Shown here: positions 1-64,000 of the stretch, in pieces
Layout: every line of letters starts with the position of its first letter
Position numbering within the stretch: position 1 is the stretch's first letter
DNA from: a virus
IMG/VR virus record: IMGVR_UViG_3300025073_000041
Location: 1-64,000 of that record
Strand: one strand, 5' to 3'
DNA length: 64,000 nt
The notes under the pieces: generated by a model
Seen by the model: only the letters and a program-made list of their open reading frames with translations
Told to the model about the DNA's origin: nothing
Databases searched by the model: none
Program-made: the position numbers and the translations under genes

Positions 1-187
1 TGTCGTGAAGATTCTTCTTTCCGACAAGAGGGTTGATCCAACGGCCGATGACAACCATGCCATCCGATGGGCTTCGGCAAAAGGCCATGTTGAGGTCGTG
101 AAGATTCTTTACCAACACGACCCCGACCACTATAACAAAGAAATGCCAGAAGTCGTCAAGAAATGGAATTTGGACAAGAAAGGATAA
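1..187 (+). CDS. Ankyrin-repeat protein, 5' truncated by window edge
   Basis: The reading frame is open to the left edge, so this is only the C-terminal part. It holds about one and a half ankyrin repeats (A-I-R-W-A-S then G-H-V-E-V-V-K-I-L) followed by a charged tail. Ankyrin repeats bind proteins; no target can be read from the sequence. The DNA is nearly identical to the 3' part of the minus-strand ankyrin gene at 27518-27871, so the two are recent duplicates. The following gene starts 6 bases after the stop, as in the other copy. Confidence 0.75.
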   Translation, partial: VVKILLSDKRVDPTADDNHAIRWASAKGHVEVVKILYQHDPDHYNKEMPEVVKKWNLDKKG

Positions 188-192
188 TTAAA

Positions 193-546
193 ATGTCTAA
201 CAGGATCTATTTCGAGTGTGGAGTTGACAAGTATTTTAGTATGTCTCGGCCGCTTTATGCAATGAAGACGGAAGACAAGGATATCGGTTCTTGCATTGCG
301 AAAGCTTTTGAAAGGGCCAATAAGGGTAAGGCTTTCAAGGTTTTTTCGAAGGACGTTGGCAATTCTCGATATGAGCTTCTTTTCACCCGAGAGGCAAGAA
401 AGAAGTTTGGTGGTGGGTATGTGGTGATTGGTTCGATTCACGTTGAAGTGCTAAGAGAAGAAAAAGAAATTGTGAAACCAGTGAGGAGCCATTCTAACGG
501 AGTTGGTCCGGTTGGGTTTATAAAGCTGGGGGTTCTTCCCAAGTGA
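193..546 (+). CDS. Hypothetical protein downstream of ankyrin gene
   Basis: A 117-residue protein that I do not recognise. The ATG at 193 is chosen over an upstream in-frame codon because AAGGATAA lies just before it. It sits in the same position relative to an ankyrin gene as the gene at 26880-27521, although the two downstream proteins do not look alike. It is probably co-transcribed with the ankyrin gene. Confidence 0.6.
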   Translation: MSNRIYFECGVDKYFSMSRPLYAMKTEDKDIGSCIAKAFERANKGKAFKVFSKDVGNSRYELLFTREARKKFGGGYVVIGSIHVEVLREEKEIVKPVRSHSNGVGPVGFIKLGVLPK

Positions 547-589
547 CAGAAGTGAAAGACGATACGGGAGGGTATGCTTTTTAATATTA

Positions 590-605
590 GCGCCCGTAGC
601 TCAGT
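590..605 (+). tRNA. 5' fragment of a tRNA-like gene split by the TnpB element
   Basis: Reads GCGCCCG-TA-GCTCAGT: a 7-base acceptor strand, the U8-A9 positions and the start of a D arm. The TnpB element end begins immediately after. On the far side of the element the sequence resumes with TGGT, which would complete a canonical D-loop, and a CGGGCGC strand perfectly complementary to the acceptor is at 2155-2161 behind a T-arm-like stem. The intervening 1997-2137 stretch is too long for one normal tRNA, so the locus is probably decayed or composite. Confidence 0.4.
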
Positions 606-1996
606 TCCCATTTGAGACTTAAACCATGAACCCATTAGTTAACACAGTTGCTCAATTCCTGCCCATGAGGAAGTTTCGTTCTGGCCGTAGGGCCAGAACC
701 AGAGCTTTCTTGACAGCAGGCTATCCCCGCCAGGGCGGCGGTTCTAAGATTAATGGCTGCGTTGATGTCTCGGTCGTGGACAACCCCACAAACCTCACAA
801 ACCCATTCTCGGATGGACAAAGGCAACGGTCCTTCTCGTCTTGTTCCACAGTCGGAACACAGCTTGGAAGAAGGGAACCAGCGGTCGGCAACAATGATTT
901 CACTGCCGGCAAGCGGAGCTTTATACATAAGCTGACGCCTGATTTCCGACAAGGCAGCATCCGCAATCGACTTGGCAAGATGATGATTTGCCATCATCCC
1001 CTTGACGTTCAAGTCCTCGATTCCAATCCGACGAAAGTCTCGGACCAGCCGAGCGGTAAGCTTATGCGTTACGTCTTTGCGGATGTTGGAAATCCGTTCA
1101 TGCAGCCGTCCAAGCTTCGTTTTAGTCTTCTGCCAATTTCTTCCTCCTATGACGCGACGAGACATTTCCTTGTTGAATCGTCGCAGTCTGGTTTCATGAG
1201 CACGCAGAATGCGTGGAGCCTCGACCCGTTCTCCCGTAGAAAGCACGGCAAGGTCTCGGAGCCCGAGATCCACTCCAACCGCTTCTTGGGTTTCGCAGCG
1301 ATGGGGATAGGACCAGGAGTCGGAGACTTGAATTTGGACCGAGACGTACCAATGACCGGCATGTTTCGTAAAGTGAGCGGACAGGATTTTACCAGGAAAT
1401 CTTATCTCTTGTCGAGTGCGGACCCAACCAAGCTTGGGAATCTTAACTCTTCGGCCGTCAAAGCGAAGGGCTCGACCTTCAACGGCGAAGGACATTTTGC
1501 TTTGTTTCTTCGACTTGAAGCGGGGATAGCCGGGCTTTTGGCCAGATTTGATACGGCGAAAGAAGTTGGAGAAAGCATTGCCGAGGTTGGACAACGCCGT
1601 TGCAGCAACAGCCCACGGCAATTTTGCCATCCAAGGAAATTCGGTGTTTTTGCAGGCATTCAGCTCGGTGTTAAGACTGATCCAAGAGGGCTTTCCTTCG
1701 GCTTCGTATTGAGTTTTCCAACGGTCCAATCCCCAGTTGTAGACGAAGCGAGATGCACCAGCACAACGTTCGAAAAAGGTTGTTTGGATGTTATTTGGAA
1801 CGAGTCGAATACGTTGACTGAGGATAGTTATAGGGAGGCTTTTTTCAGAAGTTGTAGAAAGACGTTTCGACACATTATAAATATAGCACACGAAGTGAAA
1901 TATGTTGACTTTTTTGTAAATTCATTATTTTTAATAAGAGGAGAGAGCTTAAACTCATGTCGGCTGATGATTTCGTGGTTTAAATCTCGAACGGGA
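606..1996 (-). mobile_element. TnpB-only insertion element, copy A, with terminal inverted repeats
   Basis: About 1.39 kb around a tnpB gene. The two ends are inverted copies of each other over roughly 25 bases: 607-632 reads CCCATTTGAGACTTAAACCA and 1971-1996 reads its near-complement ending TCTCGAACGGGA. Related ends occur in copies at 22.4, 25.2 and 33.7 kb. No tnpA is present. Classic IS200/IS605 elements lack such terminal inverted repeats, so the mobilising transposase is unclear. The insertion splits a tRNA-like sequence. Confidence 0.75.
635..1891 (-). CDS. tnpB: TnpB-family RNA-guided nuclease (IS200/IS605 OrfB-like), copy A
   Basis: A 418-residue TnpB. The N-terminal helix-turn-helix/wedge region holds F-V-Y-N-W-G-L; then come RuvC-I (V-G-V-D-L-G-L-R-D, Asp near 207), RuvC-II (I-E-D-L-N-V-K-G, Glu near 291), a CxxC...CxxC zinc finger (C-S-D-C-G, C-E-V-C-G) and RuvC-III (D-R-D-I-N-A-A-I-N-L). 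All catalytic acids are present, so the enzyme may be active. TnpB proteins use a guide RNA made from the element 3' end, here just beyond 635. The start could instead be an in-frame GTG six codons in, which aligns with the start of the deleted derivatives. It is nearly identical to the gene at 33735-34988. Confidence 0.92.
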   Translation of the reverse strand: MCYIYNVSKRLSTTSEKSLPITILSQRIRLVPNNIQTTFFERCAGASRFVYNWGLDRWKTQYEAEGKPSWISLNTELNACKNTEFPWMAKLPWAVAATALSNLGNAFSNFFRRIKSGQKPGYPRFKSKKQSKMSFAVEGRALRFDGRRVKIPKLGWVRTRQEIRFPGKILSAHFTKHAGHWYVSVQIQVSDSWSYPHRCETQEAVGVDLGLRDLAVLSTGERVEAPRILRAHETRLRRFNKEMSRRVIGGRNWQKTKTKLGRLHERISNIRKDVTHKLTARLVRDFRRIGIEDLNVKGMMANHHLAKSIADAALSEIRRQLMYKAPLAGSEIIVADRWFPSSKLCSDCGTRREGPLPLSIREWVCEVCGVVHDRDINAAINLRTAALAGIACCQESSGSGPTARTKLPHGQELSNCVN

Positions 1997-2004
1997 TGGT
2001 GTTC

Positions 2005-2162
2005 TCCTATTGCCCTGGTAACGGCCACGGCTTCTACCCGTGTGTACCGTAATTGGAATAATGCAGGTTCGAGCCCTGCCCAGGGCGTTATTATAAATAG
2101 TGGAGTCGAACTCGCTTTTGTATAAAAAATACAAGTCGGGAGTTCAAGCCTCTCCGGGCGCG
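2005..2162 (+). ncRNA. tRNA-like structured stretch beside element A
   Basis: Contains GCCCTGG (2012-2018) perfectly complementary to CCAGGGC (2080-2086), a T-arm-like stem-loop GCAGG-TTCGAGC-CCTGC before it, a 5-bp stem CACGG-CTTCTAC-CCGTG that could present anticodon UCU, and a second T-arm-like stem at 2138-2154 followed by CGGGCGC. The pieces do not assemble into a canonical cloverleaf. I read this as remnants of one or two tRNA genes or another folded RNA. An RNA covariance-model search would decide. Confidence 0.35.
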
Positions 2163-2180
2163 TAGGAAACGGAGGATAAA

Positions 2181-2377
2181 ATGTCTCTTTATGATTGGTT
2201 TGATCTCACAATTATGAGCATATACGGGCATATGATATCGTGCAAAAGACAGGAGTGTGGCCAGAGGGTTTTCTTCCAGACTATATTGAAATTCCTGTCT
2301 TATGGTCTGTAATGTTGGCTGCCAAGATGGCGGATGCTTGGGTAGATTATATGTTACAGAAGCAGTCGGGCGCGTAG
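2181..2377 (+). pseudogene. Small frameshifted gene
   Basis: A strong ribosome site (GGAGGATAAA) precedes ATG 2181. The first frame (M-S-L-Y-D-W-F-D) stops at 2312. A +2 frame from about 2205 reads S-H-N-Y-E-H-I-R-A-Y-D and continues as a protein-like sequence (V-W-P-E-G-F-L-P-D-Y) to a stop at 2377. The two halves join plausibly only by a frameshift near GATCTCACAATT. This could be a decayed gene, a sequencing error or a programmed shift. The family is not recognised. Confidence 0.4.
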
Positions 2378-2407
2378 GAAAAGAAGTGCGAGCAGAAAGA
2401 ATTAAAA

Positions 2408-3418
2408 ATGGAAACAGAAAAACAAATTCTTGAGTTCACTGTTCCAGAGTCTTTGTTTCCAGGTGATCTTGCAGAAGCAAAAAAGAAATTTCACGAATTG
2501 GCTCTTTATTGGCATCCTGATAAAACAACTGGTGATGCCAAGGTAATGTCACATATTACGGAGCTTTATAAAGAAGCAGTAAGGCTTCTAGAAACTGGGA
2601 AATGGAGAGGTTCTAGTTTTCTTGATTTGAAAAAGAAGGGTGGTGGGAGTATTAGGTTCAAATACCTAGTTAGCAGAAGCTTCGAATTGGGGTACGTTTA
2701 TATTGCGAATACCCACATTTCATATTTAATTGATAAGAAGTTCGAACAATTTTCAAAAAGAGCAGAGAGAACTATAAAAAATCTTCATTATGCAGATGAT
2801 AAAATGAAGAAAGAGATGTCGAAAACCCTTCCAGAGTCAATAAAAGTATTTGAACTTGAAGATGATAAACTTCTTTTAACGATTCCAAAGTCAAAAAACC
2901 TTGTTCCGTTGCGAGAAGTTTTTAGCTATTACAAGGGAAAGATTGAACCAGTTCATGTAGCATGGATTGGGAGTGGATTGCACAACATAGCGTGTTATTT
3001 GGAGTGGGCTAAGATAGTTCATGGAGATATTTCTCTTGATTCCGTTTTTATTTCTCCTTCTGATCACAGCGTGTCTTTGTTGGGAAGTTGGTGGTTTGCT
3101 GTTCCAATAGATGAAAAGATTTCTACGTTGCCAATTAGAACATACAAGTATCTGCCATGGGAGGTGAAATGTAACAAAATTGCTACACCTCTAGTAGATC
3201 TTGAGATAATTAGGGCTACTGTTCGAGAGTTGTTGGGAGATATTACAGGACGTTCTTTATCGTCAAGCCCCATGGTCGATCTGGTGCAGATTCCGGTGGA
3301 CGACACGGCTCAGCGTGCTTACAAGTTGTGGCATGAGGCGTTGCAAAAAACATTTGGAAAACGCAAATTTGTCAAAATGGAGCTTCACGTCGATGAAGCT
3401 TACAAACAGGGAGAATAA
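2408..3418 (+). CDS. J-domain fused to a protein-kinase-like domain
   Basis: A 336-residue protein. Residues about 20-62 form a short DnaJ-type J domain with the diagnostic His-Pro-Asp at 36-38. The C-terminal half resembles a protein kinase fold: H-G-D-I-S-L-D-S-V-F-I at 205-215 matches the catalytic loop (HxD....N), but the Asn position is Ser, and where the DFG motif should follow the sequence is L-G-S-W-W. It may therefore be a pseudokinase. J domains recruit Hsp70. The vWA gene starts 2 bases after the stop, so the two are probably translated together and may act as a pair. Confidence 0.7.
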   Translation: METEKQILEFTVPESLFPGDLAEAKKKFHELALYWHPDKTTGDAKVMSHITELYKEAVRLLETGKWRGSSFLDLKKKGGGSIRFKYLVSRSFELGYVYIANTHISYLIDKKFEQFSKRAERTIKNLHYADDKMKKEMSKTLPESIKVFELEDDKLLLTIPKSKNLVPLREVFSYYKGKIEPVHVAWIGSGLHNIACYLEWAKIVHGDISLDSVFISPSDHSVSLLGSWWFAVPIDEKISTLPIRTYKYLPWEVKCNKIATPLVDLEIIRATVRELLGDITGRSLSSSPMVDLVQIPVDDTAQRAYKLWHEALQKTFGKRKFVKMELHVDEAYKQGE

Positions 3419-3420
3419 TC

Positions 3421-4347
3421 ATGGGAAGCGGAAGATTTTCACCAACAGACTGGGCTTCTTATTCTAGCTCGCGTGGTTTGCACAAGGCTTCGACGACTGC
3501 GGCTCACATCTACAAGTCCTCTTCAATGAACGATGATTTAGATCCAAAGAAAATAAAGAATGGGCTGCGAGAATCTAGGGATTCCGCAGACAATCCCAAC
3601 TCTACTCCAATTATCGTTGGACTAGACGTTACGGGTTCAATGTCTCGTATTTTGGAAATAATGGCAAAAAAGGGACTGAAAACCCTGTTCGAAGAGATTT
3701 ATAATAGAAAGCCGGTGCGCGATCCTCATGTTCTTTGCGCTGCAATCGGCGATGCATACTGCGATAATTCTCCGCTTCAAGTTTCTCAATTTGAAGCAGA
3801 TATTCGTATCGCAGAACAGCTTGAAAAGCTTTATCTTGAGGGCGGCGGCGGAGGAAATGATTCCGAAGGATATTCTCTCTTGCATTATTTTGCTGCGAAG
3901 CATACCTCGTGCGATGCCGTTGAAAAGAGAAACAGAAAGGGTTATTTATTTACTGTTGGCGATGACGGACCAACTCCAAAGATTCTTGTTGAGCATGCCC
4001 AATCAGTCTTCGGGGATACTATCGGCGAAGACATTTCCGGGAAACAGCTTTTGACAATGCTCACACGAAATTGGGAGGTTTTTCATTTGAATGTTGCTGA
4101 AGGTGGCTCATATGATAGTTGGGTTGTAGACCGCTGGAGAGCGTTGCTAGGAGAGCGTTCTTTGACTTTGACCGATCACACCAAGATGGCTGAAGTTATT
4201 GTTTCGGCAATTCAAGTTGTGGAAGGTTCTAAAGCAGACGACGTTGCTGATTCGTGGGATGGCAGTACGGCCATGGTTGTTCATAAAGCAATCTCTGGCC
4301 TAACAAGCTCCGCATCCTCAGACTCTCAAGGGCTGATTACTCTATAG
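3421..4347 (+). CDS. von Willebrand factor A domain protein
   Basis: 308 residues. The core strand and MIDAS-like motif read I-I-V-G-L-D-V-T-G-S-M at about 64-74 (DxTxS form of the metal site). A Gly-rich G-G-G-G-G-N-D-S-E-G stretch lies near 142-151. vWA domains bind ligands through a metal ion; kinase plus vWA gene pairs are known in bacterial stress and chaperone-like operons. The start has a good GGGAGAA site overlapping the end of the J-kinase gene. The partner protein is unknown. Confidence 0.75.
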   Translation: MGSGRFSPTDWASYSSSRGLHKASTTAAHIYKSSSMNDDLDPKKIKNGLRESRDSADNPNSTPIIVGLDVTGSMSRILEIMAKKGLKTLFEEIYNRKPVRDPHVLCAAIGDAYCDNSPLQVSQFEADIRIAEQLEKLYLEGGGGGNDSEGYSLLHYFAAKHTSCDAVEKRNRKGYLFTVGDDGPTPKILVEHAQSVFGDTIGEDISGKQLLTMLTRNWEVFHLNVAEGGSYDSWVVDRWRALLGERSLTLTDHTKMAEVIVSAIQVVEGSKADDVADSWDGSTAMVVHKAISGLTSSASSDSQGLITL

Positions 4348-4360
4348 AAAGAAGGGTGCA

Positions 4361-5500
4361 ATGCGACTGTCGGCTGTCATTGGAACTAATTATGGCGACG
4401 AAGGCAAGGGACACGTTGTTGATTGCTTGTCGGATAATAAAAGCCTTGTAATTAGATTCAACGGCGGGGCTCAAGCTGCTCATACTGTAATTAAATCTGA
4501 TGGCAGCCGACACGTCTTTCATCACTTTGGCTCAGGCACTTTTAATGGGGCTGCTACTTACTTCTCCAAGCATTTTATTGTAAATCCTGTTTTGTTTTCT
4601 CAAGAGCTTCTATCTCTGCCACCAGACCCAATTGTTTTGGCAGATCCACGATGTCTTGTAACCACACCAGTTGATATGATTTTAAACCAAACAATTGAAG
4701 CTTTAAGAGGCAAATATAAACACGGGAGTTGTGGCCTTGGTATCAACGAAACTGTTACCAGGAGCGAGGCAGGCTTTGCTATTGTTTTTAGGGATCTTTC
4801 AAACAGATCCCTTTTGAAGAAAAAGATCGAATTGATTGTTAATTTCTGGCTTCCCAGGAGGATGAGGGAGCTTAACATTATAGAAGATTTAGAGCAAGTT
4901 GACAATAAACAAATGTGGGAACAGTATTACGAAGACTGTGCCATTATGACTGCACGATGTGAATCTTTCTTATGGCCTCAATCTTCTACAAAACTACCAA
5001 ATTACGAACACTTTATTTTTGAGGGGGCTCAGGGTCTTTTGTTAGATGAATACGGTAAAGACTTTCCCCACGTTACGAGGTCTAGGACGGGGTTGACAAA
5101 CGTTTTGGCTATGTTAGAAGAAGCTAGAATTAAAGAGATGCTTGATATTTATTATGTTACGCGACCTTATCTTACAAGACATGGGGCGGGACCGTTAGAA
5201 AACGAATTAAAAGAAGCTCCATATGGAATTGTTGATATTACAAACCAACCAAATATGCATCAAGACATATTAAGATATGCGTGGTTAGATATAACCAAAG
5301 TTGGAACAACTATTTCTCACGACTATAAACAAACTACTTATCCGCTGAATGTGATTCTAGCCATTACTTGTCTTGACCAGATGCCGCAAGAGCTTCAGGC
5401 ACTTTTGTATGGGAAAATGAAAATGTTTACTCACGAAGCTTTTATACACAACCTAGAAGACGCTGTACAGGCAGACTGTGTAAGGGTTTTTAAGTATTGA
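4361..5500 (+). CDS. Adenylosuccinate synthetase-like (PurA/PurZ superfamily)
   Basis: 379 residues, shorter than bacterial PurA (about 430). The GTP-binding loop reads I-G-T-N-Y-G-D-E-G-K-G at 7-17; Asp13 and His41 (G-G-A-Q-A-A-H-T) match the catalytic pair of PurA by position. Further motifs are F-E-G-A-Q-G-L-L-L-D and Y-V-T-R-P-Y-L-T-R-H-G-A-G-P. PurA joins IMP and aspartate; phage PurZ acts on dGMP to make 2-aminoadenine nucleotides. From memory, typical PurZ lacks the first Asp, so its retention favours PurA-like or PurZ0-like activity. No datZ or mazZ gene is seen in this window. Confidence 0.85.
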   Translation: MRLSAVIGTNYGDEGKGHVVDCLSDNKSLVIRFNGGAQAAHTVIKSDGSRHVFHHFGSGTFNGAATYFSKHFIVNPVLFSQELLSLPPDPIVLADPRCLVTTPVDMILNQTIEALRGKYKHGSCGLGINETVTRSEAGFAIVFRDLSNRSLLKKKIELIVNFWLPRRMRELNIIEDLEQVDNKQMWEQYYEDCAIMTARCESFLWPQSSTKLPNYEHFIFEGAQGLLLDEYGKDFPHVTRSRTGLTNVLAMLEEARIKEMLDIYYVTRPYLTRHGAGPLENELKEAPYGIVDITNQPNMHQDILRYAWLDITKVGTTISHDYKQTTYPLNVILAITCLDQMPQELQALLYGKMKMFTHEAFIHNLEDAVQADCVRVFKY

Positions 5501-5550
5501 CATCTTTCGTTTTTCCCGGTAAGATGGAGTTTTAGAAAGAAGGTTAGATA

Positions 5551-6249
5551 ATGCCAAGAAAGAATTCCGATCTCGCAATCCGCATGAAGGGATACGAAAA
5601 TATCTCGAGACTTCATCTAACCCCCAGAATGCCGATGATTATTCGAATAGATGGAAAAGCTTTCCATAGCTATACAAGAGGTCTTGAGTTCCCTTGGGAT
5701 ATGAATCTTCATTTTGCCATGACGGAGACAGCCAAGGCATTAATTAAAAGTATTCAAGGTGCGAGCTTGGCCTATCTTCAAAGCGATGAAATCTCTGTTC
5801 TTTGCACAGATTACGAAACTTATAAAACTTGTTCTTGGTTTGATAAGAATGTGCAGAAGATAGCTTCTGTTTCGGCTTCTATTGCAACACTTGCCTTTAA
5901 TAAAAACGCACCACACAAAAACAAAGACGCTCATTTTGATTCAAGGTGCTTTGTCTTGCCAAGAGAAGAAGTTGTGAATTATTTTATTTGGAGGCAACAG
6001 GACGCAACAAGGAATTCTATTGCCTCTCTTGCCCAATCAAAGTTTTCTTCAAAGGCTCTTCACGGAAAGAATACGGGAGAGATGCAAGAGATGTTGTTTT
6101 CTGGTTATGGAATTAACTGGAACGACATTGAAACGTGGAAAAAGAGGGGCTGGTGTGTTGTGGAAAGCGGCGTATCAGATGAAGAAATCCCAATCTTTTC
6201 TCAAGAACGAGGATATATCCAAGAGCTTGTGGACGTCGAAGAAGAATAA
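5551..6249 (+). CDS. tRNA-His guanylyltransferase family protein (Thg1/TLP)
   Basis: 232 residues. Motifs of the family are clear: metal Asp34 in R-I-D-G-K-A-F-H, Asp79-Glu80 in Y-L-Q-S-D-E-I-S, then K-I-A-S-V-S-A-S-I-A, F-D-S-R-C-F-V-L-P and W-R-Q-Q-D-A-T-R-N-S-I. These enzymes add nucleotides in the 3'-5' direction to tRNA 5' ends; bacterial and phage Thg1-like proteins mainly repair truncated 5' ends. AAGGTTAGATA precedes the ATG. It follows the purA-like gene by 50 bases. It fits with the CCA enzyme gene at 56163 as part of a tRNA-repair set. Confidence 0.92.
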   Translation: MPRKNSDLAIRMKGYENISRLHLTPRMPMIIRIDGKAFHSYTRGLEFPWDMNLHFAMTETAKALIKSIQGASLAYLQSDEISVLCTDYETYKTCSWFDKNVQKIASVSASIATLAFNKNAPHKNKDAHFDSRCFVLPREEVVNYFIWRQQDATRNSIASLAQSKFSSKALHGKNTGEMQEMLFSGYGINWNDIETWKKRGWCVVESGVSDEEIPIFSQERGYIQELVDVEEE

Positions 6250-6282
6250 ATATATATAATTATATATATGTGTGTGTGCGCA

Positions 6283-6627
6283 ATGAATTACTTCTTGCCA
6301 ATAAGCTATTTTAATGAAGCAAACGAAGGGTTGTATTGTGCCAAGAGACAGTTGAAAGGGTTTATTATTGGTACAGGAACGGCGAAAAAGATTTCTGATA
6401 AGTGTTACAGCGATTTTAAAGAATGTAATCCTAACTTTGTTGGAGTATCCGAAGAGCAGGAGGAAATTGCAGATCTCTACGGTTGCCCCTATGGTCTTGC
6501 AATAGAAATGAACAAGCTCACATACAAACTTTCCTCCGAAGGACATTATAATTATTTGGGACTAAAAGGAGAAGTAAAGAAAACATGGCCGTTTCTTTTG
6601 GACAAGGAAGAAGAAAATAAAGATTGA
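6283..6627 (+). CDS. Hypothetical protein, distant member of the 14.5-18 kb paralogue family
   Basis: About 115 residues. The opening N-Y-F-L-P-I-S-Y and the C-terminal Y-G-L-A-I-E-M-N-K-L-T-Y resemble the start and the I-P-x-x-x-E-T-Y signature of the tandem family at 14535-18072. The start is uncertain: ATG 6283 or 6268, neither with a clear ribosome site, behind a TATATA-rich stretch. Function unknown. Confidence 0.55.
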   Translation: MNYFLPISYFNEANEGLYCAKRQLKGFIIGTGTAKKISDKCYSDFKECNPNFVGVSEEQEEIADLYGCPYGLAIEMNKLTYKLSSEGHYNYLGLKGEVKKTWPFLLDKEEENKD

Positions 6628-6652
6628 CAAGTCTCCTGTGCTCTGCTATTAT
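6624..6652 (+). promoter_or_regulatory. Sigma70-type promoter for the 6.66-kb ncRNA
   Basis: TTGACA at 6624-6629, 17-base spacer, TATTAT at 6647-6652. It overlaps the end of the preceding gene and drives a stretch with no plausible gene that ends at a terminator. Confidence 0.7.
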
Positions 6653-6658
6653 TATCTT

Positions 6659-6868
6659 GTTCGCGACTAGGACCGATAAGCCGGGAGTAACGGCAAGAAG
6701 CGGTCCCCCCTGTCGGGAGACGCGGGAAGTCTCAGGGCAGTCTGCCTATACCAGGCTGTGTAAGTTCCTGAGCAGGCATGTGGTGTATCACATAGCACGC
6801 ACGCTAGACATGAGGCATTGGGTTCCCATAGTTGCTAGCTGAAGAGCCGGGTGAAATTCCCGGCTTTT
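6659..6868 (+). ncRNA. Orphan structured ncRNA, about 210 nt
   Basis: Lies exactly between a strong promoter and an intrinsic terminator. Several nested stems are visible: GGACCG...CGGTCC (about 6671-6707) enclosing GCCG...CGGC; CCCT...AGGG enclosing GAGAC...GTCTC; ATGTG...CACAT; and GCTAG...CTAGC near the 3' end. It is more GC-rich than its flanks. No open frame with a ribosome site is seen. I cannot assign it to a known RNA class; its size is near 6S RNA, but I do not see clear evidence for that. Confidence 0.65.
6844..6868 (+). terminator. Intrinsic terminator of the ncRNA
   Basis: GCCGGG (6846-6851), 7-base loop, CCCGGC (6859-6864), then TTTT. Confidence 0.8.
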
Positions 6869-6882
6869 GCCGTTTTAGGGGA

Positions 6883-6911
6883 TTGACTTCTTTTTTTAAG
6901 TATGCTATTGT
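6883..6911 (+). promoter_or_regulatory. Sigma70-type promoter
   Basis: TTGACT, 17-base spacer, TATTGT, 30 bases before the start of the small membrane protein gene at 6941. Confidence 0.7.
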
Positions 6912-6940
6912 TATTTTATCTTCTTTCGGAGGAAGAAAAG

Positions 6941-7108
6941 ATGGAAAAGGTGATTGTTTATCGCAGTTCTCAGGAAGCAACACAAGATTTTTATCTTTGG
7001 GAGGAAGGTGGAATCGTTTGGGTTGGGGCAACGATGGTTTTTGTTTTCGTTGCTGTGATTGTTTGGGCAAAGATCTCAGAGTGGATGAACCGTCGAAAGC
7101 GGAAGTGA
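6941..7108 (+). CDS. Small single-pass membrane protein
   Basis: 55 residues starting at ATG 6941 behind GGAGGAAG. A hydrophobic helix (about residues 26-44, I-V-W-V-G-A-T-M-V-F) is followed by a basic end (R-R-K-R-K). No family recognised. It leads a three-gene set of tiny proteins at 6941-7450. Confidence 0.65.
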   Translation: MEKVIVYRSSQEATQDFYLWEEGGIVWVGATMVFVFVAVIVWAKISEWMNRRKRK

Positions 7109-7257
7109 GGTTTAAGAAAGTGAGCACCAAGAAGAATCGGAAGATGGGGAAGATTCGCAATCAAATTGCGGTGGTTGCTCACTTTCGCAAGGCGGGTTCT
7201 TTTGTGGACAAGAAGAAGAATGAAAATAAAAACGCTTGCAGAAACTGGAGGGATTGA
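7105..7257 (+). CDS. Small basic protein, GTG start coupled to the previous gene
   Basis: 50 residues from a GTG that overlaps the upstream stop as GTGA, which suggests translational coupling. It is very rich in Lys and Arg. No family recognised. The downstream gene follows within 2 bases, which supports an operon. Confidence 0.45.
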   Translation: MRFKKVSTKKNRKMGKIRNQIAVVAHFRKAGSFVDKKKNENKNACRNWRD

Positions 7258-7258
7258 C

Positions 7259-7450
7259 ATGTTCGACAGCATCCTCTGGACGCAGATTATTTTTTTTGTT
7301 TCTTTCTTTGCTTCGATGTGGAGTTTTCTTTGGTTTGTTGTAAAGTTTGTTGACGCTGTGCTCTATAAAAAGCATGCCATTTTCAATGGCCTTAGTTATT
7401 TTCTTTGTCTGTCTACTGCTATTTGGTTCAGCATCCTTGTTTGGAAGTAA
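7259..7450 (+). CDS. Small two-helix membrane protein
   Basis: 63 residues, ATG 7259 with GGAGG 8 bases upstream. Two hydrophobic segments (W-T-Q-I-I-F-F-V-S-F-F and L-S-Y-F-L-C-L-S-T). Function unknown. Confidence 0.6.
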   Translation: MFDSILWTQIIFFVSFFASMWSFLWFVVKFVDAVLYKKHAIFNGLSYFLCLSTAIWFSILVWK

Positions 7451-7458
7451 TTTCTTTA

Positions 7459-7487
7459 TTGACTTCTCCGCAAGTTTCTCATATAAT
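7459..7487 (+). promoter_or_regulatory. Consensus-like early promoter
   Basis: TTGACT, 17-base spacer, TATAAT, 32 bases before ATG 7519. Confidence 0.8.
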
Positions 7488-7518
7488 GCTCGAAGAAATC
7501 GAGAACAAGGAGAAAAAG

Positions 7519-7884
7519 ATGAGCATTCGAAACAATCCTCGTCGTTACACCATCCGAGAGACCGAGGAGACTCTCGTGGAGGTGACTTTCTTTTTCGAGG
7601 ACTGCGATGGGAAGGACTATAAGACCACGCAGGAGTGGTGGGCTCCGCCAGGTGGTGGCTACGTGCGAGAGGTGTCAGATCGTCGTCCGGGCACGCTTGG
7701 TCAGCAGCTTTACGACCAGATTTCTTCGGTTCGTGGGAGCACTTGGTATTGGCATGGACAGATTCCTCTTGTTGACGTCGCCCGTCTTCAGCTTCGGGCT
7801 CTTTTCCGCAAGCATCCGGACTATTGTGAGCTTTTGAGTCTTGAGCACTACAACCAAGAAGATTTTCGTTGCGAGGAGAGATAA
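7519..7884 (+). CDS. Hypothetical early protein
   Basis: 121 residues; start set by AAGGAG 6 bases before ATG 7519 and the promoter just upstream. An acidic, aromatic-rich N-terminal half (F-F-F-E-D-C-D-G-K-D-Y) and a W-W-A-P-P-G-G-G segment are visible. No domain recognised. Confidence 0.7.
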   Translation: MSIRNNPRRYTIRETEETLVEVTFFFEDCDGKDYKTTQEWWAPPGGGYVREVSDRRPGTLGQQLYDQISSVRGSTWYWHGQIPLVDVARLQLRALFRKHPDYCELLSLEHYNQEDFRCEER

Positions 7885-7892
7885 TTTAATTG

Positions 7893-7922
7893 TTGACTCT
7901 TTGCACAAATTTCTGTTATAAT
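7893..7922 (+). promoter_or_regulatory. Consensus-like early promoter
   Basis: TTGACT, 18-base spacer, TATAAT, just before the L7/L12-like gene. Confidence 0.8.
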
Positions 7923-7957
7923 CAGCTCATCAACTTCGGAAACTAAGGAGAAAGAAA

Positions 7958-8314
7958 ATGTCTCATAATCTCGATAGTCTCAAGTATCGTCTTCGCTACT
8001 TCAATTGCATCGAGAAGATTGCTGCAGCAACCAATAACGAGAAGACCGCAGCTTTCATGAAGCAGATTGCGGTTCGCCACCCCGAGATCTTCATGCGGAC
8101 GGTGGAGGACATTTACGGGGCAACGTCTTCATCGTCGCTTCTTTCCGAGAATGACCGGACTATTCTTGGCATGGCTACTAATGACCATGCTATCCAGGCC
8201 ATTAAATATCGTCGCGAGAAGACGGGAGAGGGACTTCGAGAGGCGAAGGACTATGTTGTTCGTCTGTGCGAGCGCAACGGGATTGATTGCGGAATGAAGG
8301 TTTTTGTTGACTAA
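7958..8314 (+). CDS. Protein with a ribosomal L7/L12 C-terminal-like motif
   Basis: 118 residues, ATG 7958 behind AAGGAG. Residues about 72-97 (A-I-K-Y-R-R-E-K-T-G-E-G-L-R-E-A-K-D-Y-V) match the core of the bL12 C-terminal domain, which contacts translation factors on the ribosome. The N-terminal part is alpha-helical and is not the bL12 dimerisation domain. A role in binding translation GTPases or the ribosome is inference. Similar motifs occur in other phage proteins. Confidence 0.6.
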   Translation: MSHNLDSLKYRLRYFNCIEKIAAATNNEKTAAFMKQIAVRHPEIFMRTVEDIYGATSSSSLLSENDRTILGMATNDHAIQAIKYRREKTGEGLREAKDYVVRLCERNGIDCGMKVFVD

Positions 8315-8341
8315 AACGCTTTGCTCCAATAGGAGGATAAA

Positions 8342-8524
8342 ATGCGCTTTTTCTTGAGCAAGAACAAGGACATGGACAAGACCTACACGGCTTCTTGCAA
8401 CGATAGCAATCTGCCGCAAGAGAGCTTCGAGGTGGTTACGATTGACGAGATGAAGCGGCTTGTGGAGCTTGCTTTTAATCGCGGATACGATAAGCGCATC
8501 GAGGATGAACAGCTTGCCCGATAA
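8342..8524 (+). CDS. Small hypothetical protein
   Basis: 60 residues with an excellent AGGAGGATAAA ribosome site. C-terminal helix E-M-K-R-L-V-E-L-A-F. Likely in one operon with the L7/L12-like gene 27 bases upstream. Confidence 0.6.
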   Translation: MRFFLSKNKDMDKTYTASCNDSNLPQESFEVVTIDEMKRLVELAFNRGYDKRIEDEQLAR

Positions 8525-8530
8525 TTGAGT

Positions 8531-8612
8531 TTAAGGGGCGGCTGTATTTTTACAGCCTACGTTTACGAACAGCGTGATTGTGGTAGTCGCCGAAGATCCC
8601 ACAGCCTCTTAA
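8531..8612 (+). ncRNA. Possible RNA switch in the leader of the cREC gene
   Basis: GGCTGTA (8540-8546) can pair with TACAGCC (8551-8557) in a tight hairpin, or GGCTGT can pair with the distal ACAGCC (8601-8606) while TTAAG (8531-8535) pairs with CTTAA (8608-8612). The two folds exclude each other. This is the 125-base gap before the gene at 8650. Confidence 0.35.
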
Positions 8613-8649
8613 GTTTTAAGTATCTTCCCAACAAAAGAAAGAAAACAAA

Positions 8650-8979
8650 ATGAAGAAGCTTTTTTTAGATGACGAAAGGCAATGTCCTTCTGGCTGGGAG
8701 CCGGTGAAGACAGCAGAGGACATGATTTATCTTCTTAGAACCCTCCAAAACGTTTCAGAGGTTTCTTTTGATCATGATTTGGGCGATGGACTTAAGACGG
8801 GTATGGATGTTATCAACTGGATGGACGAGTGGATGTTTTTTCATCGAGACTGGAATCCTCCGACTGTCAACATCCACAGTGCAAACCCAAAGGGCGTCGA
8901 GAATATGAAGCGCGCTCTCTTGAGAATGGAAGAGAGATACGGAAAGAAGATTTTTGGTAGAGTTTGGTCCACAACGTAA
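8650..8979 (+). CDS. Cyclic-phosphate-processing receiver-like (cREC) domain protein
   Basis: 109 residues. K-L-F-L-D-D-E-R-Q-C-P at 3-13, V-S-F-D-H-D-L-G-D-G near 37-46, and V-N-I-H-S-A-N-P-K-G near 74-84 match the small receiver-like family proposed to act on cyclic phosphates during RNA repair. The family is common in phages and beside RNA ligases. Whether it is enzymatic here is unknown. Other RNA-repair genes in the window make the link plausible. Confidence 0.75.
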   Translation: MKKLFLDDERQCPSGWEPVKTAEDMIYLLRTLQNVSEVSFDHDLGDGLKTGMDVINWMDEWMFFHRDWNPPTVNIHSANPKGVENMKRALLRMEERYGKKIFGRVWSTT

Positions 8980-8995
8980 TCAGAAAGAAAACAAA

Positions 8996-9094
8996 ATGTC
9001 GTATTATCACAACGGATATAATTCCGAAAAGACTCTCGATTATGCAACAGGCTTTCTTGTTTTTTGTTTTGTTCTTGTTGTTCTTTTCGCTTGA
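8996..9094 (+). CDS. Very small membrane peptide
   Basis: 32 residues: a polar start (M-S-Y-Y-H-N-G-Y-N) then one hydrophobic helix (F-L-V-F-C-F-V-L-V-V-L-F-A). The leader AGAAAGAAAACAAA is the same as that of the gene at 8650. No homologue recognised. Confidence 0.45.
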   Translation: MSYYHNGYNSEKTLDYATGFLVFCFVLVVLFA

Positions 9095-9117
9095 GTTTTG
9101 TTCCCGCCGATTATAAT
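9091..9117 (+). promoter_or_regulatory. Possible promoter
   Basis: TTGAGT, 15-base spacer, TATAAT; the spacer is short. It lies before the gene at 9150. Confidence 0.45.
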
Positions 9118-9149
9118 GGGGAAACTTTCAGACAAGAGGTAAAAAGAAA

Positions 9150-9374
9150 ATGGACACCATAACCACAGACTACGAAAAGAAGGCTTTGCTGCTTAGTGAG
9201 AGGATTAACGACCAGGCAAATGTTTTTTTTAAGATGGTTTCGCATCTTTCTTTCAAAGAAGAGGAAAGGAATTTGTTGTTGAGCATTCTGCATTCAGCGT
9301 ACTCCAGCGGGTTTTTTGATGGTTCGATGGAAGCATCTTATCCTGGGGTTGTTCTCAAGGCAGAGGAAAAGTAA
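9150..9374 (+). CDS. Small hypothetical protein
   Basis: 74 residues, helical, no recognised domain. AAGAGG lies upstream of the ATG. The next gene starts 1 base after the stop. Confidence 0.6.
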   Translation: MDTITTDYEKKALLLSERINDQANVFFKMVSHLSFKEEERNLLLSILHSAYSSGFFDGSMEASYPGVVLKAEEK

Positions 9375-9375
9375 A

Positions 9376-9681
9376 ATGAAAGCGATTTATTATATTGTGG
9401 CTGCGGCTATTGCCCTTTTCGTGTCTGTGCTTCAGGTGGCTTGGAATTCATGGGTGATCATGTGTATTTGGGATTGGTATAATCTTTCTTTTTTCTTTCC
9501 CTTTGTTTTGAATTTTTATACAACGGCTGGAATTCTGATGATTGTTTATATTATTCGGCAAAAGCCATATAAGAAGCACAAGGAAGAAGAACTTCTTGCA
9601 GAGACGGCTCCGCTTTGGTGTCCATTTCTTGTTGGGGCAAGCTTTCTGTCTATTGCTTGGCTTCTTCTGAAGATTTTTTAA
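9376..9681 (+). CDS. Small membrane protein, three predicted helices
   Basis: 101 residues from ATG 9376 (GAGGAAAAG upstream). Hydrophobic segments at about 4-22, 36-60 and 80-98, with a K-K-H-K-E-E-E loop between the last two. Function unknown. Confidence 0.6.
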   Translation: MKAIYYIVAAAIALFVSVLQVAWNSWVIMCIWDWYNLSFFFPFVLNFYTTAGILMIVYIIRQKPYKKHKEEELLAETAPLWCPFLVGASFLSIAWLLLKIF

Positions 9682-9723
9682 TTGAAACTTTAAGCTAGAA
9701 GAAATCGTGAAAGGATATAAAAA

Positions 9724-11151
9724 ATGGGAAACGTTACAATTAAGAAATTTCAAATTCATAAGCCGATTGGACTTTCTTGGCAGGAGTTTGGGAAAAAGAT
9801 TCGTTTACTGTCAGAACAATGTTCAGACATAAAAAACACTTATGCTGTAGAATATTATTTAGCAGATAGAAAGAATTTAGAAATAGAAAACAAGCTGCTC
9901 TCGTCTTTTGAATTTAAAAACGGCAAGTATGATAAATCTTCAAAGGAGGGGTGTCTTAAGTCTAAAACCTATCATACTCTGGTTAAACCAAAATATCTCT
10001 TGATTTCTACTCCGATTATGGAAGGACTTAAAATACAAGTTGGAGACTTTTATGTGAGACACAGGTTTGCAACTTTAGTAAAAAAAGAAGAGTCTGTTTT
10101 GTTCTTTAAAAGAACAAGCCCAGTTCCCTTCCCCAAGGGCAGTTATGAACTCTTTTTGTCCGAGGAGAAAGAATTTTGTGTTAGGCTTACAACAGGGTCA
10201 AAGAGTGTTCCCAAAGAGGAAAGAAAAATTAGCTTTGTTTTAAAAAGTTCAAAGCTTCCTGCTTTTCTCAAAAAAGAAATGAAGAGTATGTGGGAAGGGA
10301 GGCTTGGAACCGGAGAGTGCTATTTGCAGATAAAAGATAATAAGATTTTCTTTCTTGTGTCTTGCAAACACCCTCCGGTTGTCACAGAGCTAGACTCAAA
10401 TGTTATTATGGGAATTGATTTGGGGATAGCGCATCCGTGGACTATTGCTTTTTCTAATTCCGAAAAGCGGGACTTTTCAATGGATGCTTCTTTAATACGA
10501 AAAAATCAAACCCAATTTCGGGAAAGAAGAAGAAGTATTCAAAGAGGATATAAAAACTATGAAGAGCGCAAAGGAAGAGGACGAAAGAAAGCCCTAGAGC
10601 CAACGCTTTCAATCGAAAACAGGGAGAGTAGTTGGGCAGATACAATGAACCACAAAATGTCTAAAGCATTGATTAACCGAGCAATAAAAGAAGGAGCTAA
10701 AACCATTCAAATGGAAAACCTTTCTGGCATTACTGCCGGGAAAAAGCCAAAGTTTCTTAAAAATTGGAGATATTTTGATCTTCAAACAAAGATAGAATAT
10801 AAGGCAAAGATTGTGGGAATTAAGGTTGTGAAGATAAATCCTCAATACACGTCTCAAAGGTGTTCAGAGTGTGGAACGATCCACGAAGATAATCGCAAGA
10901 CACAAGAAAAATTTGTTTGTGTTTCTTGTGGATATACTGCAAACGCAGATTATAATGCAGCAAAAAACATTGCTACAAAAGACATAGAAAATATGATTAA
11001 GGAATATTGCATAAAAAACAAACTTCCTTACCGTGGATTAAAGGATGATGAGTATGAATGTGAGGAGACTGGTACGTCGGAGACGGAAGAGTCTTCAACA
11101 AGACGAGAAGAAGAAAAAGCTGTTGACAAAAGCATAGAAGATGTGCTATAG
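9724..11151 (+). CDS. TnpB/Cas12-like RuvC nuclease next to the CRISPR array
   Basis: 475 residues. The N-terminal 225 residues are unlike the other TnpB in this window. RuvC-I: M-G-I-D-L-G-I-A-H-P with Asp232. RuvC-II: Q-M-E-N-L-S-G with Glu331. Zinc finger: Cys380, Cys383, Cys399, Cys402. RuvC-III: N-A-D-Y-N-A-A-K-N with Asp409. All catalytic residues are intact. An acidic tail (about 437-475) extends past the usual TnpB end. It may be a transposon TnpB or a compact type V-U-like effector, because a promoter, a structured RNA stretch and a CRISPR array follow on the same strand. AAGGAT precedes the ATG. No tnpA is nearby. Confidence 0.85.
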   Translation: MGNVTIKKFQIHKPIGLSWQEFGKKIRLLSEQCSDIKNTYAVEYYLADRKNLEIENKLLSSFEFKNGKYDKSSKEGCLKSKTYHTLVKPKYLLISTPIMEGLKIQVGDFYVRHRFATLVKKEESVLFFKRTSPVPFPKGSYELFLSEEKEFCVRLTTGSKSVPKEERKISFVLKSSKLPAFLKKEMKSMWEGRLGTGECYLQIKDNKIFFLVSCKHPPVVTELDSNVIMGIDLGIAHPWTIAFSNSEKRDFSMDASLIRKNQTQFRERRRSIQRGYKNYEERKGRGRKKALEPTLSIENRESSWADTMNHKMSKALINRAIKEGAKTIQMENLSGITAGKKPKFLKNWRYFDLQTKIEYKAKIVGIKVVKINPQYTSQRCSECGTIHEDNRKTQEKFVCVSCGYTANADYNAAKNIATKDIENMIKEYCIKNKLPYRGLKDDEYECEETGTSETEESSTRREEEKAVDKSIEDVL

Positions 11152-11152
11152 T
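11123..11152 (+). promoter_or_regulatory. Promoter reading into the RNA stretch and CRISPR array
   Basis: TTGACA (11123-11128), 18-base spacer, TATAGT (11147-11152). It overlaps the last codons of the nuclease gene and would start a transcript near 11159 toward the array. Confidence 0.7.
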
Positions 11153-11158
11153 TATGTC

Positions 11159-11449
11159 ATTCTTGGGGCGGCAATAGCCACAAGATAAAGTTCTTTGAAA
11201 AACTGAATAAAGAATAAATTTGGGAATAGAATACAGTTTTGTATTCTGGGCGTGGTCCCACGCCCTAATCTGAGAAAGTGGCCCAAGAAAGTCTTAATAA
11301 AATAAGACTGGTATGGCAATACTCTCGGAAAGCCGTGCGGAGTTTCCGCCTACAGAAGCATGTATAGCAAAGAATAAATTCTTTGACGGATATGCTATTC
11401 CCGCATGTGGCAGGGGAGCCACAGTTGGGTATGACTTCGATGTCATAGA
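11159..11449 (+). ncRNA. Structured non-coding stretch / CRISPR leader
   Basis: About 290 bases with no plausible gene. Hairpins visible: GAATAC...GTATTC, GGGCGTG-GT-CCACGCCC (about 11248-11265), AGTCTT...AAGACT, CGGAAA...TTTCCG, and TATGAC...GTCATA just before the first repeat. A repeat-like but degraded stretch (CCCGCATGTGGCAGGGG) lies at about 11400-11416. It could be a leader alone, or a tracrRNA- or omega-RNA-like partner of the upstream nuclease. I see no clear anti-repeat. Confidence 0.5.
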
Positions 11450-11721
11450 GTCTCCCCCGCGTGTGCGGGGATGGACCTGGCAAAAGCGTGGTCGAAGGCT
11501 AAAAAAAGATGTCTCCCCCGCGTGTGCGGGGATGGACCAGCCCCGGTGCCAACATTTTTCCCCCGTCCTACGTCTCCCCCGCGTGTGCGGGGATGGACCT
11601 TCTGCCAAGAGCACAGAAAAAAGATCCTGAAAGTCTCCCCCGCGTGTGCGGGGATGGACCTTCTTCTAATGTGCAGCCTAATAGCGTCAACGTGTCTCCC
11701 CTGCGTGTGTGGGGATGGACC
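11450..11721 (+). CRISPR. CRISPR array, 5 repeats and 4 spacers
   Basis: 28-base repeats at 11450, 11511, 11572, 11633 and 11694, with four 33-base spacers, so a 61-base unit as in type I-E arrays. The core CCCCGCGTGTGCGGGG is a hairpin and the repeat ends in GGATGGACC, like I-E repeats. The first four repeats are identical. The last has two C-to-T changes that turn C-G pairs into wobble pairs and keep the stem; this marks the distal end and a leader at the left. No cas1, cas2 or Cascade gene is in the window. I noticed no spacer match inside the window. Confidence 0.95.
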
Positions 11722-11752
11722 CCGAAACTTCCGAACAAGAGAGAAAAAAGAA

Positions 11753-11980
11753 ATGCTAGCGACAACGGTTTCGATCCACGTCGACAAGACCTCGATGAAG
11801 ATCGCCAAGACTCTTTCGACAATCAATCCTCCGGGGTCGGAGATTTTCGGGCTTGTGCGTCGAGGTGGGGCGATCAGTGGTGCGGCTCTCTCGCTTGCCA
11901 ATGGAGTTCTGGTTGACGCAATCAACGGATGTTTTCGTCGCCTTCCGTCGAGCTATCGTCTGACGGCAAAGGAGGGGTGA
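11753..11980 (+). CDS. Small hypothetical protein after the array
   Basis: 75 residues, M-L-A-T-T-V-S-I-H-V-D-K onward, behind GAGAGAAAAAAG. Glycine-rich middle (R-R-G-G-A-I-S-G-A-A). It starts 31 bases after the last repeat, so the array transcript may read through it. No family recognised. Confidence 0.55.
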   Translation: MLATTVSIHVDKTSMKIAKTLSTINPPGSEIFGLVRRGGAISGAALSLANGVLVDAINGCFRRLPSSYRLTAKEG

Positions 11981-11981
11981 G

Positions 11982-12218
11982 ATGGACTTCACGAACTTTG
12001 ACAGAGATTCTCAAAAAAAGAAGATTGTTGAAAACGTAAAGAACAACTATGCAAAGGCGATTGTAGAATCCCTTCGACAAGCGGCAAATGCAATTGATTT
12101 TGCGAGAAAGAACAGTTCACTTCCGGCAGAAAGAATCATTTCTGTTTTGAGAAACTGTAACAATGATTGTTTGAGCCTCGTAGAGACATACTTGTCTGTG
12201 GACAACGGGAGGGATTAG
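11982..12218 (+). CDS. Small helical hypothetical protein
   Basis: 78 residues with AGGAGGGG before the ATG, 1 base after the previous stop. No recognised domain. Confidence 0.6.
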   Translation: MDFTNFDRDSQKKKIVENVKNNYAKAIVESLRQAANAIDFARKNSSLPAERIISVLRNCNNDCLSLVETYLSVDNGRD

Positions 12219-12219
12219 A

Positions 12220-12438
12220 ATGTTACTGATTGAAGAAATCAAAAAGCTAAAGGAAATTATTTGTTTGCTTGCGAAAGCGCATCAGATTGTTTCCAATCTT
12301 TCTATAACAAATCAAAAAGCCTCCGACGAGATAACTTTTCACATTATTCAGATGTACATGAGTCTGTGTAGTAAGGAAGAAACCGAAGAGCTTTACAAGA
12401 TGATTGTTGGGGTTTTGGGAGAGAAGAGGGAGAAGTAA
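12220..12438 (+). CDS. Small helical hypothetical protein
   Basis: 72 residues starting 1 base after the preceding stop, with GGGAGGG upstream. Predicted all-helical with L-I-E-E-I-K-K-L-K at the start. Unknown. Confidence 0.6.
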   Translation: MLLIEEIKKLKEIICLLAKAHQIVSNLSITNQKASDEITFHIIQMYMSLCSKEETEELYKMIVGVLGEKREK

Positions 12439-12930
12439 ATGTTTTTTGAACACAAACGTTCTTACCGACATGAATATAAGGGAGAACGCGAGTTTGAATC
12501 TTACAAAGATAAACAAGGAAATCAAGTTTACGCAAAGGTCGTGGAAATTAATCCTCGTTTTTGGAAGTCTGGCGGATACTTAGAATTCCGGTATCTGGAG
12601 AAGTTTCTTTCCAAAGAGGAACAAAAGGACGGTTCTTATCTTATTTCCGACCAAGAACGAGAAGTTACTCGTTTTACGATTTATGACACCGATTCCTTCC
12701 ACAAAATAAAAAGAAGCAAACCCAATCTTTTTTTCTTTATTCCTTCTGGGTTTCAATCAATGATGATTACGGGTATAGCAAAGGAAGAGATCACGGGGGA
12801 GGCTGCAGATTCTGCACTTTGGGACATTTTTTATAGTAACATCGTGAAAACAAAGGCTTTTAAAGAGTTTCTACCCTTGGTCCACGAGTATTATATAGAT
12901 TTTGAAAGAAAGGCAAAGAAGAAAGATTAA
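12439..12930 (+). CDS. Hypothetical protein
   Basis: 163 residues directly abutting the previous gene. Mixed charged and aromatic; no domain recognised. Last gene of the 11753-12930 cluster. Confidence 0.65.
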   Translation: MFFEHKRSYRHEYKGEREFESYKDKQGNQVYAKVVEINPRFWKSGGYLEFRYLEKFLSKEEQKDGSYLISDQEREVTRFTIYDTDSFHKIKRSKPNLFFFIPSGFQSMMITGIAKEEITGEAADSALWDIFYSNIVKTKAFKEFLPLVHEYYIDFERKAKKKD

Positions 12931-12937
12931 AAACAGC

Positions 12938-12966
12938 TTGCTTTAAAGAAAGAAATTTGATACTAT
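12938..12966 (+). promoter_or_regulatory. Probable promoter
   Basis: TTGCTT, 17-base spacer, TACTAT, 22 bases before ATG 12988. Confidence 0.5.
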
Positions 12967-12987
12967 TGGTTTTATAGGGAGGAACAA

Positions 12988-13182
12988 ATGGACAAGCAGA
13001 AGTATCAAATTCGAAATGTCTCGAAGGCCATTGTCAACGGACAGAACAGAAAGATGTTCCAGCTTTGGGCATTTATGTCCAAGAGCGGCTGCTGGGTCTA
13101 CAGCGGGACCTTTACTGCGCCAGTGAGGACCGCAAAGAAGAACCTTTTTGATTTTGTGTGTCTCCATGGTTGCGAAGATTAA
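12988..13182 (+). CDS. Small hypothetical protein
   Basis: 64 residues with AGGAGGAAC before the ATG. It has two Cys near the C-terminus. Unknown. Confidence 0.6.
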   Translation: MDKQKYQIRNVSKAIVNGQNRKMFQLWAFMSKSGCWVYSGTFTAPVRTAKKNLFDFVCLHGCED

Positions 13183-13251
13183 AAAGAAAACTTTCTTCTT
13201 GCTCTTTTATTCGGGTTTTGATAGTTAGGGTTAGAGAGCAAGGGGAAGGCG

Positions 13252-13509
13252 ATGTCACGCAGCTACAAGAAGACGCCAGTTTTTAACAATGCCCGTACCT
13301 CCAATCGCAAGGAGGATAGGACAGATAACAACCGGAGCCGTCGGCACAAGGAAAAACAAATTATTAAGAGTGCCGATTTTGATCCCGAAGGGGATATTTT
13401 CCCGGAAGCCAATGAAATTTCCACACCTTGGGAATGGGGGTGCGACGGATGGAGGTGGGTTGATCTTGATAAGTGGGCTGAACCACACCACAAGAAGATG
13501 GGGAAGTAG
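13252..13509 (+). CDS. Conserved small phage/bacterial hypothetical protein
   Basis: 85 residues. The start M-S-R-S-Y-K-K-T-P-V followed by a basic stretch is a pattern I know from many short phage and bacterial hypothetical proteins. The C-terminal half is Trp-rich (W-E-W-G-C-D-G-W-R-W). No function known. Confidence 0.65.
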   Translation: MSRSYKKTPVFNNARTSNRKEDRTDNNRSRRHKEKQIIKSADFDPEGDIFPEANEISTPWEWGCDGWRWVDLDKWAEPHHKKMGK

Positions 13510-13516
13510 TTTTTTA

Positions 13517-13545
13517 TTGACTCTTGGGGAAAACTCTTGTATAAA
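13517..13545 (+). promoter_or_regulatory. Early promoter
   Basis: TTGACT, 17-base spacer, TATAAA, before ATG 13581. Confidence 0.75.
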
Positions 13546-13580
13546 GAGAGATAACTTCCGAGCAAGAAAGAAAAAAGAAA

Positions 13581-13997
13581 ATGTCGAAGACGAACAGCAC
13601 CACCGCTCTCATCAACTTCTGCAACAACAACAACGGGGGGTTCAATAAGACTGAGCTTTCCATTTATGTTCAGAACAACGGAAACCCGGAAAGATTGGGG
13701 GTGTTTATTCGGGACATTATTGGAGAGTCGAGCTTCCCGAATTATCTAAACATTGAGGCGGGAGCACGATTTCTCGAAGATCTTTTGAATTCTGAGGAAT
13801 ACAGGGCTCATACTGTTAAGGCTTCTTGGAAGTCGAAGGCGGATTACATTTATAACATCTCAAGGACGTCCCGCTATTGGGCGATGGACGTCTCGCACGA
13901 GGGCGAGGAGGTGTACAACGGAATGGTTTCGGAGTTTAAGGGAGAGGTGGAGATCGTTTCTGTTACGATCCCTCTCGATTCCTCTTCTTCGTTCTAG
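13581..13997 (+). CDS. Hypothetical early protein
   Basis: 138 residues behind its own promoter. Asn-rich start (F-C-N-N-N-N-G-G-F-N) and serine-rich end. Unknown. Confidence 0.65.
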   Translation: MSKTNSTTALINFCNNNNGGFNKTELSIYVQNNGNPERLGVFIRDIIGESSFPNYLNIEAGARFLEDLLNSEEYRAHTVKASWKSKADYIYNISRTSRYWAMDVSHEGEEVYNGMVSEFKGEVEIVSVTIPLDSSSSF

Positions 13998-14029
13998 ACA
14001 AAATCCTAAAAGCCTCAAGTTTTTTCTTA

Positions 14030-14058
14030 TTGACCTTTCCAAAAAGTTGTGTTATTAT
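14030..14058 (+). promoter_or_regulatory. Early promoter
   Basis: TTGACC, 17-base spacer, TATTAT, 34 bases before ATG 14093; probably drives the following paralogue cluster as well. Confidence 0.7.
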
Positions 14059-14092
14059 TCTTTTGTTCAACACCACAAGAGAAAGAAAAACA

Positions 14093-14530
14093 ATGTCAAA
14101 CACAAATCTTCGTGAATCTCCGGTTCTTTTCGAGTGTGCTCGTTACCTTAAAAGGGAGCTGGCAGATTATCCAGGACTTAATGTTCTTGCACAGAGCCTT
14201 TACGACGTTCTCTTGATTGCCCTAGAGGAGGAGAGGGCAAAGGCTGTCCCGGAGCTGCCCAAAACCGAGGAAATTAAGCCTGGGCCAACCTCAGCAACGG
14301 AGGAGATGTTTCTTGAAGGCAGGGATACTAACGTGAATTGTTCCGATTCCGATTGGATTGCTGGTCGTTTGGGACACAATCCTTATTGGAGAAATTGTAA
14401 AGAAGGGAATCACAATTTGACGCACGAGCCGGATGACCAGGGATTTTATCAGTGTGTAGATTGTGGACGGACTTTCTTCTTGGATGCAAACACAAGAAAA
14501 ATCATAGAGAGACGAAGTTTCGAAAAGTAG
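14093..14530 (+). CDS. Hypothetical protein with a C-terminal zinc-ribbon-like pair
   Basis: 145 residues from ATG 14093. The C-terminal part has C-K-E-G-N-H and C-V-D-C-G-R-T-F, which could bind zinc. The N-terminal part is helical and acidic. Probably first gene of the transcript that continues into the paralogue cluster 4 bases later. Confidence 0.6.
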   Translation: MSNTNLRESPVLFECARYLKRELADYPGLNVLAQSLYDVLLIALEEERAKAVPELPKTEEIKPGPTSATEEMFLEGRDTNVNCSDSDWIAGRLGHNPYWRNCKEGNHNLTHEPDDQGFYQCVDCGRTFFLDANTRKIIERRSFEK

Positions 14531-14534
14531 AATT

Positions 14535-15146
14535 ATGTCCAACACACAAAAAAAAGAAGATCTCTACCCTTCCAGTGGTATTCTTGGATATCTTTTTTTT
14601 GAATTTTCTGGACATTATGCTTCAAACACCTGGAATAACAAACTAAGACGGTCTATTAATTCTTTTGTTCTTGATTATGAAAAGTCTATTGTAGAGTCAA
14701 AACTTTTTACTTCTGAATTCAATAAAAACTTTCATTTGGTTTCCGATAAACACAAAAGACGAAATAAAAGAAATCGAGCAAAGATTGTTCTTTGTCAAGT
14801 TTTATCCGTTAACAAGCTTTATTCCAAAATCAAAGAATATCGGCATGTTTCCAATTTGTGCAGCGATTTAGAGCACAATCTTTATCATTCTTCTTTAGGA
14901 GAACTTGACGTTAAAAATCCGGGTGTTATCTGTTTGGCAGAAGATAAAAGGTTTGGCATTTGCCTTCCGATGAATAAAGAGGTTTACGATTATTTCATTG
15001 TCAATAAAAACACAGACTATGCAGCAACAACGAAAAGAACTTTATCTTCGATTGGAACGGGAGGAGGTATTTTTTCGTCCACAAGGGATGTGGGATATAT
15101 TCTAAAGCTTTCCGGGCATTTGATTATCCCCGAGAGAGAAGAATAA
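14535..15146 (+). CDS. Tandem paralogue family, member 1
   Basis: 203 residues, the longest member. N-terminal signature L-G-Y-L-F-F-E-F and C-terminal F-G-I-C-L-P-M-N-K-E-V-Y are the degenerate versions of signatures shared by the next six genes. No known domain. The genes are head to tail with gaps of at most 18 bases or short overlaps. Confidence 0.65.
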   Translation: MSNTQKKEDLYPSSGILGYLFFEFSGHYASNTWNNKLRRSINSFVLDYEKSIVESKLFTSEFNKNFHLVSDKHKRRNKRNRAKIVLCQVLSVNKLYSKIKEYRHVSNLCSDLEHNLYHSSLGELDVKNPGVICLAEDKRFGICLPMNKEVYDYFIVNKNTDYAATTKRTLSSIGTGGGIFSSTRDVGYILKLSGHLIIPEREE

Positions 15147-15147
15147 A

Positions 15148-15543
15148 ATGTTGTATTATTTCTTGGAAAGTAGGGAAGCTCCACACGTTCTAACCGAAGA
15201 AGCAAAAAAGAAGGTAGCAGAGTTTTTCTCGAAAGGGCCAAACCCCTATGGAAGTAGATTACCCATATATACCGATGAAATTGTGATTTTCTTTCTATCG
15301 CCAAAGAATTGGCCAGTAGACATAAAGTATTTTGCTCTTACAGGTTGGGCAAGAAAGGTCTCAGGTGTGAGGTTTATAGAGTGGAGAGAATACGAGTTGA
15401 AAGCTCCACTATCACAGGAAGGGCGTGACTGGTCTTTGGGAACTAAAATTCCAATCACAGAGGAAACTTACAGTGTAGTGAACAATAAAGAGATTTTCCT
15501 AAAGCCGCTTCCTTTTCTAATTGTTGAGGAAGAAAAAGATTGA
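15148..15543 (+). CDS. Tandem paralogue family, member 2
   Basis: 131 residues; starts L-Y-Y-F-L-E-S and ends with L-G-T-K-I-P-I-T-E-E-T-Y followed by a P-L-P-F-L-I-V strand. The middle differs from its neighbours. ATG is 1 base after the previous stop. Confidence 0.65.
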   Translation: MLYYFLESREAPHVLTEEAKKKVAEFFSKGPNPYGSRLPIYTDEIVIFFLSPKNWPVDIKYFALTGWARKVSGVRFIEWREYELKAPLSQEGRDWSLGTKIPITEETYSVVNNKEIFLKPLPFLIVEEEKD

Positions 15544-15545
15544 CA

Positions 15546-16046
15546 ATGCAACTTAATTCTCGGCAAAGACGACAAAAAATGGAGAGAGAGCAGAAAGCCG
15601 AAACAATAGGGCATTTCTTTATTGAGTTCTCAGAAAGAGAATACAGCAAGTATCAGCCTGAAGATTCCCAATATTATTACTATAACAAAGACTTTCTTGA
15701 GTGTTTGTCGACAGTTAGAGATGTTATTTTGTTTCCAAAAGACTTTCCTCTTATTCCAAGAAAATATTATAGCAGAATGATGTTGATCAAAGTTAAAAAA
15801 ATCGGGGTTAATCGGTATTTGTACAGAGAAAATCTTGTTAAGCCGTGTTTTAACGAGTTCCGAAAGAAATACTTTGCCAAAACAAACGGCTTTTTCCATG
15901 TGGCGCACGATGAATTTCTTGGATTGTCAATCCCAATCACAAGAGAGACTTACGATGTATTGTTGGGAAGAAGAAAAGAAAAAGAACCAGTGTTTGTGTT
16001 TAATAACAACGTATTGAATACTGGTCTTTTGATTTTACCAAGATAA
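15546..16046 (+). CDS. Tandem paralogue family, member 3
   Basis: About 166 residues from ATG 15546; ATG 15579 is also possible. Signatures I-G-H-F-F-I-E-F near the start and G-L-S-I-P-I-T-R-E-T-Y-D-V near the end, then a hydrophobic last strand (G-L-L-I-L-P). Function unknown. Confidence 0.65.
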   Translation: MQLNSRQRRQKMEREQKAETIGHFFIEFSEREYSKYQPEDSQYYYYNKDFLECLSTVRDVILFPKDFPLIPRKYYSRMMLIKVKKIGVNRYLYRENLVKPCFNEFRKKYFAKTNGFFHVAHDEFLGLSIPITRETYDVLLGRRKEKEPVFVFNNNVLNTGLLILPR

Positions 16047-16051
16047 ACAAA

Positions 16052-16534
16052 ATGCAAAGCCTAAAAACAGAAGACTTGACACAGACAGATTATTTCTTTT
16101 ATGGTCCCTATTTTGGGAACAATACAAAAAATTCAATAGTTGTAAATTATACTTTAAGTAACTCTAGCAGTTGGGAGTTTTTTGATCACTCGTTTGAATT
16201 TTTAAAGTGGAGTCGTGCTATTCTAGCTTTAGTGCCTCAAAACCCAATTCTTGATAGATCATGTGGTGGGTTTTCCCAAGACACAAGAAATAAAATTTGT
16301 CGAGGAGTCGTAGAGCAATTAACCGAAACGCACAAAACGTTCCTATTCAAGAGATTTTTTGAAGAGTCTGTGCAGAAGGACGGAATCGATAAGGAATACA
16401 TAGAGTTAAACGCACAAGAGCACGTAGGTATTATAATTCCATTGACAGAAGAGACCTATAATGTATTCTATAAAGAGCCGGATTTAAGAAGAAGCGTATT
16501 TCCTCTTTTTATTCCAAAGCCATGGAGACTGTAA
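16052..16534 (+). CDS. Tandem paralogue family, member 4
   Basis: 160 residues. T-D-Y-F-F-Y-G-P-Y-F-G near the start, F-S-Q-D-T-R-N-K-I in the middle, G-I-I-I-P-L-T-E-E-T-Y-N-V-F-Y-K near the end. Members 4 and 5 are closest to each other and share all three blocks. Confidence 0.7.
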   Translation: MQSLKTEDLTQTDYFFYGPYFGNNTKNSIVVNYTLSNSSSWEFFDHSFEFLKWSRAILALVPQNPILDRSCGGFSQDTRNKICRGVVEQLTETHKTFLFKRFFEESVQKDGIDKEYIELNAQEHVGIIIPLTEETYNVFYKEPDLRRSVFPLFIPKPWRL

Positions 16535-16551
16535 ACTAACAGGTATATAAA

Positions 16552-17082
16552 ATGGAAACCGATTATTTCTTTTATGGTCCGTTTTTTGGTGGTAGTCATG
16601 AATCTGGGCTACATAAGTTCCAAAGAAAATGTTATTACCACAATCACAGGGTTCAATGGGATTATCTCAATGAGACATGTTATATTTTAAAAGGCGAAAG
16701 TTTAGATAAAATGCGTTTTGATAAAGTAACAATTATAACAGATGCAGAATGGAAGATGAACTCTTTTTCCCAAGACACAAGAAATAAAATCGAAAAGATT
16801 ATTGCCAAAAGAGTGTCAGAGACAAATAAAGTTTATGAGGCAATGAGAAACTTTGATATGTCAATTTACGAAAGAACTCCTTTTAGCGAAGAAAAGAATA
16901 CAACAGTTAATCCTGTGGTCTTTCTATATGAAAACGAATGCACAGGAATAATGATACCTCTGGTAGAAGAGACTTACAATGTATTTTATAAAGACTCAAG
17001 GTTAAGAGAACCGATTGGAACTTTAATAGTTCCCGACCAGCAGCTATTAACGCATAGCGTTATGGAGCCACCAAGCAAATGA
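16552..17082 (+). CDS. Tandem paralogue family, member 5
   Basis: 176 residues. T-D-Y-F-F-Y-G-P-F-F-G, F-S-Q-D-T-R-N-K-I and G-I-M-I-P-L-V-E-E-T-Y-N-V-F-Y-K show clear common origin with member 4. Its stop overlaps the start of member 6 as ATGA. Confidence 0.7.
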   Translation: METDYFFYGPFFGGSHESGLHKFQRKCYYHNHRVQWDYLNETCYILKGESLDKMRFDKVTIITDAEWKMNSFSQDTRNKIEKIIAKRVSETNKVYEAMRNFDMSIYERTPFSEEKNTTVNPVVFLYENECTGIMIPLVEETYNVFYKDSRLREPIGTLIVPDQQLLTHSVMEPPSK

Positions 17083-17600
17083 CAGAAAACATCGCCAAGA
17101 CAGAAAAAGAAAACGAAGAAAGCCTCGGCCACATATTTATTCCAATAGAAGAAAACAACGATAAAGCTAGAAGTTATATATTTCTTGACATTTTACAATA
17201 CTTAATAAAATTCCTCCTCTTAACATCCTCCCAACAAGAAGAAGAAATAAGCGAAGGAATTAATCATCACCCAGTTGAATTGTGTTTAGACGTGGTGGAT
17301 ATTATTCTTTCCATTCAACAAAAACAACTTCCCCAAGACATAAAAAATAAAATCGAACTAATCATAGCAACAAAGCTCTCAGAACAACATCCACTTTATA
17401 AAGAAAGCAATATCCCAATATCAGAAAGAACAGAAGAATTTAGAAACTCCAGTCATTCTAAAACAAAATCAATAGAACAACAGGTTTTTCTAAATTTCAA
17501 TGAAGCCGTAGGTATTAAGATCCCATTGGTAAAAGAAACATATGAAGTGCTCTATACTCTAAACAAAGAGTATGCGAAATATGTCGGCTTCTTGGTATAG
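17079..17600 (+). CDS. Tandem paralogue family, member 6
   Basis: 173 residues. L-G-H-I-F-I-P-I near the start, L-P-Q-D-I-K-N-K-I mid-protein, V-G-I-K-I-P-L-V-K-E-T-Y-E-V near the end and Y-V-G-F-L-V at the C-terminus. The ATGA overlap suggests coupled translation. Confidence 0.7.
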   Translation: MTENIAKTEKENEESLGHIFIPIEENNDKARSYIFLDILQYLIKFLLLTSSQQEEEISEGINHHPVELCLDVVDIILSIQQKQLPQDIKNKIELIIATKLSEQHPLYKESNIPISERTEEFRNSSHSKTKSIEQQVFLNFNEAVGIKIPLVKETYEVLYTLNKEYAKYVGFLV

Positions 17601-17613
17601 AAAGGAGATAAAT

Positions 17614-18072
17614 ATGTCAGAAGAAACAGATTATCTATTTATCCCAATATTAACTAATTCTACTGCTGCTGCAGATTCAGTAAGCGCGGGCTTTATTTAT
17701 TTTGTACTGTCTAATAAGCTGTACGGATCAGTGTCGCAAAACTCAACATCTTCTTTTAAATGGGGTATAAAATCAAACAACGAAGATTATTATGACTTAT
17801 TTTCACTGTTGTCCGTGGTTCTTTCCCAAGAAGAGAAAAATAAAATCAAATTAATCTCAGCCTTAAAACTATCAAAAATTCCTCCTCTTTATAAAGAAGA
17901 CAAAGATTTAAACATTACAATACATAATTGTCGTTCTCTAGAGAACTCTTCTTCCAACCTTAAATTAAAACCCTTTTCGTCTATAGGTTGTATGGTTCCC
18001 TTTACAGAATCTGTATATAGAATATACACAACAAATAAAGAATATAAAAAGCATGTCGGCTTCCTGGTATAG
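17614..18072 (+). CDS. Tandem paralogue family, member 7
   Basis: 152 residues from ATG 17614 with AAAGGAG upstream. T-D-Y-L-F-I-P-I, L-S-Q-E-E-K-N-K-I and C-M-V-P-F-T-E-S-V-Y correspond to the family blocks; it shares the H-V-G-F-L-V end with member 6. Last gene before the RNA island. Confidence 0.7.
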   Translation: MSEETDYLFIPILTNSTAAADSVSAGFIYFVLSNKLYGSVSQNSTSSFKWGIKSNNEDYYDLFSLLSVVLSQEEKNKIKLISALKLSKIPPLYKEDKDLNITIHNCRSLENSSSNLKLKPFSSIGCMVPFTESVYRIYTTNKEYKKHVGFLV

Positions 18073-18144
18073 ACAAGACAATAAAACACAGAATAGATAA
18101 TAGATAAAAATAATCAGATAAGCACTCATTAGGATAGGGGGTAC

Positions 18145-18170
18145 AGTATACAGCGTATACTACATATAAT
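18145..18170 (+). promoter_or_regulatory. Operator-like dyad next to a TATAAT box
   Basis: AGTATAC-AGC-GTATACT is a perfect inverted repeat (18145-18161), directly followed by ACA and TATAAT (18165-18170). The position over a promoter spacer suggests a repressor or activator site. No good -35 box is seen. Confidence 0.45.
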
Positions 18171-18310
18171 ATCTTTTTAAATTTGGAAGAAGGCTGAGGA
18201 AAAGAAGAGAAGAATAAAAGAAAACCTAAAGGATAAACGTGGGGGGGAGAAGGGAGCGGAGGTAGCGGGACGAATTAGCACCACGATACTGCCCAAAATT
18301 TGGCACCCCC

Positions 18311-18327
18311 TGTGACAAAATGTCACA
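18311..18327. promoter_or_regulatory. Operator-like dyad
   Basis: TGTGACA-AAA-TGTCACA, perfect 7-base arms, 20 bases upstream of the -35 box at 18348. The half-site TGTGA is like CRP-family sites, but no claim about the protein can be made. Confidence 0.45.
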
Positions 18328-18347
18328 CCATTCTCACCTTATTTTAC

Positions 18348-18376
18348 TTGACAACTCCTTTTGGTTATGATATAGG
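18348..18376 (+). promoter_or_regulatory. Promoter
   Basis: TTGACA, 17-base spacer, TATAGG. No gene follows for nearly 600 bases, so the product is probably RNA. Confidence 0.6.
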
Positions 18377-18471
18377 GCCGATCCTTTAAAGTTGGCGAGT
18401 ATATCACAAATAAATAGTAAGGTCAAGTGGTAATTTCTCGAAAAAGGTGAGAAAGGGATAAAAAATAATAC

Positions 18472-18500
18472 TTGACATAGGATAAAAGTTAATGTACACT
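18472..18500 (+). promoter_or_regulatory. Promoter
   Basis: TTGACA, 17-base spacer, TACACT. Downstream, ATATAG...CTATAT and GATCT...AGATC hairpins followed by TTTTT near 18585 may define a short RNA of about 80 bases. Confidence 0.5.
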
Positions 18501-18659
18501 AGGTTGGTGGAGGGATATAGTAAAACTGCTATATTGCAAAAACAAAGGGGTTTTATTCGATCTGTCCCTATTCAGAGATCATTTTTGTTGACTTGGGAAG
18601 ATCCCATAGAGAAGTATAATAGTGGAGTATAGAATATTGGCAAGACAACAAAAAATAAG

Positions 18660-18689
18660 TTGACTTCTTGGGAAGAATCGTGGTATAAA
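18660..18689 (+). promoter_or_regulatory. Promoter of the tRNA transcript
   Basis: TTGACT, 18-base spacer, TATAAA. The spacer GGAAGAATCGTGG is also found in the promoter at 19378, so the two share more than the -35 and -10 boxes. Confidence 0.75.
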
Positions 18690-18695
18690 GGCAGA

Positions 18696-18790
18696 CATGG
18701 AACTGAGGTAAATGCGGAAAAAGAAGACAGACTATCTTCTTGCTAAAACCTCAGAACCTGCTTTAAGAGAACTAGTCATTCTTTTAAAGC
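18696..18790 (+). ncRNA. Structured 5' leader of the tRNA transcript
   Basis: CTGAGGT (18703-18709) pairs with ACCTCAG (18748-18754), enclosing AAGAAGA...TCTTCTT. A second hairpin CTTTAAGAGAA...TTCTTTTAAAG (18761-18789) ends directly at the tRNA 5' end. It could be a small RNA released by tRNA processing or a processing signal. Confidence 0.5.
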
Positions 18791-18864
18791 TTCCCGGTAG
18801 CTCAGCGGTCTAGAGCGGCCCCTTTAAGGGGGGCAGGTCCCAGGTTCGAATCCTGGCCGGGGAA
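18791..18864 (+). tRNA. tRNA, best-paired anticodon UAA (Leu?), unusual
   Basis: 74 bases. Acceptor TTCCCGG pairs with CCGGGGA (one G-U), D arm GCTC...GAGC, anticodon stem GCCCC...GGGGC with loop TTTAAGG (anticodon 18825-18827 UAA), 5-base variable loop, T arm CCAGG-TTCGAAT-CCTGG, discriminator A. No CCA is encoded. Leu tRNAs normally have a long variable arm and A at position 37; this has neither. Shifting the loop by one base gives C-U-UUA-A-G, an ochre-suppressor anticodon with standard loop bases, but costs two stem pairs. Identity is therefore uncertain. Confidence 0.85.
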
Positions 18865-18928
18865 TTGTGGAGACTGGGATAAAAATCCCTTGGGATAAAG
18901 AAGGTGAAAGCCCTTTCCTAGACCACAA
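18865..18928 (+). ncRNA. Three-way-junction-like RNA after the tRNA
   Basis: TTGTGG (18865-18870) begins right after the tRNA discriminator and pairs with CCACAA (18923-18928). Inside are GGGAT...ATCCC and a second stem. It lies 32 bases before the gene at 18961, so it could be its leader or riboswitch-like control. No known class recognised. Confidence 0.4.
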
Positions 18929-18960
18929 ACGTTTTAATTTTGTTTGTCTTGGAGGAATAG

Positions 18961-19368
18961 ATGCGCAAGTACACACGTCCAGTTTATAATGGCTGTTCTC
19001 TCCAGGATTTAAAGGGTCTTGTTTTTGACAAGGTATATAAACGAGAGGAGAATCCGGCTCCGGAGTTTTCTAACGAAGCAATTGTCTTTGAGAATAAAGA
19101 TGAAAAGTTTATTCTAACCCATTGGCAAGATTGTTGCGAATCTGTGGTAATTGAAGAAATTCATGGGGATTTGGAGGATTTGGCTGGTGCTTCTATTGTC
19201 CAGGCAGAAGAGGAATATAAAAACGGGTCACAGAACGGCGGCGATCTTACGGAAACCTGGAGTTTTTATAAGTTTGCGACAATCAAGGGGTACGTTACCA
19301 TTCGCTTTTATGGAACTTCAAACGGATATTATAGTGAAAGTGCAGGTTTGTTCAAGTTGGTGAGGTGA
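18961..19368 (+). CDS. Hypothetical protein in the RNA island
   Basis: 135 residues behind GGAGGAATAG. Acidic, beta-rich, with D-C-C-E near residue 58. No domain recognised. It is the only convincing gene between 18.07 and 20.48 kb. Confidence 0.7.
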   Translation: MRKYTRPVYNGCSLQDLKGLVFDKVYKREENPAPEFSNEAIVFENKDEKFILTHWQDCCESVVIEEIHGDLEDLAGASIVQAEEEYKNGSQNGGDLTETWSFYKFATIKGYVTIRFYGTSNGYYSESAGLFKLVR

Positions 19369-19377
19369 TTATTTTTG

Positions 19378-19407
19378 TTGACTTGTTTGGAAGAATCGTG
19401 GTATAAG
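19378..19407 (+). promoter_or_regulatory. Promoter of the 19.4-kb RNA
   Basis: TTGACT, 18-base spacer ending GGAAGAATCGTGG, TATAAG. Near-identical to the promoter at 18660. Confidence 0.75.
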
Positions 19408-19413
19408 GAAATA

Positions 19414-19645
19414 TATTAACCCCTGGAGGTGTTAGGCACATAGAGAAGAACCACAGGAAACTACGCCTGGAGAAAACAACTGCCTTGATACATCGGGCAC
19501 CTCCTTTCTATGTTGTTGTTTTCTCATGGGGATTCTCAGTTCTCCGTTCGATTCGGAGCCGGGGAATAGGGGGTAAGTCCTCGGGGAAATGCTGGCCTCT
19601 CAAAAAGGCAGATGCACCACGAGTTTACTGCCCCCGACTTTTTTA
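19414..19645 (+). ncRNA. Orphan structured ncRNA, about 230 nt
   Basis: Runs from a strong promoter to a terminator-like end (CCCCCGAC then TTTTTT near 19645). GGAGGTG pairs with CACCTCC about 70 bases later. CTCCG-TTCGATT-CGGAG followed by CCGGGGAAT is a T arm plus an acceptor strand identical to that of the tRNA at 18791; CCCTGG near the RNA 5' end could pair with it. GGGGG...CCCCC and GCCT...AGGC stems follow. The tRNA-like element suggested tmRNA, but I do not find a convincing tag frame. Confidence 0.55.
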
Positions 19646-19921
19646 TTTGTTTGTCTTGCGAGATATATAAAAAGGATCATAAAGGAGGGTCCTAAGCTTG
19701 ATGGACAATTAAATTATTTGATAATGTACTAAAAAAGATTTCAAGTAAGGATTATTATTAACTCATTATTTCGGAAGGGACGGCCTATATGGCTGTCCTC
19801 TTCCCATTTGTCTGCCAATATATAAAAATAATTATACACACATATATATATACATATACCCACATCCAAGCGCGCATATATAATATAGTCAGAATTCGGC
19901 CAAGACAGAAAAAAATATATC

Positions 19922-19950
19922 TTGACTCTTGCCAAGATCTCAGGTATAGT
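19922..19950 (+). promoter_or_regulatory. Promoter of the 20-kb RNA
   Basis: TTGACT, 17-base spacer, TATAGT. Confidence 0.7.
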
Positions 19951-19956
19951 CCTCTT

Positions 19957-20273
19957 AACACTTATTAGCAAGCTACGGCACGAGGAGGATAAGTAAAAAG
20001 AATGGAACCTTGGTAGAAAGCTTAAAGATTTCTTGGGGATTAGATCGTAAGGCATGAGGCTTACTTGTTAGGTTCTGGGGATTGTTTGGGTTGGATCTCG
20101 GCGGGAACGCGGCTCCACGGGGGTGCGTTAAGACGCTATCTCCCTGAGCGACAGCCCCCGCCGAATGGGCGAAAGACGCTGGCTTCCCCAGCCGGCCTCG
20201 GACGCCAAGTGCCGCCGCCCTCTTGTCGTCTGGCCTGACAGCCTAAGGACGACAATGGCGGCGGTTTCTTTTT
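19957..20273 (+). ncRNA. Orphan GC-rich structured ncRNA, about 317 nt
   Basis: From the promoter at 19922 to a strong terminator at 20211-20273. The stretch 20095-20265 is far more GC-rich than its surroundings and has many complementary blocks (for example GGCGGG...CCCGCC). A GGAGGATAAG site near 19985 precedes a 4-codon frame (M-E-P-W) that could be a leader peptide. Possible frames on the GC-rich part lack ribosome sites. RNA class unknown. Confidence 0.55.
20211..20273 (+). terminator. Strong intrinsic terminator
   Basis: GCCGCCGCC pairs with GGCGGCGG(T), with an inner GTCGTC...GACGAC stem, followed by TTTCTTTTTC. Confidence 0.75.
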
Positions 20274-20299
20274 CTTCTCTTGGGATAACGGCTAATGGA

Positions 20300-20336
20300 T
20301 TATCATGTATGGTACAAAATGTACCATACATGATAA
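20300..20336. repeat. Perfect 17-bp inverted repeat with AAA loop
   Basis: TTATCATGTATGGTACA, AAA, then the exact reverse complement. No T-tract follows on either strand, so a simple terminator is unlikely; a protein-binding site, a cruciform or a remnant insertion target is possible. Confidence 0.85.
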
Positions 20337-20421
20337 CATATGGTCACTTATCTTGGACGGTCAAACAAAAGCACCCATATATTAGTAGTCAGAAAAAAAG
20401 ACAGGCAAACAAAAAAAGAGA

Positions 20422-20450
20422 TTGACGCTTCAATTTAAACTTGTTAAGAT
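20422..20450 (+). promoter_or_regulatory. Promoter cut off from its gene by the HNH gene
   Basis: TTGACG, 17-base spacer, TAAGAT. The surrounding 75 bases resemble 22830-22905 (same spacer CTTCAATTTA and same downstream CCAAAGAATCGAAC), but here the 3' end of a convergent HNH gene follows at once. Confidence 0.55.
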
Positions 20451-20486
20451 GTCCAAAGAATCGAACGAACCACCAGAGGAGAAAGC

Positions 20487-21230
20487 TTATATATTTTCTT
20501 CTTCAGTGCCCCAATGTAACTTCCTGTGGCAATTAGAGCAGAGAAGAATACATTTTTTTGTTTCTTCCATAAGTTCTTCCATTCTTTTGTTACGATTAGC
20601 ACAGATAGAGAAGGTTTTCGTTTTGGGGTCTACATGATGAAAATCATAGATTGATACATGTGGATCGTTATTCCCGCAATGTTGACATTTTCCGCCAAGA
20701 AGAGAAATTAAAATTTGTTTCTTTTGTTTCCAGCGTTCCGATATTTCTTTTCTATAACAAGAAATACACTTCCTTTCGTTCTTATAAAAGAATTCTGGGC
20801 TATTAAGAGTTTTATTACAAAGAACACAAGTTTTTTGTTTTGGTTCTGGGATGGATTCTTTTTGAATCCTCAAAAGACTAAGACGCTCTTTAAGACAGTC
20901 TGGACAATACTTTCTTTTTTTCTTGCTTGTTCGTTTGAATTTCTTTTGACAAGCAATACAAGTACAAAGCTTGAAGTCTTCAGGATATTGTTTGTTATTT
21001 AAAAACAAAGCTTTGCATCTTCTAGAACAGAAATGTTCTTCGCTTCTCTTTGCTTGAGAAGGAATAAGATAAAAAGTCTTTGTGCAATAACTGCAGGTGG
21101 TTCTTGGGGTTTTGTCTTTGTAGTAGTTGTTTCTACACTCATGCGAACAGAAAAAGTGTTTGTTATTATAGACACGAGAGTTCTTTCTAAGGAATTCCTT
21201 TGAGCAGTTATCACAAACTAATAATTTCAT
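20487..21230 (-). CDS. HNH endonuclease with several zinc-knuckle repeats
   Basis: 247 residues from ATG 21230 (GGAGAG upstream); a longer in-frame start is less likely. Repeated CxxC/CxxxC pairs (C-D-N-C, F-C-S-H-E-C, C-S-Y-C, F-C-S-R-R-C, C-I-A-C, C-V-L-C, C-I-S-C) precede a C-terminal HNH core: C-Q-H-C-G, F-H-H-V-D-P, C-I-L-L-C-S-N-C-H-R-K-L-H. Such free-standing HNH genes are often homing nucleases in phages. It points against the local gene direction and separates a promoter from its usual downstream sequence, which supports insertion by homing. Confidence 0.85.
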   Translation of the reverse strand: MKLLVCDNCSKEFLRKNSRVYNNKHFFCSHECRNNYYKDKTPRTTCSYCTKTFYLIPSQAKRSEEHFCSRRCKALFLNNKQYPEDFKLCTCIACQKKFKRTSKKKRKYCPDCLKERLSLLRIQKESIPEPKQKTCVLCNKTLNSPEFFYKNERKCISCYRKEISERWKQKKQILISLLGGKCQHCGNNDPHVSIYDFHHVDPKTKTFSICANRNKRMEELMEETKKCILLCSNCHRKLHWGTEEENI

Positions 21231-21290
21231 TGTATTTATCTCTCCTGTCCTAACTAGTGCCACGGTTAACCAAAAACTTAAAAATCTTTG

Positions 21291-21319
21291 TTGACTTTCA
21301 AAACGGTTTGGTGTATTAT
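21291..21319 (+). promoter_or_regulatory. Promoter of the DUF932 gene
   Basis: TTGACT, 17-base spacer, TATTAT, then AAAGGAG and ATG 21371. Confidence 0.7.
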
Positions 21320-21370
21320 CTGTTTTGTTGGGATGAAGAAAACCGAAAGAAAACAAAGGAGTACAAAGCA

Positions 21371-22387
21371 ATGGCACACGGAATTATGGCAGAAGATACA
21401 CTTTTTTTTAATCTCCTCAACGGAAAGCCATGGCATGGCCTTGGCACCGGGGTCGATGGTCTGGTGACGGTCCAGGACGCGATCCGGCTGGCCAACCTCG
21501 GCTGGACGGTGAGCAAGCGGGATCTCTTCCTGGCCAGCGGCACCAAGCTCGAAAACAACTTCGCCATCGTTCGCGACGACATCAACCTGCCGCTCGGCGT
21601 TGTCAAGGGGCGTTACCAGATCTTGCAAAACACCGAGGCTTTCGGTGTGATCGATCAGATGATGTTGCAGGGCGAGGCCCGCATCGACACGGCCGGCTCG
21701 CTCTTCAACGGGGCGCGCACTTGGATGCTGGTCGAGTTGTCCGAAGCCCTGAAGATCGGCGACGACAAGGTTCTGCCTCACATGATGGTGTCCACGACCC
21801 ACGACGGGACCGGCGCGGTGTGGGCGCTTCTCACCGGGACGCGAGTTGTGTGCATGAATACGCTCCGGATGGCGGTCCACGGGGCCAAGCGGGAGCACAA
21901 GGTCCGGATTCCGCATGTCGGCAACATGGAGGCCAAGATCCGCGAGGCTATGGTTACCCTGGGTGTGGCCAAGGACTACTTCGCGGCGCTCCAGGCCCAG
22001 GCCGAGAGCATGATGCGCAGCCCGATCACTGAGATTCAGATGCAAGCCCTTGTCGAGGGGATTTTCCCCACGACCAAGGACGAGAGCGAGAAGGTCCCGA
22101 CCCGCACCCTGAACATGCGGCAGACTGTCACGGATCTGTTCCAGACTGGCGGCATGGGTCTCGACGCCTATCGCGGCACCGCCTGGGGAGCCTACCAGGC
22201 CGTGGTCGAGTACGTGGATCACCACAGCACGCTCAAGGGCCAGGACGGACCCGAGGCCAATGATCGCCGCCTGGATCATATCTTCTTCTCTGGTCGGGGC
22301 CAGGATATGAAAGACAAGGCGCAGAGCATCCTGGAGAGCATCATGGATGCCAGCGTCAACGTCCACCCCGTCACCGTCCCCGCCTGA
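21371..22387 (+). CDS. DUF932 / phage-plasmid-like protein (TIGR03299-type)
   Basis: 338 residues from ATG 21371. N-terminal W-H-G-L-G-T, then L-G-W-T-V, G-R-Y-Q-I-L-Q-N-T-E-A-F and T-R-V-V-C-M-N-T-L match the widespread DUF932 family, whose molecular role is not established. Codon use is strongly GC-rich and contrasts with the AT-rich neighbours, so recent transfer is likely. A deleted TnpB element sits immediately behind the stop. Confidence 0.85.
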   Translation: MAHGIMAEDTLFFNLLNGKPWHGLGTGVDGLVTVQDAIRLANLGWTVSKRDLFLASGTKLENNFAIVRDDINLPLGVVKGRYQILQNTEAFGVIDQMMLQGEARIDTAGSLFNGARTWMLVELSEALKIGDDKVLPHMMVSTTHDGTGAVWALLTGTRVVCMNTLRMAVHGAKREHKVRIPHVGNMEAKIREAMVTLGVAKDYFAALQAQAESMMRSPITEIQMQALVEGIFPTTKDESEKVPTRTLNMRQTVTDLFQTGGMGLDAYRGTAWGAYQAVVEYVDHHSTLKGQDGPEANDRRLDHIFFSGRGQDMKDKAQSILESIMDASVNVHPVTVPA

Positions 22388-22394
22388 TCTTCCT

Positions 22395-22678
22395 AAGCTA
22401 CTTAAGACTTGAACTGTAAATTCGTTGGTCAACACGACTGCTGACAGATGAAACAACGAATTTGTAAAAAAAGTCAACATATTTCGCTTCGTGTGCTATA
22501 TTTATAGCATGTCGAAGTTTCGTACTACGACGTATGAAAGAACCGCCGCCTTGGCGGGGATAGCCTGCTGTCAAGAAAGCTCTGGCTCTAGTCGTAAGAC
22601 CAGAACGAAACTTTCTCTTGGGCAGGAATCGAGCAGCCGTGTTAGCTAAAGAGTTCATGGTTTAAGTCTCGAATGGGA
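22395..22678 (+). mobile_element. Internally deleted TnpB-element derivative (MITE-like), copy C
   Basis: About 284 bases. The left part (inverted end, CAACGAATTTGTAAA, then TGCTATATTTATAG) and the right part (GGGGATAGCCTGCTGTCAAG to GGTTTAAGTCTCGAATGGGA) match the two ends of the full elements. The tnpB interior is missing. A 46-codon frame (22509-22649) fuses the first residues to the last 37. The deletion junction is the same as in the copy at 25.2 kb, so this is a mobilised non-autonomous form. Confidence 0.8.
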
Positions 22679-22705
22679 AGATAAATAAAAAAACAACCTG
22701 CAAGA

Positions 22706-22725
22706 CCGGGCGCCCAATGGCCCGG
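22706..22725 (+). terminator. Hairpin behind the deleted element
   Basis: CCGGGC and GCCCGG with an 8-base loop, then CATTTAAAT; no long T-tract, so a weak terminator at best. Confidence 0.4.
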
Positions 22726-22740
22726 CATTTAAATATATAT

Positions 22741-22793
22741 AAAAATACATATACATAAATATACATTAAAAATACATATACATAAATATACAT
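22741..22793. repeat. 27-bp AT-rich direct repeat, two copies
   Basis: AAAAATACATATACATAAAT... occurs at 22741 and again at 22768, ahead of the ATATGGTCA motif and the promoter at 22853. Confidence 0.9.
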
Positions 22794-22852
22794 ATATGGT
22801 CACGTATTGCATAGCATCGAATAAATCGGCAAGGCAAACAAAAAAAAAGAGA

Positions 22853-22881
22853 TTGACACTTCAATTTAGATTTGATAGACT
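22853..22881 (+). promoter_or_regulatory. Promoter
   Basis: TTGACA, 17-base spacer CTTCAATTTAGATTTGA, TAGACT. It is part of a repeated regulatory cassette (compare 20422 and 23399). Confidence 0.7.
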
Positions 22882-22928
22882 GCCCAAAGAATCGAACAGA
22901 CAAGGCAAGAAAAAGAAAAGAGGACGCC

Positions 22929-23255
22929 ATGACAAAGACAGAAAAGCAAGAACAGCTCCAGGCATCTCGCAAGAGACTCGAAAGCCTTGTGTCACCTGGA
23001 CAGCGCATTTTCGCAAGGTACGAGTCGCGGTCCCGTTCTGGAATGTATCGAACCGTGCGCCTGTATGTGATTCAAGGTGAGGATTTGATCAACATCACAG
23101 GAGCAGTGGCAACGGTTCTGGCATGGCGCTACGACAGACGCCATGAGGCAATCGGTTATAAAGGTTGCGGGTTTTCTGCAACAGACGAAGCGGTCATGGA
23201 CCTGAGTCTTGCGCTTTTTAATAACGCATATGCTCTTCAATGCTGCACGTTCTGA
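22929..23255 (+). CDS. Hypothetical early protein
   Basis: 108 residues from ATG 22929 behind AAGAGGACGCC. Basic first half, then a small beta-rich part (V-R-L-Y-V-I-Q-G-E-D). No family recognised. Confidence 0.6.
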   Translation: MTKTEKQEQLQASRKRLESLVSPGQRIFARYESRSRSGMYRTVRLYVIQGEDLINITGAVATVLAWRYDRRHEAIGYKGCGFSATDEAVMDLSLALFNNAYALQCCTF

Positions 23256-23398
23256 GCAAGGCAAAGAAAAAAACAAGGACTAGGACAAACCATAGGACAG
23301 AAGAGATGGCGTTGTAGTGCAACATATGGTCATGGAGGCTAAACAAATAGACACATATATATAGAGACAATAAAAACATGTTGGTTGTCGGATTTTTA

Positions 23399-23427
23399 TT
23401 GACTGTCAATTTAAATTCGTGTAGAGT
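23399..23427 (+). promoter_or_regulatory. Promoter
   Basis: TTGACT, 17-base spacer GTCAATTTAAATTCGTG, TAGAGT. Preceded, like those at 20422 and 22853, by an ATATGGTCA motif and a TATATA stretch. Confidence 0.7.
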
Positions 23428-23481
23428 GGTTTCATTGCACGAAGAAAACAAACAGTCAAACAACAGTAGGAGACACAGGCA

Positions 23482-24033
23482 ATGACAACCAACAATGCGC
23501 TTCAGGATAAGGTTTCTTCTCTTCAAGCACAGGCAGCAGAACTTCAGGCGAAGGCAAATGAAATTCAGGCATCATTGATGGTTTATACCTCGTCTGCCGC
23601 TTTTGTGGCAGCCGTCAAGAAGGACAAGGAAATTAACGACATCTGCTGGAACGAAAAGATCGGCGTTCTTCATACCTACGGTGGCAACGATTTTTTGAAC
23701 GCCACCCCAAAGGAGCTGTTTGGCAACAGGATTCCTGCGGTCCCTGCGGTTCCTTCCTGTCCTGCTGGAGCATGTTCCGATTGTCGGGAAGGGTACGAAG
23801 AGATTATTCTGAGCTTGGTGAAAGATAAGGCCAATTGGATGATGGAAGAAGGATGGTGGACCGGCCATGTCCACTGTGTGAAGCTTCGCAGGCTTGTTGT
23901 TGAGAAAGTTGGAGGGGAGAGAAATTTCTCGCAAGGTAGATATAGTGCGACTCTCCGTCGCTTGGTTAACCGGCAGTGTTTGGAACAGGATGGTCGCTCA
24001 CTCAACACATCTTATAAGATCAAAAACGGCTAG
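23482..24033 (+). CDS. Hypothetical protein with N-terminal coiled coil
   Basis: 183 residues behind AGGAGACACAGGC. Residues about 5-32 form a heptad-rich helix (L-Q-A-Q-A-A-E-L-Q-A-K-A). A Pro/Cys-rich segment (C-P-A-G-A-C-S-D-C) lies near 92-100. No known family. GC content is higher than in the genes to its left. Confidence 0.65.
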   Translation: MTTNNALQDKVSSLQAQAAELQAKANEIQASLMVYTSSAAFVAAVKKDKEINDICWNEKIGVLHTYGGNDFLNATPKELFGNRIPAVPAVPSCPAGACSDCREGYEEIILSLVKDKANWMMEEGWWTGHVHCVKLRRLVVEKVGGERNFSQGRYSATLRRLVNRQCLEQDGRSLNTSYKIKNG

Positions 24034-24252
24034 ATCTGTGTCTGTACCTCATCCTTCCTTCTGCCCTTCCCCGTTAGTCCCGTCTAGATCATGTGAGATA
24101 GCCTGATCTGATCTCGCCAAGAAAGAAAAAGAATTGAGAGATCTCGCGGAGTTAGGGCAAGAGAAGAAAAAAGATCTAGACCCTGGGCCACGAACCGATC
24201 TAAGTTTCCTGGACAGTCAAACAACGGTTCTAACCAAGGGGAGAAAAAACAA

Positions 24253-24384
24253 ATGAACCGCAACGCTCTTCTCGCCTCGCTCCGTTCCCAGATCACTCCT
24301 CGTGCATTGGTCCTGGCTGGCGTCTTTGACACGCTGTGTCTGGTGGCAATCGTGGTGGCGATCCTGGTCTCGTGCCTGTCTTGA
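24253..24384 (+). CDS. Small single-pass membrane protein
   Basis: 43 residues: basic start (M-N-R-N-A-L-L-A-S-L-R), then a hydrophobic helix (L-C-L-V-A-I-V-V-A-I-L-V). AAGGGGAG lies upstream. GC-rich codons like the next gene. Function unknown. Confidence 0.5.
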   Translation: MNRNALLASLRSQITPRALVLAGVFDTLCLVAIVVAILVSCLS

Positions 24385-24414
24385 CAAGACACAAAAAAAG
24401 AAAGAGGTATATAT

Positions 24415-24738
24415 ATGAACACCCAGATCAACGCTCAGCGACTTCTGCCCGCGCCTCGCCAGCCTAAGGCTCTGCTCTACCCTGCCCGGCAGCCCGTGTC
24501 CGTCCGCCTGGCCATGCGTCGACGCGAAGATAACAGCCGCGTCACATGGGCTGGCTTGCCTCTGGCTGAGCTGGCTTCCAGGGTCGGCCGCTACGCCATG
24601 GCACTGGACAGCGACGGCAGCTCAACCGATCTGTGGCGCTTTTGCGATGGGAGCGCGATGACTCGCGACGTGTTGGGAGTGCTGGCGTTCTGGCGCAGCG
24701 CGTCGGACGTCGACGTCGAGATCCTGGCCAGCGAATAG
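24415..24738 (+). CDS. GC-rich hypothetical protein
   Basis: 107 residues with AAAGAGG before the ATG. Arg/Ala/Leu-rich, unlike the Lys-rich local proteins; probably acquired from a GC-rich genome, perhaps together with the DUF932 gene. No family recognised. The 690 bases to the next gene hold a G8/C-rich low-complexity tract (24770-24810) and the deleted element at 25.2 kb. Confidence 0.5.
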   Translation: MNTQINAQRLLPAPRQPKALLYPARQPVSVRLAMRRREDNSRVTWAGLPLAELASRVGRYAMALDSDGSSTDLWRFCDGSAMTRDVLGVLAFWRSASDVDVEILASE

Positions 24739-25167
24739 TCGCAAGGCAAGAAAAAGAAAATGGCGAGACAGGGGGGGGACCCCTCCCCCCTCCCCTCCCT
24801 CCCCCGCCCGGGATCTATGTCTCCGGGGATCGGCCAAGCATCAGGAGGGAGCTATACCCGTTTCCCATACGGGGATAATTTTTACACAGATCCGTCCCCT
24901 TCTGCCGTCCTCTTCTGCCTTCTGGCTTCAGCAAAGTTCACAGCTAGCTCACAATAAGATTAAATAAAGTATCACATATCCCGCGCCCTCGCACCCACAA
25001 TATCCCACATTGTCTTAAAAAAAAGATCATGTTCCGCCTTTTTTGAAGAATTCCGGAGGTTTCTTGGCGAATTTGAAAAAAAGATATGGATGTCATGGGA
25101 CGGAAAAATCCGGGGGAATATTTTGGTATAGATTGCCCAAGGAGGGATGGCAAGGAAGAAAATATAA

Positions 25168-25376
25168 AAAAGAAGTATATTCCCCTTCGTATGTTATATT
25201 TATAGTATGTCGAAGTTTCGTACTACGACCCATGAAAGAACCGCCGCCCTGGCGGGGATAGCCTGCTGTCAAGAAAGCTCTGGTTCTGGCCTTGCGGCGA
25301 GAACGAAACTTTCTCATGGGCAGGAATCGAGCAATCATGTTAACTAAGGAGTTCATGGTTTAAGTCTCGAAGGGGA
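25168..25376 (+). mobile_element. Internally deleted TnpB-element derivative, copy D
   Basis: Matches copy C from TATATT...TTATAG through the 46-codon fused frame (25207-25347) to GGTTTAAGTCTCGAAGGGGA. The internal junction (ATGAAAGAACCGCC) is the same. The left terminal inverted repeat is not visible, so the left end is lost or diverged. Confidence 0.75.
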
Positions 25377-25427
25377 AAAGAGCTATTTATTAGGGCAATG
25401 CCAAGAGAGGCAAAAGGAATAAAATAA

Positions 25428-25994
25428 ATGAAGAATAAGGCTCTTTATAGATTAATAAAAGAAGAGTGCGAGGACGTATTCACAAATAAAAATAAAAAGG
25501 CTTCTCTTGCCCCTGTTTCGGAAGAGTTTGAGCCCGAGAGAAAGAAATCTTTTGATGAGAATCGTTGCAATGATGTTGCTTCGAAGGTTTTAAAGATTGC
25601 TCGAGATAAGCTTCCCAAGATTCAGGTTGGCCTGAAGAGGGAAAGCACCAGCAAGCCTTTGATGTCCAATGGCAGTCTTTCTTATTATTATCCTGTGAAA
25701 GATGGAACCGAAAACGATAACGATTTCTTTTTGGATCTTTATTTGGGAGATTTTGAAGGAAGGCCAAATCCAAGAGTTTTATGGGTTTGTTTAACGCATG
25801 GGGACAAGAGCGTTGCTGCTGTGGATAAGACAACTGCTCCAACGAGACTTGGAACGAAAGCTCCTGGTTCTAGTTATTCTCATGATGAAAAGACGGAAAA
25901 GGGTTGTTTAAAGTTTATCTCTTCGGAATCAAATTTTGAGATTGCAGCAAAGGTTGCCGAAGAAGTTATGAAAATTATTCCATTTGGGAAATAA
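25428..25994 (+). CDS. Hypothetical protein
   Basis: 188 residues, Lys-rich, mixed fold. No domain recognised. It is convergent with the minus-strand gene that ends 3 bases after its stop. Confidence 0.65.
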   Translation: MKNKALYRLIKEECEDVFTNKNKKASLAPVSEEFEPERKKSFDENRCNDVASKVLKIARDKLPKIQVGLKRESTSKPLMSNGSLSYYYPVKDGTENDNDFFLDLYLGDFEGRPNPRVLWVCLTHGDKSVAAVDKTTAPTRLGTKAPGSSYSHDEKTEKGCLKFISSESNFEIAAKVAEEVMKIIPFGK

Positions 25995-25996
25995 AC

Positions 25997-26308
25997 CTAA
26001 CCCAGCTTTGGCGGTTTGCTTCTTGGTTCGTCTTGATATGCTTTTGTTAAATCTTCTGCGCATTCTTTGCAAATATATCTCAGATAGAAATATTTATTCT
26101 TTTTTGTTTCTGGGATGTAGTTAACTTCAAAAGAAAAGAATCTGATTATGAGTTTATTGCAAATTTCGCATCTTGGAAAAGCCTTTGTTGTAAGCACTCT
26201 GGGAATCGGACCAGGATTAAATTCATCGCAGACGTATTCTGGACGCTCTTCTGTGCAGCGGTAGAAGCACCCGTCTTTCCCATCTTTGAATGGAGGCAAG
26301 GACTTCAT
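25997..26308 (-). CDS. Small zinc-finger-like protein
   Basis: 103 residues with C-E-I-C near 47-50 and C-K-E-C near 81-84, probably a two-pair zinc ribbon. Its ATG overlaps the end of the upstream gene by 4 bases. Function unknown. Confidence 0.6.
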   Translation of the reverse strand: MKSLPPFKDGKDGCFYRCTEERPEYVCDEFNPGPIPRVLTTKAFPRCEICNKLIIRFFSFEVNYIPETKKNKYFYLRYICKECAEDLTKAYQDEPRSKPPKLG

Positions 26309-26628
26309 TTTATCTTCCTATTTCGTCTCAAGAGCCAATCAAAACAATTGTCATAATCGTAGTATGACTTTTCGCCCTTTCCTTTACAGCTTGGATAGAA
26401 GTAACCGAAGCCGTTATAGCTATCTATCAAATCCCACAAAACTTTAAAATTAAAATATTTCATTCCTTCGGGAGGTAGCTCAATATCGTTTGGGGCTTCT
26501 TCCATTGGCTTTAATGCTATACGGCAAACAAGTCTTTTACGACTAATCTTTGCGTATGTTGTATAAGCGGTTTTTCCCTTTGCATCGGGTTCGTTTCCAA
26601 GAGGATAAATTTTTGTTGTCTTTGGCAT
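26305..26628 (-). CDS. Hypothetical protein
   Basis: 107 residues from ATG 26628, chosen for the AGAGGAAT site before it. Tyr/Phe-rich C-terminal half. Unknown; overlaps the next gene by 4 bases, as is usual in this operon. Confidence 0.6.
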   Translation of the reverse strand: MPKTTKIYPLGNEPDAKGKTAYTTYAKISRKRLVCRIALKPMEEAPNDIELPPEGMKYFNFKVLWDLIDSYNGFGYFYPSCKGKGEKSYYDYDNCFDWLLRRNRKIK

Positions 26629-26629
26629 T

Positions 26630-26878
26630 TTATTCCTCTGAGAGCGGAGACCAAGAAAGTATAATAGAGTTGTTTGCAAAATCTTCTTTTAACACATATC
26701 CCAAAGTCTGAAGGTTTAGCAAACAAGCTTTGAATTCATCATCTGATAGTCTACAATATTCGAAATGTTCAAGAACAATAAAATTCTTCCCACCTTTTGC
26801 AGCTTGCAGTATTCTTTCTTCCATCATTTTTTCAATTGCAATATATGTTCTCTCGGCCGCTTGTTTTGCTGTAAACAT
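26630..26878 (-). CDS. Hypothetical protein
   Basis: 82 residues, helical start (A-A-E-R-T-Y-I-A-I-E-K-M-M). The gene ends 1 base before the next start. No domain recognised. Confidence 0.6.
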   Translation of the reverse strand: MFTAKQAAERTYIAIEKMMEERILQAAKGGKNFIVLEHFEYCRLSDDEFKACLLNLQTLGYVLKEDFANNSIILSWSPLSEE

Positions 26879-26879
26879 T

Positions 26880-27521
26880 TTACAACCTCATTCCTTCGAA
26901 TTCTTCTTCGCAGACAAGTTGTTCCAACATATAAAAAAATTCGGGGGAAGAACGAATCAGCTTAAAAAGTGGATTATCATCTAATTGTGAATAAAACTCC
27001 ATGAAAGGATATTTTAGAGAGGGATAAAGATAAAAAACGTCTTCTATATTTCTATTGTCTTCAAACTGAGACCAGTTAAAAGTTGGGCTTATTTCGTCAA
27101 AAAAATCTTTCCAAACTTTAACTTTATTTTTTGTTTCTACAGAAGGGTCAAATAAGTCTTCCGCAGAGATTGCTTTAAGTTTTTCGCTTTTGTTTTGGTA
27201 ATAGGCTTCATATAGAAGGAAATCAATAAAAGAAGCGAGAGGAACGTTGCCTTTTCGTTGATTATTGTCGTCAAATATGGCTTCATAAACGGCAGAGTAT
27301 AAAGAATCCAAATTTTCGTGTTTCTTTAGAAAAAACTGTTCTTTGAAGAGACAGAGAATTTCAAAGTTACTTACTTCTGTCTCACTGCAGTATCCTTCTT
27401 TCTTCAGAAGTTCAAACCACTTTTCGTTAACTTCTTTAGTATCGAATTCGAGCCACCGAAGATAATCATCAACAACACAGAACATTTTTCGAAGGTCTTC
27501 TAGAGCATAACTGTTTTTCAT
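26880..27521 (-). CDS. Hypothetical protein downstream of ankyrin gene
   Basis: 213 residues from ATG 27521 behind AAGGAAAC; the ATG overlaps the stop of the ankyrin gene. Acidic and all-helical in appearance. No family recognised. Confidence 0.65.
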   Translation of the reverse strand: MKNSYALEDLRKMFCVVDDYLRWLEFDTKEVNEKWFELLKKEGYCSETEVSNFEILCLFKEQFFLKKHENLDSLYSAVYEAIFDDNNQRKGNVPLASFIDFLLYEAYYQNKSEKLKAISAEDLFDPSVETKNKVKVWKDFFDEISPTFNWSQFEDNRNIEDVFYLYPSLKYPFMEFYSQLDDNPLFKLIRSSPEFFYMLEQLVCEEEFEGMRL

Positions 27522-27871
27522 TTTGTTTCCTTTTTCTTGTCCAAATTCCATTTCTTGACGACTTCTGGCATTTCTTTGTTATAGTGGTCGGGGTTATGTT
27601 GATAAAGAATCTTCACGACCTCAACATGGCCTTTTTCCGAAGCCCGTCGGATGGCAAGGTTGTTATCGGCCGTTGGATCAACCCTCTTGTCGGAAAGAAG
27701 AATCTTCACGACCTCAACATGGCCGTTTTCCGAAGCCCATCGGATGGCACGGTTGTTATCGGCCGTTGGATCGAACACATCCATCGACAGAATTAAAGCC
27801 GCTTCCTTGTCTTTGCCTTTATTGCAAAGCTCCCAAAAAAGCCGCTCTCCTCTGTTTTGTTCTCTTTCCAT
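27518..27871 (-). CDS. Ankyrin-repeat protein
   Basis: 117 residues. Two clear ankyrin units (A-I-R-W-A-S-E-N-G-H-V-E-V-V-K-I-L-L and A-I-R-R-A-S-E-K-G-H-V-E-V-V-K-I-L) after a helical start. The upstream TTG in the same frame lies above the -10 box, so ATG 27871 is the likely start, which makes the message almost leaderless. The repeats are nearly identical in DNA to the fragment at 1-187. Ankyrin proteins of phages may bind host proteins; target unknown. Confidence 0.8.
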   Translation of the reverse strand: MEREQNRGERLFWELCNKGKDKEAALILSMDVFDPTADNNRAIRWASENGHVEVVKILLSDKRVDPTADNNLAIRRASEKGHVEVVKILYQHNPDHYNKEMPEVVKKWNLDKKKETK

Positions 27872-27879
27872 TTCGGCCG

Positions 27880-27908
27880 AGGATAACAAAAATAAAAGAA
27901 GATGTCAA
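27880..27908 (-). promoter_or_regulatory. Promoter giving a near-leaderless ankyrin message
   Basis: On the minus strand TTGACA, 17-base spacer, TATCCT, with only 8 bases to the ATG at 27871. Confidence 0.6.
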
Positions 27909-28192
27909 GCGGGAACTTCAAAAGAATCAATAAGCTGCTTTAAACAGTCGGAACAAAGATGAAATTCTATTTCCTGTCCGTCTTGCGGAAATGTTGAATA
28001 ATATCCGCCAGACACAAAAAAATAAAAGAAGCTTTCCTTAATCTTTGCTCTCTTAGATATGTTTTGTCTAATTGTCTCTTTTTCTCCTTGAAGCAAAGAA
28101 GCTTCATATCCGCACTTGTTGCAAACAAAAGAATGTTCAATAACTTTTTTAACTTCTTTCACCACAATCTTTTCTTTATATTTCTGCGTCAT
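27905..28192 (-). CDS. Small protein with two CxxC pairs
   Basis: 95 residues. C-N-K-C-G-Y near 24-29 and C-S-D-C near 80-83 suggest one zinc ribbon. Function unknown. Confidence 0.6.
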   Translation of the reverse strand: MTQKYKEKIVVKEVKKVIEHSFVCNKCGYEASLLQGEKETIRQNISKRAKIKESFFYFFVSGGYYSTFPQDGQEIEFHLCSDCLKQLIDSFEVPA

Positions 28193-28201
28193 TTTGTGCT
28201 C

Positions 28202-28723
28202 CTAGATTAAGAGAGAATATTCAAGGTCAACGGCAGAAGAAAGAACATATCTTTCGTCCCCTAATTCTTCTATCTTTTTTTCCAAAGACGTGCAAATCTC
28301 ATAGATAAGCCAAGAAGGGTATGAAGTTATTTCTTCTATAAACCTTTCCGTCCCCATTTGACAAAAATTGGCAGGCAAAAGAGCTTCCTTGGAAATAAAT
28401 CCATGAGGAAACTTCTGCTCAAGAACATGTTGCCGAGAGAAGAAAAAATTAATTGTTCTTGTCTCAAGCTGAACGAAATACGGAATTCTTACGACTTTAT
28501 ATCCATGTTCTTTATAAACCTCATCTTTCTTTTCATCTTTTATAATCACAGAAACGTCGTTGTAATGACGAAACCCATCAAATTCAACAATAAGCTTTAA
28601 ATCGTCATTTCTATAGTCTGGTCTGAATTTATGTTCTTTAGAAAAAGCTTTGTTGTGAATGAAGGGCTGTCCGAATATATTCTCAAGAATATTTCCCAAA
28701 GTAGATTCTGTTAAATATGTCAT
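28202..28723 (-). CDS. Restriction-endonuclease-like (DUF559/Vsr-like) protein
   Basis: 173 residues. F-R-P-D-Y, then I-V-E-F-D-G-F-R-H-Y, then H-G-Y-K-V-V-R-I-P-Y reproduce the PD-(D/E)XK-type nuclease core seen in DUF559 and very-short-patch repair proteins. It probably cuts or binds DNA. It sits between two zinc-finger genes and an HNH nuclease gene in a run of likely mobile or accessory nucleases. Confidence 0.65.
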   Translation of the reverse strand: MTYLTESTLGNILENIFGQPFIHNKAFSKEHKFRPDYRNDDLKLIVEFDGFRHYNDVSVIIKDEKKDEVYKEHGYKVVRIPYFVQLETRTINFFFSRQHVLEQKFPHGFISKEALLPANFCQMGTERFIEEITSYPSWLIYEICTSLEKKIEELGDERYVLSSAVDLEYSLLI

Positions 28724-28729
28724 AAGGGC

Positions 28730-28757
28730 ACAATATCATAAAAAACAAAGAAGTCAA
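28730..28757 (-). promoter_or_regulatory. Promoter giving a leaderless message
   Basis: Minus strand TTGACT, 16-base spacer, TATTGT, then 6 bases to the ATG at 28723; transcription should start at or beside the start codon. Confidence 0.6.
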
Positions 28758-29596
28758 GAGGAAAATACTCTATCTCCCTTTTTAAGATTTTCCTCTGCCC
28801 ATAACGGTTGCAAGTTCTTCCAATTCCAAGCTTTTTCTAATTGTCCTGGCTTCGTAAAATCAAAAGAAGACAACGGCATTATATGGTCCACATGCCATAG
28901 CCCATGATTATCCCACGTCATCCCTGGCTTGAACTGAGACTCAATCCATAAAATAAGCTCTTCAACCGAGCAGCCAAAATAATATTTCGTATTCTCTGTT
29001 TTGATTTTTGACCCACATTTGTAACGAGCAATGATTTTCCTAAACCGACCTCTAATTAAATGAGTAATTTTAAATGCTGGTTCTGTGCGATATCTTTCCA
29101 TTATTCTTTTATTAATTCTTTCTCTGTTCTTTTTTGCATAGTTGTTTTGGCACTCTTTACACCTATAATTTAACCCATCTCCTGTAGAGTTACAAATTGT
29201 ATATTCTGTTTGTGATTTTAGCGTACCACATTTTGAACATCTTTTTAATTCTTCGGGATTTTTTATAGTTGGGGAAGAAAGCTTTAAAAGTGCTCTTTTT
29301 CTTCTTTGTTCTTCCTTACAAACCTTACACAAAGAACTAACTCCGTCTCTCGTAGAAGATTCCTTGTAAAAATTCTCTAAAGTCTTCTCTTCTCCACAAG
29401 AAGAACATTTTTTTATTGCTGTTAAATCTATTTCTCTATTTTGATTCTTTTCTTTGTACGCTTGGTGTTGTTTGGCGCTTTCTATAGAGCTGCAGTCTTT
29501 ACAAATCGTATAAAGTCCTCTCGCTTTAGTCTTGCATTTGTGAAACTCTGTGATTGGTTTGTCTTGTAGACATCTGGGGCATTTTTTTGTTTCCAT
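28754..29596 (-). CDS. HNH endonuclease with N-terminal zinc motifs
   Basis: 280 residues from ATG 29596 behind GAGGAG. Three CxxC...CxxC modules (C-P-R-C/C-K-D-C, C-S-S-C/C-K-V-C, C-S-K-C/C-K-E-C) precede an HNH core: W-H-V-D-H-I-M-P-L-S and W-N-W-K-N-L-Q-P-L-W-A-E-E-N. This arrangement is typical of free-standing phage homing-type nucleases. It lies directly behind the end of the late operon. Confidence 0.85.
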   Translation of the reverse strand: METKKCPRCLQDKPITEFHKCKTKARGLYTICKDCSSIESAKQHQAYKEKNQNREIDLTAIKKCSSCGEEKTLENFYKESSTRDGVSSLCKVCKEEQRRKRALLKLSSPTIKNPEELKRCSKCGTLKSQTEYTICNSTGDGLNYRCKECQNNYAKKNRERINKRIMERYRTEPAFKITHLIRGRFRKIIARYKCGSKIKTENTKYYFGCSVEELILWIESQFKPGMTWDNHGLWHVDHIMPLSSFDFTKPGQLEKAWNWKNLQPLWAEENLKKGDRVFSS

Positions 29597-29691
29597 GTTT
29601 TCTCCTCGGCGCAAAGCCTTTCTCTAAATAGCATATATGGGAAATATTTGTGCAAGAAATCGACGAGGACAAGAAAAAGAGGATTTATGAA

Positions 29692-29722
29692 ATAAAAAGC
29701 CCCGGTTTTCACCGGGGCCAAA
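29692..29722 (-). terminator. Terminator of the late/capsid operon
   Basis: GCCCCGGT-TTTC-ACCGGGGC hairpin; on the minus strand it is followed by TTTTTATTTC. It lies 30 bases after the capsid gene stop. Confidence 0.85.
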
Positions 29723-29750
29723 ACTTAAAGTTTTAGATAAGGCCGAAGGA

Positions 29751-31451
29751 CTAGCCTTCCAAATCCGTAACAATTACAAGACCATACATATCTGACCTTA
29801 CCATCTTCTTAGCGTATCGGGTCAGACAGCCGCGACGAGGAGTGAAGTCATCCGGGTCGAGGATCACAGGGGTCATCTCAAGGGGGACGTACGGCGCGTA
29901 ACAAAACCCCGACTCCAAGAAGCCTTTACCCTTACGACCCATCAGAATCACATTGCGGGGGAAGTACGGATCAACATAGATGTCCCACTTTTTGTTGATT
30001 GAGCCGTTCTTATAAGTCCCCACGGAACCCTTCTCAGCATCACCAGTCACGTCTGCACGGAAGCCAGCAGTGAACTCAAGGATGTTGGCGATTTCAGGTG
30101 AAGTCACAACGAAGGTCGCACCGCCTCGCAGCGTCTTGCGATGGATATCAGCGCTCAGGTCGTTCATGGTCTCGACAAGAGTCTCATACCATTGGCTTAC
30201 GTTGCCAGTGAAGTCGGGCAGATTCGCACCATTGGAAGTAATATCAGCACCAGTCAGACGGTTTACGAACTTACCAGGTCTACGACTCCAGTAAAGTTTG
30301 CCAGCGGTTCCACCTTTGATCAGCTCGCCCAGGATTTCCTGGTCGATGTCTAGAGCAACGGTTTCGGACATAATGCCAGTCAGCTCAACTTCGGGATCAA
30401 CATTGTGGAACGCGCCTAGATCCTGCTCTAGCTCGGGGGTCCACTTTGCTTTCAGCTTACGAGAGCCGGCAACGATGGGCAGAGAATTTACTTTGATATT
30501 CAGCTCAGGAATATCAGTCTCGTTCTCTAGAGGCCAGTAGTTGCTACCAACGATAGAGCCCAGGCTTGTACCAGCAGCCAGTGTATCGGTCACAGGGAAG
30601 GTAATAGTAATATTGGCACTTGCACCCACAACACCAGTTCCGTTATCAGACACAACAAATAAAGAAAGAACACCGCTTGTATAATCAGTTAGTCTGCGGA
30701 TCAGTCTGTTGTTCCAAGAGCTAGTGAAACCAGTCGCATTGACGGCCATAAGACTGTTCACGTCAAATTGAGTGTCCCAAGAACTTGAAGGATTAACAGT
30801 GATTTTGTGCAGATAAAGATTTGTACCAGCAGTATTTGCATCGTCGCCTTCAGACAGTAGGTCAGCGTCAAAACGGAAGATTAATTTGTTTGCATCGGTC
30901 ATATTCGTAGAGCCGGTGGACAGAGTAATCGGAGCGCTATAGGTAAACGAAGACGACGCAACGATTGTGCTACCAGTGGCCTTTGAATAACCTTGAGACA
31001 GATTGAAATAACCAGTTTCAGCCGAAGAGCTAGTAAGAGAAATACCAGACGCGATACCAGAACCAGTCACACCACCACCATAGATTGACTCGCTAGCAGC
31101 GAAAGGACCACGAGCTGCATTACGAACGAAATCCATGAAGAAGATCAGACCAGCAGGCAGCGACATCGGTTGCACAGACACCAGGTCTTGGGCAATCAGC
31201 TCACCAAACACTCTGCGGACCAGGGGGAACGCAACAGCGGCAAAACCTTCAACTGCACCGGCTTCCATTGTGGTTGCTTCGCGCAGAAGTTCTTTTGCTT
31301 CGTTCTCTAACAGAACAACTAGGTTATCTCTTTTAATACCAGAGAGACCTTCCAGAAGACCGATCTTTTCCCATTTTTGAACTAGAGCTGAGGTTTCTTT
31401 GCGAAAATCTCTTTTCACAATACCTTCAGTTAGTTTTTGTAGAATACCCAT
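29751..31451 (-). CDS. Major capsid protein (T4 gp23-like)
   Basis: 566 residues. A-F-P-L-V-R-R-V-F-G-E-L-I-A-Q-D near 74-89 and S-V-Q-P-M-S-L-P-A-G-L-I-F near 92-104 are hallmark gp23-type segments; the end holds Y-V-P-L-E-M-T-P and D-P-D-D-F-T-P-R-R-G. The mature protein forms the capsid lattice, after gp21-type protease removes an N-terminal propeptide. GGAGA lies 13 bases before the ATG. Last gene of the late operon, next to the scaffold gene. Confidence 0.93.
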   Translation of the reverse strand: MGILQKLTEGIVKRDFRKETSALVQKWEKIGLLEGLSGIKRDNLVVLLENEAKELLREATTMEAGAVEGFAAVAFPLVRRVFGELIAQDLVSVQPMSLPAGLIFFMDFVRNAARGPFAASESIYGGGVTGSGIASGISLTSSSAETGYFNLSQGYSKATGSTIVASSSFTYSAPITLSTGSTNMTDANKLIFRFDADLLSEGDDANTAGTNLYLHKITVNPSSSWDTQFDVNSLMAVNATGFTSSWNNRLIRRLTDYTSGVLSLFVVSDNGTGVVGASANITITFPVTDTLAAGTSLGSIVGSNYWPLENETDIPELNIKVNSLPIVAGSRKLKAKWTPELEQDLGAFHNVDPEVELTGIMSETVALDIDQEILGELIKGGTAGKLYWSRRPGKFVNRLTGADITSNGANLPDFTGNVSQWYETLVETMNDLSADIHRKTLRGGATFVVTSPEIANILEFTAGFRADVTGDAEKGSVGTYKNGSINKKWDIYVDPYFPRNVILMGRKGKGFLESGFCYAPYVPLEMTPVILDPDDFTPRRGCLTRYAKKMVRSDMYGLVIVTDLEG

Positions 31452-31495
31452 GATTATTTAAAATCTCCTTTTTTATTTATCTTCTCTTGCCCTTT

Positions 31496-32659
31496 TTATT
31501 CATCCTTGGAAGATATGCCAGCAAGACGTTGCATTCTTCTCTTTACTGTTTCAGAAATGACATCAGACTCTTGTCTAGCTTGAATTACACGAGCTGTATT
31601 TGAATTTACTGCTTCGTTCAGTGATTTAATTTCTTTTGTCTTCTCGGACATAGAATTCACTGCACTTGTAAGCGTCTCAAACACAGTCTTTACTTCTTGC
31701 ACAGACTTTGTTCTTTGCAGACTTTCAGCAATTTGCACTCTTTGCTTCTCATTTAGAGATTTGTCTGTTAGAACCTTATTCTCATATGTTAACTTTGCGT
31801 TTCTCAAATTAATTTCTTCTGCCTTGTCCGCAATCTTCTTTGTTAAAGACTCAAGGGCAAGGAATTTATCTTTAAGCTTCTTATTTTCTTTTTCTGTCTT
31901 GGCCAGTTTTTCGGTCAGAACAGAGTTCTTGCTTAGAGACTCTTTTAACTGTTTGTTTTCTTTAATTTCTTCTTCCTCTTCTTTATCCTGTTGTGTATCG
32001 TCCGACTTTCCTGCCGCATGACGAGCAAGTTCGCCTTTTTTATCAGACACGTTTGCGCCGCCCATATGACCAAGAGGTTGATAAGTTTTTTCAACATCAA
32101 CTTCCAATTTCTTTTCTTTTGACAGCTCGTCTCTTGTCTCTTCGTTTTCTTCAACTTCGGAATCTAATTCCGTTTCAATCATTCCAACGATATCTTCGTT
32201 TTGAAGCAGTTCTTTTATTAGTTCTTCTTCCTCACCATCTTCCGGAGGAGGAAGCTCATTATCTAAAGGCGAAGCCTCGTCACCGCCCATGGGCATATCT
32301 AAGCCCAAGTCGGATTCCATTTCTTGTAGATCACCTCCCACCTGTTTTGCTAATTCGGGAAGATTAATTTCGATTTCTTCTTCCTCGTCTGGGCAACGGC
32401 AGAGGCGTTCGCCATCAGCAACGGCCGAAGGAACATCAGAAAAGGTATCCTTCTCGGAAGTCGGGCCGTCATCCAAAGAATTAAAAGAAACAGGACTCGG
32501 AGTCTCTTCTGTTGCCTTTATCTCTTCGTTTAGAAGTTTTTCTACTTCTCGTTTCACGTCTGGAGAAAATCTCTCCAGAATCATGTTTTCAGCAGATTTC
32601 AAAGCCGCATCTTTAATCGCTTTCGCATCTATTAGGGCTTCTTTTAGAAGTTTGCTCAT
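31496..32659 (-). CDS. Prohead core scaffold protein (gp22-like)
   Basis: 387 residues, very acidic in the middle (E-E-E-E-I-E-I-N, E-E-E-E-L-I-K-E), with a long coiled coil from about 225 to 350 and a conserved-looking end M-Q-R-L-A-G. Position directly upstream of the capsid gene and composition fit the internal scaffold that is degraded during prohead maturation. Sequence alone is not diagnostic. Confidence 0.75.
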   Translation of the reverse strand: MSKLLKEALIDAKAIKDAALKSAENMILERFSPDVKREVEKLLNEEIKATEETPSPVSFNSLDDGPTSEKDTFSDVPSAVADGERLCRCPDEEEEIEINLPELAKQVGGDLQEMESDLGLDMPMGGDEASPLDNELPPPEDGEEEELIKELLQNEDIVGMIETELDSEVEENEETRDELSKEKKLEVDVEKTYQPLGHMGGANVSDKKGELARHAAGKSDDTQQDKEEEEEIKENKQLKESLSKNSVLTEKLAKTEKENKKLKDKFLALESLTKKIADKAEEINLRNAKLTYENKVLTDKSLNEKQRVQIAESLQRTKSVQEVKTVFETLTSAVNSMSEKTKEIKSLNEAVNSNTARVIQARQESDVISETVKRRMQRLAGISSKDE

Positions 32660-32743
32660 ACTTTATCTCCTCAGTATCCTTAAAGAGGAATAACCACAAT
32701 AACTAGTATTAATTATTATGATTTATTAGAAAAAACACTTGAA

Positions 32744-33316
32744 CTAATCATTTTCTGCATTATGTCTTGCGAAAAGAGCTTTTTTCTGAATATTTTGCTC
32801 GTTAAGAATGGCCTCTGCCCTGATTTTAAGGGCGTCGTCTGCTTGCTCAGGGGTTAATCCCAAGACAGAATAAATATCTTTTAGCCCCTTCGTACCAGCA
32901 TGTGTCTTGAAGGCTTCTAGAGTTATTCTCATTGCCTCTTCTTGCTCTTCTTTTGTTAAATTCACGCCTCCAGGAGAGTCGGGCTGTCTTGCATCAATTA
33001 ATTTTTGTGTGTAGGTCGCAGAAGTATATGAAACAGCATTCATTAAAAGATCATCTACTTTCTCAAAGGCTCCTTTGACTTTTTCATTTTTCGTCTTAGT
33101 CGAAAGATACTGCATAAGACGAGTTAAAAGAACTGTCAAAATACCCAAGATTAACGGAGATGCTACAACAATGCTGTCTGCAGCAAAATTCATTAAACTT
33201 TCTCTTAATTTCTCGTTTCCCCATAAGCTCTCGGAAGCTAATGCGGGAGAAGCAATTAAGAAAGTTGTTATAACCCAGAATAACTTCTTTGTTTGTTCTT
33301 TCAATGTTCTAATCAT
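32744..33316 (-). CDS. Signal-peptide membrane protein, possible holin
   Basis: 190 residues from ATG 33316 (GGAG 12 bases upstream). A signal-like start (W-V-I-T-T-F-L-I-A-S-P-A-L-A) is followed by a transmembrane helix (V-A-S-P-L-I-L-G-I-L-T-V-L-L) and a cytoplasmic helical tail. The layout is reminiscent of LLH-type phage holins. A lipoprotein gene lies upstream. Role is inference. Confidence 0.45.
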   Translation of the reverse strand: MIRTLKEQTKKLFWVITTFLIASPALASESLWGNEKLRESLMNFAADSIVVASPLILGILTVLLTRLMQYLSTKTKNEKVKGAFEKVDDLLMNAVSYTSATYTQKLIDARQPDSPGGVNLTKEEQEEAMRITLEAFKTHAGTKGLKDIYSVLGLTPEQADDALKIRAEAILNEQNIQKKALFARHNAEND

Positions 33317-33382
33317 GTTTTTATAAATCTCCATAAAAGAGGATGTTCTCTCTCATAATTAGGCTAATAATATCGGTTTTTC

Positions 33383-33604
33383 TTAGAAAGCAGAAGGAAC
33401 GACTTGTTTTTGTTTTTCTTGTCTCTGCGTTTCTTTTGTCTGCTCTTCTGTTTGCTCTGTTGCAGGCAACGTTAAACTACCTCCGGGAGGAAGACAGCCG
33501 ACGTATGTCCAACGTCCAGGGGCTGCAGGACAATATAAGAAACAGACAGGCAGACATCCCTCGAACAGCATTGTTGCCAAGATAACAAATAATAACTTCT
33601 TCAT
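33383..33604 (-). CDS. Small lipoprotein, possible outer-membrane spanin
   Basis: 73 residues. M-K-K-L-L-F-V-I-L-A-T-M-L-F-E-G-C is a signal peptide with a lipobox-like Cys17. The mature part is short, Pro-rich and Gln/Glu-rich, as in Rz1-like spanins. It lies beside the possible holin gene. No inner-membrane spanin is adjacent, but candidates are at 48968-49794. Confidence 0.45.
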   Translation of the reverse strand: MKKLLFVILATMLFEGCLPVCFLYCPAAPGRWTYVGCLPPGGSLTLPATEQTEEQTKETQRQEKQKQVVPSAF

Positions 33605-33705
33605 CTTTCTTGCCCTCTTTATAACTAGGAAGGCAGAAGCTCTTGTTTTTATTATAGATTTGGGAAGATGTTTGTCTACAGAAACCTACAATCTGCTACT
33701 TCATA

Positions 33706-35081
33706 TCCCCTTCGAGACTTAAACCATGAACTCCTTAGTTAACATGAATGCTCGATTCCTGCCCAAGAGAAAGTTTCGTTCTGGCCGTAAGGCCAGAGCC
33801 AGAGCTTTCTTGACAGCAGGCTATCCCCGCCAGGGCGACGGTTCTAAGGTTAATGGCTGCGTTGAGGTCTCGGTCGTGGACAACCCCGCAAGCCTCGCAA
33901 ACCCATTTTCGGACGGACAAAGGCAACGGCCCTTCTCGTCTCGTTCCGCAGTCGGAACACAACTTGGAAGAAGGGAACCAACGGTCGGCAACAATGATTT
34001 CACTGCCGGCAAGCGGAGCTTTATACGTAAGCTGACGCTTAATTTCCGACAAGGCAGCATCTGCAACCGACTTTGCAAGATGGTGATTTGCCATCATTCC
34101 TTTGACGTTCAAGTCCTCGATTCCAATCCGACGAAAGTCTTGGACCAGCCGAGTGGTAAGCTTATGTGTTACGTCTTTGCGGATGTTGGAAATCCGTTCA
34201 TGCAGCCGACCAAGCTTCATTTTAGTCTTCTGCCAATTTCTTCCTCCTATGACGCGACGAGACATTTCCTTGTTGAATCGTCGCAGTCTAGTTTCGTGAG
34301 CACGCAGAATGCGCGGAGCCTCGACCCGTTCTCCCGTGGAAAGCACGGCAAGGTCTCGGAGCCCGAGGTCCACTCCAACCGCTTCTTGGGTTTCGCAGCG
34401 ATTGGGATAGGACCAGGAGTCGGAGACTTGAACTTGGATCGAGACGTACCAATGACCGGCATGTTTCATAAAGTGAGCAGACAAGATTTTGCCGGGGAAT
34501 CTTATCTCTTGTCGGGTGCGGACCCAACCAAGCTTGGGAATCTTAACTCTTCGGCCGTCAAATCGAAGGGCTCGACCTTCAATAGCAAAGGACATTTTGT
34601 TCCGTTTCTTCGACTTGAAACGGGGATAGCCGGGCTTTTGGCCAGATTTAACACGGCGAAAGAAGTTGGAAAAAGCATTGCCGAGGTTGGACAACGCCGT
34701 TGCGGCAACAGCCCACGGCAGCTTGATCATCCAGGGAAATTCGGTAGTTTTACAGGCATTCAGTTCAGAGCTAAGACTAACCCACGACGGTTTTCCACCA
34801 GCCTCGTACTGAGCTTTCCAGCGGTCCAATCCCCAATTATAAACGAAACGAGAAGTTCCAGCGCAACGTTCGAAAAAGGTTGTCTGGACGTTATTAAGAT
34901 CCAGCCGAATGCGTTGGCCGAGGATAGTTATGAGGCTTTTGTCGGAAGCTGTAGAATGACGTTTCGGCACACTATAAATATAGCACACGAAGTGAAATAT
35001 GTTGATTTTTTTGTAAATTCGTTGTTTCGTCTATCAGCAGTCGTGTTAACTAAGGAGTTCGTGGTTTAAGTCTTAAATGGA
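33706..35081 (-). mobile_element. TnpB-only insertion element, copy B, with terminal inverted repeats
   Basis: Ends 33706-33735 (TCCCCTTCGAGACTTAAACC...) and 35052-35081 (...GTGGTTTAAGTCTTAAATGGA) are inverted copies of about 30 bases, including CTAAGGAGTTC and its complement. The element lies in the late operon between a lipoprotein gene and a cytochrome gene. Its left end supplies the stop codon of the cytochrome gene. Interior is near-identical to copy A. Confidence 0.85.
33735..34988 (-). CDS. tnpB: TnpB-family RNA-guided nuclease, copy B
   Basis: 417 residues, nearly identical to the protein at 635-1891. Asp207, Glu291 and Asp374 of the RuvC sites and zinc Cys344, 347, 364 and 367 are intact. 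The guide-bearing RNA is expected to end at the right end of the element near 33706 and take its guide from the sequence below that position. Confidence 0.92.
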   Translation of the reverse strand: MCYIYSVPKRHSTASDKSLITILGQRIRLDLNNVQTTFFERCAGTSRFVYNWGLDRWKAQYEAGGKPSWVSLSSELNACKTTEFPWMIKLPWAVAATALSNLGNAFSNFFRRVKSGQKPGYPRFKSKKRNKMSFAIEGRALRFDGRRVKIPKLGWVRTRQEIRFPGKILSAHFMKHAGHWYVSIQVQVSDSWSYPNRCETQEAVGVDLGLRDLAVLSTGERVEAPRILRAHETRLRRFNKEMSRRVIGGRNWQKTKMKLGRLHERISNIRKDVTHKLTTRLVQDFRRIGIEDLNVKGMMANHHLAKSVADAALSEIKRQLTYKAPLAGSEIIVADRWFPSSKLCSDCGTRREGPLPLSVRKWVCEACGVVHDRDLNAAINLRTVALAGIACCQESSGSGLTARTKLSLGQESSIHVN

Positions 35082-35450
35082 ATGACATTCTAGGCAAAGT
35101 TCGCTTCTATATAAAGCTATTCGCATTTCTGTCCAATGTTGCGATTCCAACCCTACACCGTGGCAAGTTTTACATTGAATTGTATTATTTTCGTATAAAG
35201 GAAGTCTTATAAAGACATTATATTCGTTTGTTTTTCTCAGAGGAGGGTACGTCATTCCTACCGGATGCGAATTTTCTAAAGCTATGTCCTTGGCAATCAC
35301 TCCATCATGACAAGATAAACAATCCAAAGTATCTTTGTTTAATCCTTGTGAATAGGAAACTTTTGAAAGAAATACAATAAAAACAATGATTATAATAGTT
35401 AATAAGAATAGAAAGAAATTCTTTATCTCTCTTTCCCCCAATTCAAACAT
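35073..35450 (-). CDS. Membrane-anchored multihaem c-type cytochrome, 3' truncated by element B
   Basis: 125 residues from ATG 35450. One N-terminal membrane helix (F-F-L-F-L-L-T-I-I-I-I-V-F-I-V-F-L) and three haem-binding CxxCH motifs: C-L-S-C-H, C-K-T-C-H, C-L-E-C-H. The fold should lie outside the inner membrane, where haem is attached by host machinery. The TAA stop is inside the TnpB element end. Joining the flanks without the element continues the frame for 9 codons (Y-E-V-A-D-C-R-F-L) to TAG. A cytochrome in a phage late operon is unusual; electron-transfer role is inference. Confidence 0.8.
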   Translation of the reverse strand: MFELGEREIKNFFLFLLTIIIIVFIVFLSKVSYSQGLNKDTLDCLSCHDGVIAKDIALENSHPVGMTYPPLRKTNEYNVFIRLPLYENNTIQCKTCHGVGLESQHWTEMRIALYRSELCLECHSI

Positions 35451-35586
35451 CTTTTTTCTTTTCTTCCCTATATGTTTCAAATAGCCCCACCATCGCTGTT
35501 GCAACGGCTGTTACAACAAGTGCAGGAACCTTTAATTTTGAAACTATTTCCATTGCTCTATTGTTGTGATCTTGTGTATTTGTCAT
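35443..35586 (-). CDS. Small membrane protein overlapping the cytochrome start
   Basis: 47 residues: charged start (M-T-N-T-Q-D-H-N-N-R), a hydrophobic helix (V-P-A-L-V-V-T-A-V-A-T-A-M-V-G-L-F) and a Lys-rich end. Its stop overlaps the cytochrome ATG, which suggests coupling. Too short to classify. Confidence 0.5.
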   Translation of the reverse strand: MTNTQDHNNRAMEIVSKLKVPALVVTAVATAMVGLFETYREEKKKDV

Positions 35587-35680
35587 TTATTTTTTGTTGT
35601 CTTGTTGGAAACTTTCTTTTCCAAGAGTAAATTATATTTGTTTGTCTCGCGAATATGCTGTTATGTCCATTATTGCCGTT

Positions 35681-37843
35681 CTATGGGGCGATCTGGCGGT
35701 TCCAGATCCTAACTCCGTTTTGGATGCAAAAGGCGGGCTGATATTGCATGGCTCCTAAAGAAATACCTAGTTTTGTCGTGCTTGGAATAGAAATTGACGT
35801 TCCCGAAGATGCTTCTAAGACATCATCAATATAAACCGCATTATTTGACGTTCCCCACAACCCCGTGAGCGAATGAACAGAATTGTCCATAATATCTGTA
35901 GTTCCTATTAAATTGGAAACACTAGAATTCCCAACTAATATTTGCTGTCTTCCAACGCTGGTATTTGTATTTATAAACCAGCCAACCCTATTTTCATTTG
36001 TTCCATCTGACAAAGAAAATAAAGCCTGGATCGTATGCGGCGCGTCAATACTCTTGCACATAAAACTAAATTCCATTGTCCCTGTGTTTGGTCCCGTAAA
36101 AGTATATTCTAAAGAGTCTGTATTTCTTGTCACTTGCGCCGTTGTCGTTGCAATAAAAGATGTTGCTGCGCCATATGCTTCTACCTGAGCACCAAGTAAA
36201 TAACCTGATACCGTTGCATCATCCCCTGCAAATTCGTTGTCGGTGTCAGCTTCCGCAAATGCAATTTTATGTGTGTGTGATGCTGCTGTTCCAAGATACG
36301 CAATAGAAACTCTGCAATAGTCACCAACATCTTGCACAAGAGCCTCGCTTGCTCCTGCCCCTTTTGTGCCAAGAGCACAAGACGAAATATTAAAATAGCT
36401 ATATGCGTTGGCTACTGTGTCATCTGACAAATATAGCCAGTCTCTGTTTCCTGGTTTGGCATATACGGAAAAAGTATGTGTTGCAGCAGTTAATGTCACA
36501 GCTTGGGTAACGCCATGCACAGAGGTTCCTGTTCCGGCTGTAAACCCATCTGCCAAAGCCGTTCCAAATATGTCGGTTGTGCCGTCCGCTATGTCGTCAA
36601 GGGCATCAATATTTGTCCATGTTGTGCCAAATGCTGAGCTTTGAAGTATTTTATTTGTTATTGCAGGTTCTGCCAAGACACCATTTAAACATTCGTCGCT
36701 GTCGCAGTCTCGAACAACTCTAGGCCAACCGGAGCCAACATTAAAAAAGTTGGTTGCGTTGTTTGTGTGTGTGTCCTGAATTTCAAGCGTTGCTGTGGTC
36801 GCTCTTGTATATGTTGCAAGTTTTGTTGGTGCGGTTTGCGGGTATATGCCGGCCAATTGGTAAAAGCGCTGCTTCGCGATCACGGCCCATTCTGCGGGAC
36901 CGTCGGCGCCGGCTTTGTGCCAGGAGGGGTATTTCCACATGGCGACGTGAACTAGGTTACTACCAAAGGGCAACGCACCCGTTGCAGACGCCAAAACTTT
37001 TAGGGTTGTCGCTTCTGACATGTTGCCGACAGAACTAGCGTCTACACCGGTCCCTGCTGTTGCATTACCGTAACAAACCATCCCATTTGTGCTAGCCTCG
37101 TCTCTATTCACAAAGCAGATCGTATGCGTCCACGACAAAGCACTGGCAACAGAGTCCGCATATTTATTGTCTGGACCATCATCAATTGAAAGCCGGTTAG
37201 AAGTGGTATAGCTTGTTATTGACCAGAAAGCCGTGCCACCTTTTTGTGCTAAAAAGCTAGTTGCTGCTGGCGCTTTCGTCATAAATTCTAGGGCAAAGTC
37301 CTCTGTACCTATATCCCCAACCGTGTTTGCGCTTGCCTGAAAATAATCGGCACCACCACTAAGCGCAGTTGTGCCGTCTGTGAATGGAGCCGCTACACCG
37401 GGTGTAACGTCCGCCCCACCGTTGACAACGGCCAGCGTCCCGCCATAGTCGCAAGCCCACGTCGACGCGCCTGCGTCCTGCCCCTCACACCACACGCTAG
37501 GCGCAACTTCAATGCCGTTTATGGTGAGGTTTTTGGAAAGCTGGGAAAGGCCAGAAACCAAATTCCCCCCAATCTCATCATATCCCAACTTAAAAATAAC
37601 TTCGTCTGCACAATTAGAATCGCATCCGTCCTCACTTACCAAATTTCCATCATCGCACGTCTCTGTACCGTTTGTTACTCCATCACCACATGTTGCCTGG
37701 ACCATCAAATCCCCAGAAACACCAGACTTTATAACAAAATCTCCCGAAATGCCAGACTTTATAACAAGCTGAGAGCAGGAGCTTTCATCACAAGACAAAA
37801 GAAAGAATATCACTCCTGCTATAATAGATTTCATCATCTTCAT
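35681..37843 (-). CDS. Large secreted-type adhesin with DUF4215-like repeat and LamG-like regions
   Basis: 720 residues. Signal peptide with lipobox-like L-L-S-C at about 16-19; two short V-I-K-S-G repeats; then C-G-D-G-V-T-N-G-T-E-T-C-D-D-G-N, the myxococcal cysteine-rich (DUF4215) motif; then two beta-rich regions resembling LamG/concanavalin lectin folds (for example F-A-L-E-F-M-T-K and G-T-M-E-F-S-F-M). Such proteins bind surfaces or glycans. It could be a receptor-binding or decoration protein, although a signal peptide is odd for a virion protein. Confidence 0.6.
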   Translation of the reverse strand: MKMMKSIIAGVIFFLLSCDESSCSQLVIKSGISGDFVIKSGVSGDLMVQATCGDGVTNGTETCDDGNLVSEDGCDSNCADEVIFKLGYDEIGGNLVSGLSQLSKNLTINGIEVAPSVWCEGQDAGASTWACDYGGTLAVVNGGADVTPGVAAPFTDGTTALSGGADYFQASANTVGDIGTEDFALEFMTKAPAATSFLAQKGGTAFWSITSYTTSNRLSIDDGPDNKYADSVASALSWTHTICFVNRDEASTNGMVCYGNATAGTGVDASSVGNMSEATTLKVLASATGALPFGSNLVHVAMWKYPSWHKAGADGPAEWAVIAKQRFYQLAGIYPQTAPTKLATYTRATTATLEIQDTHTNNATNFFNVGSGWPRVVRDCDSDECLNGVLAEPAITNKILQSSAFGTTWTNIDALDDIADGTTDIFGTALADGFTAGTGTSVHGVTQAVTLTAATHTFSVYAKPGNRDWLYLSDDTVANAYSYFNISSCALGTKGAGASEALVQDVGDYCRVSIAYLGTAASHTHKIAFAEADTDNEFAGDDATVSGYLLGAQVEAYGAATSFIATTTAQVTRNTDSLEYTFTGPNTGTMEFSFMCKSIDAPHTIQALFSLSDGTNENRVGWFINTNTSVGRQQILVGNSSVSNLIGTTDIMDNSVHSLTGLWGTSNNAVYIDDVLEASSGTSISIPSTTKLGISLGAMQYQPAFCIQNGVRIWNRQIAP

Positions 37844-37877
37844 TTATTTTTTCTCTCTTATTGGAAACTTCTCTCTG

Positions 37878-38531
37878 CTATTCCCCTTCGTTTTCAACAG
37901 TTTTTTGTTTTGCTATCTTGCCAGGATTTTCCCCTGACATCACATTCATCGGCCAGACAACACAATTTAAAGAAGGATCATTAACAACACAAGAAGTCTC
38001 TTGTCCTCCTGTCACATACCCATTTGTGCATTGCAAAGCTCTGTCTGTCGAAGAGAATATTTCTTTTTCTTGTGTCTCGCCAGTATCAGCATCAACGACA
38101 GTTTCTATTGTTCCACAAAAACAATCGTCAACTACTACCAAAGGAGGTACACAACAACATGAAGATAATTGTTCTGCTGGCCATTCCGGACACTTTTCTA
38201 ATTTCTCAGATACAGTGCCGCAATACTTTAATATAATCATGTTATTTAACAAACCTGTCTTTACTTCTTCTAATTTTGCGTTTGTGCAAGAATAGAAAGT
38301 CTCTTCTGTTAGAGGATTTTTTATATGTCCGCAATATTGCTTTTCAACTTGTTTATCTTTGATTTTATTTACGTCTCGGCCTTTTGTTGCTTCAACTGCA
38401 ACATGTGTATCCCATAAATTTAAATATGCTGTCGTTCCACCGGCAGCTACAATGGCTGCCAGTCCAAGGCCAACTAGTAGTTCCTTTGCTCTAGATTCTT
38501 TTTCTTGCTTTGTTTTCTCTGTTGTGGACAT
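37878..38531 (-). CDS. Cys-rich membrane-anchored protein
   Basis: 217 residues: cytoplasmic start, one membrane helix (L-L-V-G-L-G-L-A-A-I-V-A-A-G-G), then a domain with many Cys (including C-C-C-V-P-P), probably disulphide-bonded outside the membrane. Function unknown; neighbours are also surface-type proteins. Confidence 0.6.
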   Translation of the reverse strand: MSTTEKTKQEKESRAKELLVGLGLAAIVAAGGTTAYLNLWDTHVAVEATKGRDVNKIKDKQVEKQYCGHIKNPLTEETFYSCTNAKLEEVKTGLLNNMIILKYCGTVSEKLEKCPEWPAEQLSSCCCVPPLVVVDDCFCGTIETVVDADTGETQEKEIFSSTDRALQCTNGYVTGGQETSCVVNDPSLNCVVWPMNVMSGENPGKIAKQKTVENEGE

Positions 38532-38557
38532 TACAAAACCTCTAATTAATATCTTAT

Positions 38558-39112
38558 TTATTTCGTATATTGATTATAGCTTCCTCTATCGTCTTTTTGA
38601 TAATGGAAGTCGAAAGAAATAGCTGCCGCATCTTCTGCATATGTATCTCCACCATCTGCCGCAGCTCGATATAATCTTCCGAAGATAATACAAGAAATAG
38701 TTTTTCCAGACATACTCATCGAAGGTAAAATTGCCATTTGATGATAATTTATTGTTCCTGTTGCTGCGAAAGAAGCAGACATAAGAACAGTTTGTCCAAA
38801 GGTTCCACTCACGGAAGCTAAAGTATATTCCAAACCCCAAACCACGTTTCCTGAACCTGTTGAGGTAGGACACCAATGGATATGAGGATAAATGGAAGAG
38901 CCCTGATACCAATCGTGAGGCATCTGAGTCTCAAAATAAACTTCTTCTTCTGTCGCAGGATCGAAGAAATATGTATAAACCCCATCTGTCGCTCCGCTTC
39001 CTGTTAGTTTTGCGAAGTTTGGATCGTGAACTCCAGCAACTTTAACAGAAGACATTGCGATTCTCAAATCGTCCCATCTATAATCATTTGAAGACTTAGC
39101 TCTCAAATCCAT
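38558..39112 (-). CDS. Conserved phage virion-type protein
   Basis: 184 residues with GAGGAG upstream. S-S-I-Y-P-H-I-H-W and N-V-V-W-G-L-E-Y recall a small beta-rich protein found near tail or head-decoration genes in diverse phages. I cannot give the exact virion role. Confidence 0.55.
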   Translation of the reverse strand: MDLRAKSSNDYRWDDLRIAMSSVKVAGVHDPNFAKLTGSGATDGVYTYFFDPATEEEVYFETQMPHDWYQGSSIYPHIHWCPTSTGSGNVVWGLEYTLASVSGTFGQTVLMSASFAATGTINYHQMAILPSMSMSGKTISCIIFGRLYRAAADGGDTYAEDAAAISFDFHYQKDDRGSYNQYTK

Positions 39113-39141
39113 TTATTTTTTCTCCTCTTGCGAGTCCTTTA

Positions 39142-39852
39142 TTACCACATGAACCAATTGGTGCCGTTGGAATATAACCTAACAACACCGTAATTTTCCG
39201 CTATTAATATGCTTGCTTGACCGTCAATTAATTCTGTGCTTTCGGTATCAACAGTAATATTTCTTGTTCCAGCCCCGCCACCTTCATCTTTAATTATTAT
39301 TACTCTTCCCGCATCCACAGCATCCGTATCCAAAGTCACCGTAACTGCTGCTGTTGTGGTATATGTAACGCCAATTAAAACATATGTTCCTGTTGCAGAA
39401 TATGTTGCAGCAGCAACCGCAATTCTAGATGCAATAAGACCAGAATTTAAATCCAAATCGTGAGTTAGTTCCGTCTTGCAATTTTGTGCAGCACCAGAAC
39501 CATCTGTCTCACAATAAAATTTAGTATGTCCTGTGCCGTCTATTCTTACTTCAATACTTTCTTCTGTTCCTGCGACAGGAGTTGCAGAAATAGATAAATC
39601 TCCAATAACGCATTCGGCACCATAATCTTCCAAACAAGTTACTGCACCTATTTCCGTATCTACACCAAACTCTCCCCTGTCGCTCGTATTAACTTTTAAA
39701 ACATCAACAGTAGCAGAGCCTGCCGCATTAAAAGCAGAAAAGAATTCGTTGTTTGGCAACGTAATACCATCCCGAAAGATAGTATTTGCCGCAACAAGAA
39801 ACCCAATAAATAAAGTTATAAACCCTATTCCAAAAAACGCTTCTTTTTTCAC
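39142..39852 (-). CDS. Membrane-anchored or signal-bearing beta-rich protein
   Basis: 236 residues from a GTG start with GAGGAATAAG upstream. N-terminal hydrophobic segment (I-G-F-I-T-L-F-I-G-F-L-V-A), then Thr/Val-rich repeats that end I-T-V-D-T-E-S-T-E-L-I-D-G, as in phage fibre or decoration proteins. Function uncertain. Confidence 0.55.
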   Translation of the reverse strand: MKKEAFFGIGFITLFIGFLVAANTIFRDGITLPNNEFFSAFNAAGSATVDVLKVNTSDRGEFGVDTEIGAVTCLEDYGAECVIGDLSISATPVAGTEESIEVRIDGTGHTKFYCETDGSGAAQNCKTELTHDLDLNSGLIASRIAVAAATYSATGTYVLIGVTYTTTAAVTVTLDTDAVDAGRVIIIKDEGGGAGTRNITVDTESTELIDGQASILIAENYGVVRLYSNGTNWFMW

Positions 39853-39865
39853 AACTTATTCCTCG

Positions 39866-40237
39866 CTAAAACGTTATTCTATTTACAGTTGCAGACATTG
39901 CCGCAACAGAAGACGAAACAATAAAGTTAAGATATGAACTTGATGCTTCAACATACACAGAGGCTGTTGGAAAACTTCCAATATCAGCAGGGCCAGAATC
40001 TTGATAGGAAGCAGAAGCTCCACCGGCCGAACTAGACATATATAAAGCATGAACAAGCCCAGCCCTAGCTGTTGAACCAGAGGTGAGATAATATTCATAC
40101 AAAGCCAGATAGGAACCAGACATATCTGTCGCTTCTATTGTATTTAATCCAAGAGCACAAGAAGACGTTACCTCTGTATACCCCGTGCCCGTTCCTGTAC
40201 TTGTGCTTGAATTATATGAAAAAAACCTAGAAGACAT
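39866..40237 (-). CDS. Ser-rich structural-type protein
   Basis: 123 residues, Ser/Thr/Ala-rich and beta-like, with GGAGAG upstream. Composition fits a virion decoration or fibre component. No family recognised. Confidence 0.55.
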   Translation of the reverse strand: MSSRFFSYNSSTSTGTGTGYTEVTSSCALGLNTIEATDMSGSYLALYEYYLTSGSTARAGLVHALYMSSSAGGASASYQDSGPADIGSFPTASVYVEASSSYLNFIVSSSVAAMSATVNRITF

Positions 40238-40262
40238 TAATTTTTCTCTCCTCTACAAAACT

Positions 40263-40688
40263 TTAGCTACTAACGCCCTCTGTGCTGTGAACAAAGTTAA
40301 CATCGGTCACGCCAGTTACTTCTGCATATAGATCAAAAAAAGCATCTGCAGCAGAAGCATCATCAACACTCACATAAACAAAGCCTGCCTTTAGATCAAA
40401 AGAAAATGATTCTCCGGGCTTAATCTGAAAATTATGTCCCGTTAGATCAGCAGCAACAACATCCAAATCCCCGGTCCTTGCGCTGCTGTGAATTCTCATG
40501 ATAGCGGCAGCATTATTGGAGGTTTCATTAAAAATTGTAATACTTCTTGTCAAAGAAGGAAAATCTATTTTTATCTCTTGCACGCCTGCCCCAGTAGCAA
40601 ATTTATGTCTTAGCCAATAAGCTTCTCCAGGGACCATCCATCGACCGGCCATCCCGATTCCTGCTTTTGGTTGATATCTAGAACTCAT
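40263..40688 (-). CDS. Structural-type protein
   Basis: 141 residues with GGAGAGAG upstream. Beta-rich; I-K-P-G-E-S-F-S-F-D-L-K recalls small jelly-roll-like virion proteins. Role unknown. Confidence 0.55.
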   Translation of the reverse strand: MSSRYQPKAGIGMAGRWMVPGEAYWLRHKFATGAGVQEIKIDFPSLTRSITIFNETSNNAAAIMRIHSSARTGDLDVVAADLTGHNFQIKPGESFSFDLKAGFVYVSVDDASAADAFFDLYAEVTGVTDVNFVHSTEGVSS

Positions 40689-40712
40689 TTTTATTCTCTC
40701 TCCTTGATATAA

Positions 40713-40952
40713 CTATCTCTCGCACTTCTTATCGTTTTCTTTTTCTTCTTCCATACGCTTTTTATGTCGCCATATTTGAAAGTTTTTCTCTCTTCTATCT
40801 CGAACGCTTTTCTTTTCGTATCTCTTGCACCAACAACACTTCTCCATGAAGATTTGATGAAGATTTTCTTTCTTACATTTCTTCAAAAACCTCTTCACGA
40901 GTCTTTCGTTTCCCTCATCTGCATACGAATCAACCTGAACGTGAATTGCCAT
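40713..40952 (-). CDS. rpsU: Ribosomal protein bS21 homologue
   Basis: 79 residues. L-V-K-R-F-L-K-K-C-K-K-E-N-L followed by a basic tail with Y-E-K-K-S-V-R-D-R-R-E-K matches the bS21 pattern (two helices, Y-E-K-P then basic). bS21 sits beside the anti-Shine-Dalgarno end of 16S rRNA; phage copies are thought to join host ribosomes and favour phage messages. It carries extra Cys (C-C-W-C). It is unusual that the gene lies within the structural operon. Confidence 0.75.
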   Translation of the reverse strand: MAIHVQVDSYADEGNERLVKRFLKKCKKENLHQIFMEKCCWCKRYEKKSVRDRREKNFQIWRHKKRMEEEKENDKKCER

Positions 40953-40964
40953 TTTAATACCTAT

Positions 40965-41477
40965 CTATTGCTTTCCGGCTTTCGCCTTTAAAAAACTAAA
41001 CAAACCCTCAACATCAACACCCGCTCCCTGAATTGCACCATTTGCTTGAGCCATGGCCAAAGGATTATATCCTCCGCCAGCTTCTGGAGTTGGATTCTTC
41101 ATCTCAACGCTCATCTGTCGTCCAAGGCTTTCGACAATACTTTCTTTTTGTCTTGGCTGTTCTTTTGGTCTTCGGACACTCTTTGCCTCTTGTAGGAAAC
41201 CATCTGCCATCTGTCCATAGCCAAGAGGCTCTGTTGTTTCTGCCAGCTTTCTTTTTCTTTCTTCTCCGCCGAAATGTACCGGAGAAGGAACATTTTTATT
41301 TGCTGCAGAAGAACGGACGGTTTCTAACAACATCTCTTGAGCGTCAACTATTGGCCGAATTGCCTCCGCAATAATCTTGGACAGAATGCCGTCTTCTTCA
41401 AAAATAACCTCTTTGATACACTCTTGAATCAAAGGTTTAATAATTCTTTTTAAATCTTCTTTGTTGTATGCAGCCAT
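40965..41477 (-). CDS. Hypothetical virion-module protein
   Basis: 170 residues. Amphipathic helical N-terminus (L-K-R-I-I-K-P-L-I-Q-E-C-I-K-E-V) like several other proteins of the operon, then a low-complexity middle. Adjacent to the prohead protease; perhaps a prohead core component. Confidence 0.55.
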   Translation of the reverse strand: MAAYNKEDLKRIIKPLIQECIKEVIFEEDGILSKIIAEAIRPIVDAQEMLLETVRSSAANKNVPSPVHFGGEERKRKLAETTEPLGYGQMADGFLQEAKSVRRPKEQPRQKESIVESLGRQMSVEMKNPTPEAGGGYNPLAMAQANGAIQGAGVDVEGLFSFLKAKAGKQ

Positions 41478-41479
41478 GC

Positions 41480-42103
41480 TTATGCACCCCTTACAAAGTC
41501 ATTGATCAATCTATTAATTCTATCAGCTTTTGTTTCAACGTTTGTATAATATTTTCTTTGTAATCCTTCGGCAATATGCATAAAAGCTCCAGTAGTAGAA
41601 GGCTCAGAAACAAAATCCCAACAAATAAGTTGGAGGTCGTCCCCCACAATCTTTGTTCCATCTCCACCTTCGCTCAAAGACCCAAGAGCACGAGAAGAAA
41701 TACCCAACTGCACCCCATCGTTAACCAAAGAGCGCAATATTTGTCCAGCAGGGGTGGACAGAACCTTCGCCTTACACCACAAATCGTTCCCCTTCCACCA
41801 CAAATTCGTTATCAGATGGGAAGCGTTTTTTAAATTAACAACTTCGTTCTCCGAATGGTCACATTCTCCTAACGCCCTGTTTTCTTTCACTAATTTCAAA
41901 TAGTTGTTAACTTCGCGCTCCAACACATCGGAGGGATACCGACGAGAGTTTTGATTACGTGTGTCCTTTTTTTGACAAACCCCTTGCAGATACATCGCCC
42001 CGTTTTTTACTTCATGCCGTTCTTCTTCGGTGAGAAGATCCAACCCACACCGACCATCCGGACATAAATTAAAGAACTCTTTTAGTAATATCTTAGCCAT
42101 CAT
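41480..42103 (-). CDS. Prohead core protease (T4 gp21-like)
   Basis: 208 residues from ATG 42103 (GAGGT upstream). Q-N-S-R-R-Y-P, G-E-C-D-H-S with the likely catalytic His, A-S-H-L-I-T-N-L-W, and G-V-Q-L-G-I-S-S-R-A-L-G with the likely catalytic Ser follow the gp21 family order. It cleaves scaffold and capsid precursors during head maturation. Confidence 0.85.
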   Translation of the reverse strand: MMAKILLKEFFNLCPDGRCGLDLLTEEERHEVKNGAMYLQGVCQKKDTRNQNSRRYPSDVLEREVNNYLKLVKENRALGECDHSENEVVNLKNASHLITNLWWKGNDLWCKAKVLSTPAGQILRSLVNDGVQLGISSRALGSLSEGGDGTKIVGDDLQLICWDFVSEPSTTGAFMHIAEGLQRKYYTNVETKADRINRLINDFVRGA

Positions 42104-42147
42104 TTTTACCTCGTCAGCACCCTTTCGCGCACCTCGCAACCGCTCTT

Positions 42148-42504
42148 CTATTCATCCACTTTTTTATTGGAGGATTTTGGTAATTTAACATTTCTTGTTT
42201 CTCCCTTAAGAGTTAATTTTTTATGCGATCTAATTCCATCGTCGTCTACAACCATTGTCATAAAATAACTAACAGCAGACGCAATAAAAGGGCCTGTTGC
42301 CAATCCAACCCACAGATTCGCCACAAAAGATGCTCCAAAAAACCACATGAAAAGAAACACAGCTACCCCGACATAAAACCCAACACACTGCGGGCAATGA
42401 AAGAACTTATTTTTTGGTCTTATTGCGTTGAAAATGCGGCCGTACACAAGAATGCTCGTCATTCCCCACGTCGCCAAGACAAAAATAAATAAATTCGTTA
42501 GCAT
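42148..42504 (-). CDS. Membrane protein with CxxC motif
   Basis: 118 residues from ATG 42504. Two or three hydrophobic helices with F-H-C-P-Q-C-V-G-F between them (DUF1360-like pattern), then a polar tail. Function unknown. Confidence 0.6.
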   Translation of the reverse strand: MLTNLFIFVLATWGMTSILVYGRIFNAIRPKNKFFHCPQCVGFYVGVAVFLFMWFFGASFVANLWVGLATGPFIASAVSYFMTMVVDDDGIRSHKKLTLKGETRNVKLPKSSNKKVDE

Positions 42505-42800
42505 TATTTCTTCTTGCCGTGTTTCTTCGCCCACTTTTGAATAGCTTCAGAAATCATCTTTTTCAGAGACTCGTTCTTATAGGGCTGATTGTATTGTGCC
42601 GCACCCCGAACAACCGAAGAATCTGCTGCATCTTGCGTATCAATATTGGGTCTTGCTTTCGGACCAGCAGCTAGTTTCTCTGCAAGGTCTTTCGTAAGAC
42701 TTAAAATTGCCATAGCATGCTTGCCAGCTCTCTCGTTCGAAGTCTCAGATGCAATCTCTTTTGCTAGATTGTAAATCTGTTTGAGAATTTCTTTTTCCAC
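42504..42800 (-). CDS. Small helical protein
   Basis: 98 residues from a GTG start with GGGAGA upstream. Helical at both ends with a disordered middle; the C-terminal M-I-S-E-A-I-Q-K-W is similar to short helices in neighbouring proteins. Unknown. Confidence 0.6.
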   Translation of the reverse strand: MEKEILKQIYNLAKEIASETSNERAGKHAMAILSLTKDLAEKLAAGPKARPNIDTQDAADSSVVRGAAQYNQPYKNESLKKMISEAIQKWAKKHGKKK

Positions 42801-43388
42801 TTATTTATCTCCCTGAGTTTTATCTAAACTCTCCCAAAAATAGCCATTTCCAGAACCATTCATCCCCATCATAGGATTGGGCATGTTCCCCTTGTTTGGA
42901 TCGTGGGGAACCTCCCCCTCTTCTGTTGAAGGATCCGGGTCTGTAAGTCTTAATTCTTCTTCTCTTTGGAGCTTCTCTCTCATCTCCTCATACGGTTCCT
43001 CTGACATAAGAAACTTCTTTATTGCAAAAAGAGTTATTTGTTCTGCATCATCATCGGAGGACATTATTTTCCCCTCGATTGACCCAAAGATGTTTGCTGC
43101 CTGTACTGTGCTAGCGTCAATAACACCCTTTTTTGAAAGGAATTTAAAAAATCTATCTTGGCAATCATATACCTCATCCGTAAGTTGATCTTTGGGAAGA
43201 GTAAGAATCTTTTTCTTTGCTCTCATCAGAATAATGTCGATATCTTCACTATCCATAATCAGCAAATCGCCATTTAACATCTTACGAATACGAAGGCGAA
43301 TGGGAAACTTAGGAGGCGGACCCTTCGGTTTTTCTTGTTGTCCCGGCTGTGTTCCGCCGTCCTTGGAAACGGTTACTTTGATAGCCAT
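42801..43388 (-). CDS. Conserved virion-module hypothetical protein
   Basis: 195 residues; Pro-rich start, helical core (R-I-R-K-M-L-N-G-D-L-L-I-M-D), acidic and Gly/Met-rich end. Located between portal and protease genes where T4-like phages have small head genes (gp67/gp68 region). No direct match recognised. Confidence 0.55.
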   Translation of the reverse strand: MAIKVTVSKDGGTQPGQQEKPKGPPPKFPIRLRIRKMLNGDLLIMDSEDIDIILMRAKKKILTLPKDQLTDEVYDCQDRFFKFLSKKGVIDASTVQAANIFGSIEGKIMSSDDDAEQITLFAIKKFLMSEEPYEEMREKLQREEELRLTDPDPSTEEGEVPHDPNKGNMPNPMMGMNGSGNGYFWESLDKTQGDK

Positions 43389-44449
43389 TAATTTTGTTCC
43401 TTCTTGCCTTCAACTTTCTTAAGAAGAGTATAATAATCTGGTTTTTCTTTCAAATGAGCTAAAGCGATTTTCCCAGTTTCTTCTAGATTGTCGCTTGTGA
43501 TGTTGGTTTGAGGATCTTTTTTGCCATGTTCCAGCTCGGTATTCATACCTTTATAAAACTCGTCTAAATTATATTCAGACCAACTCATTCCAAGACCTTC
43601 ACCAACATCTTTTGCAACAGAACGACTTACTTTTTCTGAATTGCTTGTCTCAGCCTCTCTCACAATCTCCTGCACCTCAAATAGTTTCTCCAAGTCTTCT
43701 TCGGAATAATCCTTCTTTGTTTTGAAAGAACCCAAAAACTCCAATATCTTGGTTGAAGATTCCTTCATCGCTGCATCTTCATTAATTTCTTTATTACTCG
43801 AAATTACTTCACGAAGACGAGAAATTTCTTCGTTCAGAAAAGCCCGCAACTCTATTCCACCATCTATTCCAGAGTAAATATAATAACTCAAAGCCTGACG
43901 TTGTTCTTTTAAGATAGAGGTATCATAAGTTTTGTTGAATTTTTCAACAAGAATCTTGAAGGTTAGAGCATCAACATCAACTCCAGCCTCTTCTTTTTTC
44001 TTGTCTTCGCATAAAGCAGAAATTAAACGATTTTCCAAAAGAATCTGTTCTGTAATAGGAACTTTTCTATTGAAGATTTGATATGCTGTCGCAAGTTCTT
44101 TATATTTTGGAACATATACAGAAAAAACATCAGAGCCAAGCTTTGTATTGACCGCTCGAATCAAGCGACTTTGCTCTACAAACAGATCTTTGGTTGAAAT
44201 TTTATCATATTCTCTCTTGGCCTCTTCCAACATTCGCGAGACGACAGACTCTTTTAAAACCTTCGCTTCAAACACCATTCGATAACAAGACAATTCTTTC
44301 CAAAGAAGTGTACTTTTGGAAAAATGCTCTCGAAGAAGAGAAACAATTACTTTCTTCTTGCTATCGTCACCCTTGAGAGAGGCAGCAGTTAGACAACGCA
44401 CCAGCACTTCATATAGAAACGCCGAATTCCTCTTTTTATTATGCTTCAT
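43388..44449 (-). CDS. Conserved virion-module hypothetical protein
   Basis: 353 residues from ATG 44449, just after the portal stop. The start M-K-H-N-K-K-R-N-S-A-F-L-Y-E-V-L resembles proteins seen next to portal genes in marine T4-like phages. Mostly helical. Exact role unknown. Confidence 0.6.
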   Translation of the reverse strand: MKHNKKRNSAFLYEVLVRCLTAASLKGDDSKKKVIVSLLREHFSKSTLLWKELSCYRMVFEAKVLKESVVSRMLEEAKREYDKISTKDLFVEQSRLIRAVNTKLGSDVFSVYVPKYKELATAYQIFNRKVPITEQILLENRLISALCEDKKKEEAGVDVDALTFKILVEKFNKTYDTSILKEQRQALSYYIYSGIDGGIELRAFLNEEISRLREVISSNKEINEDAAMKESSTKILEFLGSFKTKKDYSEEDLEKLFEVQEIVREAETSNSEKVSRSVAKDVGEGLGMSWSEYNLDEFYKGMNTELEHGKKDPQTNITSDNLEETGKIALAHLKEKPDYYTLLKKVEGKKEQN

Positions 44450-44450
44450 A

Positions 44451-46448
44451 CTAGTTTTCGTCGTCATCATTGCTGTCATTTTTGTTCACTTCCTCTTTCA
44501 AGAATTTCTTATCTTCTTTAATTTTTTCAAGAGTTCTTAGAACATCCTGAATCTCTCCGCTATTGCGAAGAAACTCTTCTTCCACTTCTTCTTTGTTCTC
44601 TAAAATCCCTCTTGATAACGAAGTCAGTCCTGAAAGTCCTTTAAATACGTTTCTTGGCGTATTAGATGCCGTTTCTCTACTTGTGAGAGCCATAATATTT
44701 CTTTGTCTTGCGCCCATTTCTCTCGCGTCGTGTCTCTTTGTATAAGCCTTTCCTTTCGCCCCAGGAGTCGTATATTTTGTTCCAGGTAAGAGTTTTTCTG
44801 TTCTCTTGGCAGCGGGATCGCCTATGCCGCCAACATCTTTCCCCGGAGAGGCAAGAAGAATATCTTCTTCTTTGCCGGGAACCGCAGTGTCGCTGTCTTT
44901 TTCATCTGCCGTGTCGTCAAAAATATCATCTATGCCGCCAGCGTCTTCCCCGCCGCCAAGCCCCATGCCTCCGCCCTCTTCCTGCGGCTCGTGCTCGGCA
45001 AGAAGAGCATCCAGCTTCATATCAAAAAATCTCTCTCTGTTGTTGCGGACAATCTCTTCATCGGAAAGATTAAAGACCGTCTTCGCAATCCACCTGCGAG
45101 AGAAGAAGTTTTCGGTGGCTGCACTTGCAACATCAAACTTTGTGCGCCACTCTTCGAGGCTTTGCATTTCGGCGATCTTCGATGGATTGTTCAACTTGAT
45201 ATCAAAATTCAATAAATCCCTACCTGTAAATCCTAGTAGAAACAAGTGAACAGTTGCCATTTTGCGAAGTTCAGACACTACAGAATTTTGTAATCTTTGT
45301 ACAGTCCTCGCGAAATGCAAATCTTTTTGTGCAAGAGTTGTTTTATCCTCTGCCGAACCGTCTTTCCCCTTCGAGAGATAAGATTGAGGGATCTTCAAAG
45401 CAGAAAACAATTTATCTCTTAGATACTCAATATCTTCAATATCACCTGTAAATTGGCCGCCAGGAACAGACTCAATCTTTGTCCCCGATTTGTCTCCTCG
45501 AACAGCAATAAAGTAATCCTCTTCTATACTATGAGGGTTAAATCTTAAGTTAGCCTCTCCTGTGTTCTCATCCACAAGAAATCTTCTCTTCATCTCTGTT
45601 TGAACCTTCTTCATATAAGGCTCAATTTCATCAGGATGAATGTTTCCTACATCAATATAAAATACTCTTCTTTCTGGTGTTCGAACAATGCGATAGGAAA
45701 TAACAAAGTCTTCTAATAGTTGAAGCTGTTTCCAAATACGACGCGATGCGTCAAGGAAAGAACTTCCATATGGAAGATATCTATCGTTCCCAAGAATTCT
45801 AAAGTGGCACATTTGCCAGCTTTCAAAGGTAGCTCCTTGAGTGTTCCACTGAAACTGAACGTAACTCGGATTATCTTCGTCTAGACCTTCTAGTCTTTCC
45901 ATTTCTCTTGCAGGAAGCCCCAAGACGTTCTTAATGCCCAACCCTTCGACCGCATCAAGATACAAAAAGAAATCACCCTTGGACAAAAGTGATCTGCACC
46001 AACCGTGAAGATTCTGTTCTACCGCAAGAATATTGTAAAACAAGTCCTTTAAAATAAACTTTATCTCTTGGTTGGGACTATCTAATCTTAGAATCGGCTC
46101 CATGTGATTAAACGTAGTCATGGTATCTGCAGTAAGGTCCAAAGCAGAACTTATTTCAGGCATGTACTCCATTTGTTCATAATCGGCATAGCGCATCAAT
46201 CTGTCTTGATTGACCATATATTCCGTTTGCAAAGCAGAAAACGGATTGTGCATGCTTTTTGCGAAATCACCACCAGCAGAATTAGTAAACTTATATTTTT
46301 TTAGTTGTCTTCGCTTTAGTTCTCTTGGAACTTGAGAACGATAATCTGCTATAGGACCGGAAAAGAACCTTGTCAGCCTTTTGAAAAGGTCCGACTCCGG
46401 ATTCTTGGGATTGCCCTTAAAAGACATAGACTTTTTATATTTCGCCAT
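44451..46448 (-). CDS. Portal protein (T4 gp20-like)
   Basis: 665 residues. Y-E-Q-M-E-Y-M-P-E-I-S-S-A-L-D near 89-103, S-K-G-D-F-F-L-Y-L-D, R-R-V-F-Y-I-D-V-G-N and L-K-I-P-Q-S-Y-L are typical of gp20-type portals, which form the dodecameric DNA gate at the head vertex. A Gly/Asp-rich C-terminal extension follows the core. GAGG precedes the ATG. Directly downstream of the terminase gene. Confidence 0.92.
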   Translation of the reverse strand: MAKYKKSMSFKGNPKNPESDLFKRLTRFFSGPIADYRSQVPRELKRRQLKKYKFTNSAGGDFAKSMHNPFSALQTEYMVNQDRLMRYADYEQMEYMPEISSALDLTADTMTTFNHMEPILRLDSPNQEIKFILKDLFYNILAVEQNLHGWCRSLLSKGDFFLYLDAVEGLGIKNVLGLPAREMERLEGLDEDNPSYVQFQWNTQGATFESWQMCHFRILGNDRYLPYGSSFLDASRRIWKQLQLLEDFVISYRIVRTPERRVFYIDVGNIHPDEIEPYMKKVQTEMKRRFLVDENTGEANLRFNPHSIEEDYFIAVRGDKSGTKIESVPGGQFTGDIEDIEYLRDKLFSALKIPQSYLSKGKDGSAEDKTTLAQKDLHFARTVQRLQNSVVSELRKMATVHLFLLGFTGRDLLNFDIKLNNPSKIAEMQSLEEWRTKFDVASAATENFFSRRWIAKTVFNLSDEEIVRNNRERFFDMKLDALLAEHEPQEEGGGMGLGGGEDAGGIDDIFDDTADEKDSDTAVPGKEEDILLASPGKDVGGIGDPAAKRTEKLLPGTKYTTPGAKGKAYTKRHDAREMGARQRNIMALTSRETASNTPRNVFKGLSGLTSLSRGILENKEEVEEEFLRNSGEIQDVLRTLEKIKEDKKFLKEEVNKNDSNDDDEN

Positions 46449-46519
46449 GGAAAAACCTCGCCCTTAAGCGTCTATCATAATTAGAGGAAAACTTTGCCTT
46501 TTTTTATAGTTTATGGAAC

Positions 46520-48112
46520 CTAACCCATAAAAATCCTCAAAGGTAGACCGCCAATTGTTTCACTTTTTTGAGAGGTTTTAAACGGGTCTTTATTCCTGTC
46601 GTAACCTCGCATTCCTGGAATTCTAGTGTCTAGCGCATCCGTAGATAACAAAATGCCTCCCAAAAGGGCCTTTTTGTCACTTATTCCCTTCTGATCGGCT
46701 ACCAAAGCCACATCGCGAACATAGCAGGCAATTGCTGCTGCTAAAATTAAATCATCATTACTTTTAGATGTCGCTTCTGGCTTACCATTTTTCCAAATAA
46801 AAGTCTCCAACTCGCCACAAAAACGCTTAGAGTTAATTGAAGCAAATCCGTTTCTAAGATACTGCTCCAACTTGGCAAGAATTAAGGGTCTTGAACGAAC
46901 AGTAGTAACAAATCCCGGTATTGTGTCTTCTCGCCCCATCGCAGCGTAGTGTTCCACATACTCCATTGTGGTTTTTCTGGTAAAGTAAAGATTGGGGTAC
47001 TCTCTCTCAATCATTCTCGTCAGAACATCGCTTCCATAAACGTTATTTTCCACCACAACCATGCAAAATCCATATTCCATCCCAACATTAAACAAAAGCT
47101 CTGCAAACATTTCTGTCGGCAGCTTCCCCTGATATTCTGCAGCTTGATACATCGTTTCTGTATCAAATACGTGGAAAACTGAGTAATCAGAGCCGTCTCC
47201 TCTTGCAACATCTGCGGAAATAAAATACTTTCTATTGGGCATCGGTCTTTGCCAAACGTAATAATTTCTATCAAAACCAGCCTTATCTATTGGCTCTCTG
47301 GTCCCATCAAACATTTCTTTTATTCTCTCGGGCGTTATAAACGTATTGATGGAAGAATTAAAGCTCAAAGAATACTCTTGCGCAATCTGTTGTGGAGAAA
47401 GTTCTCTTGTTTCCTTCTCGAACCATTTCTGGTCCCTATCGGGATGGACTTGCCACGGCAAATCGGTATAATGCCAGTCGTTTTTCCCAACTCGTGAGTT
47501 GGAATAAACATCATAAAACCAGTTTCCAACCCCATTAGGAGAACTCAAAGCAATACAACGCCCTCCACCAACCGTTGTCGCAGGCTCAATAGCTGTCCAA
47601 ACATCTTCCATTTGCTCAATGTGCGCAGCTTCGTCTACTACAAGCAAAGAAAGAGCATCAGAACGACCAGACTTCTTGGTCGTGGTGGAGGCAACCACAC
47701 GAGAACCATTTACCAGTTCAATCGAGGTTTGATTGTCAGCCTTTGTAACCGCCAAAGCCTGCATCCACTTCGGCAAGCGTTCCATAAGAATCTTAATCTT
47801 ACGTAAAATCGTTGTTGCCTTTTTTTGATCTGTACAAAGAATTAAAACATCCTTCCCACGGTGAAACAAAAGCAGCCAACCAACATAAGCCGCAACTAAT
47901 GTTGAAATGCCCAACTGTCGAGCTTTTAAAATAATGTTCTTATCGAACTTTAAGAAGTCTGATAATAGCTCTTCTTGGAAGTCGTATAAAATAAAGGGAA
48001 TATATCCCTTTCCAGGATGCGAGATTGTTACGTAATTTCGAATGAAGTGAGCAGGATCTTGCTTACAATGCTCTAGTTCTTGCTTTGCTTCTTGCTTAGA
48101 CTTAGGGATCAA
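46520..48112 (-). CDS. Terminase large subunit (T4 gp17-like)
   Basis: 530 residues. ATPase: L-K-A-R-Q-L-G-I-S-T (62-71, variant Walker A) and L-L-V-V-D-E-A-A-H (Walker B Asp160-Glu161). Nuclease: F-I-S-A-D-V-A-R-G-D-G-S-D-Y (Asp301), V-V-E-N-N, and N-D-D-L-I-L-A. It cuts and packages DNA. The start appears to be TTG overlapping the stop of the preceding gene (ATTGA); no ATG is available early in the frame. Confidence 0.92.
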   Translation of the reverse strand: MIPKSKQEAKQELEHCKQDPAHFIRNYVTISHPGKGYIPFILYDFQEELLSDFLKFDKNIILKARQLGISTLVAAYVGWLLLFHRGKDVLILCTDQKKATTILRKIKILMERLPKWMQALAVTKADNQTSIELVNGSRVVASTTTKKSGRSDALSLLVVDEAAHIEQMEDVWTAIEPATTVGGGRCIALSSPNGVGNWFYDVYSNSRVGKNDWHYTDLPWQVHPDRDQKWFEKETRELSPQQIAQEYSLSFNSSINTFITPERIKEMFDGTREPIDKAGFDRNYYVWQRPMPNRKYFISADVARGDGSDYSVFHVFDTETMYQAAEYQGKLPTEMFAELLFNVGMEYGFCMVVVENNVYGSDVLTRMIEREYPNLYFTRKTTMEYVEHYAAMGREDTIPGFVTTVRSRPLILAKLEQYLRNGFASINSKRFCGELETFIWKNGKPEATSKSNDDLILAAAIACYVRDVALVADQKGISDKKALLGGILLSTDALDTRIPGMRGYDRNKDPFKTSQKSETIGGLPLRIFMG

Positions 48113-48594
48113 TCAGAAAAGGGTTTCCTTTTGTTCTCGTGAATAAATTTCGCAAGAGACTCATCAATCTTTCTACCATATTCTGGAACTTCTTCTGTCT
48201 CTGTACCAGAAATCTCATAAACTCTCTGGGCTTGCACCCAAGAGCGTAGACGAGAAAGACTTTGAACTAAGGGGTTTTCTTTTGTCACAAGCTTTAGAGC
48301 AATGCTCTTGCCTGTAATGTCTTTATATTCTTTTTTGAGAAATTTTAGAATGTCATCAAATTTATCTGAGACTTCTTTAAGAAATTTCTCTCTCTCGGAA
48401 ACTTCATCAAGAGTCACTTCCGATTGAAGCTTTACCAGCATCTTGTTACCGGAAAAAGAAACCCGGAACCCATCATTTTTTCCACCGATGGGAAGGTCTT
48501 CTCTCACTTCACCTTTTTTATTCAAGGCTCCCGGAACAGCATGCGATGCTGCTTGATTTAGTCCCTTCACAATCTCATAAATATCTTTAGCCAT
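48109..48594 (-). CDS. Hypothetical protein upstream of terminase
   Basis: 161 residues, helical and charged, GAGGG upstream. The position suggests a small-terminase-like or head protein, but I see no helix-turn-helix motif and do not assign it. Its stop overlaps the terminase start. Confidence 0.55.
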   Translation of the reverse strand: MAKDIYEIVKGLNQAASHAVPGALNKKGEVREDLPIGGKNDGFRVSFSGNKMLVKLQSEVTLDEVSEREKFLKEVSDKFDDILKFLKKEYKDITGKSIALKLVTKENPLVQSLSRLRSWVQAQRVYEISGTETEEVPEYGRKIDESLAKFIHENKRKPFSD

Positions 48595-48968
48595 TAGATT
48601 TTTCCCTCTCGCAAGATTTTCGAAGCCTTCTTATCAAAACACTCTGCACAAACCTTATACCGAAACAACGTAGGGTCATCTTCGGTAGAAAACGAATGCC
48701 TGCCGCACAAACGACAAGTTCTCGCTTCTTTATTAAATAGTTTTCCTTTGACTAAATATCCGTTATTTTCGAGCACTTCGCCCGCTTCTTGTCTTTCTTT
48801 CCACTTGTCATACATCTCTTTAATCTGTTGATGATATTCTTCGTCTTTTCCCTCATCCCACTCTCGGAGGCTTTTAATCGCATCTTGGCCGTATTTCTTG
48901 GCAATTTCCTGCTCAAGTTTAAAAAGATAATGAGGGTCTTTTTTAAGCTTTTCGTGGATAATCGACAT
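48594..48968 (-). CDS. Zinc-ribbon protein
   Basis: 124 residues from ATG 48968. Helical first half; the second half has C-R-L-C-G-R-H and C-A-E-C, forming one zinc ribbon. Overlaps neighbours by one base at both ends. Function unknown. Confidence 0.6.
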   Translation of the reverse strand: MSIIHEKLKKDPHYLFKLEQEIAKKYGQDAIKSLREWDEGKDEEYHQQIKEMYDKWKERQEAGEVLENNGYLVKGKLFNKEARTCRLCGRHSFSTEDDPTLFRYKVCAECFDKKASKILREGKI

Positions 48969-49405
48969 TAATTTTGCGCAGTTTGTACAGCCGCCCAGAA
49001 TATTGCCACAGACGTGATCACCCCGACCATGGTCCCACCCGCAAACCAAGCGTAGGAATAATCTGTTGGCGCTTTCGATATAATATCATTTAACTTTACA
49101 ATTTCTTTTTCTTTAACATCCGAAACGAGATCTCTTTCTTTTTTAAGAGATTCAACCTCTATTTTCAAAGTATCTATCTCGAACTGCTTCTGCTTAAGTT
49201 CTTTATCCATTTCAAGCTTTATTTCTAGTTCCCTTTTCGAGATTTCATAGTTTTTATCAACAGACATCTTAATTACTGCCTCTTTAGACATCAAATAGCC
49301 TTCAAACGGAGCTGCTTCCCCTTTTTTCAAAATAGTAAAAACAGGGTCGGTCTGACCCATAGCCAAAGACGAAACAAATAAGCTCAAAAAAACAATCTTA
49401 CTCAT
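48968..49405 (-). CDS. Signal peptide, coiled coil and C-terminal membrane helix protein
   Basis: 145 residues. Signal-like start (I-V-F-L-S-L-F-V-S-S-L-A-M-G), then K-K-G-E-A-A-P-F-E-G-Y-L-M-S, a long coiled coil (about 50-105) and a C-terminal hydrophobic helix (W-F-A-G-G-T-M-V-G-V-I-T). The A-P-F-x-G-x-L pattern occurs in phage periplasmic lysis-type proteins. Possible role in spanning the periplasm. Confidence 0.55.
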   Translation of the reverse strand: MSKIVFLSLFVSSLAMGQTDPVFTILKKGEAAPFEGYLMSKEAVIKMSVDKNYEISKRELEIKLEMDKELKQKQFEIDTLKIEVESLKKERDLVSDVKEKEIVKLNDIISKAPTDYSYAWFAGGTMVGVITSVAIFWAAVQTAQN

Positions 49406-49794
49406 TTGTCCACCCTTTTCACGTAAACCAAGCCGAATTCCTTTTGAAGGTACTTTGCCAGCTCTTCTTCCGACTTCTCAGACATCTCCTTAATTTCTTT
49501 TTGTTTGCCTTCGTCCAACTTCTTTACATCAACTTTAGCCTTTTCCTCTAGCGTCTTAACAACAGCAGAATATTGCTGTTCTACTTTTTCTTTCTTCTCT
49601 CGTTTTTGTTTATCAAGATCGTTAAGCTGCGCTCGCTCCCTCTTGTAGGAATCGTGAGCTTCCTTCACAGCAACCCACAAATCTTTTGCTGTTTCCCTCG
49701 AAACAACGCCGACAACAACAATAAGAACAGCAATCAGTGGAACATACCAATAGCTTTTCAAAAAAACCCAAACTTTTTGTAAAACTGCTTCCAC
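49402..49794 (-). CDS. Inner-membrane protein with periplasm-type coiled coil
   Basis: 130 residues from a GTG start. One N-terminal membrane helix (Y-V-P-L-I-A-V-L-I-V-V-V-G-V-V) then a long Lys/Glu coiled coil. Topology is like an inner-membrane spanin (Rz-like). It overlaps the next gene by 4 bases. Confidence 0.5.
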   Translation of the reverse strand: MEAVLQKVWVFLKSYWYVPLIAVLIVVVGVVSRETAKDLWVAVKEAHDSYKRERAQLNDLDKQKREKKEKVEQQYSAVVKTLEEKAKVDVKKLDEGKQKEIKEMSEKSEEELAKYLQKEFGLVYVKRVDK

Positions 49795-49795
49795 T

Positions 49796-52700
49796 TTATA
49801 CCTCTATGTGAGCATAACCATCAATTTTATCAATTGAGATTTGATGATCAACAACATCCTTAAGCTCTTGAATGTGTGTAATCAAAAGAACAATGTCAAA
49901 CTGTTCCTTCAACAACTCAAATACCTTTGAAAACTCATTCAAGTTTTCTGAGTCCAAAGACACCAACGGTTCATCCATAATAAAGAAGTTTGGCTGCGGC
50001 AAAGAAGAAGACTTTATCAAAGCCAATCTAATTGCCAAGCTTGCCAACGTCTTTTCCATTCCAGAAGCCATTTCTATCAACCTGGCCGAATATTTCGGAT
50101 ACTGTATGTAAACCTCTAGCCTATCGTCCTCTGTCGCCAGAATAACATTGAATTTAACAATATTAGACAAGATTTTGTTTATTTCTTCATTTATTGTTGG
50201 CAAAGTTTCTCGGATGATGTCATAGCTAATCCCGTTAACGTGCATACTCTCAAGATAATACTCACAAATCGCGTACTTATCTCTTGCCGCTCTCAATTCT
50301 ACCCAACCTTGCTCCAAACTCTTTAATTTTTGTTCCTCTGAGCCTCTTTCTCGGTATAGGGCCGTAAGCTTCTTGTTCTCTTCTTCCAGCTTCTCAGCAT
50401 TCTTCTTCTTTTTTAGCTCGATTTCGGTCTTTTTCTTCGTTTTTTCTTTAATTTTCAGAAATAATTCTTTGTTCTCTTGGAATTTCTTTGATTCTGCTTC
50501 ATTCTTCTCTATTTTAGAATCAATTTCGTGGATTTTTAAATCATATTTGGCGACTCTCGCCACAAATTCCGATATATCCTTGTCCAAAGAGTGTTTCTTG
50601 ATCGTATTCTTGTTAATTTCTTCCAGAAAACCCTGGCATTTGCGAAGATTATCATCTATTCCTTGGGCCATAAGCTCTGCGATCTGCTTATCCAAAACAG
50701 ATAGACCACTCTTGAGTCTCAGAAGCTCTTCTCTTGCGCTATAAGCATCTGTCTTAAATTTGCATTCTTTAAAAGACTCTCCGCAAGGTACTTCTGTCAA
50801 AAGCCGTTCTCTTTTTTCGCATTTTGAAATGTCTTTTATAACGTGTTCTTTGTCTTTCTCGCAGGCTTGAAGCTGGGTCTTTTGTGAACGTAATAGAACA
50901 ATCTCATTCTCATACAACCCCTTGTCTTTCATCGACAAAAAGGCTTCCAATACGCTCTTTTCTTTTTGTTTCTTCTCTATTAGTCTTGTTGTTTCCTCTC
51001 TAGATTTCACCAGCGCCGTTCTTTCTTCCACAAGAGACAGAACCTCCTGCTCCAACCCCTCTCCGTTTATAACCTCTGACGATACAGAAGAAACAAAAGC
51101 ATCTATTTCAGCTATCTGCCTTGAACATACCTCCAGCATTCTGTTATGCTCTGTCGTCAAAGAAATAATGTTTTCCGATTCGTCAAGATTAGAAGACAAC
51201 TTTCTTTTTGTCTCCTCTATCTCCTCGCCAAAATTACGACCTTCGTTCTTTTTAATGTGGGACTTTAGTTCCTGGCTATCATCCTTACAAGCCTCATACT
51301 TCTTCTTCAAAAAGTCAAGGTCCAAGAACTTATTTAATATGTCTTTTCTCTTTGTTGATCCTTCTTTTATAAAGGTAAGAAATTCGAACTGAGATGAATA
51401 AGAAGTCAACATGAAGTCTTCAAGTGTTCCAAAATATCTTCTTATGTGTTTATCGGTTTCAACACGAGACTTTTCTATCAGAGTGTTAAACTCTTCATCC
51501 TTGGCCTCGCAAATAAACTCAACCGTCGTCTTCGCCTCTTTGTCTTCTTCGGACTTCTTAACGATATTCCTATTAATCAAAAAGGTCTTATCGTCAACAT
51601 CTATGGCACAAGAGGCACGACCTGTTGTTTTGTTTTGGTTGACAATGTTATAGGACTTTCTACTGTTTTTAGATATGTTGTTAAACACAGCATATAATAA
51701 AGCCTCTGTTGCAGATGTCTTTCCTGATCTGTTTCCTGCAATAAGTCCAACGACCCCCTTTAACTTGTCAAAATCAATATAATTACCCTCAGAGTAGTTA
51801 AACAAATTGTCCCATTCGAGTCTTCTTAGTTTCCATCGTATTCCTCGTACAACTTCATCTTCGTCGCTAAACGAATTGTAACCTCTGTTCAAATCTAGAA
51901 CTTTTTTTATGTTCTCTTCCGGAACTTTCTTTTTCTCCAAGAAGCGATTAATAAACTTCTCTTGCACCGCCAAATCCCTAATGTTTTCAGAAAAAGCGGA
52001 GCCTTTCTTAATAGAGAATTTGATCGCTTCCGATTTACCATTGGAGGTAATAATAGAAAACGGCTTATACTCTTGTTTAATAAAGTCTATAATCTCTTTA
52101 AACTCATTGCTGGGGATTCTCTCATCAGAGGAGACTTTAAGTCTCGAGTTTTCTTTCAAAGAAAGCTTCGGCATCTTGCCGCGAGTTACCATAACAGAAA
52201 CAAACGGCTTGGGATTAGGTACAATAATGTGCTTTACAGAAAACTTTCTTTTGTCTTCGATATCCCAAAGAAGATATCCCTTATTGTCCTGCTCTCCAAA
52301 GTTCTGCTGCACAGTTGAACCAACGTATCTAAATCTACCATCTGCTTCAAGACAATAATTAGAAGCGTGGATGTCCCCAAAGAAGCCATAATCGAAGTTT
52401 TTAAGGTCGTCTATCTCTATGTCACCATCTTTTAAATAATGGCCCAACTCAGTACAAGAACCCTTTACTACACCGTGGAATAAAGCAACGTTAATCAAGT
52501 CAGGATTTGAAGGTTCCGGCCTCCAATTCTCCGGATCGCAAATAGAGAACACGTTTAGCGCAACCTTATTTTGCAAAAAAATCTCTTGCGAATATTTTAG
52601 AACTCTTAGATTCTTTTTACCCAAAGCACTAACAATAGGAGAAATGGAATCCTGTCGAGAAGGATTCTTAATGTTGTAATCGTGGTTGCCAACTATCACA

Positions 52701-52921
52701 AATGTTTCTGCAATGTCGGACAGAGAAGAAAGAAAGTTAGCTGCAATTTCAATTGCTTCAGGACTGATTTGATTCTTTGTATGAAGAAGATCCCCAAGAT
52801 GAACAATGTAATCTGGTTTTTCTTCTCTCAAAGAAGCATAGATTTTTTCAAAAACTTCTTGGTATTCTTCAAAAAACTTAAAGTTATGAATGTGCGTATC
52901 AGCCAATGTCGCTACTTTCAT
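49796..52921 (-). CDS. Fused Mre11-Rad50 (gp47-gp46 / SbcD-SbcC) nuclease-ATPase
   Basis: 1041 residues. Residues 1-235 are an Mre11-type phosphoesterase: L-A-D-T-H (Asp8, His10), H-L-G-D-L-L-H, V-G-N-H-D, F-H-G and G-D-I-H-A. From about 370 a Rad50-type ATPase begins: Walker A G-N-R-S-G-K-T (396-402), long coiled coils broken by a loop with Cys, then A-S-G-M-E-K-T-L-A-S-L-A (signature-like) and F-F-I-M-D-E-P-L-V-S-L-D (Walker B). In T4 these are two genes; here one polypeptide does both. It processes DNA ends for recombination-dependent replication. Confidence 0.92.
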   Translation of the reverse strand: MKVATLADTHIHNFKFFEEYQEVFEKIYASLREEKPDYIVHLGDLLHTKNQISPEAIEIAANFLSSLSDIAETFVIVGNHDYNIKNPSRQDSISPIVSALGKKNLRVLKYSQEIFLQNKVALNVFSICDPENWRPEPSNPDLINVALFHGVVKGSCTELGHYLKDGDIEIDDLKNFDYGFFGDIHASNYCLEADGRFRYVGSTVQQNFGEQDNKGYLLWDIEDKRKFSVKHIIVPNPKPFVSVMVTRGKMPKLSLKENSRLKVSSDERIPSNEFKEIIDFIKQEYKPFSIITSNGKSEAIKFSIKKGSAFSENIRDLAVQEKFINRFLEKKKVPEENIKKVLDLNRGYNSFSDEDEVVRGIRWKLRRLEWDNLFNYSEGNYIDFDKLKGVVGLIAGNRSGKTSATEALLYAVFNNISKNSRKSYNIVNQNKTTGRASCAIDVDDKTFLINRNIVKKSEEDKEAKTTVEFICEAKDEEFNTLIEKSRVETDKHIRRYFGTLEDFMLTSYSSQFEFLTFIKEGSTKRKDILNKFLDLDFLKKKYEACKDDSQELKSHIKKNEGRNFGEEIEETKRKLSSNLDESENIISLTTEHNRMLEVCSRQIAEIDAFVSSVSSEVINGEGLEQEVLSLVEERTALVKSREETTRLIEKKQKEKSVLEAFLSMKDKGLYENEIVLLRSQKTQLQACEKDKEHVIKDISKCEKRERLLTEVPCGESFKECKFKTDAYSAREELLRLKSGLSVLDKQIAELMAQGIDDNLRKCQGFLEEINKNTIKKHSLDKDISEFVARVAKYDLKIHEIDSKIEKNEAESKKFQENKELFLKIKEKTKKKTEIELKKKKNAEKLEEENKKLTALYRERGSEEQKLKSLEQGWVELRAARDKYAICEYYLESMHVNGISYDIIRETLPTINEEINKILSNIVKFNVILATEDDRLEVYIQYPKYSARLIEMASGMEKTLASLAIRLALIKSSSLPQPNFFIMDEPLVSLDSENLNEFSKVFELLKEQFDIVLLITHIQELKDVVDHQISIDKIDGYAHIEV

Positions 52922-53863
52922 TTAAACGCCTTTTATTGCCCTTTCTAAATAATAAACGTCGTCAATAATAAAAGATTTTTCTTTCTTTTCAATGAAAGAC
53001 ATCTTTGTCATATCTCCTGGGTCTTTATACCCCGAAATATCAATCTTTTTGACTTCGATTCCGTGCCTCTTTAAAAGAAGATTATTGTTTTTTTCTTTTT
53101 CCTCCGCATCTGGATCTAAAGCCGAATAAACAAACGGAACCTTTTCTTTTAATAGCTTTTTAAAAATCGCATAATCTTCTCTCAAGTAAGAGCCAAGAAG
53201 AGGAACAGAATTGTTCCCGGCTTTTATCGCATCGAATACCCCCTCTACTAAAACAATTGGCTTTGTATAATCAAGATAAAGTTCATTAAAAATGATCTTC
53301 TTTTTCTTTATCTCTGGCATCGTATAAACAGGCCACGGCTTCCTATTGTATGCTCTGGCAACAAACGTATTAAGTTTGCCGTCTTTATCAAATGAAGGAA
53401 ATATGATTCTGTTGGCGTATTCCCCCTCTTTACAGTACCCAATCTTATAAAAGCAGATGTCTTTTTCTGTTATTCCGCGAGAGGACAAATATTTTCTTGG
53501 CTCTTGGGAATTCAAATTCCCAATAAGGGAAATATATTCTTCGGGAAGAAACACTTCTTTTTCTTTTTCTTCTTCTTTCCCAAAAAACTCTTCCCACAAA
53601 TCAAAATCTAATGACCCTCCAGATAGACCTTCCCATTTTTGTCGATTTGCTGCATCGCCAAATCTCCAAACAAGCTTTTCTACAGAATGCCCAGATTTTT
53701 CACACTTCCAACAATGAAACTTGCCGCTTTCAATGTTGATTGCAAATTTCTTTCTATAGTGTTCGCAATATGGACAATAAAAATATAGCTCTGTGCCTCT
53801 TTTTTTTAAGTCGTATTCGCCTAAAACGTTTTTAAGAATTTCTATTTGTTGAGAGGAGAGCAT
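52922..53863 (-). CDS. DNA primase (CHC2 zinc finger plus TOPRIM)
   Basis: 313 residues. Zinc finger C-P-Y-C (30-33) and C-W-K-C (52-55); TOPRIM E in I-V-L-V-E-G-V-F-D-A and D-P-D in S-A-L-D-P-D-A. It lacks a helicase domain, so it is a stand-alone T4 gp61-like primase that would need a separate helicase. Its stop abuts the nuclease start; its start overlaps the resolvase end. Confidence 0.88.
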   Translation of the reverse strand: MLSSQQIEILKNVLGEYDLKKRGTELYFYCPYCEHYRKKFAINIESGKFHCWKCEKSGHSVEKLVWRFGDAANRQKWEGLSGGSLDFDLWEEFFGKEEEKEKEVFLPEEYISLIGNLNSQEPRKYLSSRGITEKDICFYKIGYCKEGEYANRIIFPSFDKDGKLNTFVARAYNRKPWPVYTMPEIKKKKIIFNELYLDYTKPIVLVEGVFDAIKAGNNSVPLLGSYLREDYAIFKKLLKEKVPFVYSALDPDAEEKEKNNNLLLKRHGIEVKKIDISGYKDPGDMTKMSFIEKKEKSFIIDDVYYLERAIKGV

Positions 53864-54366
53864 TCTTTTAAACCCGCTCTTGCCATAATCAAAGCGTCAC
53901 ACCTATCGTAGGTGCCTGGTTCCGGATTGCCCTTCGCTGTTTCTTTATAAGAAAACCAAGATTCTTTTTTGATTAAATCAAATACCTTCTCTTTTCCGTT
54001 TTCTCCTCTTTTAACCTTTACTCCGCACAGGCTTCTTGCTCTTGAGGGAGTAAGCTTTTCTACTCTTTTAAAATACATGTGAGAAATATAAGTAATCATC
54101 CCGTTAAATTGAGATAAAATACGCAGAGTCTGTGCAGAAGACTTACCAAAAGAAAACTTCTTTGCACAATCTTCGATATAAACTATACAATCGCCTTTGT
54201 ATTTCTCGGAAAGTTTATCTATTTGGTCGTGAATAAAGTCTGCTTTTTTTTCAAGACCCTCTAGCTTCTCGGTTCTCCAAGCCGCTGATTCTAATACGTC
54301 ACCATTCTCATCTAGTACAGCACATCCAGTAATAGATGTACTTACATCAAGACCTATAATTTTCAT
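53842..54366 (-). CDS. RuvC-like Holliday-junction resolvase
   Basis: 174 residues. G-L-D-V-S-T-S-I-T-G-C-A at 5-16 (first acid), V-Y-I-E-D-C near 62-67 (second acid), and Y-D-R-C-D-A-L-I-M-A near the end (last acids) follow the RNase H-fold RuvC order. It likely resolves branched DNA before packaging, like T4 gp49 in role though not in fold. Confidence 0.82.
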   Translation of the reverse strand: MKIIGLDVSTSITGCAVLDENGDVLESAAWRTEKLEGLEKKADFIHDQIDKLSEKYKGDCIVYIEDCAKKFSFGKSSAQTLRILSQFNGMITYISHMYFKRVEKLTPSRARSLCGVKVKRGENGKEKVFDLIKKESWFSYKETAKGNPEPGTYDRCDALIMARAGLKECSPLNK

Positions 54367-54378
54367 TTTTTCTCTTTC

Positions 54379-54810
54379 TTATTTCAAAACCTCTTGGAGG
54401 TCTTGGTTGGCCATGGCTGTAGCAACACGAAGAGTCAGATTTTGAATTTGTCCAGCAAGACCTTGTAGTTTCTTTTTCCCTGCTGATTTTAAACTCTGCC
54501 GCATTCTACTTTCAAAGGTGCTTAGTTTGTTTAAATCAGAGCCGTCTTCTGGAAACTCTGGGTATTTATCTAGACCCATCTGTTCCCCGTTTTCATAGAC
54601 ATACATCATTACGTTGTCATAGAATTCATTCTGATCATCAAGAATACCTTCGTAATATTCCTGAATTTTCTCATTCATCACCGCCTGATTCCGATCAATT
54701 TCTCTTCCCGGAGGAGCATCTTGTTCCAACAACTTGTTAAGACCAAGGTTTTCGGAAATAATCTCTCGATACATTTCCTTAATTTGCTCACGGATATCAT
54801 CACCTGACAT
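54379..54810 (-). CDS. Hypothetical helical protein
   Basis: 143 residues from ATG 54810 (GGAGAAA upstream). Starts with an amphipathic helix (I-R-E-Q-I-K-E-M-Y-R-E-I-I) of the type shared by several proteins of this operon. Acidic. Unknown. Confidence 0.6.
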   Translation of the reverse strand: MSGDDIREQIKEMYREIISENLGLNKLLEQDAPPGREIDRNQAVMNEKIQEYYEGILDDQNEFYDNVMMYVYENGEQMGLDKYPEFPEDGSDLNKLSTFESRMRQSLKSAGKKKLQGLAGQIQNLTLRVATAMANQDLQEVLK

Positions 54811-54827
54811 TTTATTCACTTTCTCCT

Positions 54828-56162
54828 TTATTTCGTCTTTCCTAGACGAAACTTGTTAAATGCTTCAATATCTGCTGTATATTTTTTAATCACTCTCCAA
54901 AGAGGAACTGTAAACTCTCTCTGCTCTTTATAGTATTCTTCTTCGTTTTTTTTCTTATAAACAGACTCTAAATACTTGACCCAATCTTCTCCAGTCCACG
55001 CACTAATCTTCGGCCACCCCTCCTCAACGACCTTCCTAAGCACCAAAGAGTTTAATTTTACTCCCTCTTGCCCGAAATTGTGCATATCAAAAGAGGTATA
55101 TTGAATAAGGTCTTGAACATATTGAACAACTGCCCACTCAATCTCTTCGGGAGTTGCCTTTTTAAAGCGCCCCTCTGTTCCTTCCTCGTCGGGAGGAATC
55201 TCTTTTATCTTTCCATTTTGGACCTGAGCAATAAACTTTTTAATTGGCGTCTCGGGAGTTTCTCCGCTCTCAAATGGACGAACAGGATAAATAACACCAG
55301 TTATCATCCTTGGTTGTATTTCTTTTCTTACAACAGATTGGAAATGAGTGTTCTTATCCCAAGCATCAGAGTCGTCCAAATCTCGTTCAAGCTCTTTAAG
55401 AGGAAGTTCCAAGACAAAAATAATCGCTTCTCCACCAGCCTTTTCAACTGGCTTTAAAGTATATTCAGCAGCCCTTCTTATGTTAAAAGAAAAATATGTT
55501 CCCGGAGATGTACCTTCCCAGTTTTTTCTCTCTGGGCTAAAAACAAACCCATTCTTTATAATACTCCAAAAATGTTTGGTTGAAGTTCCATGATAAACAA
55601 CGGCTGTCTTTTTCCCTTTTCTTAAAGCAGAAATAAGCTCTTCGGCAAAGGGATCGTCAACACTCTCCAGGTTTGACAAAGCCATTTCATCAACTTTGTG
55701 CTTTAATACTTCTTGCAAAATAATTTCTTCCAAAGACAAATGACTAGCTTTTGTGGGAACTTTTTCCCCCTCTCCGCTCTCGGCCGCTTTATACGCTGTT
55801 TTCTTCTTCTCTTTCCCCTTTGACCTCTCGCTCCGCTGCACCGTTTCGTAATAGTTGATTGCGTCGAAGACTCTTTCTGCAGATTCGTATTGGTTGATGT
55901 CTTTCTTTTCCAGCCGAGGACCAATCTGATCAAACTTGAGGAACGCATCCACAACCAGCTCTTTGCTTTCATTGCCTTGAAGAGTTCTTTTCAAAGCCCA
56001 TTCGAGGTATTTCTGTTTGCCTGTTGGATCCTTCGAGGCAAAGAAGTCGATCAGTTCTGTTTGCTCGGGAATCTTCTCCTTTAAAGAAGAAACCTTGTCT
56101 TCCAATAATGTTCCGGAGCCCTCTAAAATTTCTTGTACAATTTGTTCTACAAGCGACCTCAT
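54828..56162 (-). CDS. Protein with ADP-ribosyltransferase-like core
   Basis: 444 residues. N-terminal amphipathic helix (L-V-E-Q-I-V-Q-E-I-L). Mid-protein V-V-Y-H-G-T-S-T-K-H-F-W-S-I-I-K-N-G-F, then G-T-Y-F-S-F-N-I-R-R-A-A-E-Y, then I-I-F-V-L-E-L-P: this order (H-G-T, S/T-x-Y, E) is that of the ART fold, including RNA 2'-phosphotransferases. Either it modifies proteins or nucleic acids, or it is a virion protein carrying an ART. Adjacent to the CCA enzyme gene. Confidence 0.6.
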   Translation of the reverse strand: MRSLVEQIVQEILEGSGTLLEDKVSSLKEKIPEQTELIDFFASKDPTGKQKYLEWALKRTLQGNESKELVVDAFLKFDQIGPRLEKKDINQYESAERVFDAINYYETVQRSERSKGKEKKKTAYKAAESGEGEKVPTKASHLSLEEIILQEVLKHKVDEMALSNLESVDDPFAEELISALRKGKKTAVVYHGTSTKHFWSIIKNGFVFSPERKNWEGTSPGTYFSFNIRRAAEYTLKPVEKAGGEAIIFVLELPLKELERDLDDSDAWDKNTHFQSVVRKEIQPRMITGVIYPVRPFESGETPETPIKKFIAQVQNGKIKEIPPDEEGTEGRFKKATPEEIEWAVVQYVQDLIQYTSFDMHNFGQEGVKLNSLVLRKVVEEGWPKISAWTGEDWVKYLESVYKKKNEEEYYKEQREFTVPLWRVIKKYTADIEAFNKFRLGKTK

Positions 56163-57449
56163 TTATTTGTTCTCTCCACGAAGATAATTCTTATACGCCG
56201 CAATTCTATTTTGTCGAAGTTTTTCTCCAATCTGCTTCCCAACAAATCCTTGGTCAACAAGTTCTTTTGCGCTCACCTTTCGGCAAACTTCAAAAGCATT
56301 GCGGATAAAATCTCCCTCTTCAAACTCCCGACCCTTATGCGAACGTGCATCGGCCTCGCTAACTCTCAAAAACTTTTCAAACCTTTCCGGCTTACGAAAA
56401 GCGTCGGTTCTATAAAGCAAATCAACAACCTTCTCCGGTCTCATCTTCTTTACAATATGAACCCGCATATGATTTTCTGTCGACATCTCAGCCAGATCAG
56501 AAAAAGAAGAAGGAACCTTTAATCTTTCGTTTGCCGCCTTAACCAAAGGAATTCCCGCCATCTCATGTCCATAATGATGCGGCAAAACATCCTTGGAAGT
56601 AGCTCCCTTCCCAAGATCGTGGTTAACAACAGCCCAAATAATCTCAGGATCGCTGGTGATGCTTCTGGCTGCCCTTACAGCAGCCATCGTGTGCATCCAA
56701 GCGTCGTTTTCCCCGTGATATTGCTGCGGCTGCGGAACTCCTCTGAGCTTTGAAAGCTCTGGCATAAACCTGTCCAAAGCCCCGCACTTTGCCAAGACCT
56801 CAAAATATTTATCTGGTCTGTCAGAAGATAGCGCCTTCTCCGTCTCCTTCCAAATCCTCTCCGGAGTTAAAGAGTCCAGCATTCCCCGACCAACCATGTT
56901 GCTCATTAATTCTTCTGTCTCGGGAGCAGCGGAAAAATCAAGTTGCGCTGCAAATCTCGCAACTCGCAGGACACGAAGAGGATCTTCTTCAAAAGCTTCC
57001 GAAACGTGTCTCAATAGTTTATTTTCTATGTCTTTCTTGCCGCCATATGGATCAACGATATCACCATATTCCCCAGAAGAAAGCATCATTCTAGCAAGGG
57101 CATTAATTGTTAAATCTCTTCTCTCGAGATCTTTTTCAATTGGGATATCTTCCGTATTCGTAGTAAATCCCTTGTGCCCCTCTCCTGATTTTCTCTCCGA
57201 ACGAGCAAGGGCGTATTCGTCTCCCGTCTTCGGATGAATAAAAACAGGAAACTCTGCTCCTACTTGCGAAAACCCAACATCCAACATGTCTTGTGGCGTA
57301 GCACCAACAACAACGTAATCCGCATCGTGTGATGCTCTGTTGAGCAACGAATCTCGGACAGAACCGCCGACAAGAAAAACCTTAAACTTCTTATAAAAGT
57401 CTTCCATTTGCTTCGATTCTTTCAGAAAATGCTGCCACTTCTCAAACAT
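56163..57449 (-). CDS. cca: CCA-adding tRNA nucleotidyltransferase with HD domain
   Basis: 428 residues. F-L-V-G-G-S-V-R-D (26-34), D-A-D-Y-V-V-V-G (42-49, metal acids), E-R-R-D-L-T-I-N-A-L-A, D-P-L-R-V-L-R-V-A-R-F-A-A; then an HD region with H-T-M-A-A-V-R-A-A and N-H-D-L-G-K-G. This is the bacterial class II enzyme with a phosphohydrolase domain. It adds or repairs the CCA end of tRNA. The phage tRNA at 18791 lacks an encoded CCA and would need such an enzyme. Confidence 0.9.
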   Translation of the reverse strand: MFEKWQHFLKESKQMEDFYKKFKVFLVGGSVRDSLLNRASHDADYVVVGATPQDMLDVGFSQVGAEFPVFIHPKTGDEYALARSERKSGEGHKGFTTNTEDIPIEKDLERRDLTINALARMMLSSGEYGDIVDPYGGKKDIENKLLRHVSEAFEEDPLRVLRVARFAAQLDFSAAPETEELMSNMVGRGMLDSLTPERIWKETEKALSSDRPDKYFEVLAKCGALDRFMPELSKLRGVPQPQQYHGENDAWMHTMAAVRAARSITSDPEIIWAVVNHDLGKGATSKDVLPHHYGHEMAGIPLVKAANERLKVPSSFSDLAEMSTENHMRVHIVKKMRPEKVVDLLYRTDAFRKPERFEKFLRVSEADARSHKGREFEEGDFIRNAFEVCRKVSAKELVDQGFVGKQIGEKLRQNRIAAYKNYLRGENK

Positions 57450-57453
57450 TATT

Positions 57454-58905
57454 TCAATAATCGTTTAAATAAGAAATAAGCTTGTTCCAATCATATGTTT
57501 CAACATATGTCTCATAGATTTTATACAAAACTTCTCCCAAAGAAGACATTTTAAAGTTTTTGTCTTGGAACTTTGCTTGAAACTCTTTATATAGTTCTTG
57601 TTCTTTGCTGCTGTCGTAATTCTCGGGGTCAAAGTTAATTTCGACCATTCTACGAAGCTTTTCGCTCACGTTGTCGTTCCACCAAACAAAGTCCATAAAC
57701 TTTTGAAAGTCCGAAAAATTATCCATCAAAAGCTGTCCGTGCAACAAGGCATCACTCTTCAGACGCTCAAGGTATTCCTCTTCTTTTTGATATTTATTTT
57801 GTTCCTGCTCATATCTATCAATCCCAATATCTCCCGGACCTTTGGTGATATTTTTCATGGCTTCCTCAACATTATTTTTATAAGGAGCCAACATCTTATC
57901 AAAATTTTCCATTCTTGTCAAGACGTTATTTAAAAGTTGGTCTGGGGATTGCTCTGCTTCTTCGGTAAGATTCGTCTCACCTCTAAATTGACCTTTTCGT
58001 CTGCTTATTTTCTTTGAAGCCTCCAATAAGTCCTCAACCGTCCTAAATATCTCTGGGGTTAATTGTTCTCTTGCTGCCCTCAAAAACTCTTCTTGGTCTA
58101 AAGATTTATAGTCGTGGTCTCTGGTTCTTTCTAAAATAACGTCTCCATAATTCAAAACCCTTATCAATAAAGCATCTTCTGCTGTAAAGTATTTCTCGAA
58201 TACGTCTATAAGATCTTTTTCTTTAATCCCTCTCAGCAGCTTAAGTTCGTTTAATTTCTTTTGTATCTTTACAAACTCCAAAATCATTTCTCGTTCTTCG
58301 TTGTACCCCGGACGACTGGGTTCTATCCTGCGTGCAATGCTGTCTTTCGTTCTTTCTACATCTTCGAATTTCTTCTGTCGATCTCTAAAGAAGCTTGTTA
58401 TCCCACCTACCGCTCTAGAAAAAACTCCCGGTTTCTCGGGCTCTAATTCTGCAGCAGAAACAGGAGGACTTTTTTCTTTCTTTGTCTTGGCAGGTTCTGG
58501 GGCTTCTGGAGCTTTGACAGGCTCGGGTGCAGCAGCCGCAACAGGCTCCTCTGGCTTTTCTTCTTTTGGTTTCTTGGGTTTGGGAGAGCTTTTCTTCTTT
58601 GTTTTCTTGGGCCTAACGGACTCATCACCGTAAAAAGCTTTAGTTACTTTGTTTTCAAGACTATCCCAAAACCCCTCATCAATCTGTTGTTCTTCTTCTA
58701 TATTCTCCTCTTCCACAAGACCAACAACCTTTTTAATCTTGTCTGCAAAAGAAGGGTTTTTCATTCTATCAAGTTTGTCTTTTCTCGAAGGAACAGAAGA
58801 TTTTGGAGAAGCTGTTATTATCGGCTCTTGTCCAAGTCTTTTTAATTCCGGACGTTTTTCTTTCATTTCGTTCAATATTTCTTTAACTATTTCTCTTATC
58901 TTCAT
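57454..58905 (-). CDS. Hypothetical protein with shared N-terminal helix and Pro/Lys linker
   Basis: 483 residues. Opens with I-R-E-I-V-K-E-I-L-N-E; a Lys/Pro/Ala-rich disordered stretch spans about 98-155; the rest is helical. The layout suggests a structural or internal head protein. No family recognised. Confidence 0.6.
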   Translation of the reverse strand: MKIREIVKEILNEMKEKRPELKRLGQEPIITASPKSSVPSRKDKLDRMKNPSFADKIKKVVGLVEEENIEEEQQIDEGFWDSLENKVTKAFYGDESVRPKKTKKKSSPKPKKPKEEKPEEPVAAAAPEPVKAPEAPEPAKTKKEKSPPVSAAELEPEKPGVFSRAVGGITSFFRDRQKKFEDVERTKDSIARRIEPSRPGYNEEREMILEFVKIQKKLNELKLLRGIKEKDLIDVFEKYFTAEDALLIRVLNYGDVILERTRDHDYKSLDQEEFLRAAREQLTPEIFRTVEDLLEASKKISRRKGQFRGETNLTEEAEQSPDQLLNNVLTRMENFDKMLAPYKNNVEEAMKNITKGPGDIGIDRYEQEQNKYQKEEEYLERLKSDALLHGQLLMDNFSDFQKFMDFVWWNDNVSEKLRRMVEINFDPENYDSSKEQELYKEFQAKFQDKNFKMSSLGEVLYKIYETYVETYDWNKLISYLNDY

Positions 58906-58916
58906 TGAATTTTCCT

Positions 58917-60005
58917 CTATATATCCAACTTCAACTTAAAAGAAAGACCTCTACTTTCTTCTTTCTTAATTGGAGTAGCCAACTTGGCGATACCAAGTAT
59001 TTCCCCATATTGATCTAAAACCGCAATCTTAGAAATATATACTGTCTTTTCAAAATCCGCTTCCGCTCCGTCAAAAGGACTCTTTACAATATTCTTAATA
59101 GATAGCTTCTGGTTTTCGGAAAAAGTCTTACTGCCAGAAGTATAAAATTCCGTTTGCCCATGCTCAATATATGTAGCGTTGTTAGAGTGATTTAATTCTC
59201 CAGGAGGAGCATGACAATACATCGTAATCACATCGACGTAATTAATTCCTTCAAACTCAACTCCATAGCTTGAAGATGGAACAGATGCTCCAAAATACTT
59301 CCAAGACGGATTATAATTTGTTGAATTGTAATATGGTTCACTGTGATTTGTTGCCAAAGCCCAAGAACCAGTCAGCAACATAATCCCTTCCGTATATAAA
59401 ATTACTCCAGCAACAGAACCAGATTGAGAACCTGACGCCTGAACTAATTCTCCTCTTTCGTTATCATACAGCTCATTAAGAACAGCGCCAGAAGTATAAA
59501 ACTTTAAAGCAACTGTACCTTTCTTAATGGAACTACCATAAAAAATAGAGGAAAGCTGGATCTCAGATACTTGTACTGTAGAATAATCCCCAAGAGTAGA
59601 AGAATAGGAACAATGAGGACTAAGATAGCCATAATAATTTATTGTATTCTTGAGAGCATTAATATAAGGACGTGAACTGTTTGGAGCATGATTGGTAATC
59701 TTTATGGAAGATGTCAAAGGATACGACCCAGTTATCGTTGTCCCATAAGCATACTCATTATATTTTGAAGTAGATACTGTAGAAAAAGAAGTAAGATTGC
59801 CGGTCTTTATGATAAATGGATATATTTTCTGCGCAGCCGTTCTATCTATGTTTTCTTCGTAAAGAGAGATAGAGCCTTGAGGTATATTTGAACCTTGCGC
59901 AAGATAGTTGTTTAAATACGTTGTTCCAGAATGAACAAAAAATTCATATTTCGGATGAGTCTTTATTCTATTTCTGAAAATGTCATTCTCTTTAAATTTT
60001 CTCAT
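58917..60005 (-). CDS. Virion structural protein, paralogue of 61443-62489
   Basis: 362 residues, Ser/Tyr/Gly-rich beta protein. I-K-K-G-T-V-A-L-K-F, E-L-N-H-S-N-N-A-T-Y and the end I-L-G-I-A-K-L-A-T-P-I-K-K match the sequence order of the gene at 61443. Similar proteins lie in tail or baseplate regions of large marine myoviruses. Exact role unknown. Confidence 0.65.
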   Translation of the reverse strand: MRKFKENDIFRNRIKTHPKYEFFVHSGTTYLNNYLAQGSNIPQGSISLYEENIDRTAAQKIYPFIIKTGNLTSFSTVSTSKYNEYAYGTTITGSYPLTSSIKITNHAPNSSRPYINALKNTINYYGYLSPHCSYSSTLGDYSTVQVSEIQLSSIFYGSSIKKGTVALKFYTSGAVLNELYDNERGELVQASGSQSGSVAGVILYTEGIMLLTGSWALATNHSEPYYNSTNYNPSWKYFGASVPSSSYGVEFEGINYVDVITMYCHAPPGELNHSNNATYIEHGQTEFYTSGSKTFSENQKLSIKNIVKSPFDGAEADFEKTVYISKIAVLDQYGEILGIAKLATPIKKEESRGLSFKLKLDI

Positions 60006-60032
60006 TTATTTCATGAAAACCCTTATCAAGAC

Positions 60033-60329
60033 CTACTTTTCCTTTATCGTATTGCAAACAGACCAAGGATTTTTCTGTGTGCTTTCTGCAATCTTGGCTT
60101 TTTGCTCAATATTCTTAACAATTTGTTCAATCTGTTGAACCCAAGAAGAAATTTCATCTCTTGCCTCAAGACCGCCGTACTTCAAAAGAGTCTTTAAGTG
60201 TCGTCTTGCAGCAAGAACGGAATTATACGCATTCTCAATGTTTTTTTCTGTTTGAGGATCTTGTTGCAGATTTTCTAACAGAACTTCTTTTACCACCTCT
60301 CGAATCTCTTGAGGAGAAAACTTTGCCAT
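60033..60329 (-). CDS. Small helical protein with shared N-terminal motif
   Basis: 98 residues with GGGAGAG upstream. I-R-E-V-V-K-E-V-L-L-E-N-L near the start; otherwise one long helical bundle. Unknown; see the finding on shared N-terminal helices. Confidence 0.6.
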   Translation of the reverse strand: MAKFSPQEIREVVKEVLLENLQQDPQTEKNIENAYNSVLAARRHLKTLLKYGGLEARDEISSWVQQIEQIVKNIEQKAKIAESTQKNPWSVCNTIKEK

Positions 60330-60334
60330 TTTTA

Positions 60335-60781
60335 TTACTCTCCCTTGCCGATCAAATCGGCCTTAAATTTATCCATCGGCTGATAACGTTGCAACATTCG
60401 AACAATCGCCGCCTTTGGAACACCGTGCTTGTTGCGCTTAGCAAGCTCGTCCGCATTCTTGGCCCACGAAGTATCGGGCTCAACAAACTCAATCTTATAG
60501 CCATGAGCAAGAGCCATCTTCACATAAGGCTCGGCCTCCCAAGACTGCGTGTTGGTGTTATCAACAACCACAGGAGAAACCCCGCTCTTCAGGGCACCGT
60601 ACACTCTCTCACGATTCCAAGCATGAGCCTTGGAAAGCTTGCCAGAGTCAAAAAAATACTTACCTCCGACCATGAAATACTCATCGGTCGAAAAGATATT
60701 CTCCTTCGGAGCCAACTCCAAAGCCTTTGTGGACTTTCCAGAACCAGAAACGCCACGCAGAACGTACATCTTCCTAGACAT
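60335..60781 (-). CDS. P-loop kinase (polynucleotide kinase / N4BP2-like)
   Basis: 148 residues from ATG 60781; the upstream in-frame part is basic junk overlapping the next gene. Walker A L-R-G-V-S-G-S-G-K-S-T near 7-17, F-S-T-D-E-Y-F after it, V-V-V-D-N-T-N-T (Walker B-type), and a lid with R-N-K-H-G-V-P. This matches small kinases of the PNK/N4BP2 group, which phosphorylate 5'-OH ends of nucleic acids. It fits the RNA-repair theme, but the substrate is not proven. Confidence 0.75.
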   Translation of the reverse strand: MSRKMYVLRGVSGSGKSTKALELAPKENIFSTDEYFMVGGKYFFDSGKLSKAHAWNRERVYGALKSGVSPVVVDNTNTQSWEAEPYVKMALAHGYKIEFVEPDTSWAKNADELAKRNKHGVPKAAIVRMLQRYQPMDKFKADLIGKGE

Positions 60782-60950
60782 CTTTGCCTTCTTTCTTTTT
60801 GTCTTCTTCCGATAAAACATCGCCTTCAAGCGAAGGACCCTTTTCAAGAGGATTTGTCATACCCCCGAAAGGATTACCCTTTTTCTTCTTTGAACGACCC
60901 TTCCAAAGGTTAATAACTTCTTGTTTTACTATCTCTCTTATTAAAGACAT
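60774..60950 (-). CDS. Small protein with shared N-terminal helix
   Basis: 58 residues from ATG 60950 (AGGATAGG upstream). I-R-E-I-V-K-Q-E-V-I-N-L, then a Lys-rich and acidic disordered tail. Overlaps the kinase gene start by 8 bases. Confidence 0.5.
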   Translation of the reverse strand: MSLIREIVKQEVINLWKGRSKKKKGNPFGGMTNPLEKGPSLEGDVLSEEDKKKEGKDV

Positions 60951-61020
60951 CCTATCCTGTTCTCCCGGAGAAGTCAAGAAAAACTTTTCTCAATAATTAG
61001 GCTGAATTAAGTGATTTTGG

Positions 61021-61410
61021 CTATGAGATTTCTTTATTTCCGATAGGAAAAGAGGACAACAAATTACTTTCTTTTAAAATCCACTTACTCTTGTGAAAAA
61101 CTATTATATCATTTTTTACTAACTCTGTGAGACATTTTTTATAAAAGCTGTAAAGCTCTTGCAAAAGCTCAAAGGAAACAAAAGGGTAAAGACCTTGAGA
61201 TTTCTCTGTTATTAGAGCTTGAAGATTCTGGTAATCGGGAGCGGAGAGTATCCTGACAACTTGAACGATCTTTTTTCTTTCCTCTTCTTCGCAATAATAG
61301 TCCGTTATCTTGAAAATAAGTTGATAATTAAAGTTTATTTCTGTCGCGGTTTTATCCCCTTCCGCAAAAAAGAGAGCAACGTTAAATTTGGGGATTTTGG
61401 GAGATTTCAC
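61021..61410 (-). CDS. Hypothetical protein
   Basis: 129 residues from a GTG start without a clear ribosome site. Helical middle with C-E-E-E-E-R-K-K; no domain recognised. It could begin further downstream. Confidence 0.5.
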   Translation of the reverse strand: MKSPKIPKFNVALFFAEGDKTATEINFNYQLIFKITDYYCEEEERKKIVQVVRILSAPDYQNLQALITEKSQGLYPFVSFELLQELYSFYKKCLTELVKNDIIVFHKSKWILKESNLLSSFPIGNKEIS

Positions 61411-61442
61411 TTTCGTAAGTGCTTGAAAACATTAAGAAAAAC

Positions 61443-62489
61443 TTAAAAATCGATCCGGAGTCGAATTATTTGTTCTGTGTCAGAAGTTTTCTTTAAAGGC
61501 GTAGAAATCTTGCTCACAGCCAGAAGTTCGTTATCCGGCGAATAAAGACCAATGCCTGTGTAATATGCTACCGGAGCATCTGCCGCAACATTCTTTGTGC
61601 GAATCTTTGACCCGGAAAGATATGTTGGGTTTGAAGAATAGTTAAATGAACCATGATCCATTCTACAAAACACAACAGTAGAATTTAAGTCTGTAGTGTT
61701 GTTGAAAGTAATGTTGTTAATTCTATATCTTAGCGCAGAAGCAGCAGCGTCTATGGTGCCTGTAGAAAGATAATAATTTACTCCTCTCGTTGAAGAATCC
61801 ATTTGAACACCAACACTGCCGTTCACAGAAGAAGTCATAAAAATCTTTTCAGCATTAAGCACCGCAACACCAGCCTGGTAAAATAAAAGACCAACCGCAG
61901 TAGAACCACTGTTTAGAACACCATATTCTCCAGCAGGAGAATTAACGAAATAACTTGTTTCGGCGCCAGAGTCTGTAATCAAAACGTTTCCATAATCACC
62001 ACCTCTCGGTGTTGCATATGTACCGCTCAAAGCGAGGTACATGTTAAAGGAACCTTTTTTAATTTCGTCTTTGACCAAAAGTCTTGAGAAACAAAGAGCA
62101 TAAGAACCAGTAATCTTTGTTCCGCCCGCCAGAAGATTTCCGTCTTCATCAAAATCTAAAATACTTCCAGTTGCATCGTGTCCCATCAAAACCTGAGCAA
62201 GAGTATCATACATATTCATCTTTGCTGTTGCCAAAGAATCCGTACCAATTAAGTTGTGGTACGTGGAACCAGAAGAAAGACACAAAGTAATATCAAAAAG
62301 ATGATTAGCAGAAGCCGAAGCATAGTTATAATCCCATACTCTTTGATATCTTCCATGCGAAGGACTTTCGATGTTTGTACCGCTATAACTGCCGCTAACA
62401 AGCGTACCAGTGATAGGTACAGATTCGTGAAGTAATGTATGTGTCGTCACAATGTCATTACTTGTAAGCTGTTTATAAATTTGTGCCAT
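61443..62489 (-). CDS. Virion structural protein, paralogue of 58917-60005
   Basis: 348 residues, beta-rich with many Ser/Thr/Gly/Tyr. I-K-K-G-S-F-N-M-Y-L, S-F-N-Y-S-S-N-P-T-Y and the end L-L-A-V-S-K-I-S-T-P-L-K-K align with the paralogue 2.5 kb away. Probably a tail, baseplate or fibre component. Confidence 0.65.
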   Translation of the reverse strand: MAQIYKQLTSNDIVTTHTLLHESVPITGTLVSGSYSGTNIESPSHGRYQRVWDYNYASASANHLFDITLCLSSGSTYHNLIGTDSLATAKMNMYDTLAQVLMGHDATGSILDFDEDGNLLAGGTKITGSYALCFSRLLVKDEIKKGSFNMYLALSGTYATPRGGDYGNVLITDSGAETSYFVNSPAGEYGVLNSGSTAVGLLFYQAGVAVLNAEKIFMTSSVNGSVGVQMDSSTRGVNYYLSTGTIDAAASALRYRINNITFNNTTDLNSTVVFCRMDHGSFNYSSNPTYLSGSKIRTKNVAADAPVAYYTGIGLYSPDNELLAVSKISTPLKKTSDTEQIIRLRIDF

Positions 62490-62512
62490 TTATTCTTCTC
62501 CGTATTAAGAGC

Positions 62513-63403
62513 TTATACTTTCTTCAAAAACCGTACTGGAATATCTACACTATAGCCGGTGGTCGCACCAGTAATTCTAACGTTTGCGTCAATGTAATAA
62601 TAACCTGCCCAGCTACCAGTACCAGTTGTACCTATTGTAGTAAAAAGATAAGTGCTGGAGTTCAATTCGATTGACGCCTGAAGCTTGAACTCTAAAATTG
62701 TTCCTCTTGGACCTGAAATAACTTGTGAGTCTTTGCTATCAGTCGTTTCGTTCTTTCTTACAAACTTAACATCGTTGCCAAGAGTCAAAAGATATGAAGC
62801 GATGTTGTCGTCGTCGATATAAGAAACAGCAGCCTGCTTAGCATCGTTCTTATCTACAACATATCCTAGACGATTGTCTATTTCAATAATATATTGAGTC
62901 TCAACTAAAGACGGTTCAAGACTAAAAGTAGGAGGTATCTCGGTAGTATCTAGACCCTGATCTACTCTTACGATGCCACCACCAGAACCCGGTGTATAAC
63001 CATACAAAAATCCTTGCACACCAGCAAAATCCGTCTCTGTATCTTCGTCCACAGCGACCACATAACTACCAGAAGCGTGTTTTTTAGAAGCCGCATCTTG
63101 ATCGTTCTGTTTAACTATAGGGAGATACAAAAGATTTGTTCTGTTGTAGCTAACCAAGAAAGACTTTGCTACCGACGTATTGTTTGTAAAGGCTTCAAAT
63201 ACCGGAGTAGTCAAAAGCTCTACATCAACATAAGATGAACCAGACGCATGCGATTTATCATAATCGTTGTAATCTATTTCATCATCAAAAACAGCAAACT
63301 TTGCAATCTTGAAGGTTCCGTCCGCTCTAGCAAGCCTCTTACGGCCAGCATCGGTCAAAACAGCGTCAAGAATAATGTTACCAGTGCTAGATAAAAACGC
63401 CAT
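62513..63403 (-). CDS. Virion structural protein
   Basis: 296 residues with GAGGAG upstream. N-terminal I-L-D-A-V-L-T-D-A-G-R-K-R-L-A is a segment I know from conserved structural proteins of large marine phages. C-terminal half is beta-rich. Role likely in tail or baseplate. Confidence 0.65.
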   Translation of the reverse strand: MAFLSSTGNIILDAVLTDAGRKRLARADGTFKIAKFAVFDDEIDYNDYDKSHASGSSYVDVELLTTPVFEAFTNNTSVAKSFLVSYNRTNLLYLPIVKQNDQDAASKKHASGSYVVAVDEDTETDFAGVQGFLYGYTPGSGGGIVRVDQGLDTTEIPPTFSLEPSLVETQYIIEIDNRLGYVVDKNDAKQAAVSYIDDDNIASYLLTLGNDVKFVRKNETTDSKDSQVISGPRGTILEFKLQASIELNSSTYLFTTIGTTGTGSWAGYYYIDANVRITGATTGYSVDIPVRFLKKV

Positions 63404-63474
63404 TAATTCTCTCCTCTTGAGATTTTCTTAAAAAGGGTCTCACTCCCTCTAAATAGTGAAGAAATCAAAGAATT

Positions 63475-64000
63475 TTATTTATTCTCCTCTATTTTTGTCG
63501 TATTCCGATCAAATCTCGGAACAAAAGATACATTAAAATCTATCTTTCGATTAGATTGCTTGCTAACAATACGAATTTTAAAGGTTTTCCCCCAAACAGA
63601 ATCTTCTGTTACCCCCAAAACGATATCTTTTGCTGCAAACCCAGTTTCAACTCCAGAAAGGCCGTTTTTTTCAAGATCCACAAGCACCTGTTTCAACGAG
63701 GGAACCATATGAAGCTTTTTCCTGAAGGAAATACTCTTCTGTCTTTCAGCGGTTTTCTTCAATTCAACACATTCTGTTAAAAGCCAAACAGTACCACCAT
63801 CATCTACCATCTCAACTTGAAAAATTGGACTCGGATTGGACACATGGCTATGCACATCCACAGTCCTAACCACATAATAATATTTCTTATTTGGCTCAAT
63901 TTCATCTTTGAAAGTAGCAGAGGTCGCTTTGTCGTTGGTTATAGACGAAATTGAAGTAGAAACCCTAGAAACTCTATTGTTTCTGAAGTCTTCATATTTT
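63475..64000 (-). CDS. C-terminal part of a large virion protein with fibronectin-III-like end
   Basis: The frame is open to the right edge. P-N-K-K-Y-Y-Y-V-V-R-T-V-D near residue 40 from the edge is the closing strand pattern of a fibronectin type III domain; about 120 residues of mixed fold follow to the stop. The start lies outside the window. Probably a tail or baseplate protein. Confidence 0.6.
   Translation of the reverse strand, partial: KYEDFRNNRVSRVSTSISSITNDKATSATFKDEIEPNKKYYYVVRTVDVHSHVSNPSPIFQVEMVDDGGTVWLLTECVELKKTAERQKSISFRKKLHMVPSLKQVLVDLEKNGLSGVETGFAAKDIVLGVTEDSVWGKTFKIRIVSKQSNRKIDFNVSFVPRFDRNTTKIEENK

Follow-up and report, generated by a model that had tools for sequence, protein, structure and literature searches.

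RNA A, a non-coding RNA of ~230 nt predicted within a 2.2-kb island of a phage genome, is, judged by sequence comparison, a diverged tandem paralogue of the tRNA unit that precedes it, with the central part replaced or lost. We lean towards the view that the island is a small locus for stable RNAs in a T4-type phage, formed in part by tandem duplication, in which RNA A would serve as a tRNA-mimic decoy or regulator and a second transcript, RNA B, would be separate. The parts of this explanation that are backed by the sequence are the collinear duplication, the retained end elements, the compensatory changes in the T stem and the absence of a coding signal.

The window, by which we mean the whole stretch of 64,000 nucleotides that was analysed, is part of an 85.7 kb phage record in IMG/VR, and the terminase and major head protein identify a T4-type phage. 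A larger contig, IMGVR_UViG_3300025117_000031 (153,920 bp), matches the window record at 100% across the island. The two assemblies diverge at window 27.7 kb, where a promoter-rich repeat is found in opposite orientations (at ~153.8 kb in the larger contig), and since the copies of this repeat are inverted at the split point, one of the two assemblies is probably flipped there. The island itself (18100-20336, ~2.2 kb) holds one convincing gene, an excess of sigma70-like promoters, one tRNA and two non-coding stretches, with the following features:

18659-18688, plus strand: promoter of the tRNA unit (TTGACT...TATAA), sharing 93% identity with the RNA A promoter over 30 bp
18697-18790, plus strand: folded tRNA leader with two hairpins, from folding
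18791-18864, plus strand: tRNA gene with a UAA anticodon and a class I body, lacking the long variable arm that Leu tRNAs have
18865-18951, plus strand: tRNA trailer, a branched stem and then a U-rich tail TTTTAATTTTGTTTGTCTTG, from folding and repeat comparison
18961-19368, plus strand: DUF7448 protein gene (PHROG 2650, unknown function), AGGA upstream, between the two paralogous RNA units
19377-19406, plus strand: RNA A promoter, paralogue of the tRNA promoter by repeat comparison
19413-19641, plus strand: predicted RNA A transcript, ~230 nt, a putative tRNA-mimic RNA delimited by promoter and terminator
19421-19426, plus strand: candidate acceptor 5' strand for RNA A that could form 6 pairs with 19559-19564 (probability ~0.31), not significant by itself
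19542-19558, plus strand: T arm of RNA A, 3/5 stem pairs differing from those of the tRNA by paired (compensatory) changes
19559-19566, plus strand: acceptor 3' strand and discriminator of RNA A, CCGGGGAA, identical to tRNA 18857-18864
19570-19658, plus strand: long branched terminator stem of RNA A, U-run and tail TTTTTTATTTGTTTGTCTTG, the tail common to the tRNA unit
19683-19805, plus strand: ribosome-binding-like AGGAGG with no known role, followed by a start codon, a 3-codon ORF (ATGGACAATTAA) and, at 19773-19804, a strong hairpin, likewise of no known role
19922-19950, plus strand: RNA B promoter (TTGACT-17-TATAGT), distantly similar to the tRNA promoter
19957-20268, plus strand: RNA B, with an AT-rich 5' part, a GC-rich structured 3' part and a double-stem terminator, no homologue found
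20300-20336, unstranded: perfect inverted repeat with 17-bp arms and a 3-nt loop, from the repeat search

The original prediction had described an RNA island with tRNA-related transcripts, one convincing gene and at least five sigma70-like promoters, and our analysis supports this description for transcripts that are predicted from the sequence. DUF7448 is the sole gene with family support (Pfam E 1.5e-20) and phage-like codon use (+0.30 bits/codon), the other ORFs of the island that were tested giving -0.33 to +0.09 bits/codon, and 20 promoter-like sites were observed between 17900 and 20500 against 5.7 +/- 2.2 in shuffles. The single tRNA was found to have the folded leader and trailer ascribed to it (z -3.07). 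The two long RNAs that had been said to end at terminators, RNA A and RNA B, each have a promoter and are predicted to end in long branched stems followed by U-runs; a scan for short-stem terminators found neither end (1 site, 2.3 expected) because these stems are long and branched. Also as claimed, one of the RNAs shares its acceptor strand with the tRNA: RNA A holds a full consensus T arm (CTCCG-TTCGATT-CGGAG) followed by CCGGGGAA as in the tRNA, and such consensus T arms number 9 in 154 kb against a shuffle average of ~0.5. The reading of the island as several independent orphan RNAs does not fit best, RNA A being a tandem paralogue of the tRNA unit by the comparison that follows.

A repeat search within the island revealed three collinear blocks shared by the tRNA unit (18659-18951) and RNA A, namely the promoter (30 nt, 93%, chance expectation 0.00, copies 718 bp apart), the T arm with the acceptor strand (27 nt, 78%, 702 bp apart) and the terminator tail (20 nt, 85%, 707 bp apart). 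When scored against 1000 dinucleotide shuffles, the alignment of the whole tRNA unit with RNA A was equalled by 0/1000, the T arm and acceptor block also by 0/1000 and the terminator tail by 2/1000. The middle stretch between promoter and T arm is unrelated in the two units (550/1000 shuffles as good), and a search for a common 5' half between them found none. Since the collinear blocks beat the shuffles with the middle at the level of chance, we infer that RNA A arose as a tandem copy of the tRNA unit.

Such a copy could be a functionless, decaying pseudogene in which the T arm is a relic, a reading that we think rather unlikely. It would account for the middle of the unit retaining no similarity, for a fold of RNA A that is only moderately better than shuffles (z -2.1) and for the finding of no RNA A homologue elsewhere. 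The T stem, however, reads CCAGG/CCTGG in the tRNA and CTCCG/CGGAG in RNA A, so that three of the five pairs have changed on both sides with pairing kept (C-G vs U-A, A-U vs C-G and G-C vs C-G). These compensatory changes, along with an intact T-loop signature (GTTCRANYC), are unexpected under neutral decay that erased the rest, as are the identical 8-nt acceptor strand and the well-kept promoter and terminator tail. The T-stem changes, the T-loop signature and the acceptor strand thus argue against simple decay, and the pattern suggests that RNA A is a maintained tRNA mimic, with the T stem as a small sample (one paralogue pair) that provides the sole covariation evidence for RNA A. A model of RNA A aligns to the adjacent tRNA (E 0.019) and to a phage tRNA-Ile (E 0.003), skipping the central insert, and these alignments are not independent evidence as they rest largely on the T arm and acceptor.

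Outside the contigs of this same phage, the best terminase identity in IMG/VR is ~50%, so that there are no close relatives for covariation. IMG/VR was searched for relatives of the island with patterns from the protein, the promoter, RNA A and RNA B, the DNA patterns returning only the identical contig, and DNA searches of phages and plasmids with RNA A and RNA B gave no matches or chance matches only. RNA A is therefore known as a single sequence and selection on it is judged from one paralogue pair, because the second copy found is 100% identical; all conclusions on the island rest on one phage.

In the predicted ensemble the T stem of RNA A forms with a probability of ~0.42, and the acceptor strand can form 6/7 pairs with an upstream strand (probability ~0.31), a match that 22% of this genome's random 20-mers achieve likewise. 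The transcription, processing and function ascribed to RNA A are predictions. An intron-containing tRNA was rejected as an explanation, as its central insert would be ~85 nt, too small for a group I intron as inferred from known sizes.

In its cloverleaf, whose acceptor, D and T arms fit the consensus (58.8 bits vs the Rfam tRNA cut-off of 29), the tRNA of the first unit resembles other phage-carried tRNA genes. It differs from them in that the UAA anticodon sits on an Asn-like body, the anticodon loop can close, CCA is not encoded, and the gene has a promoter of its own and a long folded leader. The most similar phage tRNA is a tRNA-Asn (80%). Leu tRNA requires a long variable arm, and the class II arm that was looked for as the mark of a functional tRNA-Leu(UAA) is absent from this 74-nt tRNA, which has a 5-nt variable loop (AGGUC). 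In the anticodon arm (GCCCC-UUUAAGG-GGGGC), extension of the stem can leave a UAA triloop, with pairing probabilities of 0.86-0.89 for six pairs and 0.47 for the seventh. Given the Asn-like body, the UAA anticodon, the 5-nt variable loop and the closable loop, the tRNA may decode poorly or may itself be a mimic. In a set of genes from this phage, TTA codons have a frequency of 13.8 per thousand. Elsewhere in the window (2012-2087) lies a tRNA-like sequence that was not called by ARAGORN, with a perfect 7-bp acceptor, a T arm, a possible TCT anticodon arm and no D arm; it and another orphan T arm at 2138 are both beside a TnpB gene.

It had further been claimed that none of these RNAs fits a known class. 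A covariance-model search with the known RNA families bears this out in that Rfam returned no family except tRNA in the island at the gathering score, the sub-threshold hits being implausible. The claim should be qualified in that a closest kind can be named, the tRNA-like stable RNAs beside phage tRNA genes, such as T4 rnaC. This RNA is made beside the tRNA genes, was detected by Northern blot and counts as a late RNA whose function is unknown (PMC9697503). Like RNA A, rnaC (species 1 RNA; Tequatrovirus and relatives) is a non-coding RNA by the tRNA genes of T4-type phages, itself stable and ~140 nt long, and both RNAs have, near the 3' end, a T arm with an acceptor-like 3' strand directly after it. 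We built a covariance model from 8 phage rnaC sequences, T4 rnaC and homologues (L042 1409-1547 and L055-L061), whose alignment was folded without guidance. The fold contains a closing stem that resembles an acceptor, a long arm, an arm of ten pairs and a T arm; compensatory change is seen at 23/46 pairs, and the covariation score was reached by 0/500 shuffles. The closing stem has two U-U mismatches, both of which are replaced by pairs in the aligned rnaC of a more distant Yersinia phage. Enterobacter phage SonariX has an rnaC homologue whose 3' part is annotated as tRNA-Met.

Searched up to E 10, neither the window nor the 154-kb contig contained a match to the rnaC model; the likeness of RNA A to rnaC thus lies in anatomy, with homology not supported. 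The two share no sequence match and differ in the size and order of their arms, and rnaC adjoins the tRNA cluster in the same orientation whereas RNA A has its own promoter and terminator. A closing stem between the 5' and 3' ends is a defining feature of rnaC, and its possible counterpart in RNA A is the 6/7-pair helix of probability 0.31 that chance frequently matches. A likeness exists to tmRNA, in which the ends are also tRNA-like and the anticodon domain is replaced by something longer. However, neither ARAGORN nor Rfam matched tmRNA in the island, no tag reading frame was recognised in RNA A, and its 5' acceptor pairing is weak and lacks the G3-U70 pair.

The same phage carries a Ro60/Y RNA locus elsewhere. 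A Ro60 gene (TROVE and vWA_Ro60) lies on the minus strand of the larger contig at ~49.1-51.3 kb (L014 9110-11300) and is preceded by a YrlA-like RNA, a likely member of the YrlA family, with a permuted T arm, an acceptor hairpin and a D arm; it scores 30.8 bits (E 0.0034), short of the gathering score of 69. Since the YrlA model also gives low-scoring hits in control genomes and at adjacent tRNAs, this match counts mainly for its position and structure. The gene is also preceded by a GGGCCGUAG hairpin and followed by a third such motif, and from three stems at the locus we derived the Ro60-binding stem motif GGGYCGUAG. The locus further contains another T-arm RNA, a UCA-anticodon tRNA gene and an RlaP (RNA repair) gene. 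The RNA repair operon of Salmonella contains genes for Ro60, Y RNAs and RtcBA, and the YrlA there has a tRNA-like domain (PMC7790460).

With Ro60, an adjoining YrlA-like RNA and three GGGYCGUAG stems encoded by the same phage, RNA A could be read as a YrlA-type Y RNA of the phage Ro60 particle, its T arm and a following acceptor hairpin (CCGGGGA...UCCUCGG) forming a permuted tRNA-like module. RNA A and YrlA (RF02553) both mimic tRNA by a T arm and acceptor, and the RNA A acceptor strand has a 7-pair downstream partner visible in the sequence. The island, however, has no GGGYCGUAG within one mismatch on its plus strand and no RF02553 match up to E 5, and the pairing of the acceptor with the downstream strand has a probability of 0.0, that strand being used by the terminator stem; we therefore consider a Y RNA to be quite improbable. 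A T-box-like leader switch, in which the acceptor strand pairs with the terminator strand and folding of the T arm prevents termination, is more improbable still, for although the UCCUCGG pairings are mutually exclusive and an AGGAGG with a 3-codon ORF lies downstream, there is no T-box or other Rfam match and no real plus-strand gene before RNA B, and the alternative pairing has a probability of 0.0. The AGGAGG and ORF occupy 19683-19711, and the ORF stops well before the strong hairpin.

RNA B looks like an independent structured transcript. Its GC content is 42% in the first 130 nt and 67% thereafter, its fold is moderately better than shuffles (z -2.3) and its similarity to the tRNA unit and RNA A is no greater than chance. 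Its status as an orphan holds: Rfam gave no match, and searches of phages, plasmids and IMG/VR yielded no relative at the sensitivity applied; one exact 20-mer match was seen in a Nocardia genome. The strongest local folding signals in the island come from the terminator of RNA B and from the perfect palindrome between RNA B and the next promoter (20300-20336). A promoter region is repeated at window 20403-20466 and 22832-22897 (85% over 66 bp), the first copy pointing into the back of an opposite-strand HNH endonuclease gene that looks as if it had been inserted downstream of it. A promoter class exclusive to the island RNAs was ruled out, the closest relative of the tRNA promoter outside the island (13517) driving a protein gene. 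A general association of DUF7448 with tRNA genes was also rejected, as no general rule emerged across annotated neighbourhoods: DUF7448 lies within the tRNA arrays of L010 and of a T5-like phage, and in the remaining annotated neighbourhoods a tRNA was found only in Sinorhizobium phage phiN3, 1.6 kb away. The window also has a CRISPR-like mini-array (11450-11721) of five 28-nt repeats (GTCTCCCCCGCGTGTGCGGGGATGGACC) and four 33-nt spacers, beside which no cas gene was noticed and whose spacers have no other match in their own contig.

For the stable-RNA locus that we favour, we propose the duplication of an ancestral unit that comprised promoter, leader, tRNA, trailer and terminator and whose two copies now lie on either side of the DUF7448 gene. 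The first copy would still encode a tRNA-shaped RNA. In the second, the stretch from promoter to T arm would have been replaced or have diverged beyond recognition, with the promoter, T arm, acceptor 3' strand and terminator tail kept. The T arm and acceptor end of RNA A would be docked by tRNA-handling enzymes, and if these are the parts under selection, its partners should be enzymes that read this half of a tRNA; candidates are T-loop modifying enzymes, RNase P, end-processing nucleases and possibly the CCA-adding enzyme or EF-Tu. Having no normal anticodon domain, RNA A would be unable to decode, and its most likely role during infection would be that of a stable decoy for tRNA-binding proteins or a regulator directed at them. 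The adjacent tRNA, whose UAA anticodon loop can close, may act likewise, and RNA B would be a separate structured transcript.

A bolder proposal, which we regard as doubtful, is that the phage turned a duplicated tRNA unit into a dedicated tRNA-mimic RNA, with the T arm, acceptor strand, promoter and terminator as the sole parts kept by selection, and uses this RNA and the anticodon-disabled tRNA as decoys against host proteins that target tRNA. If this were true, the decoys, with Ro60 and the YrlA-like RNAs elsewhere in the genome, would form a phage tool-kit of tRNA mimics. The locus would represent an intermediate caught between a tRNA gene and a non-coding tRNA-like RNA, with the duplication still visible by its spacing, and the parts kept in RNA A would indicate which features matter. 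Alongside rnaC, RNA A may provide a second example of a similar architecture with an apparently independent origin. Together with the covariation-supported tRNA-like fold of rnaC, RNA A would make the decoy idea testable.
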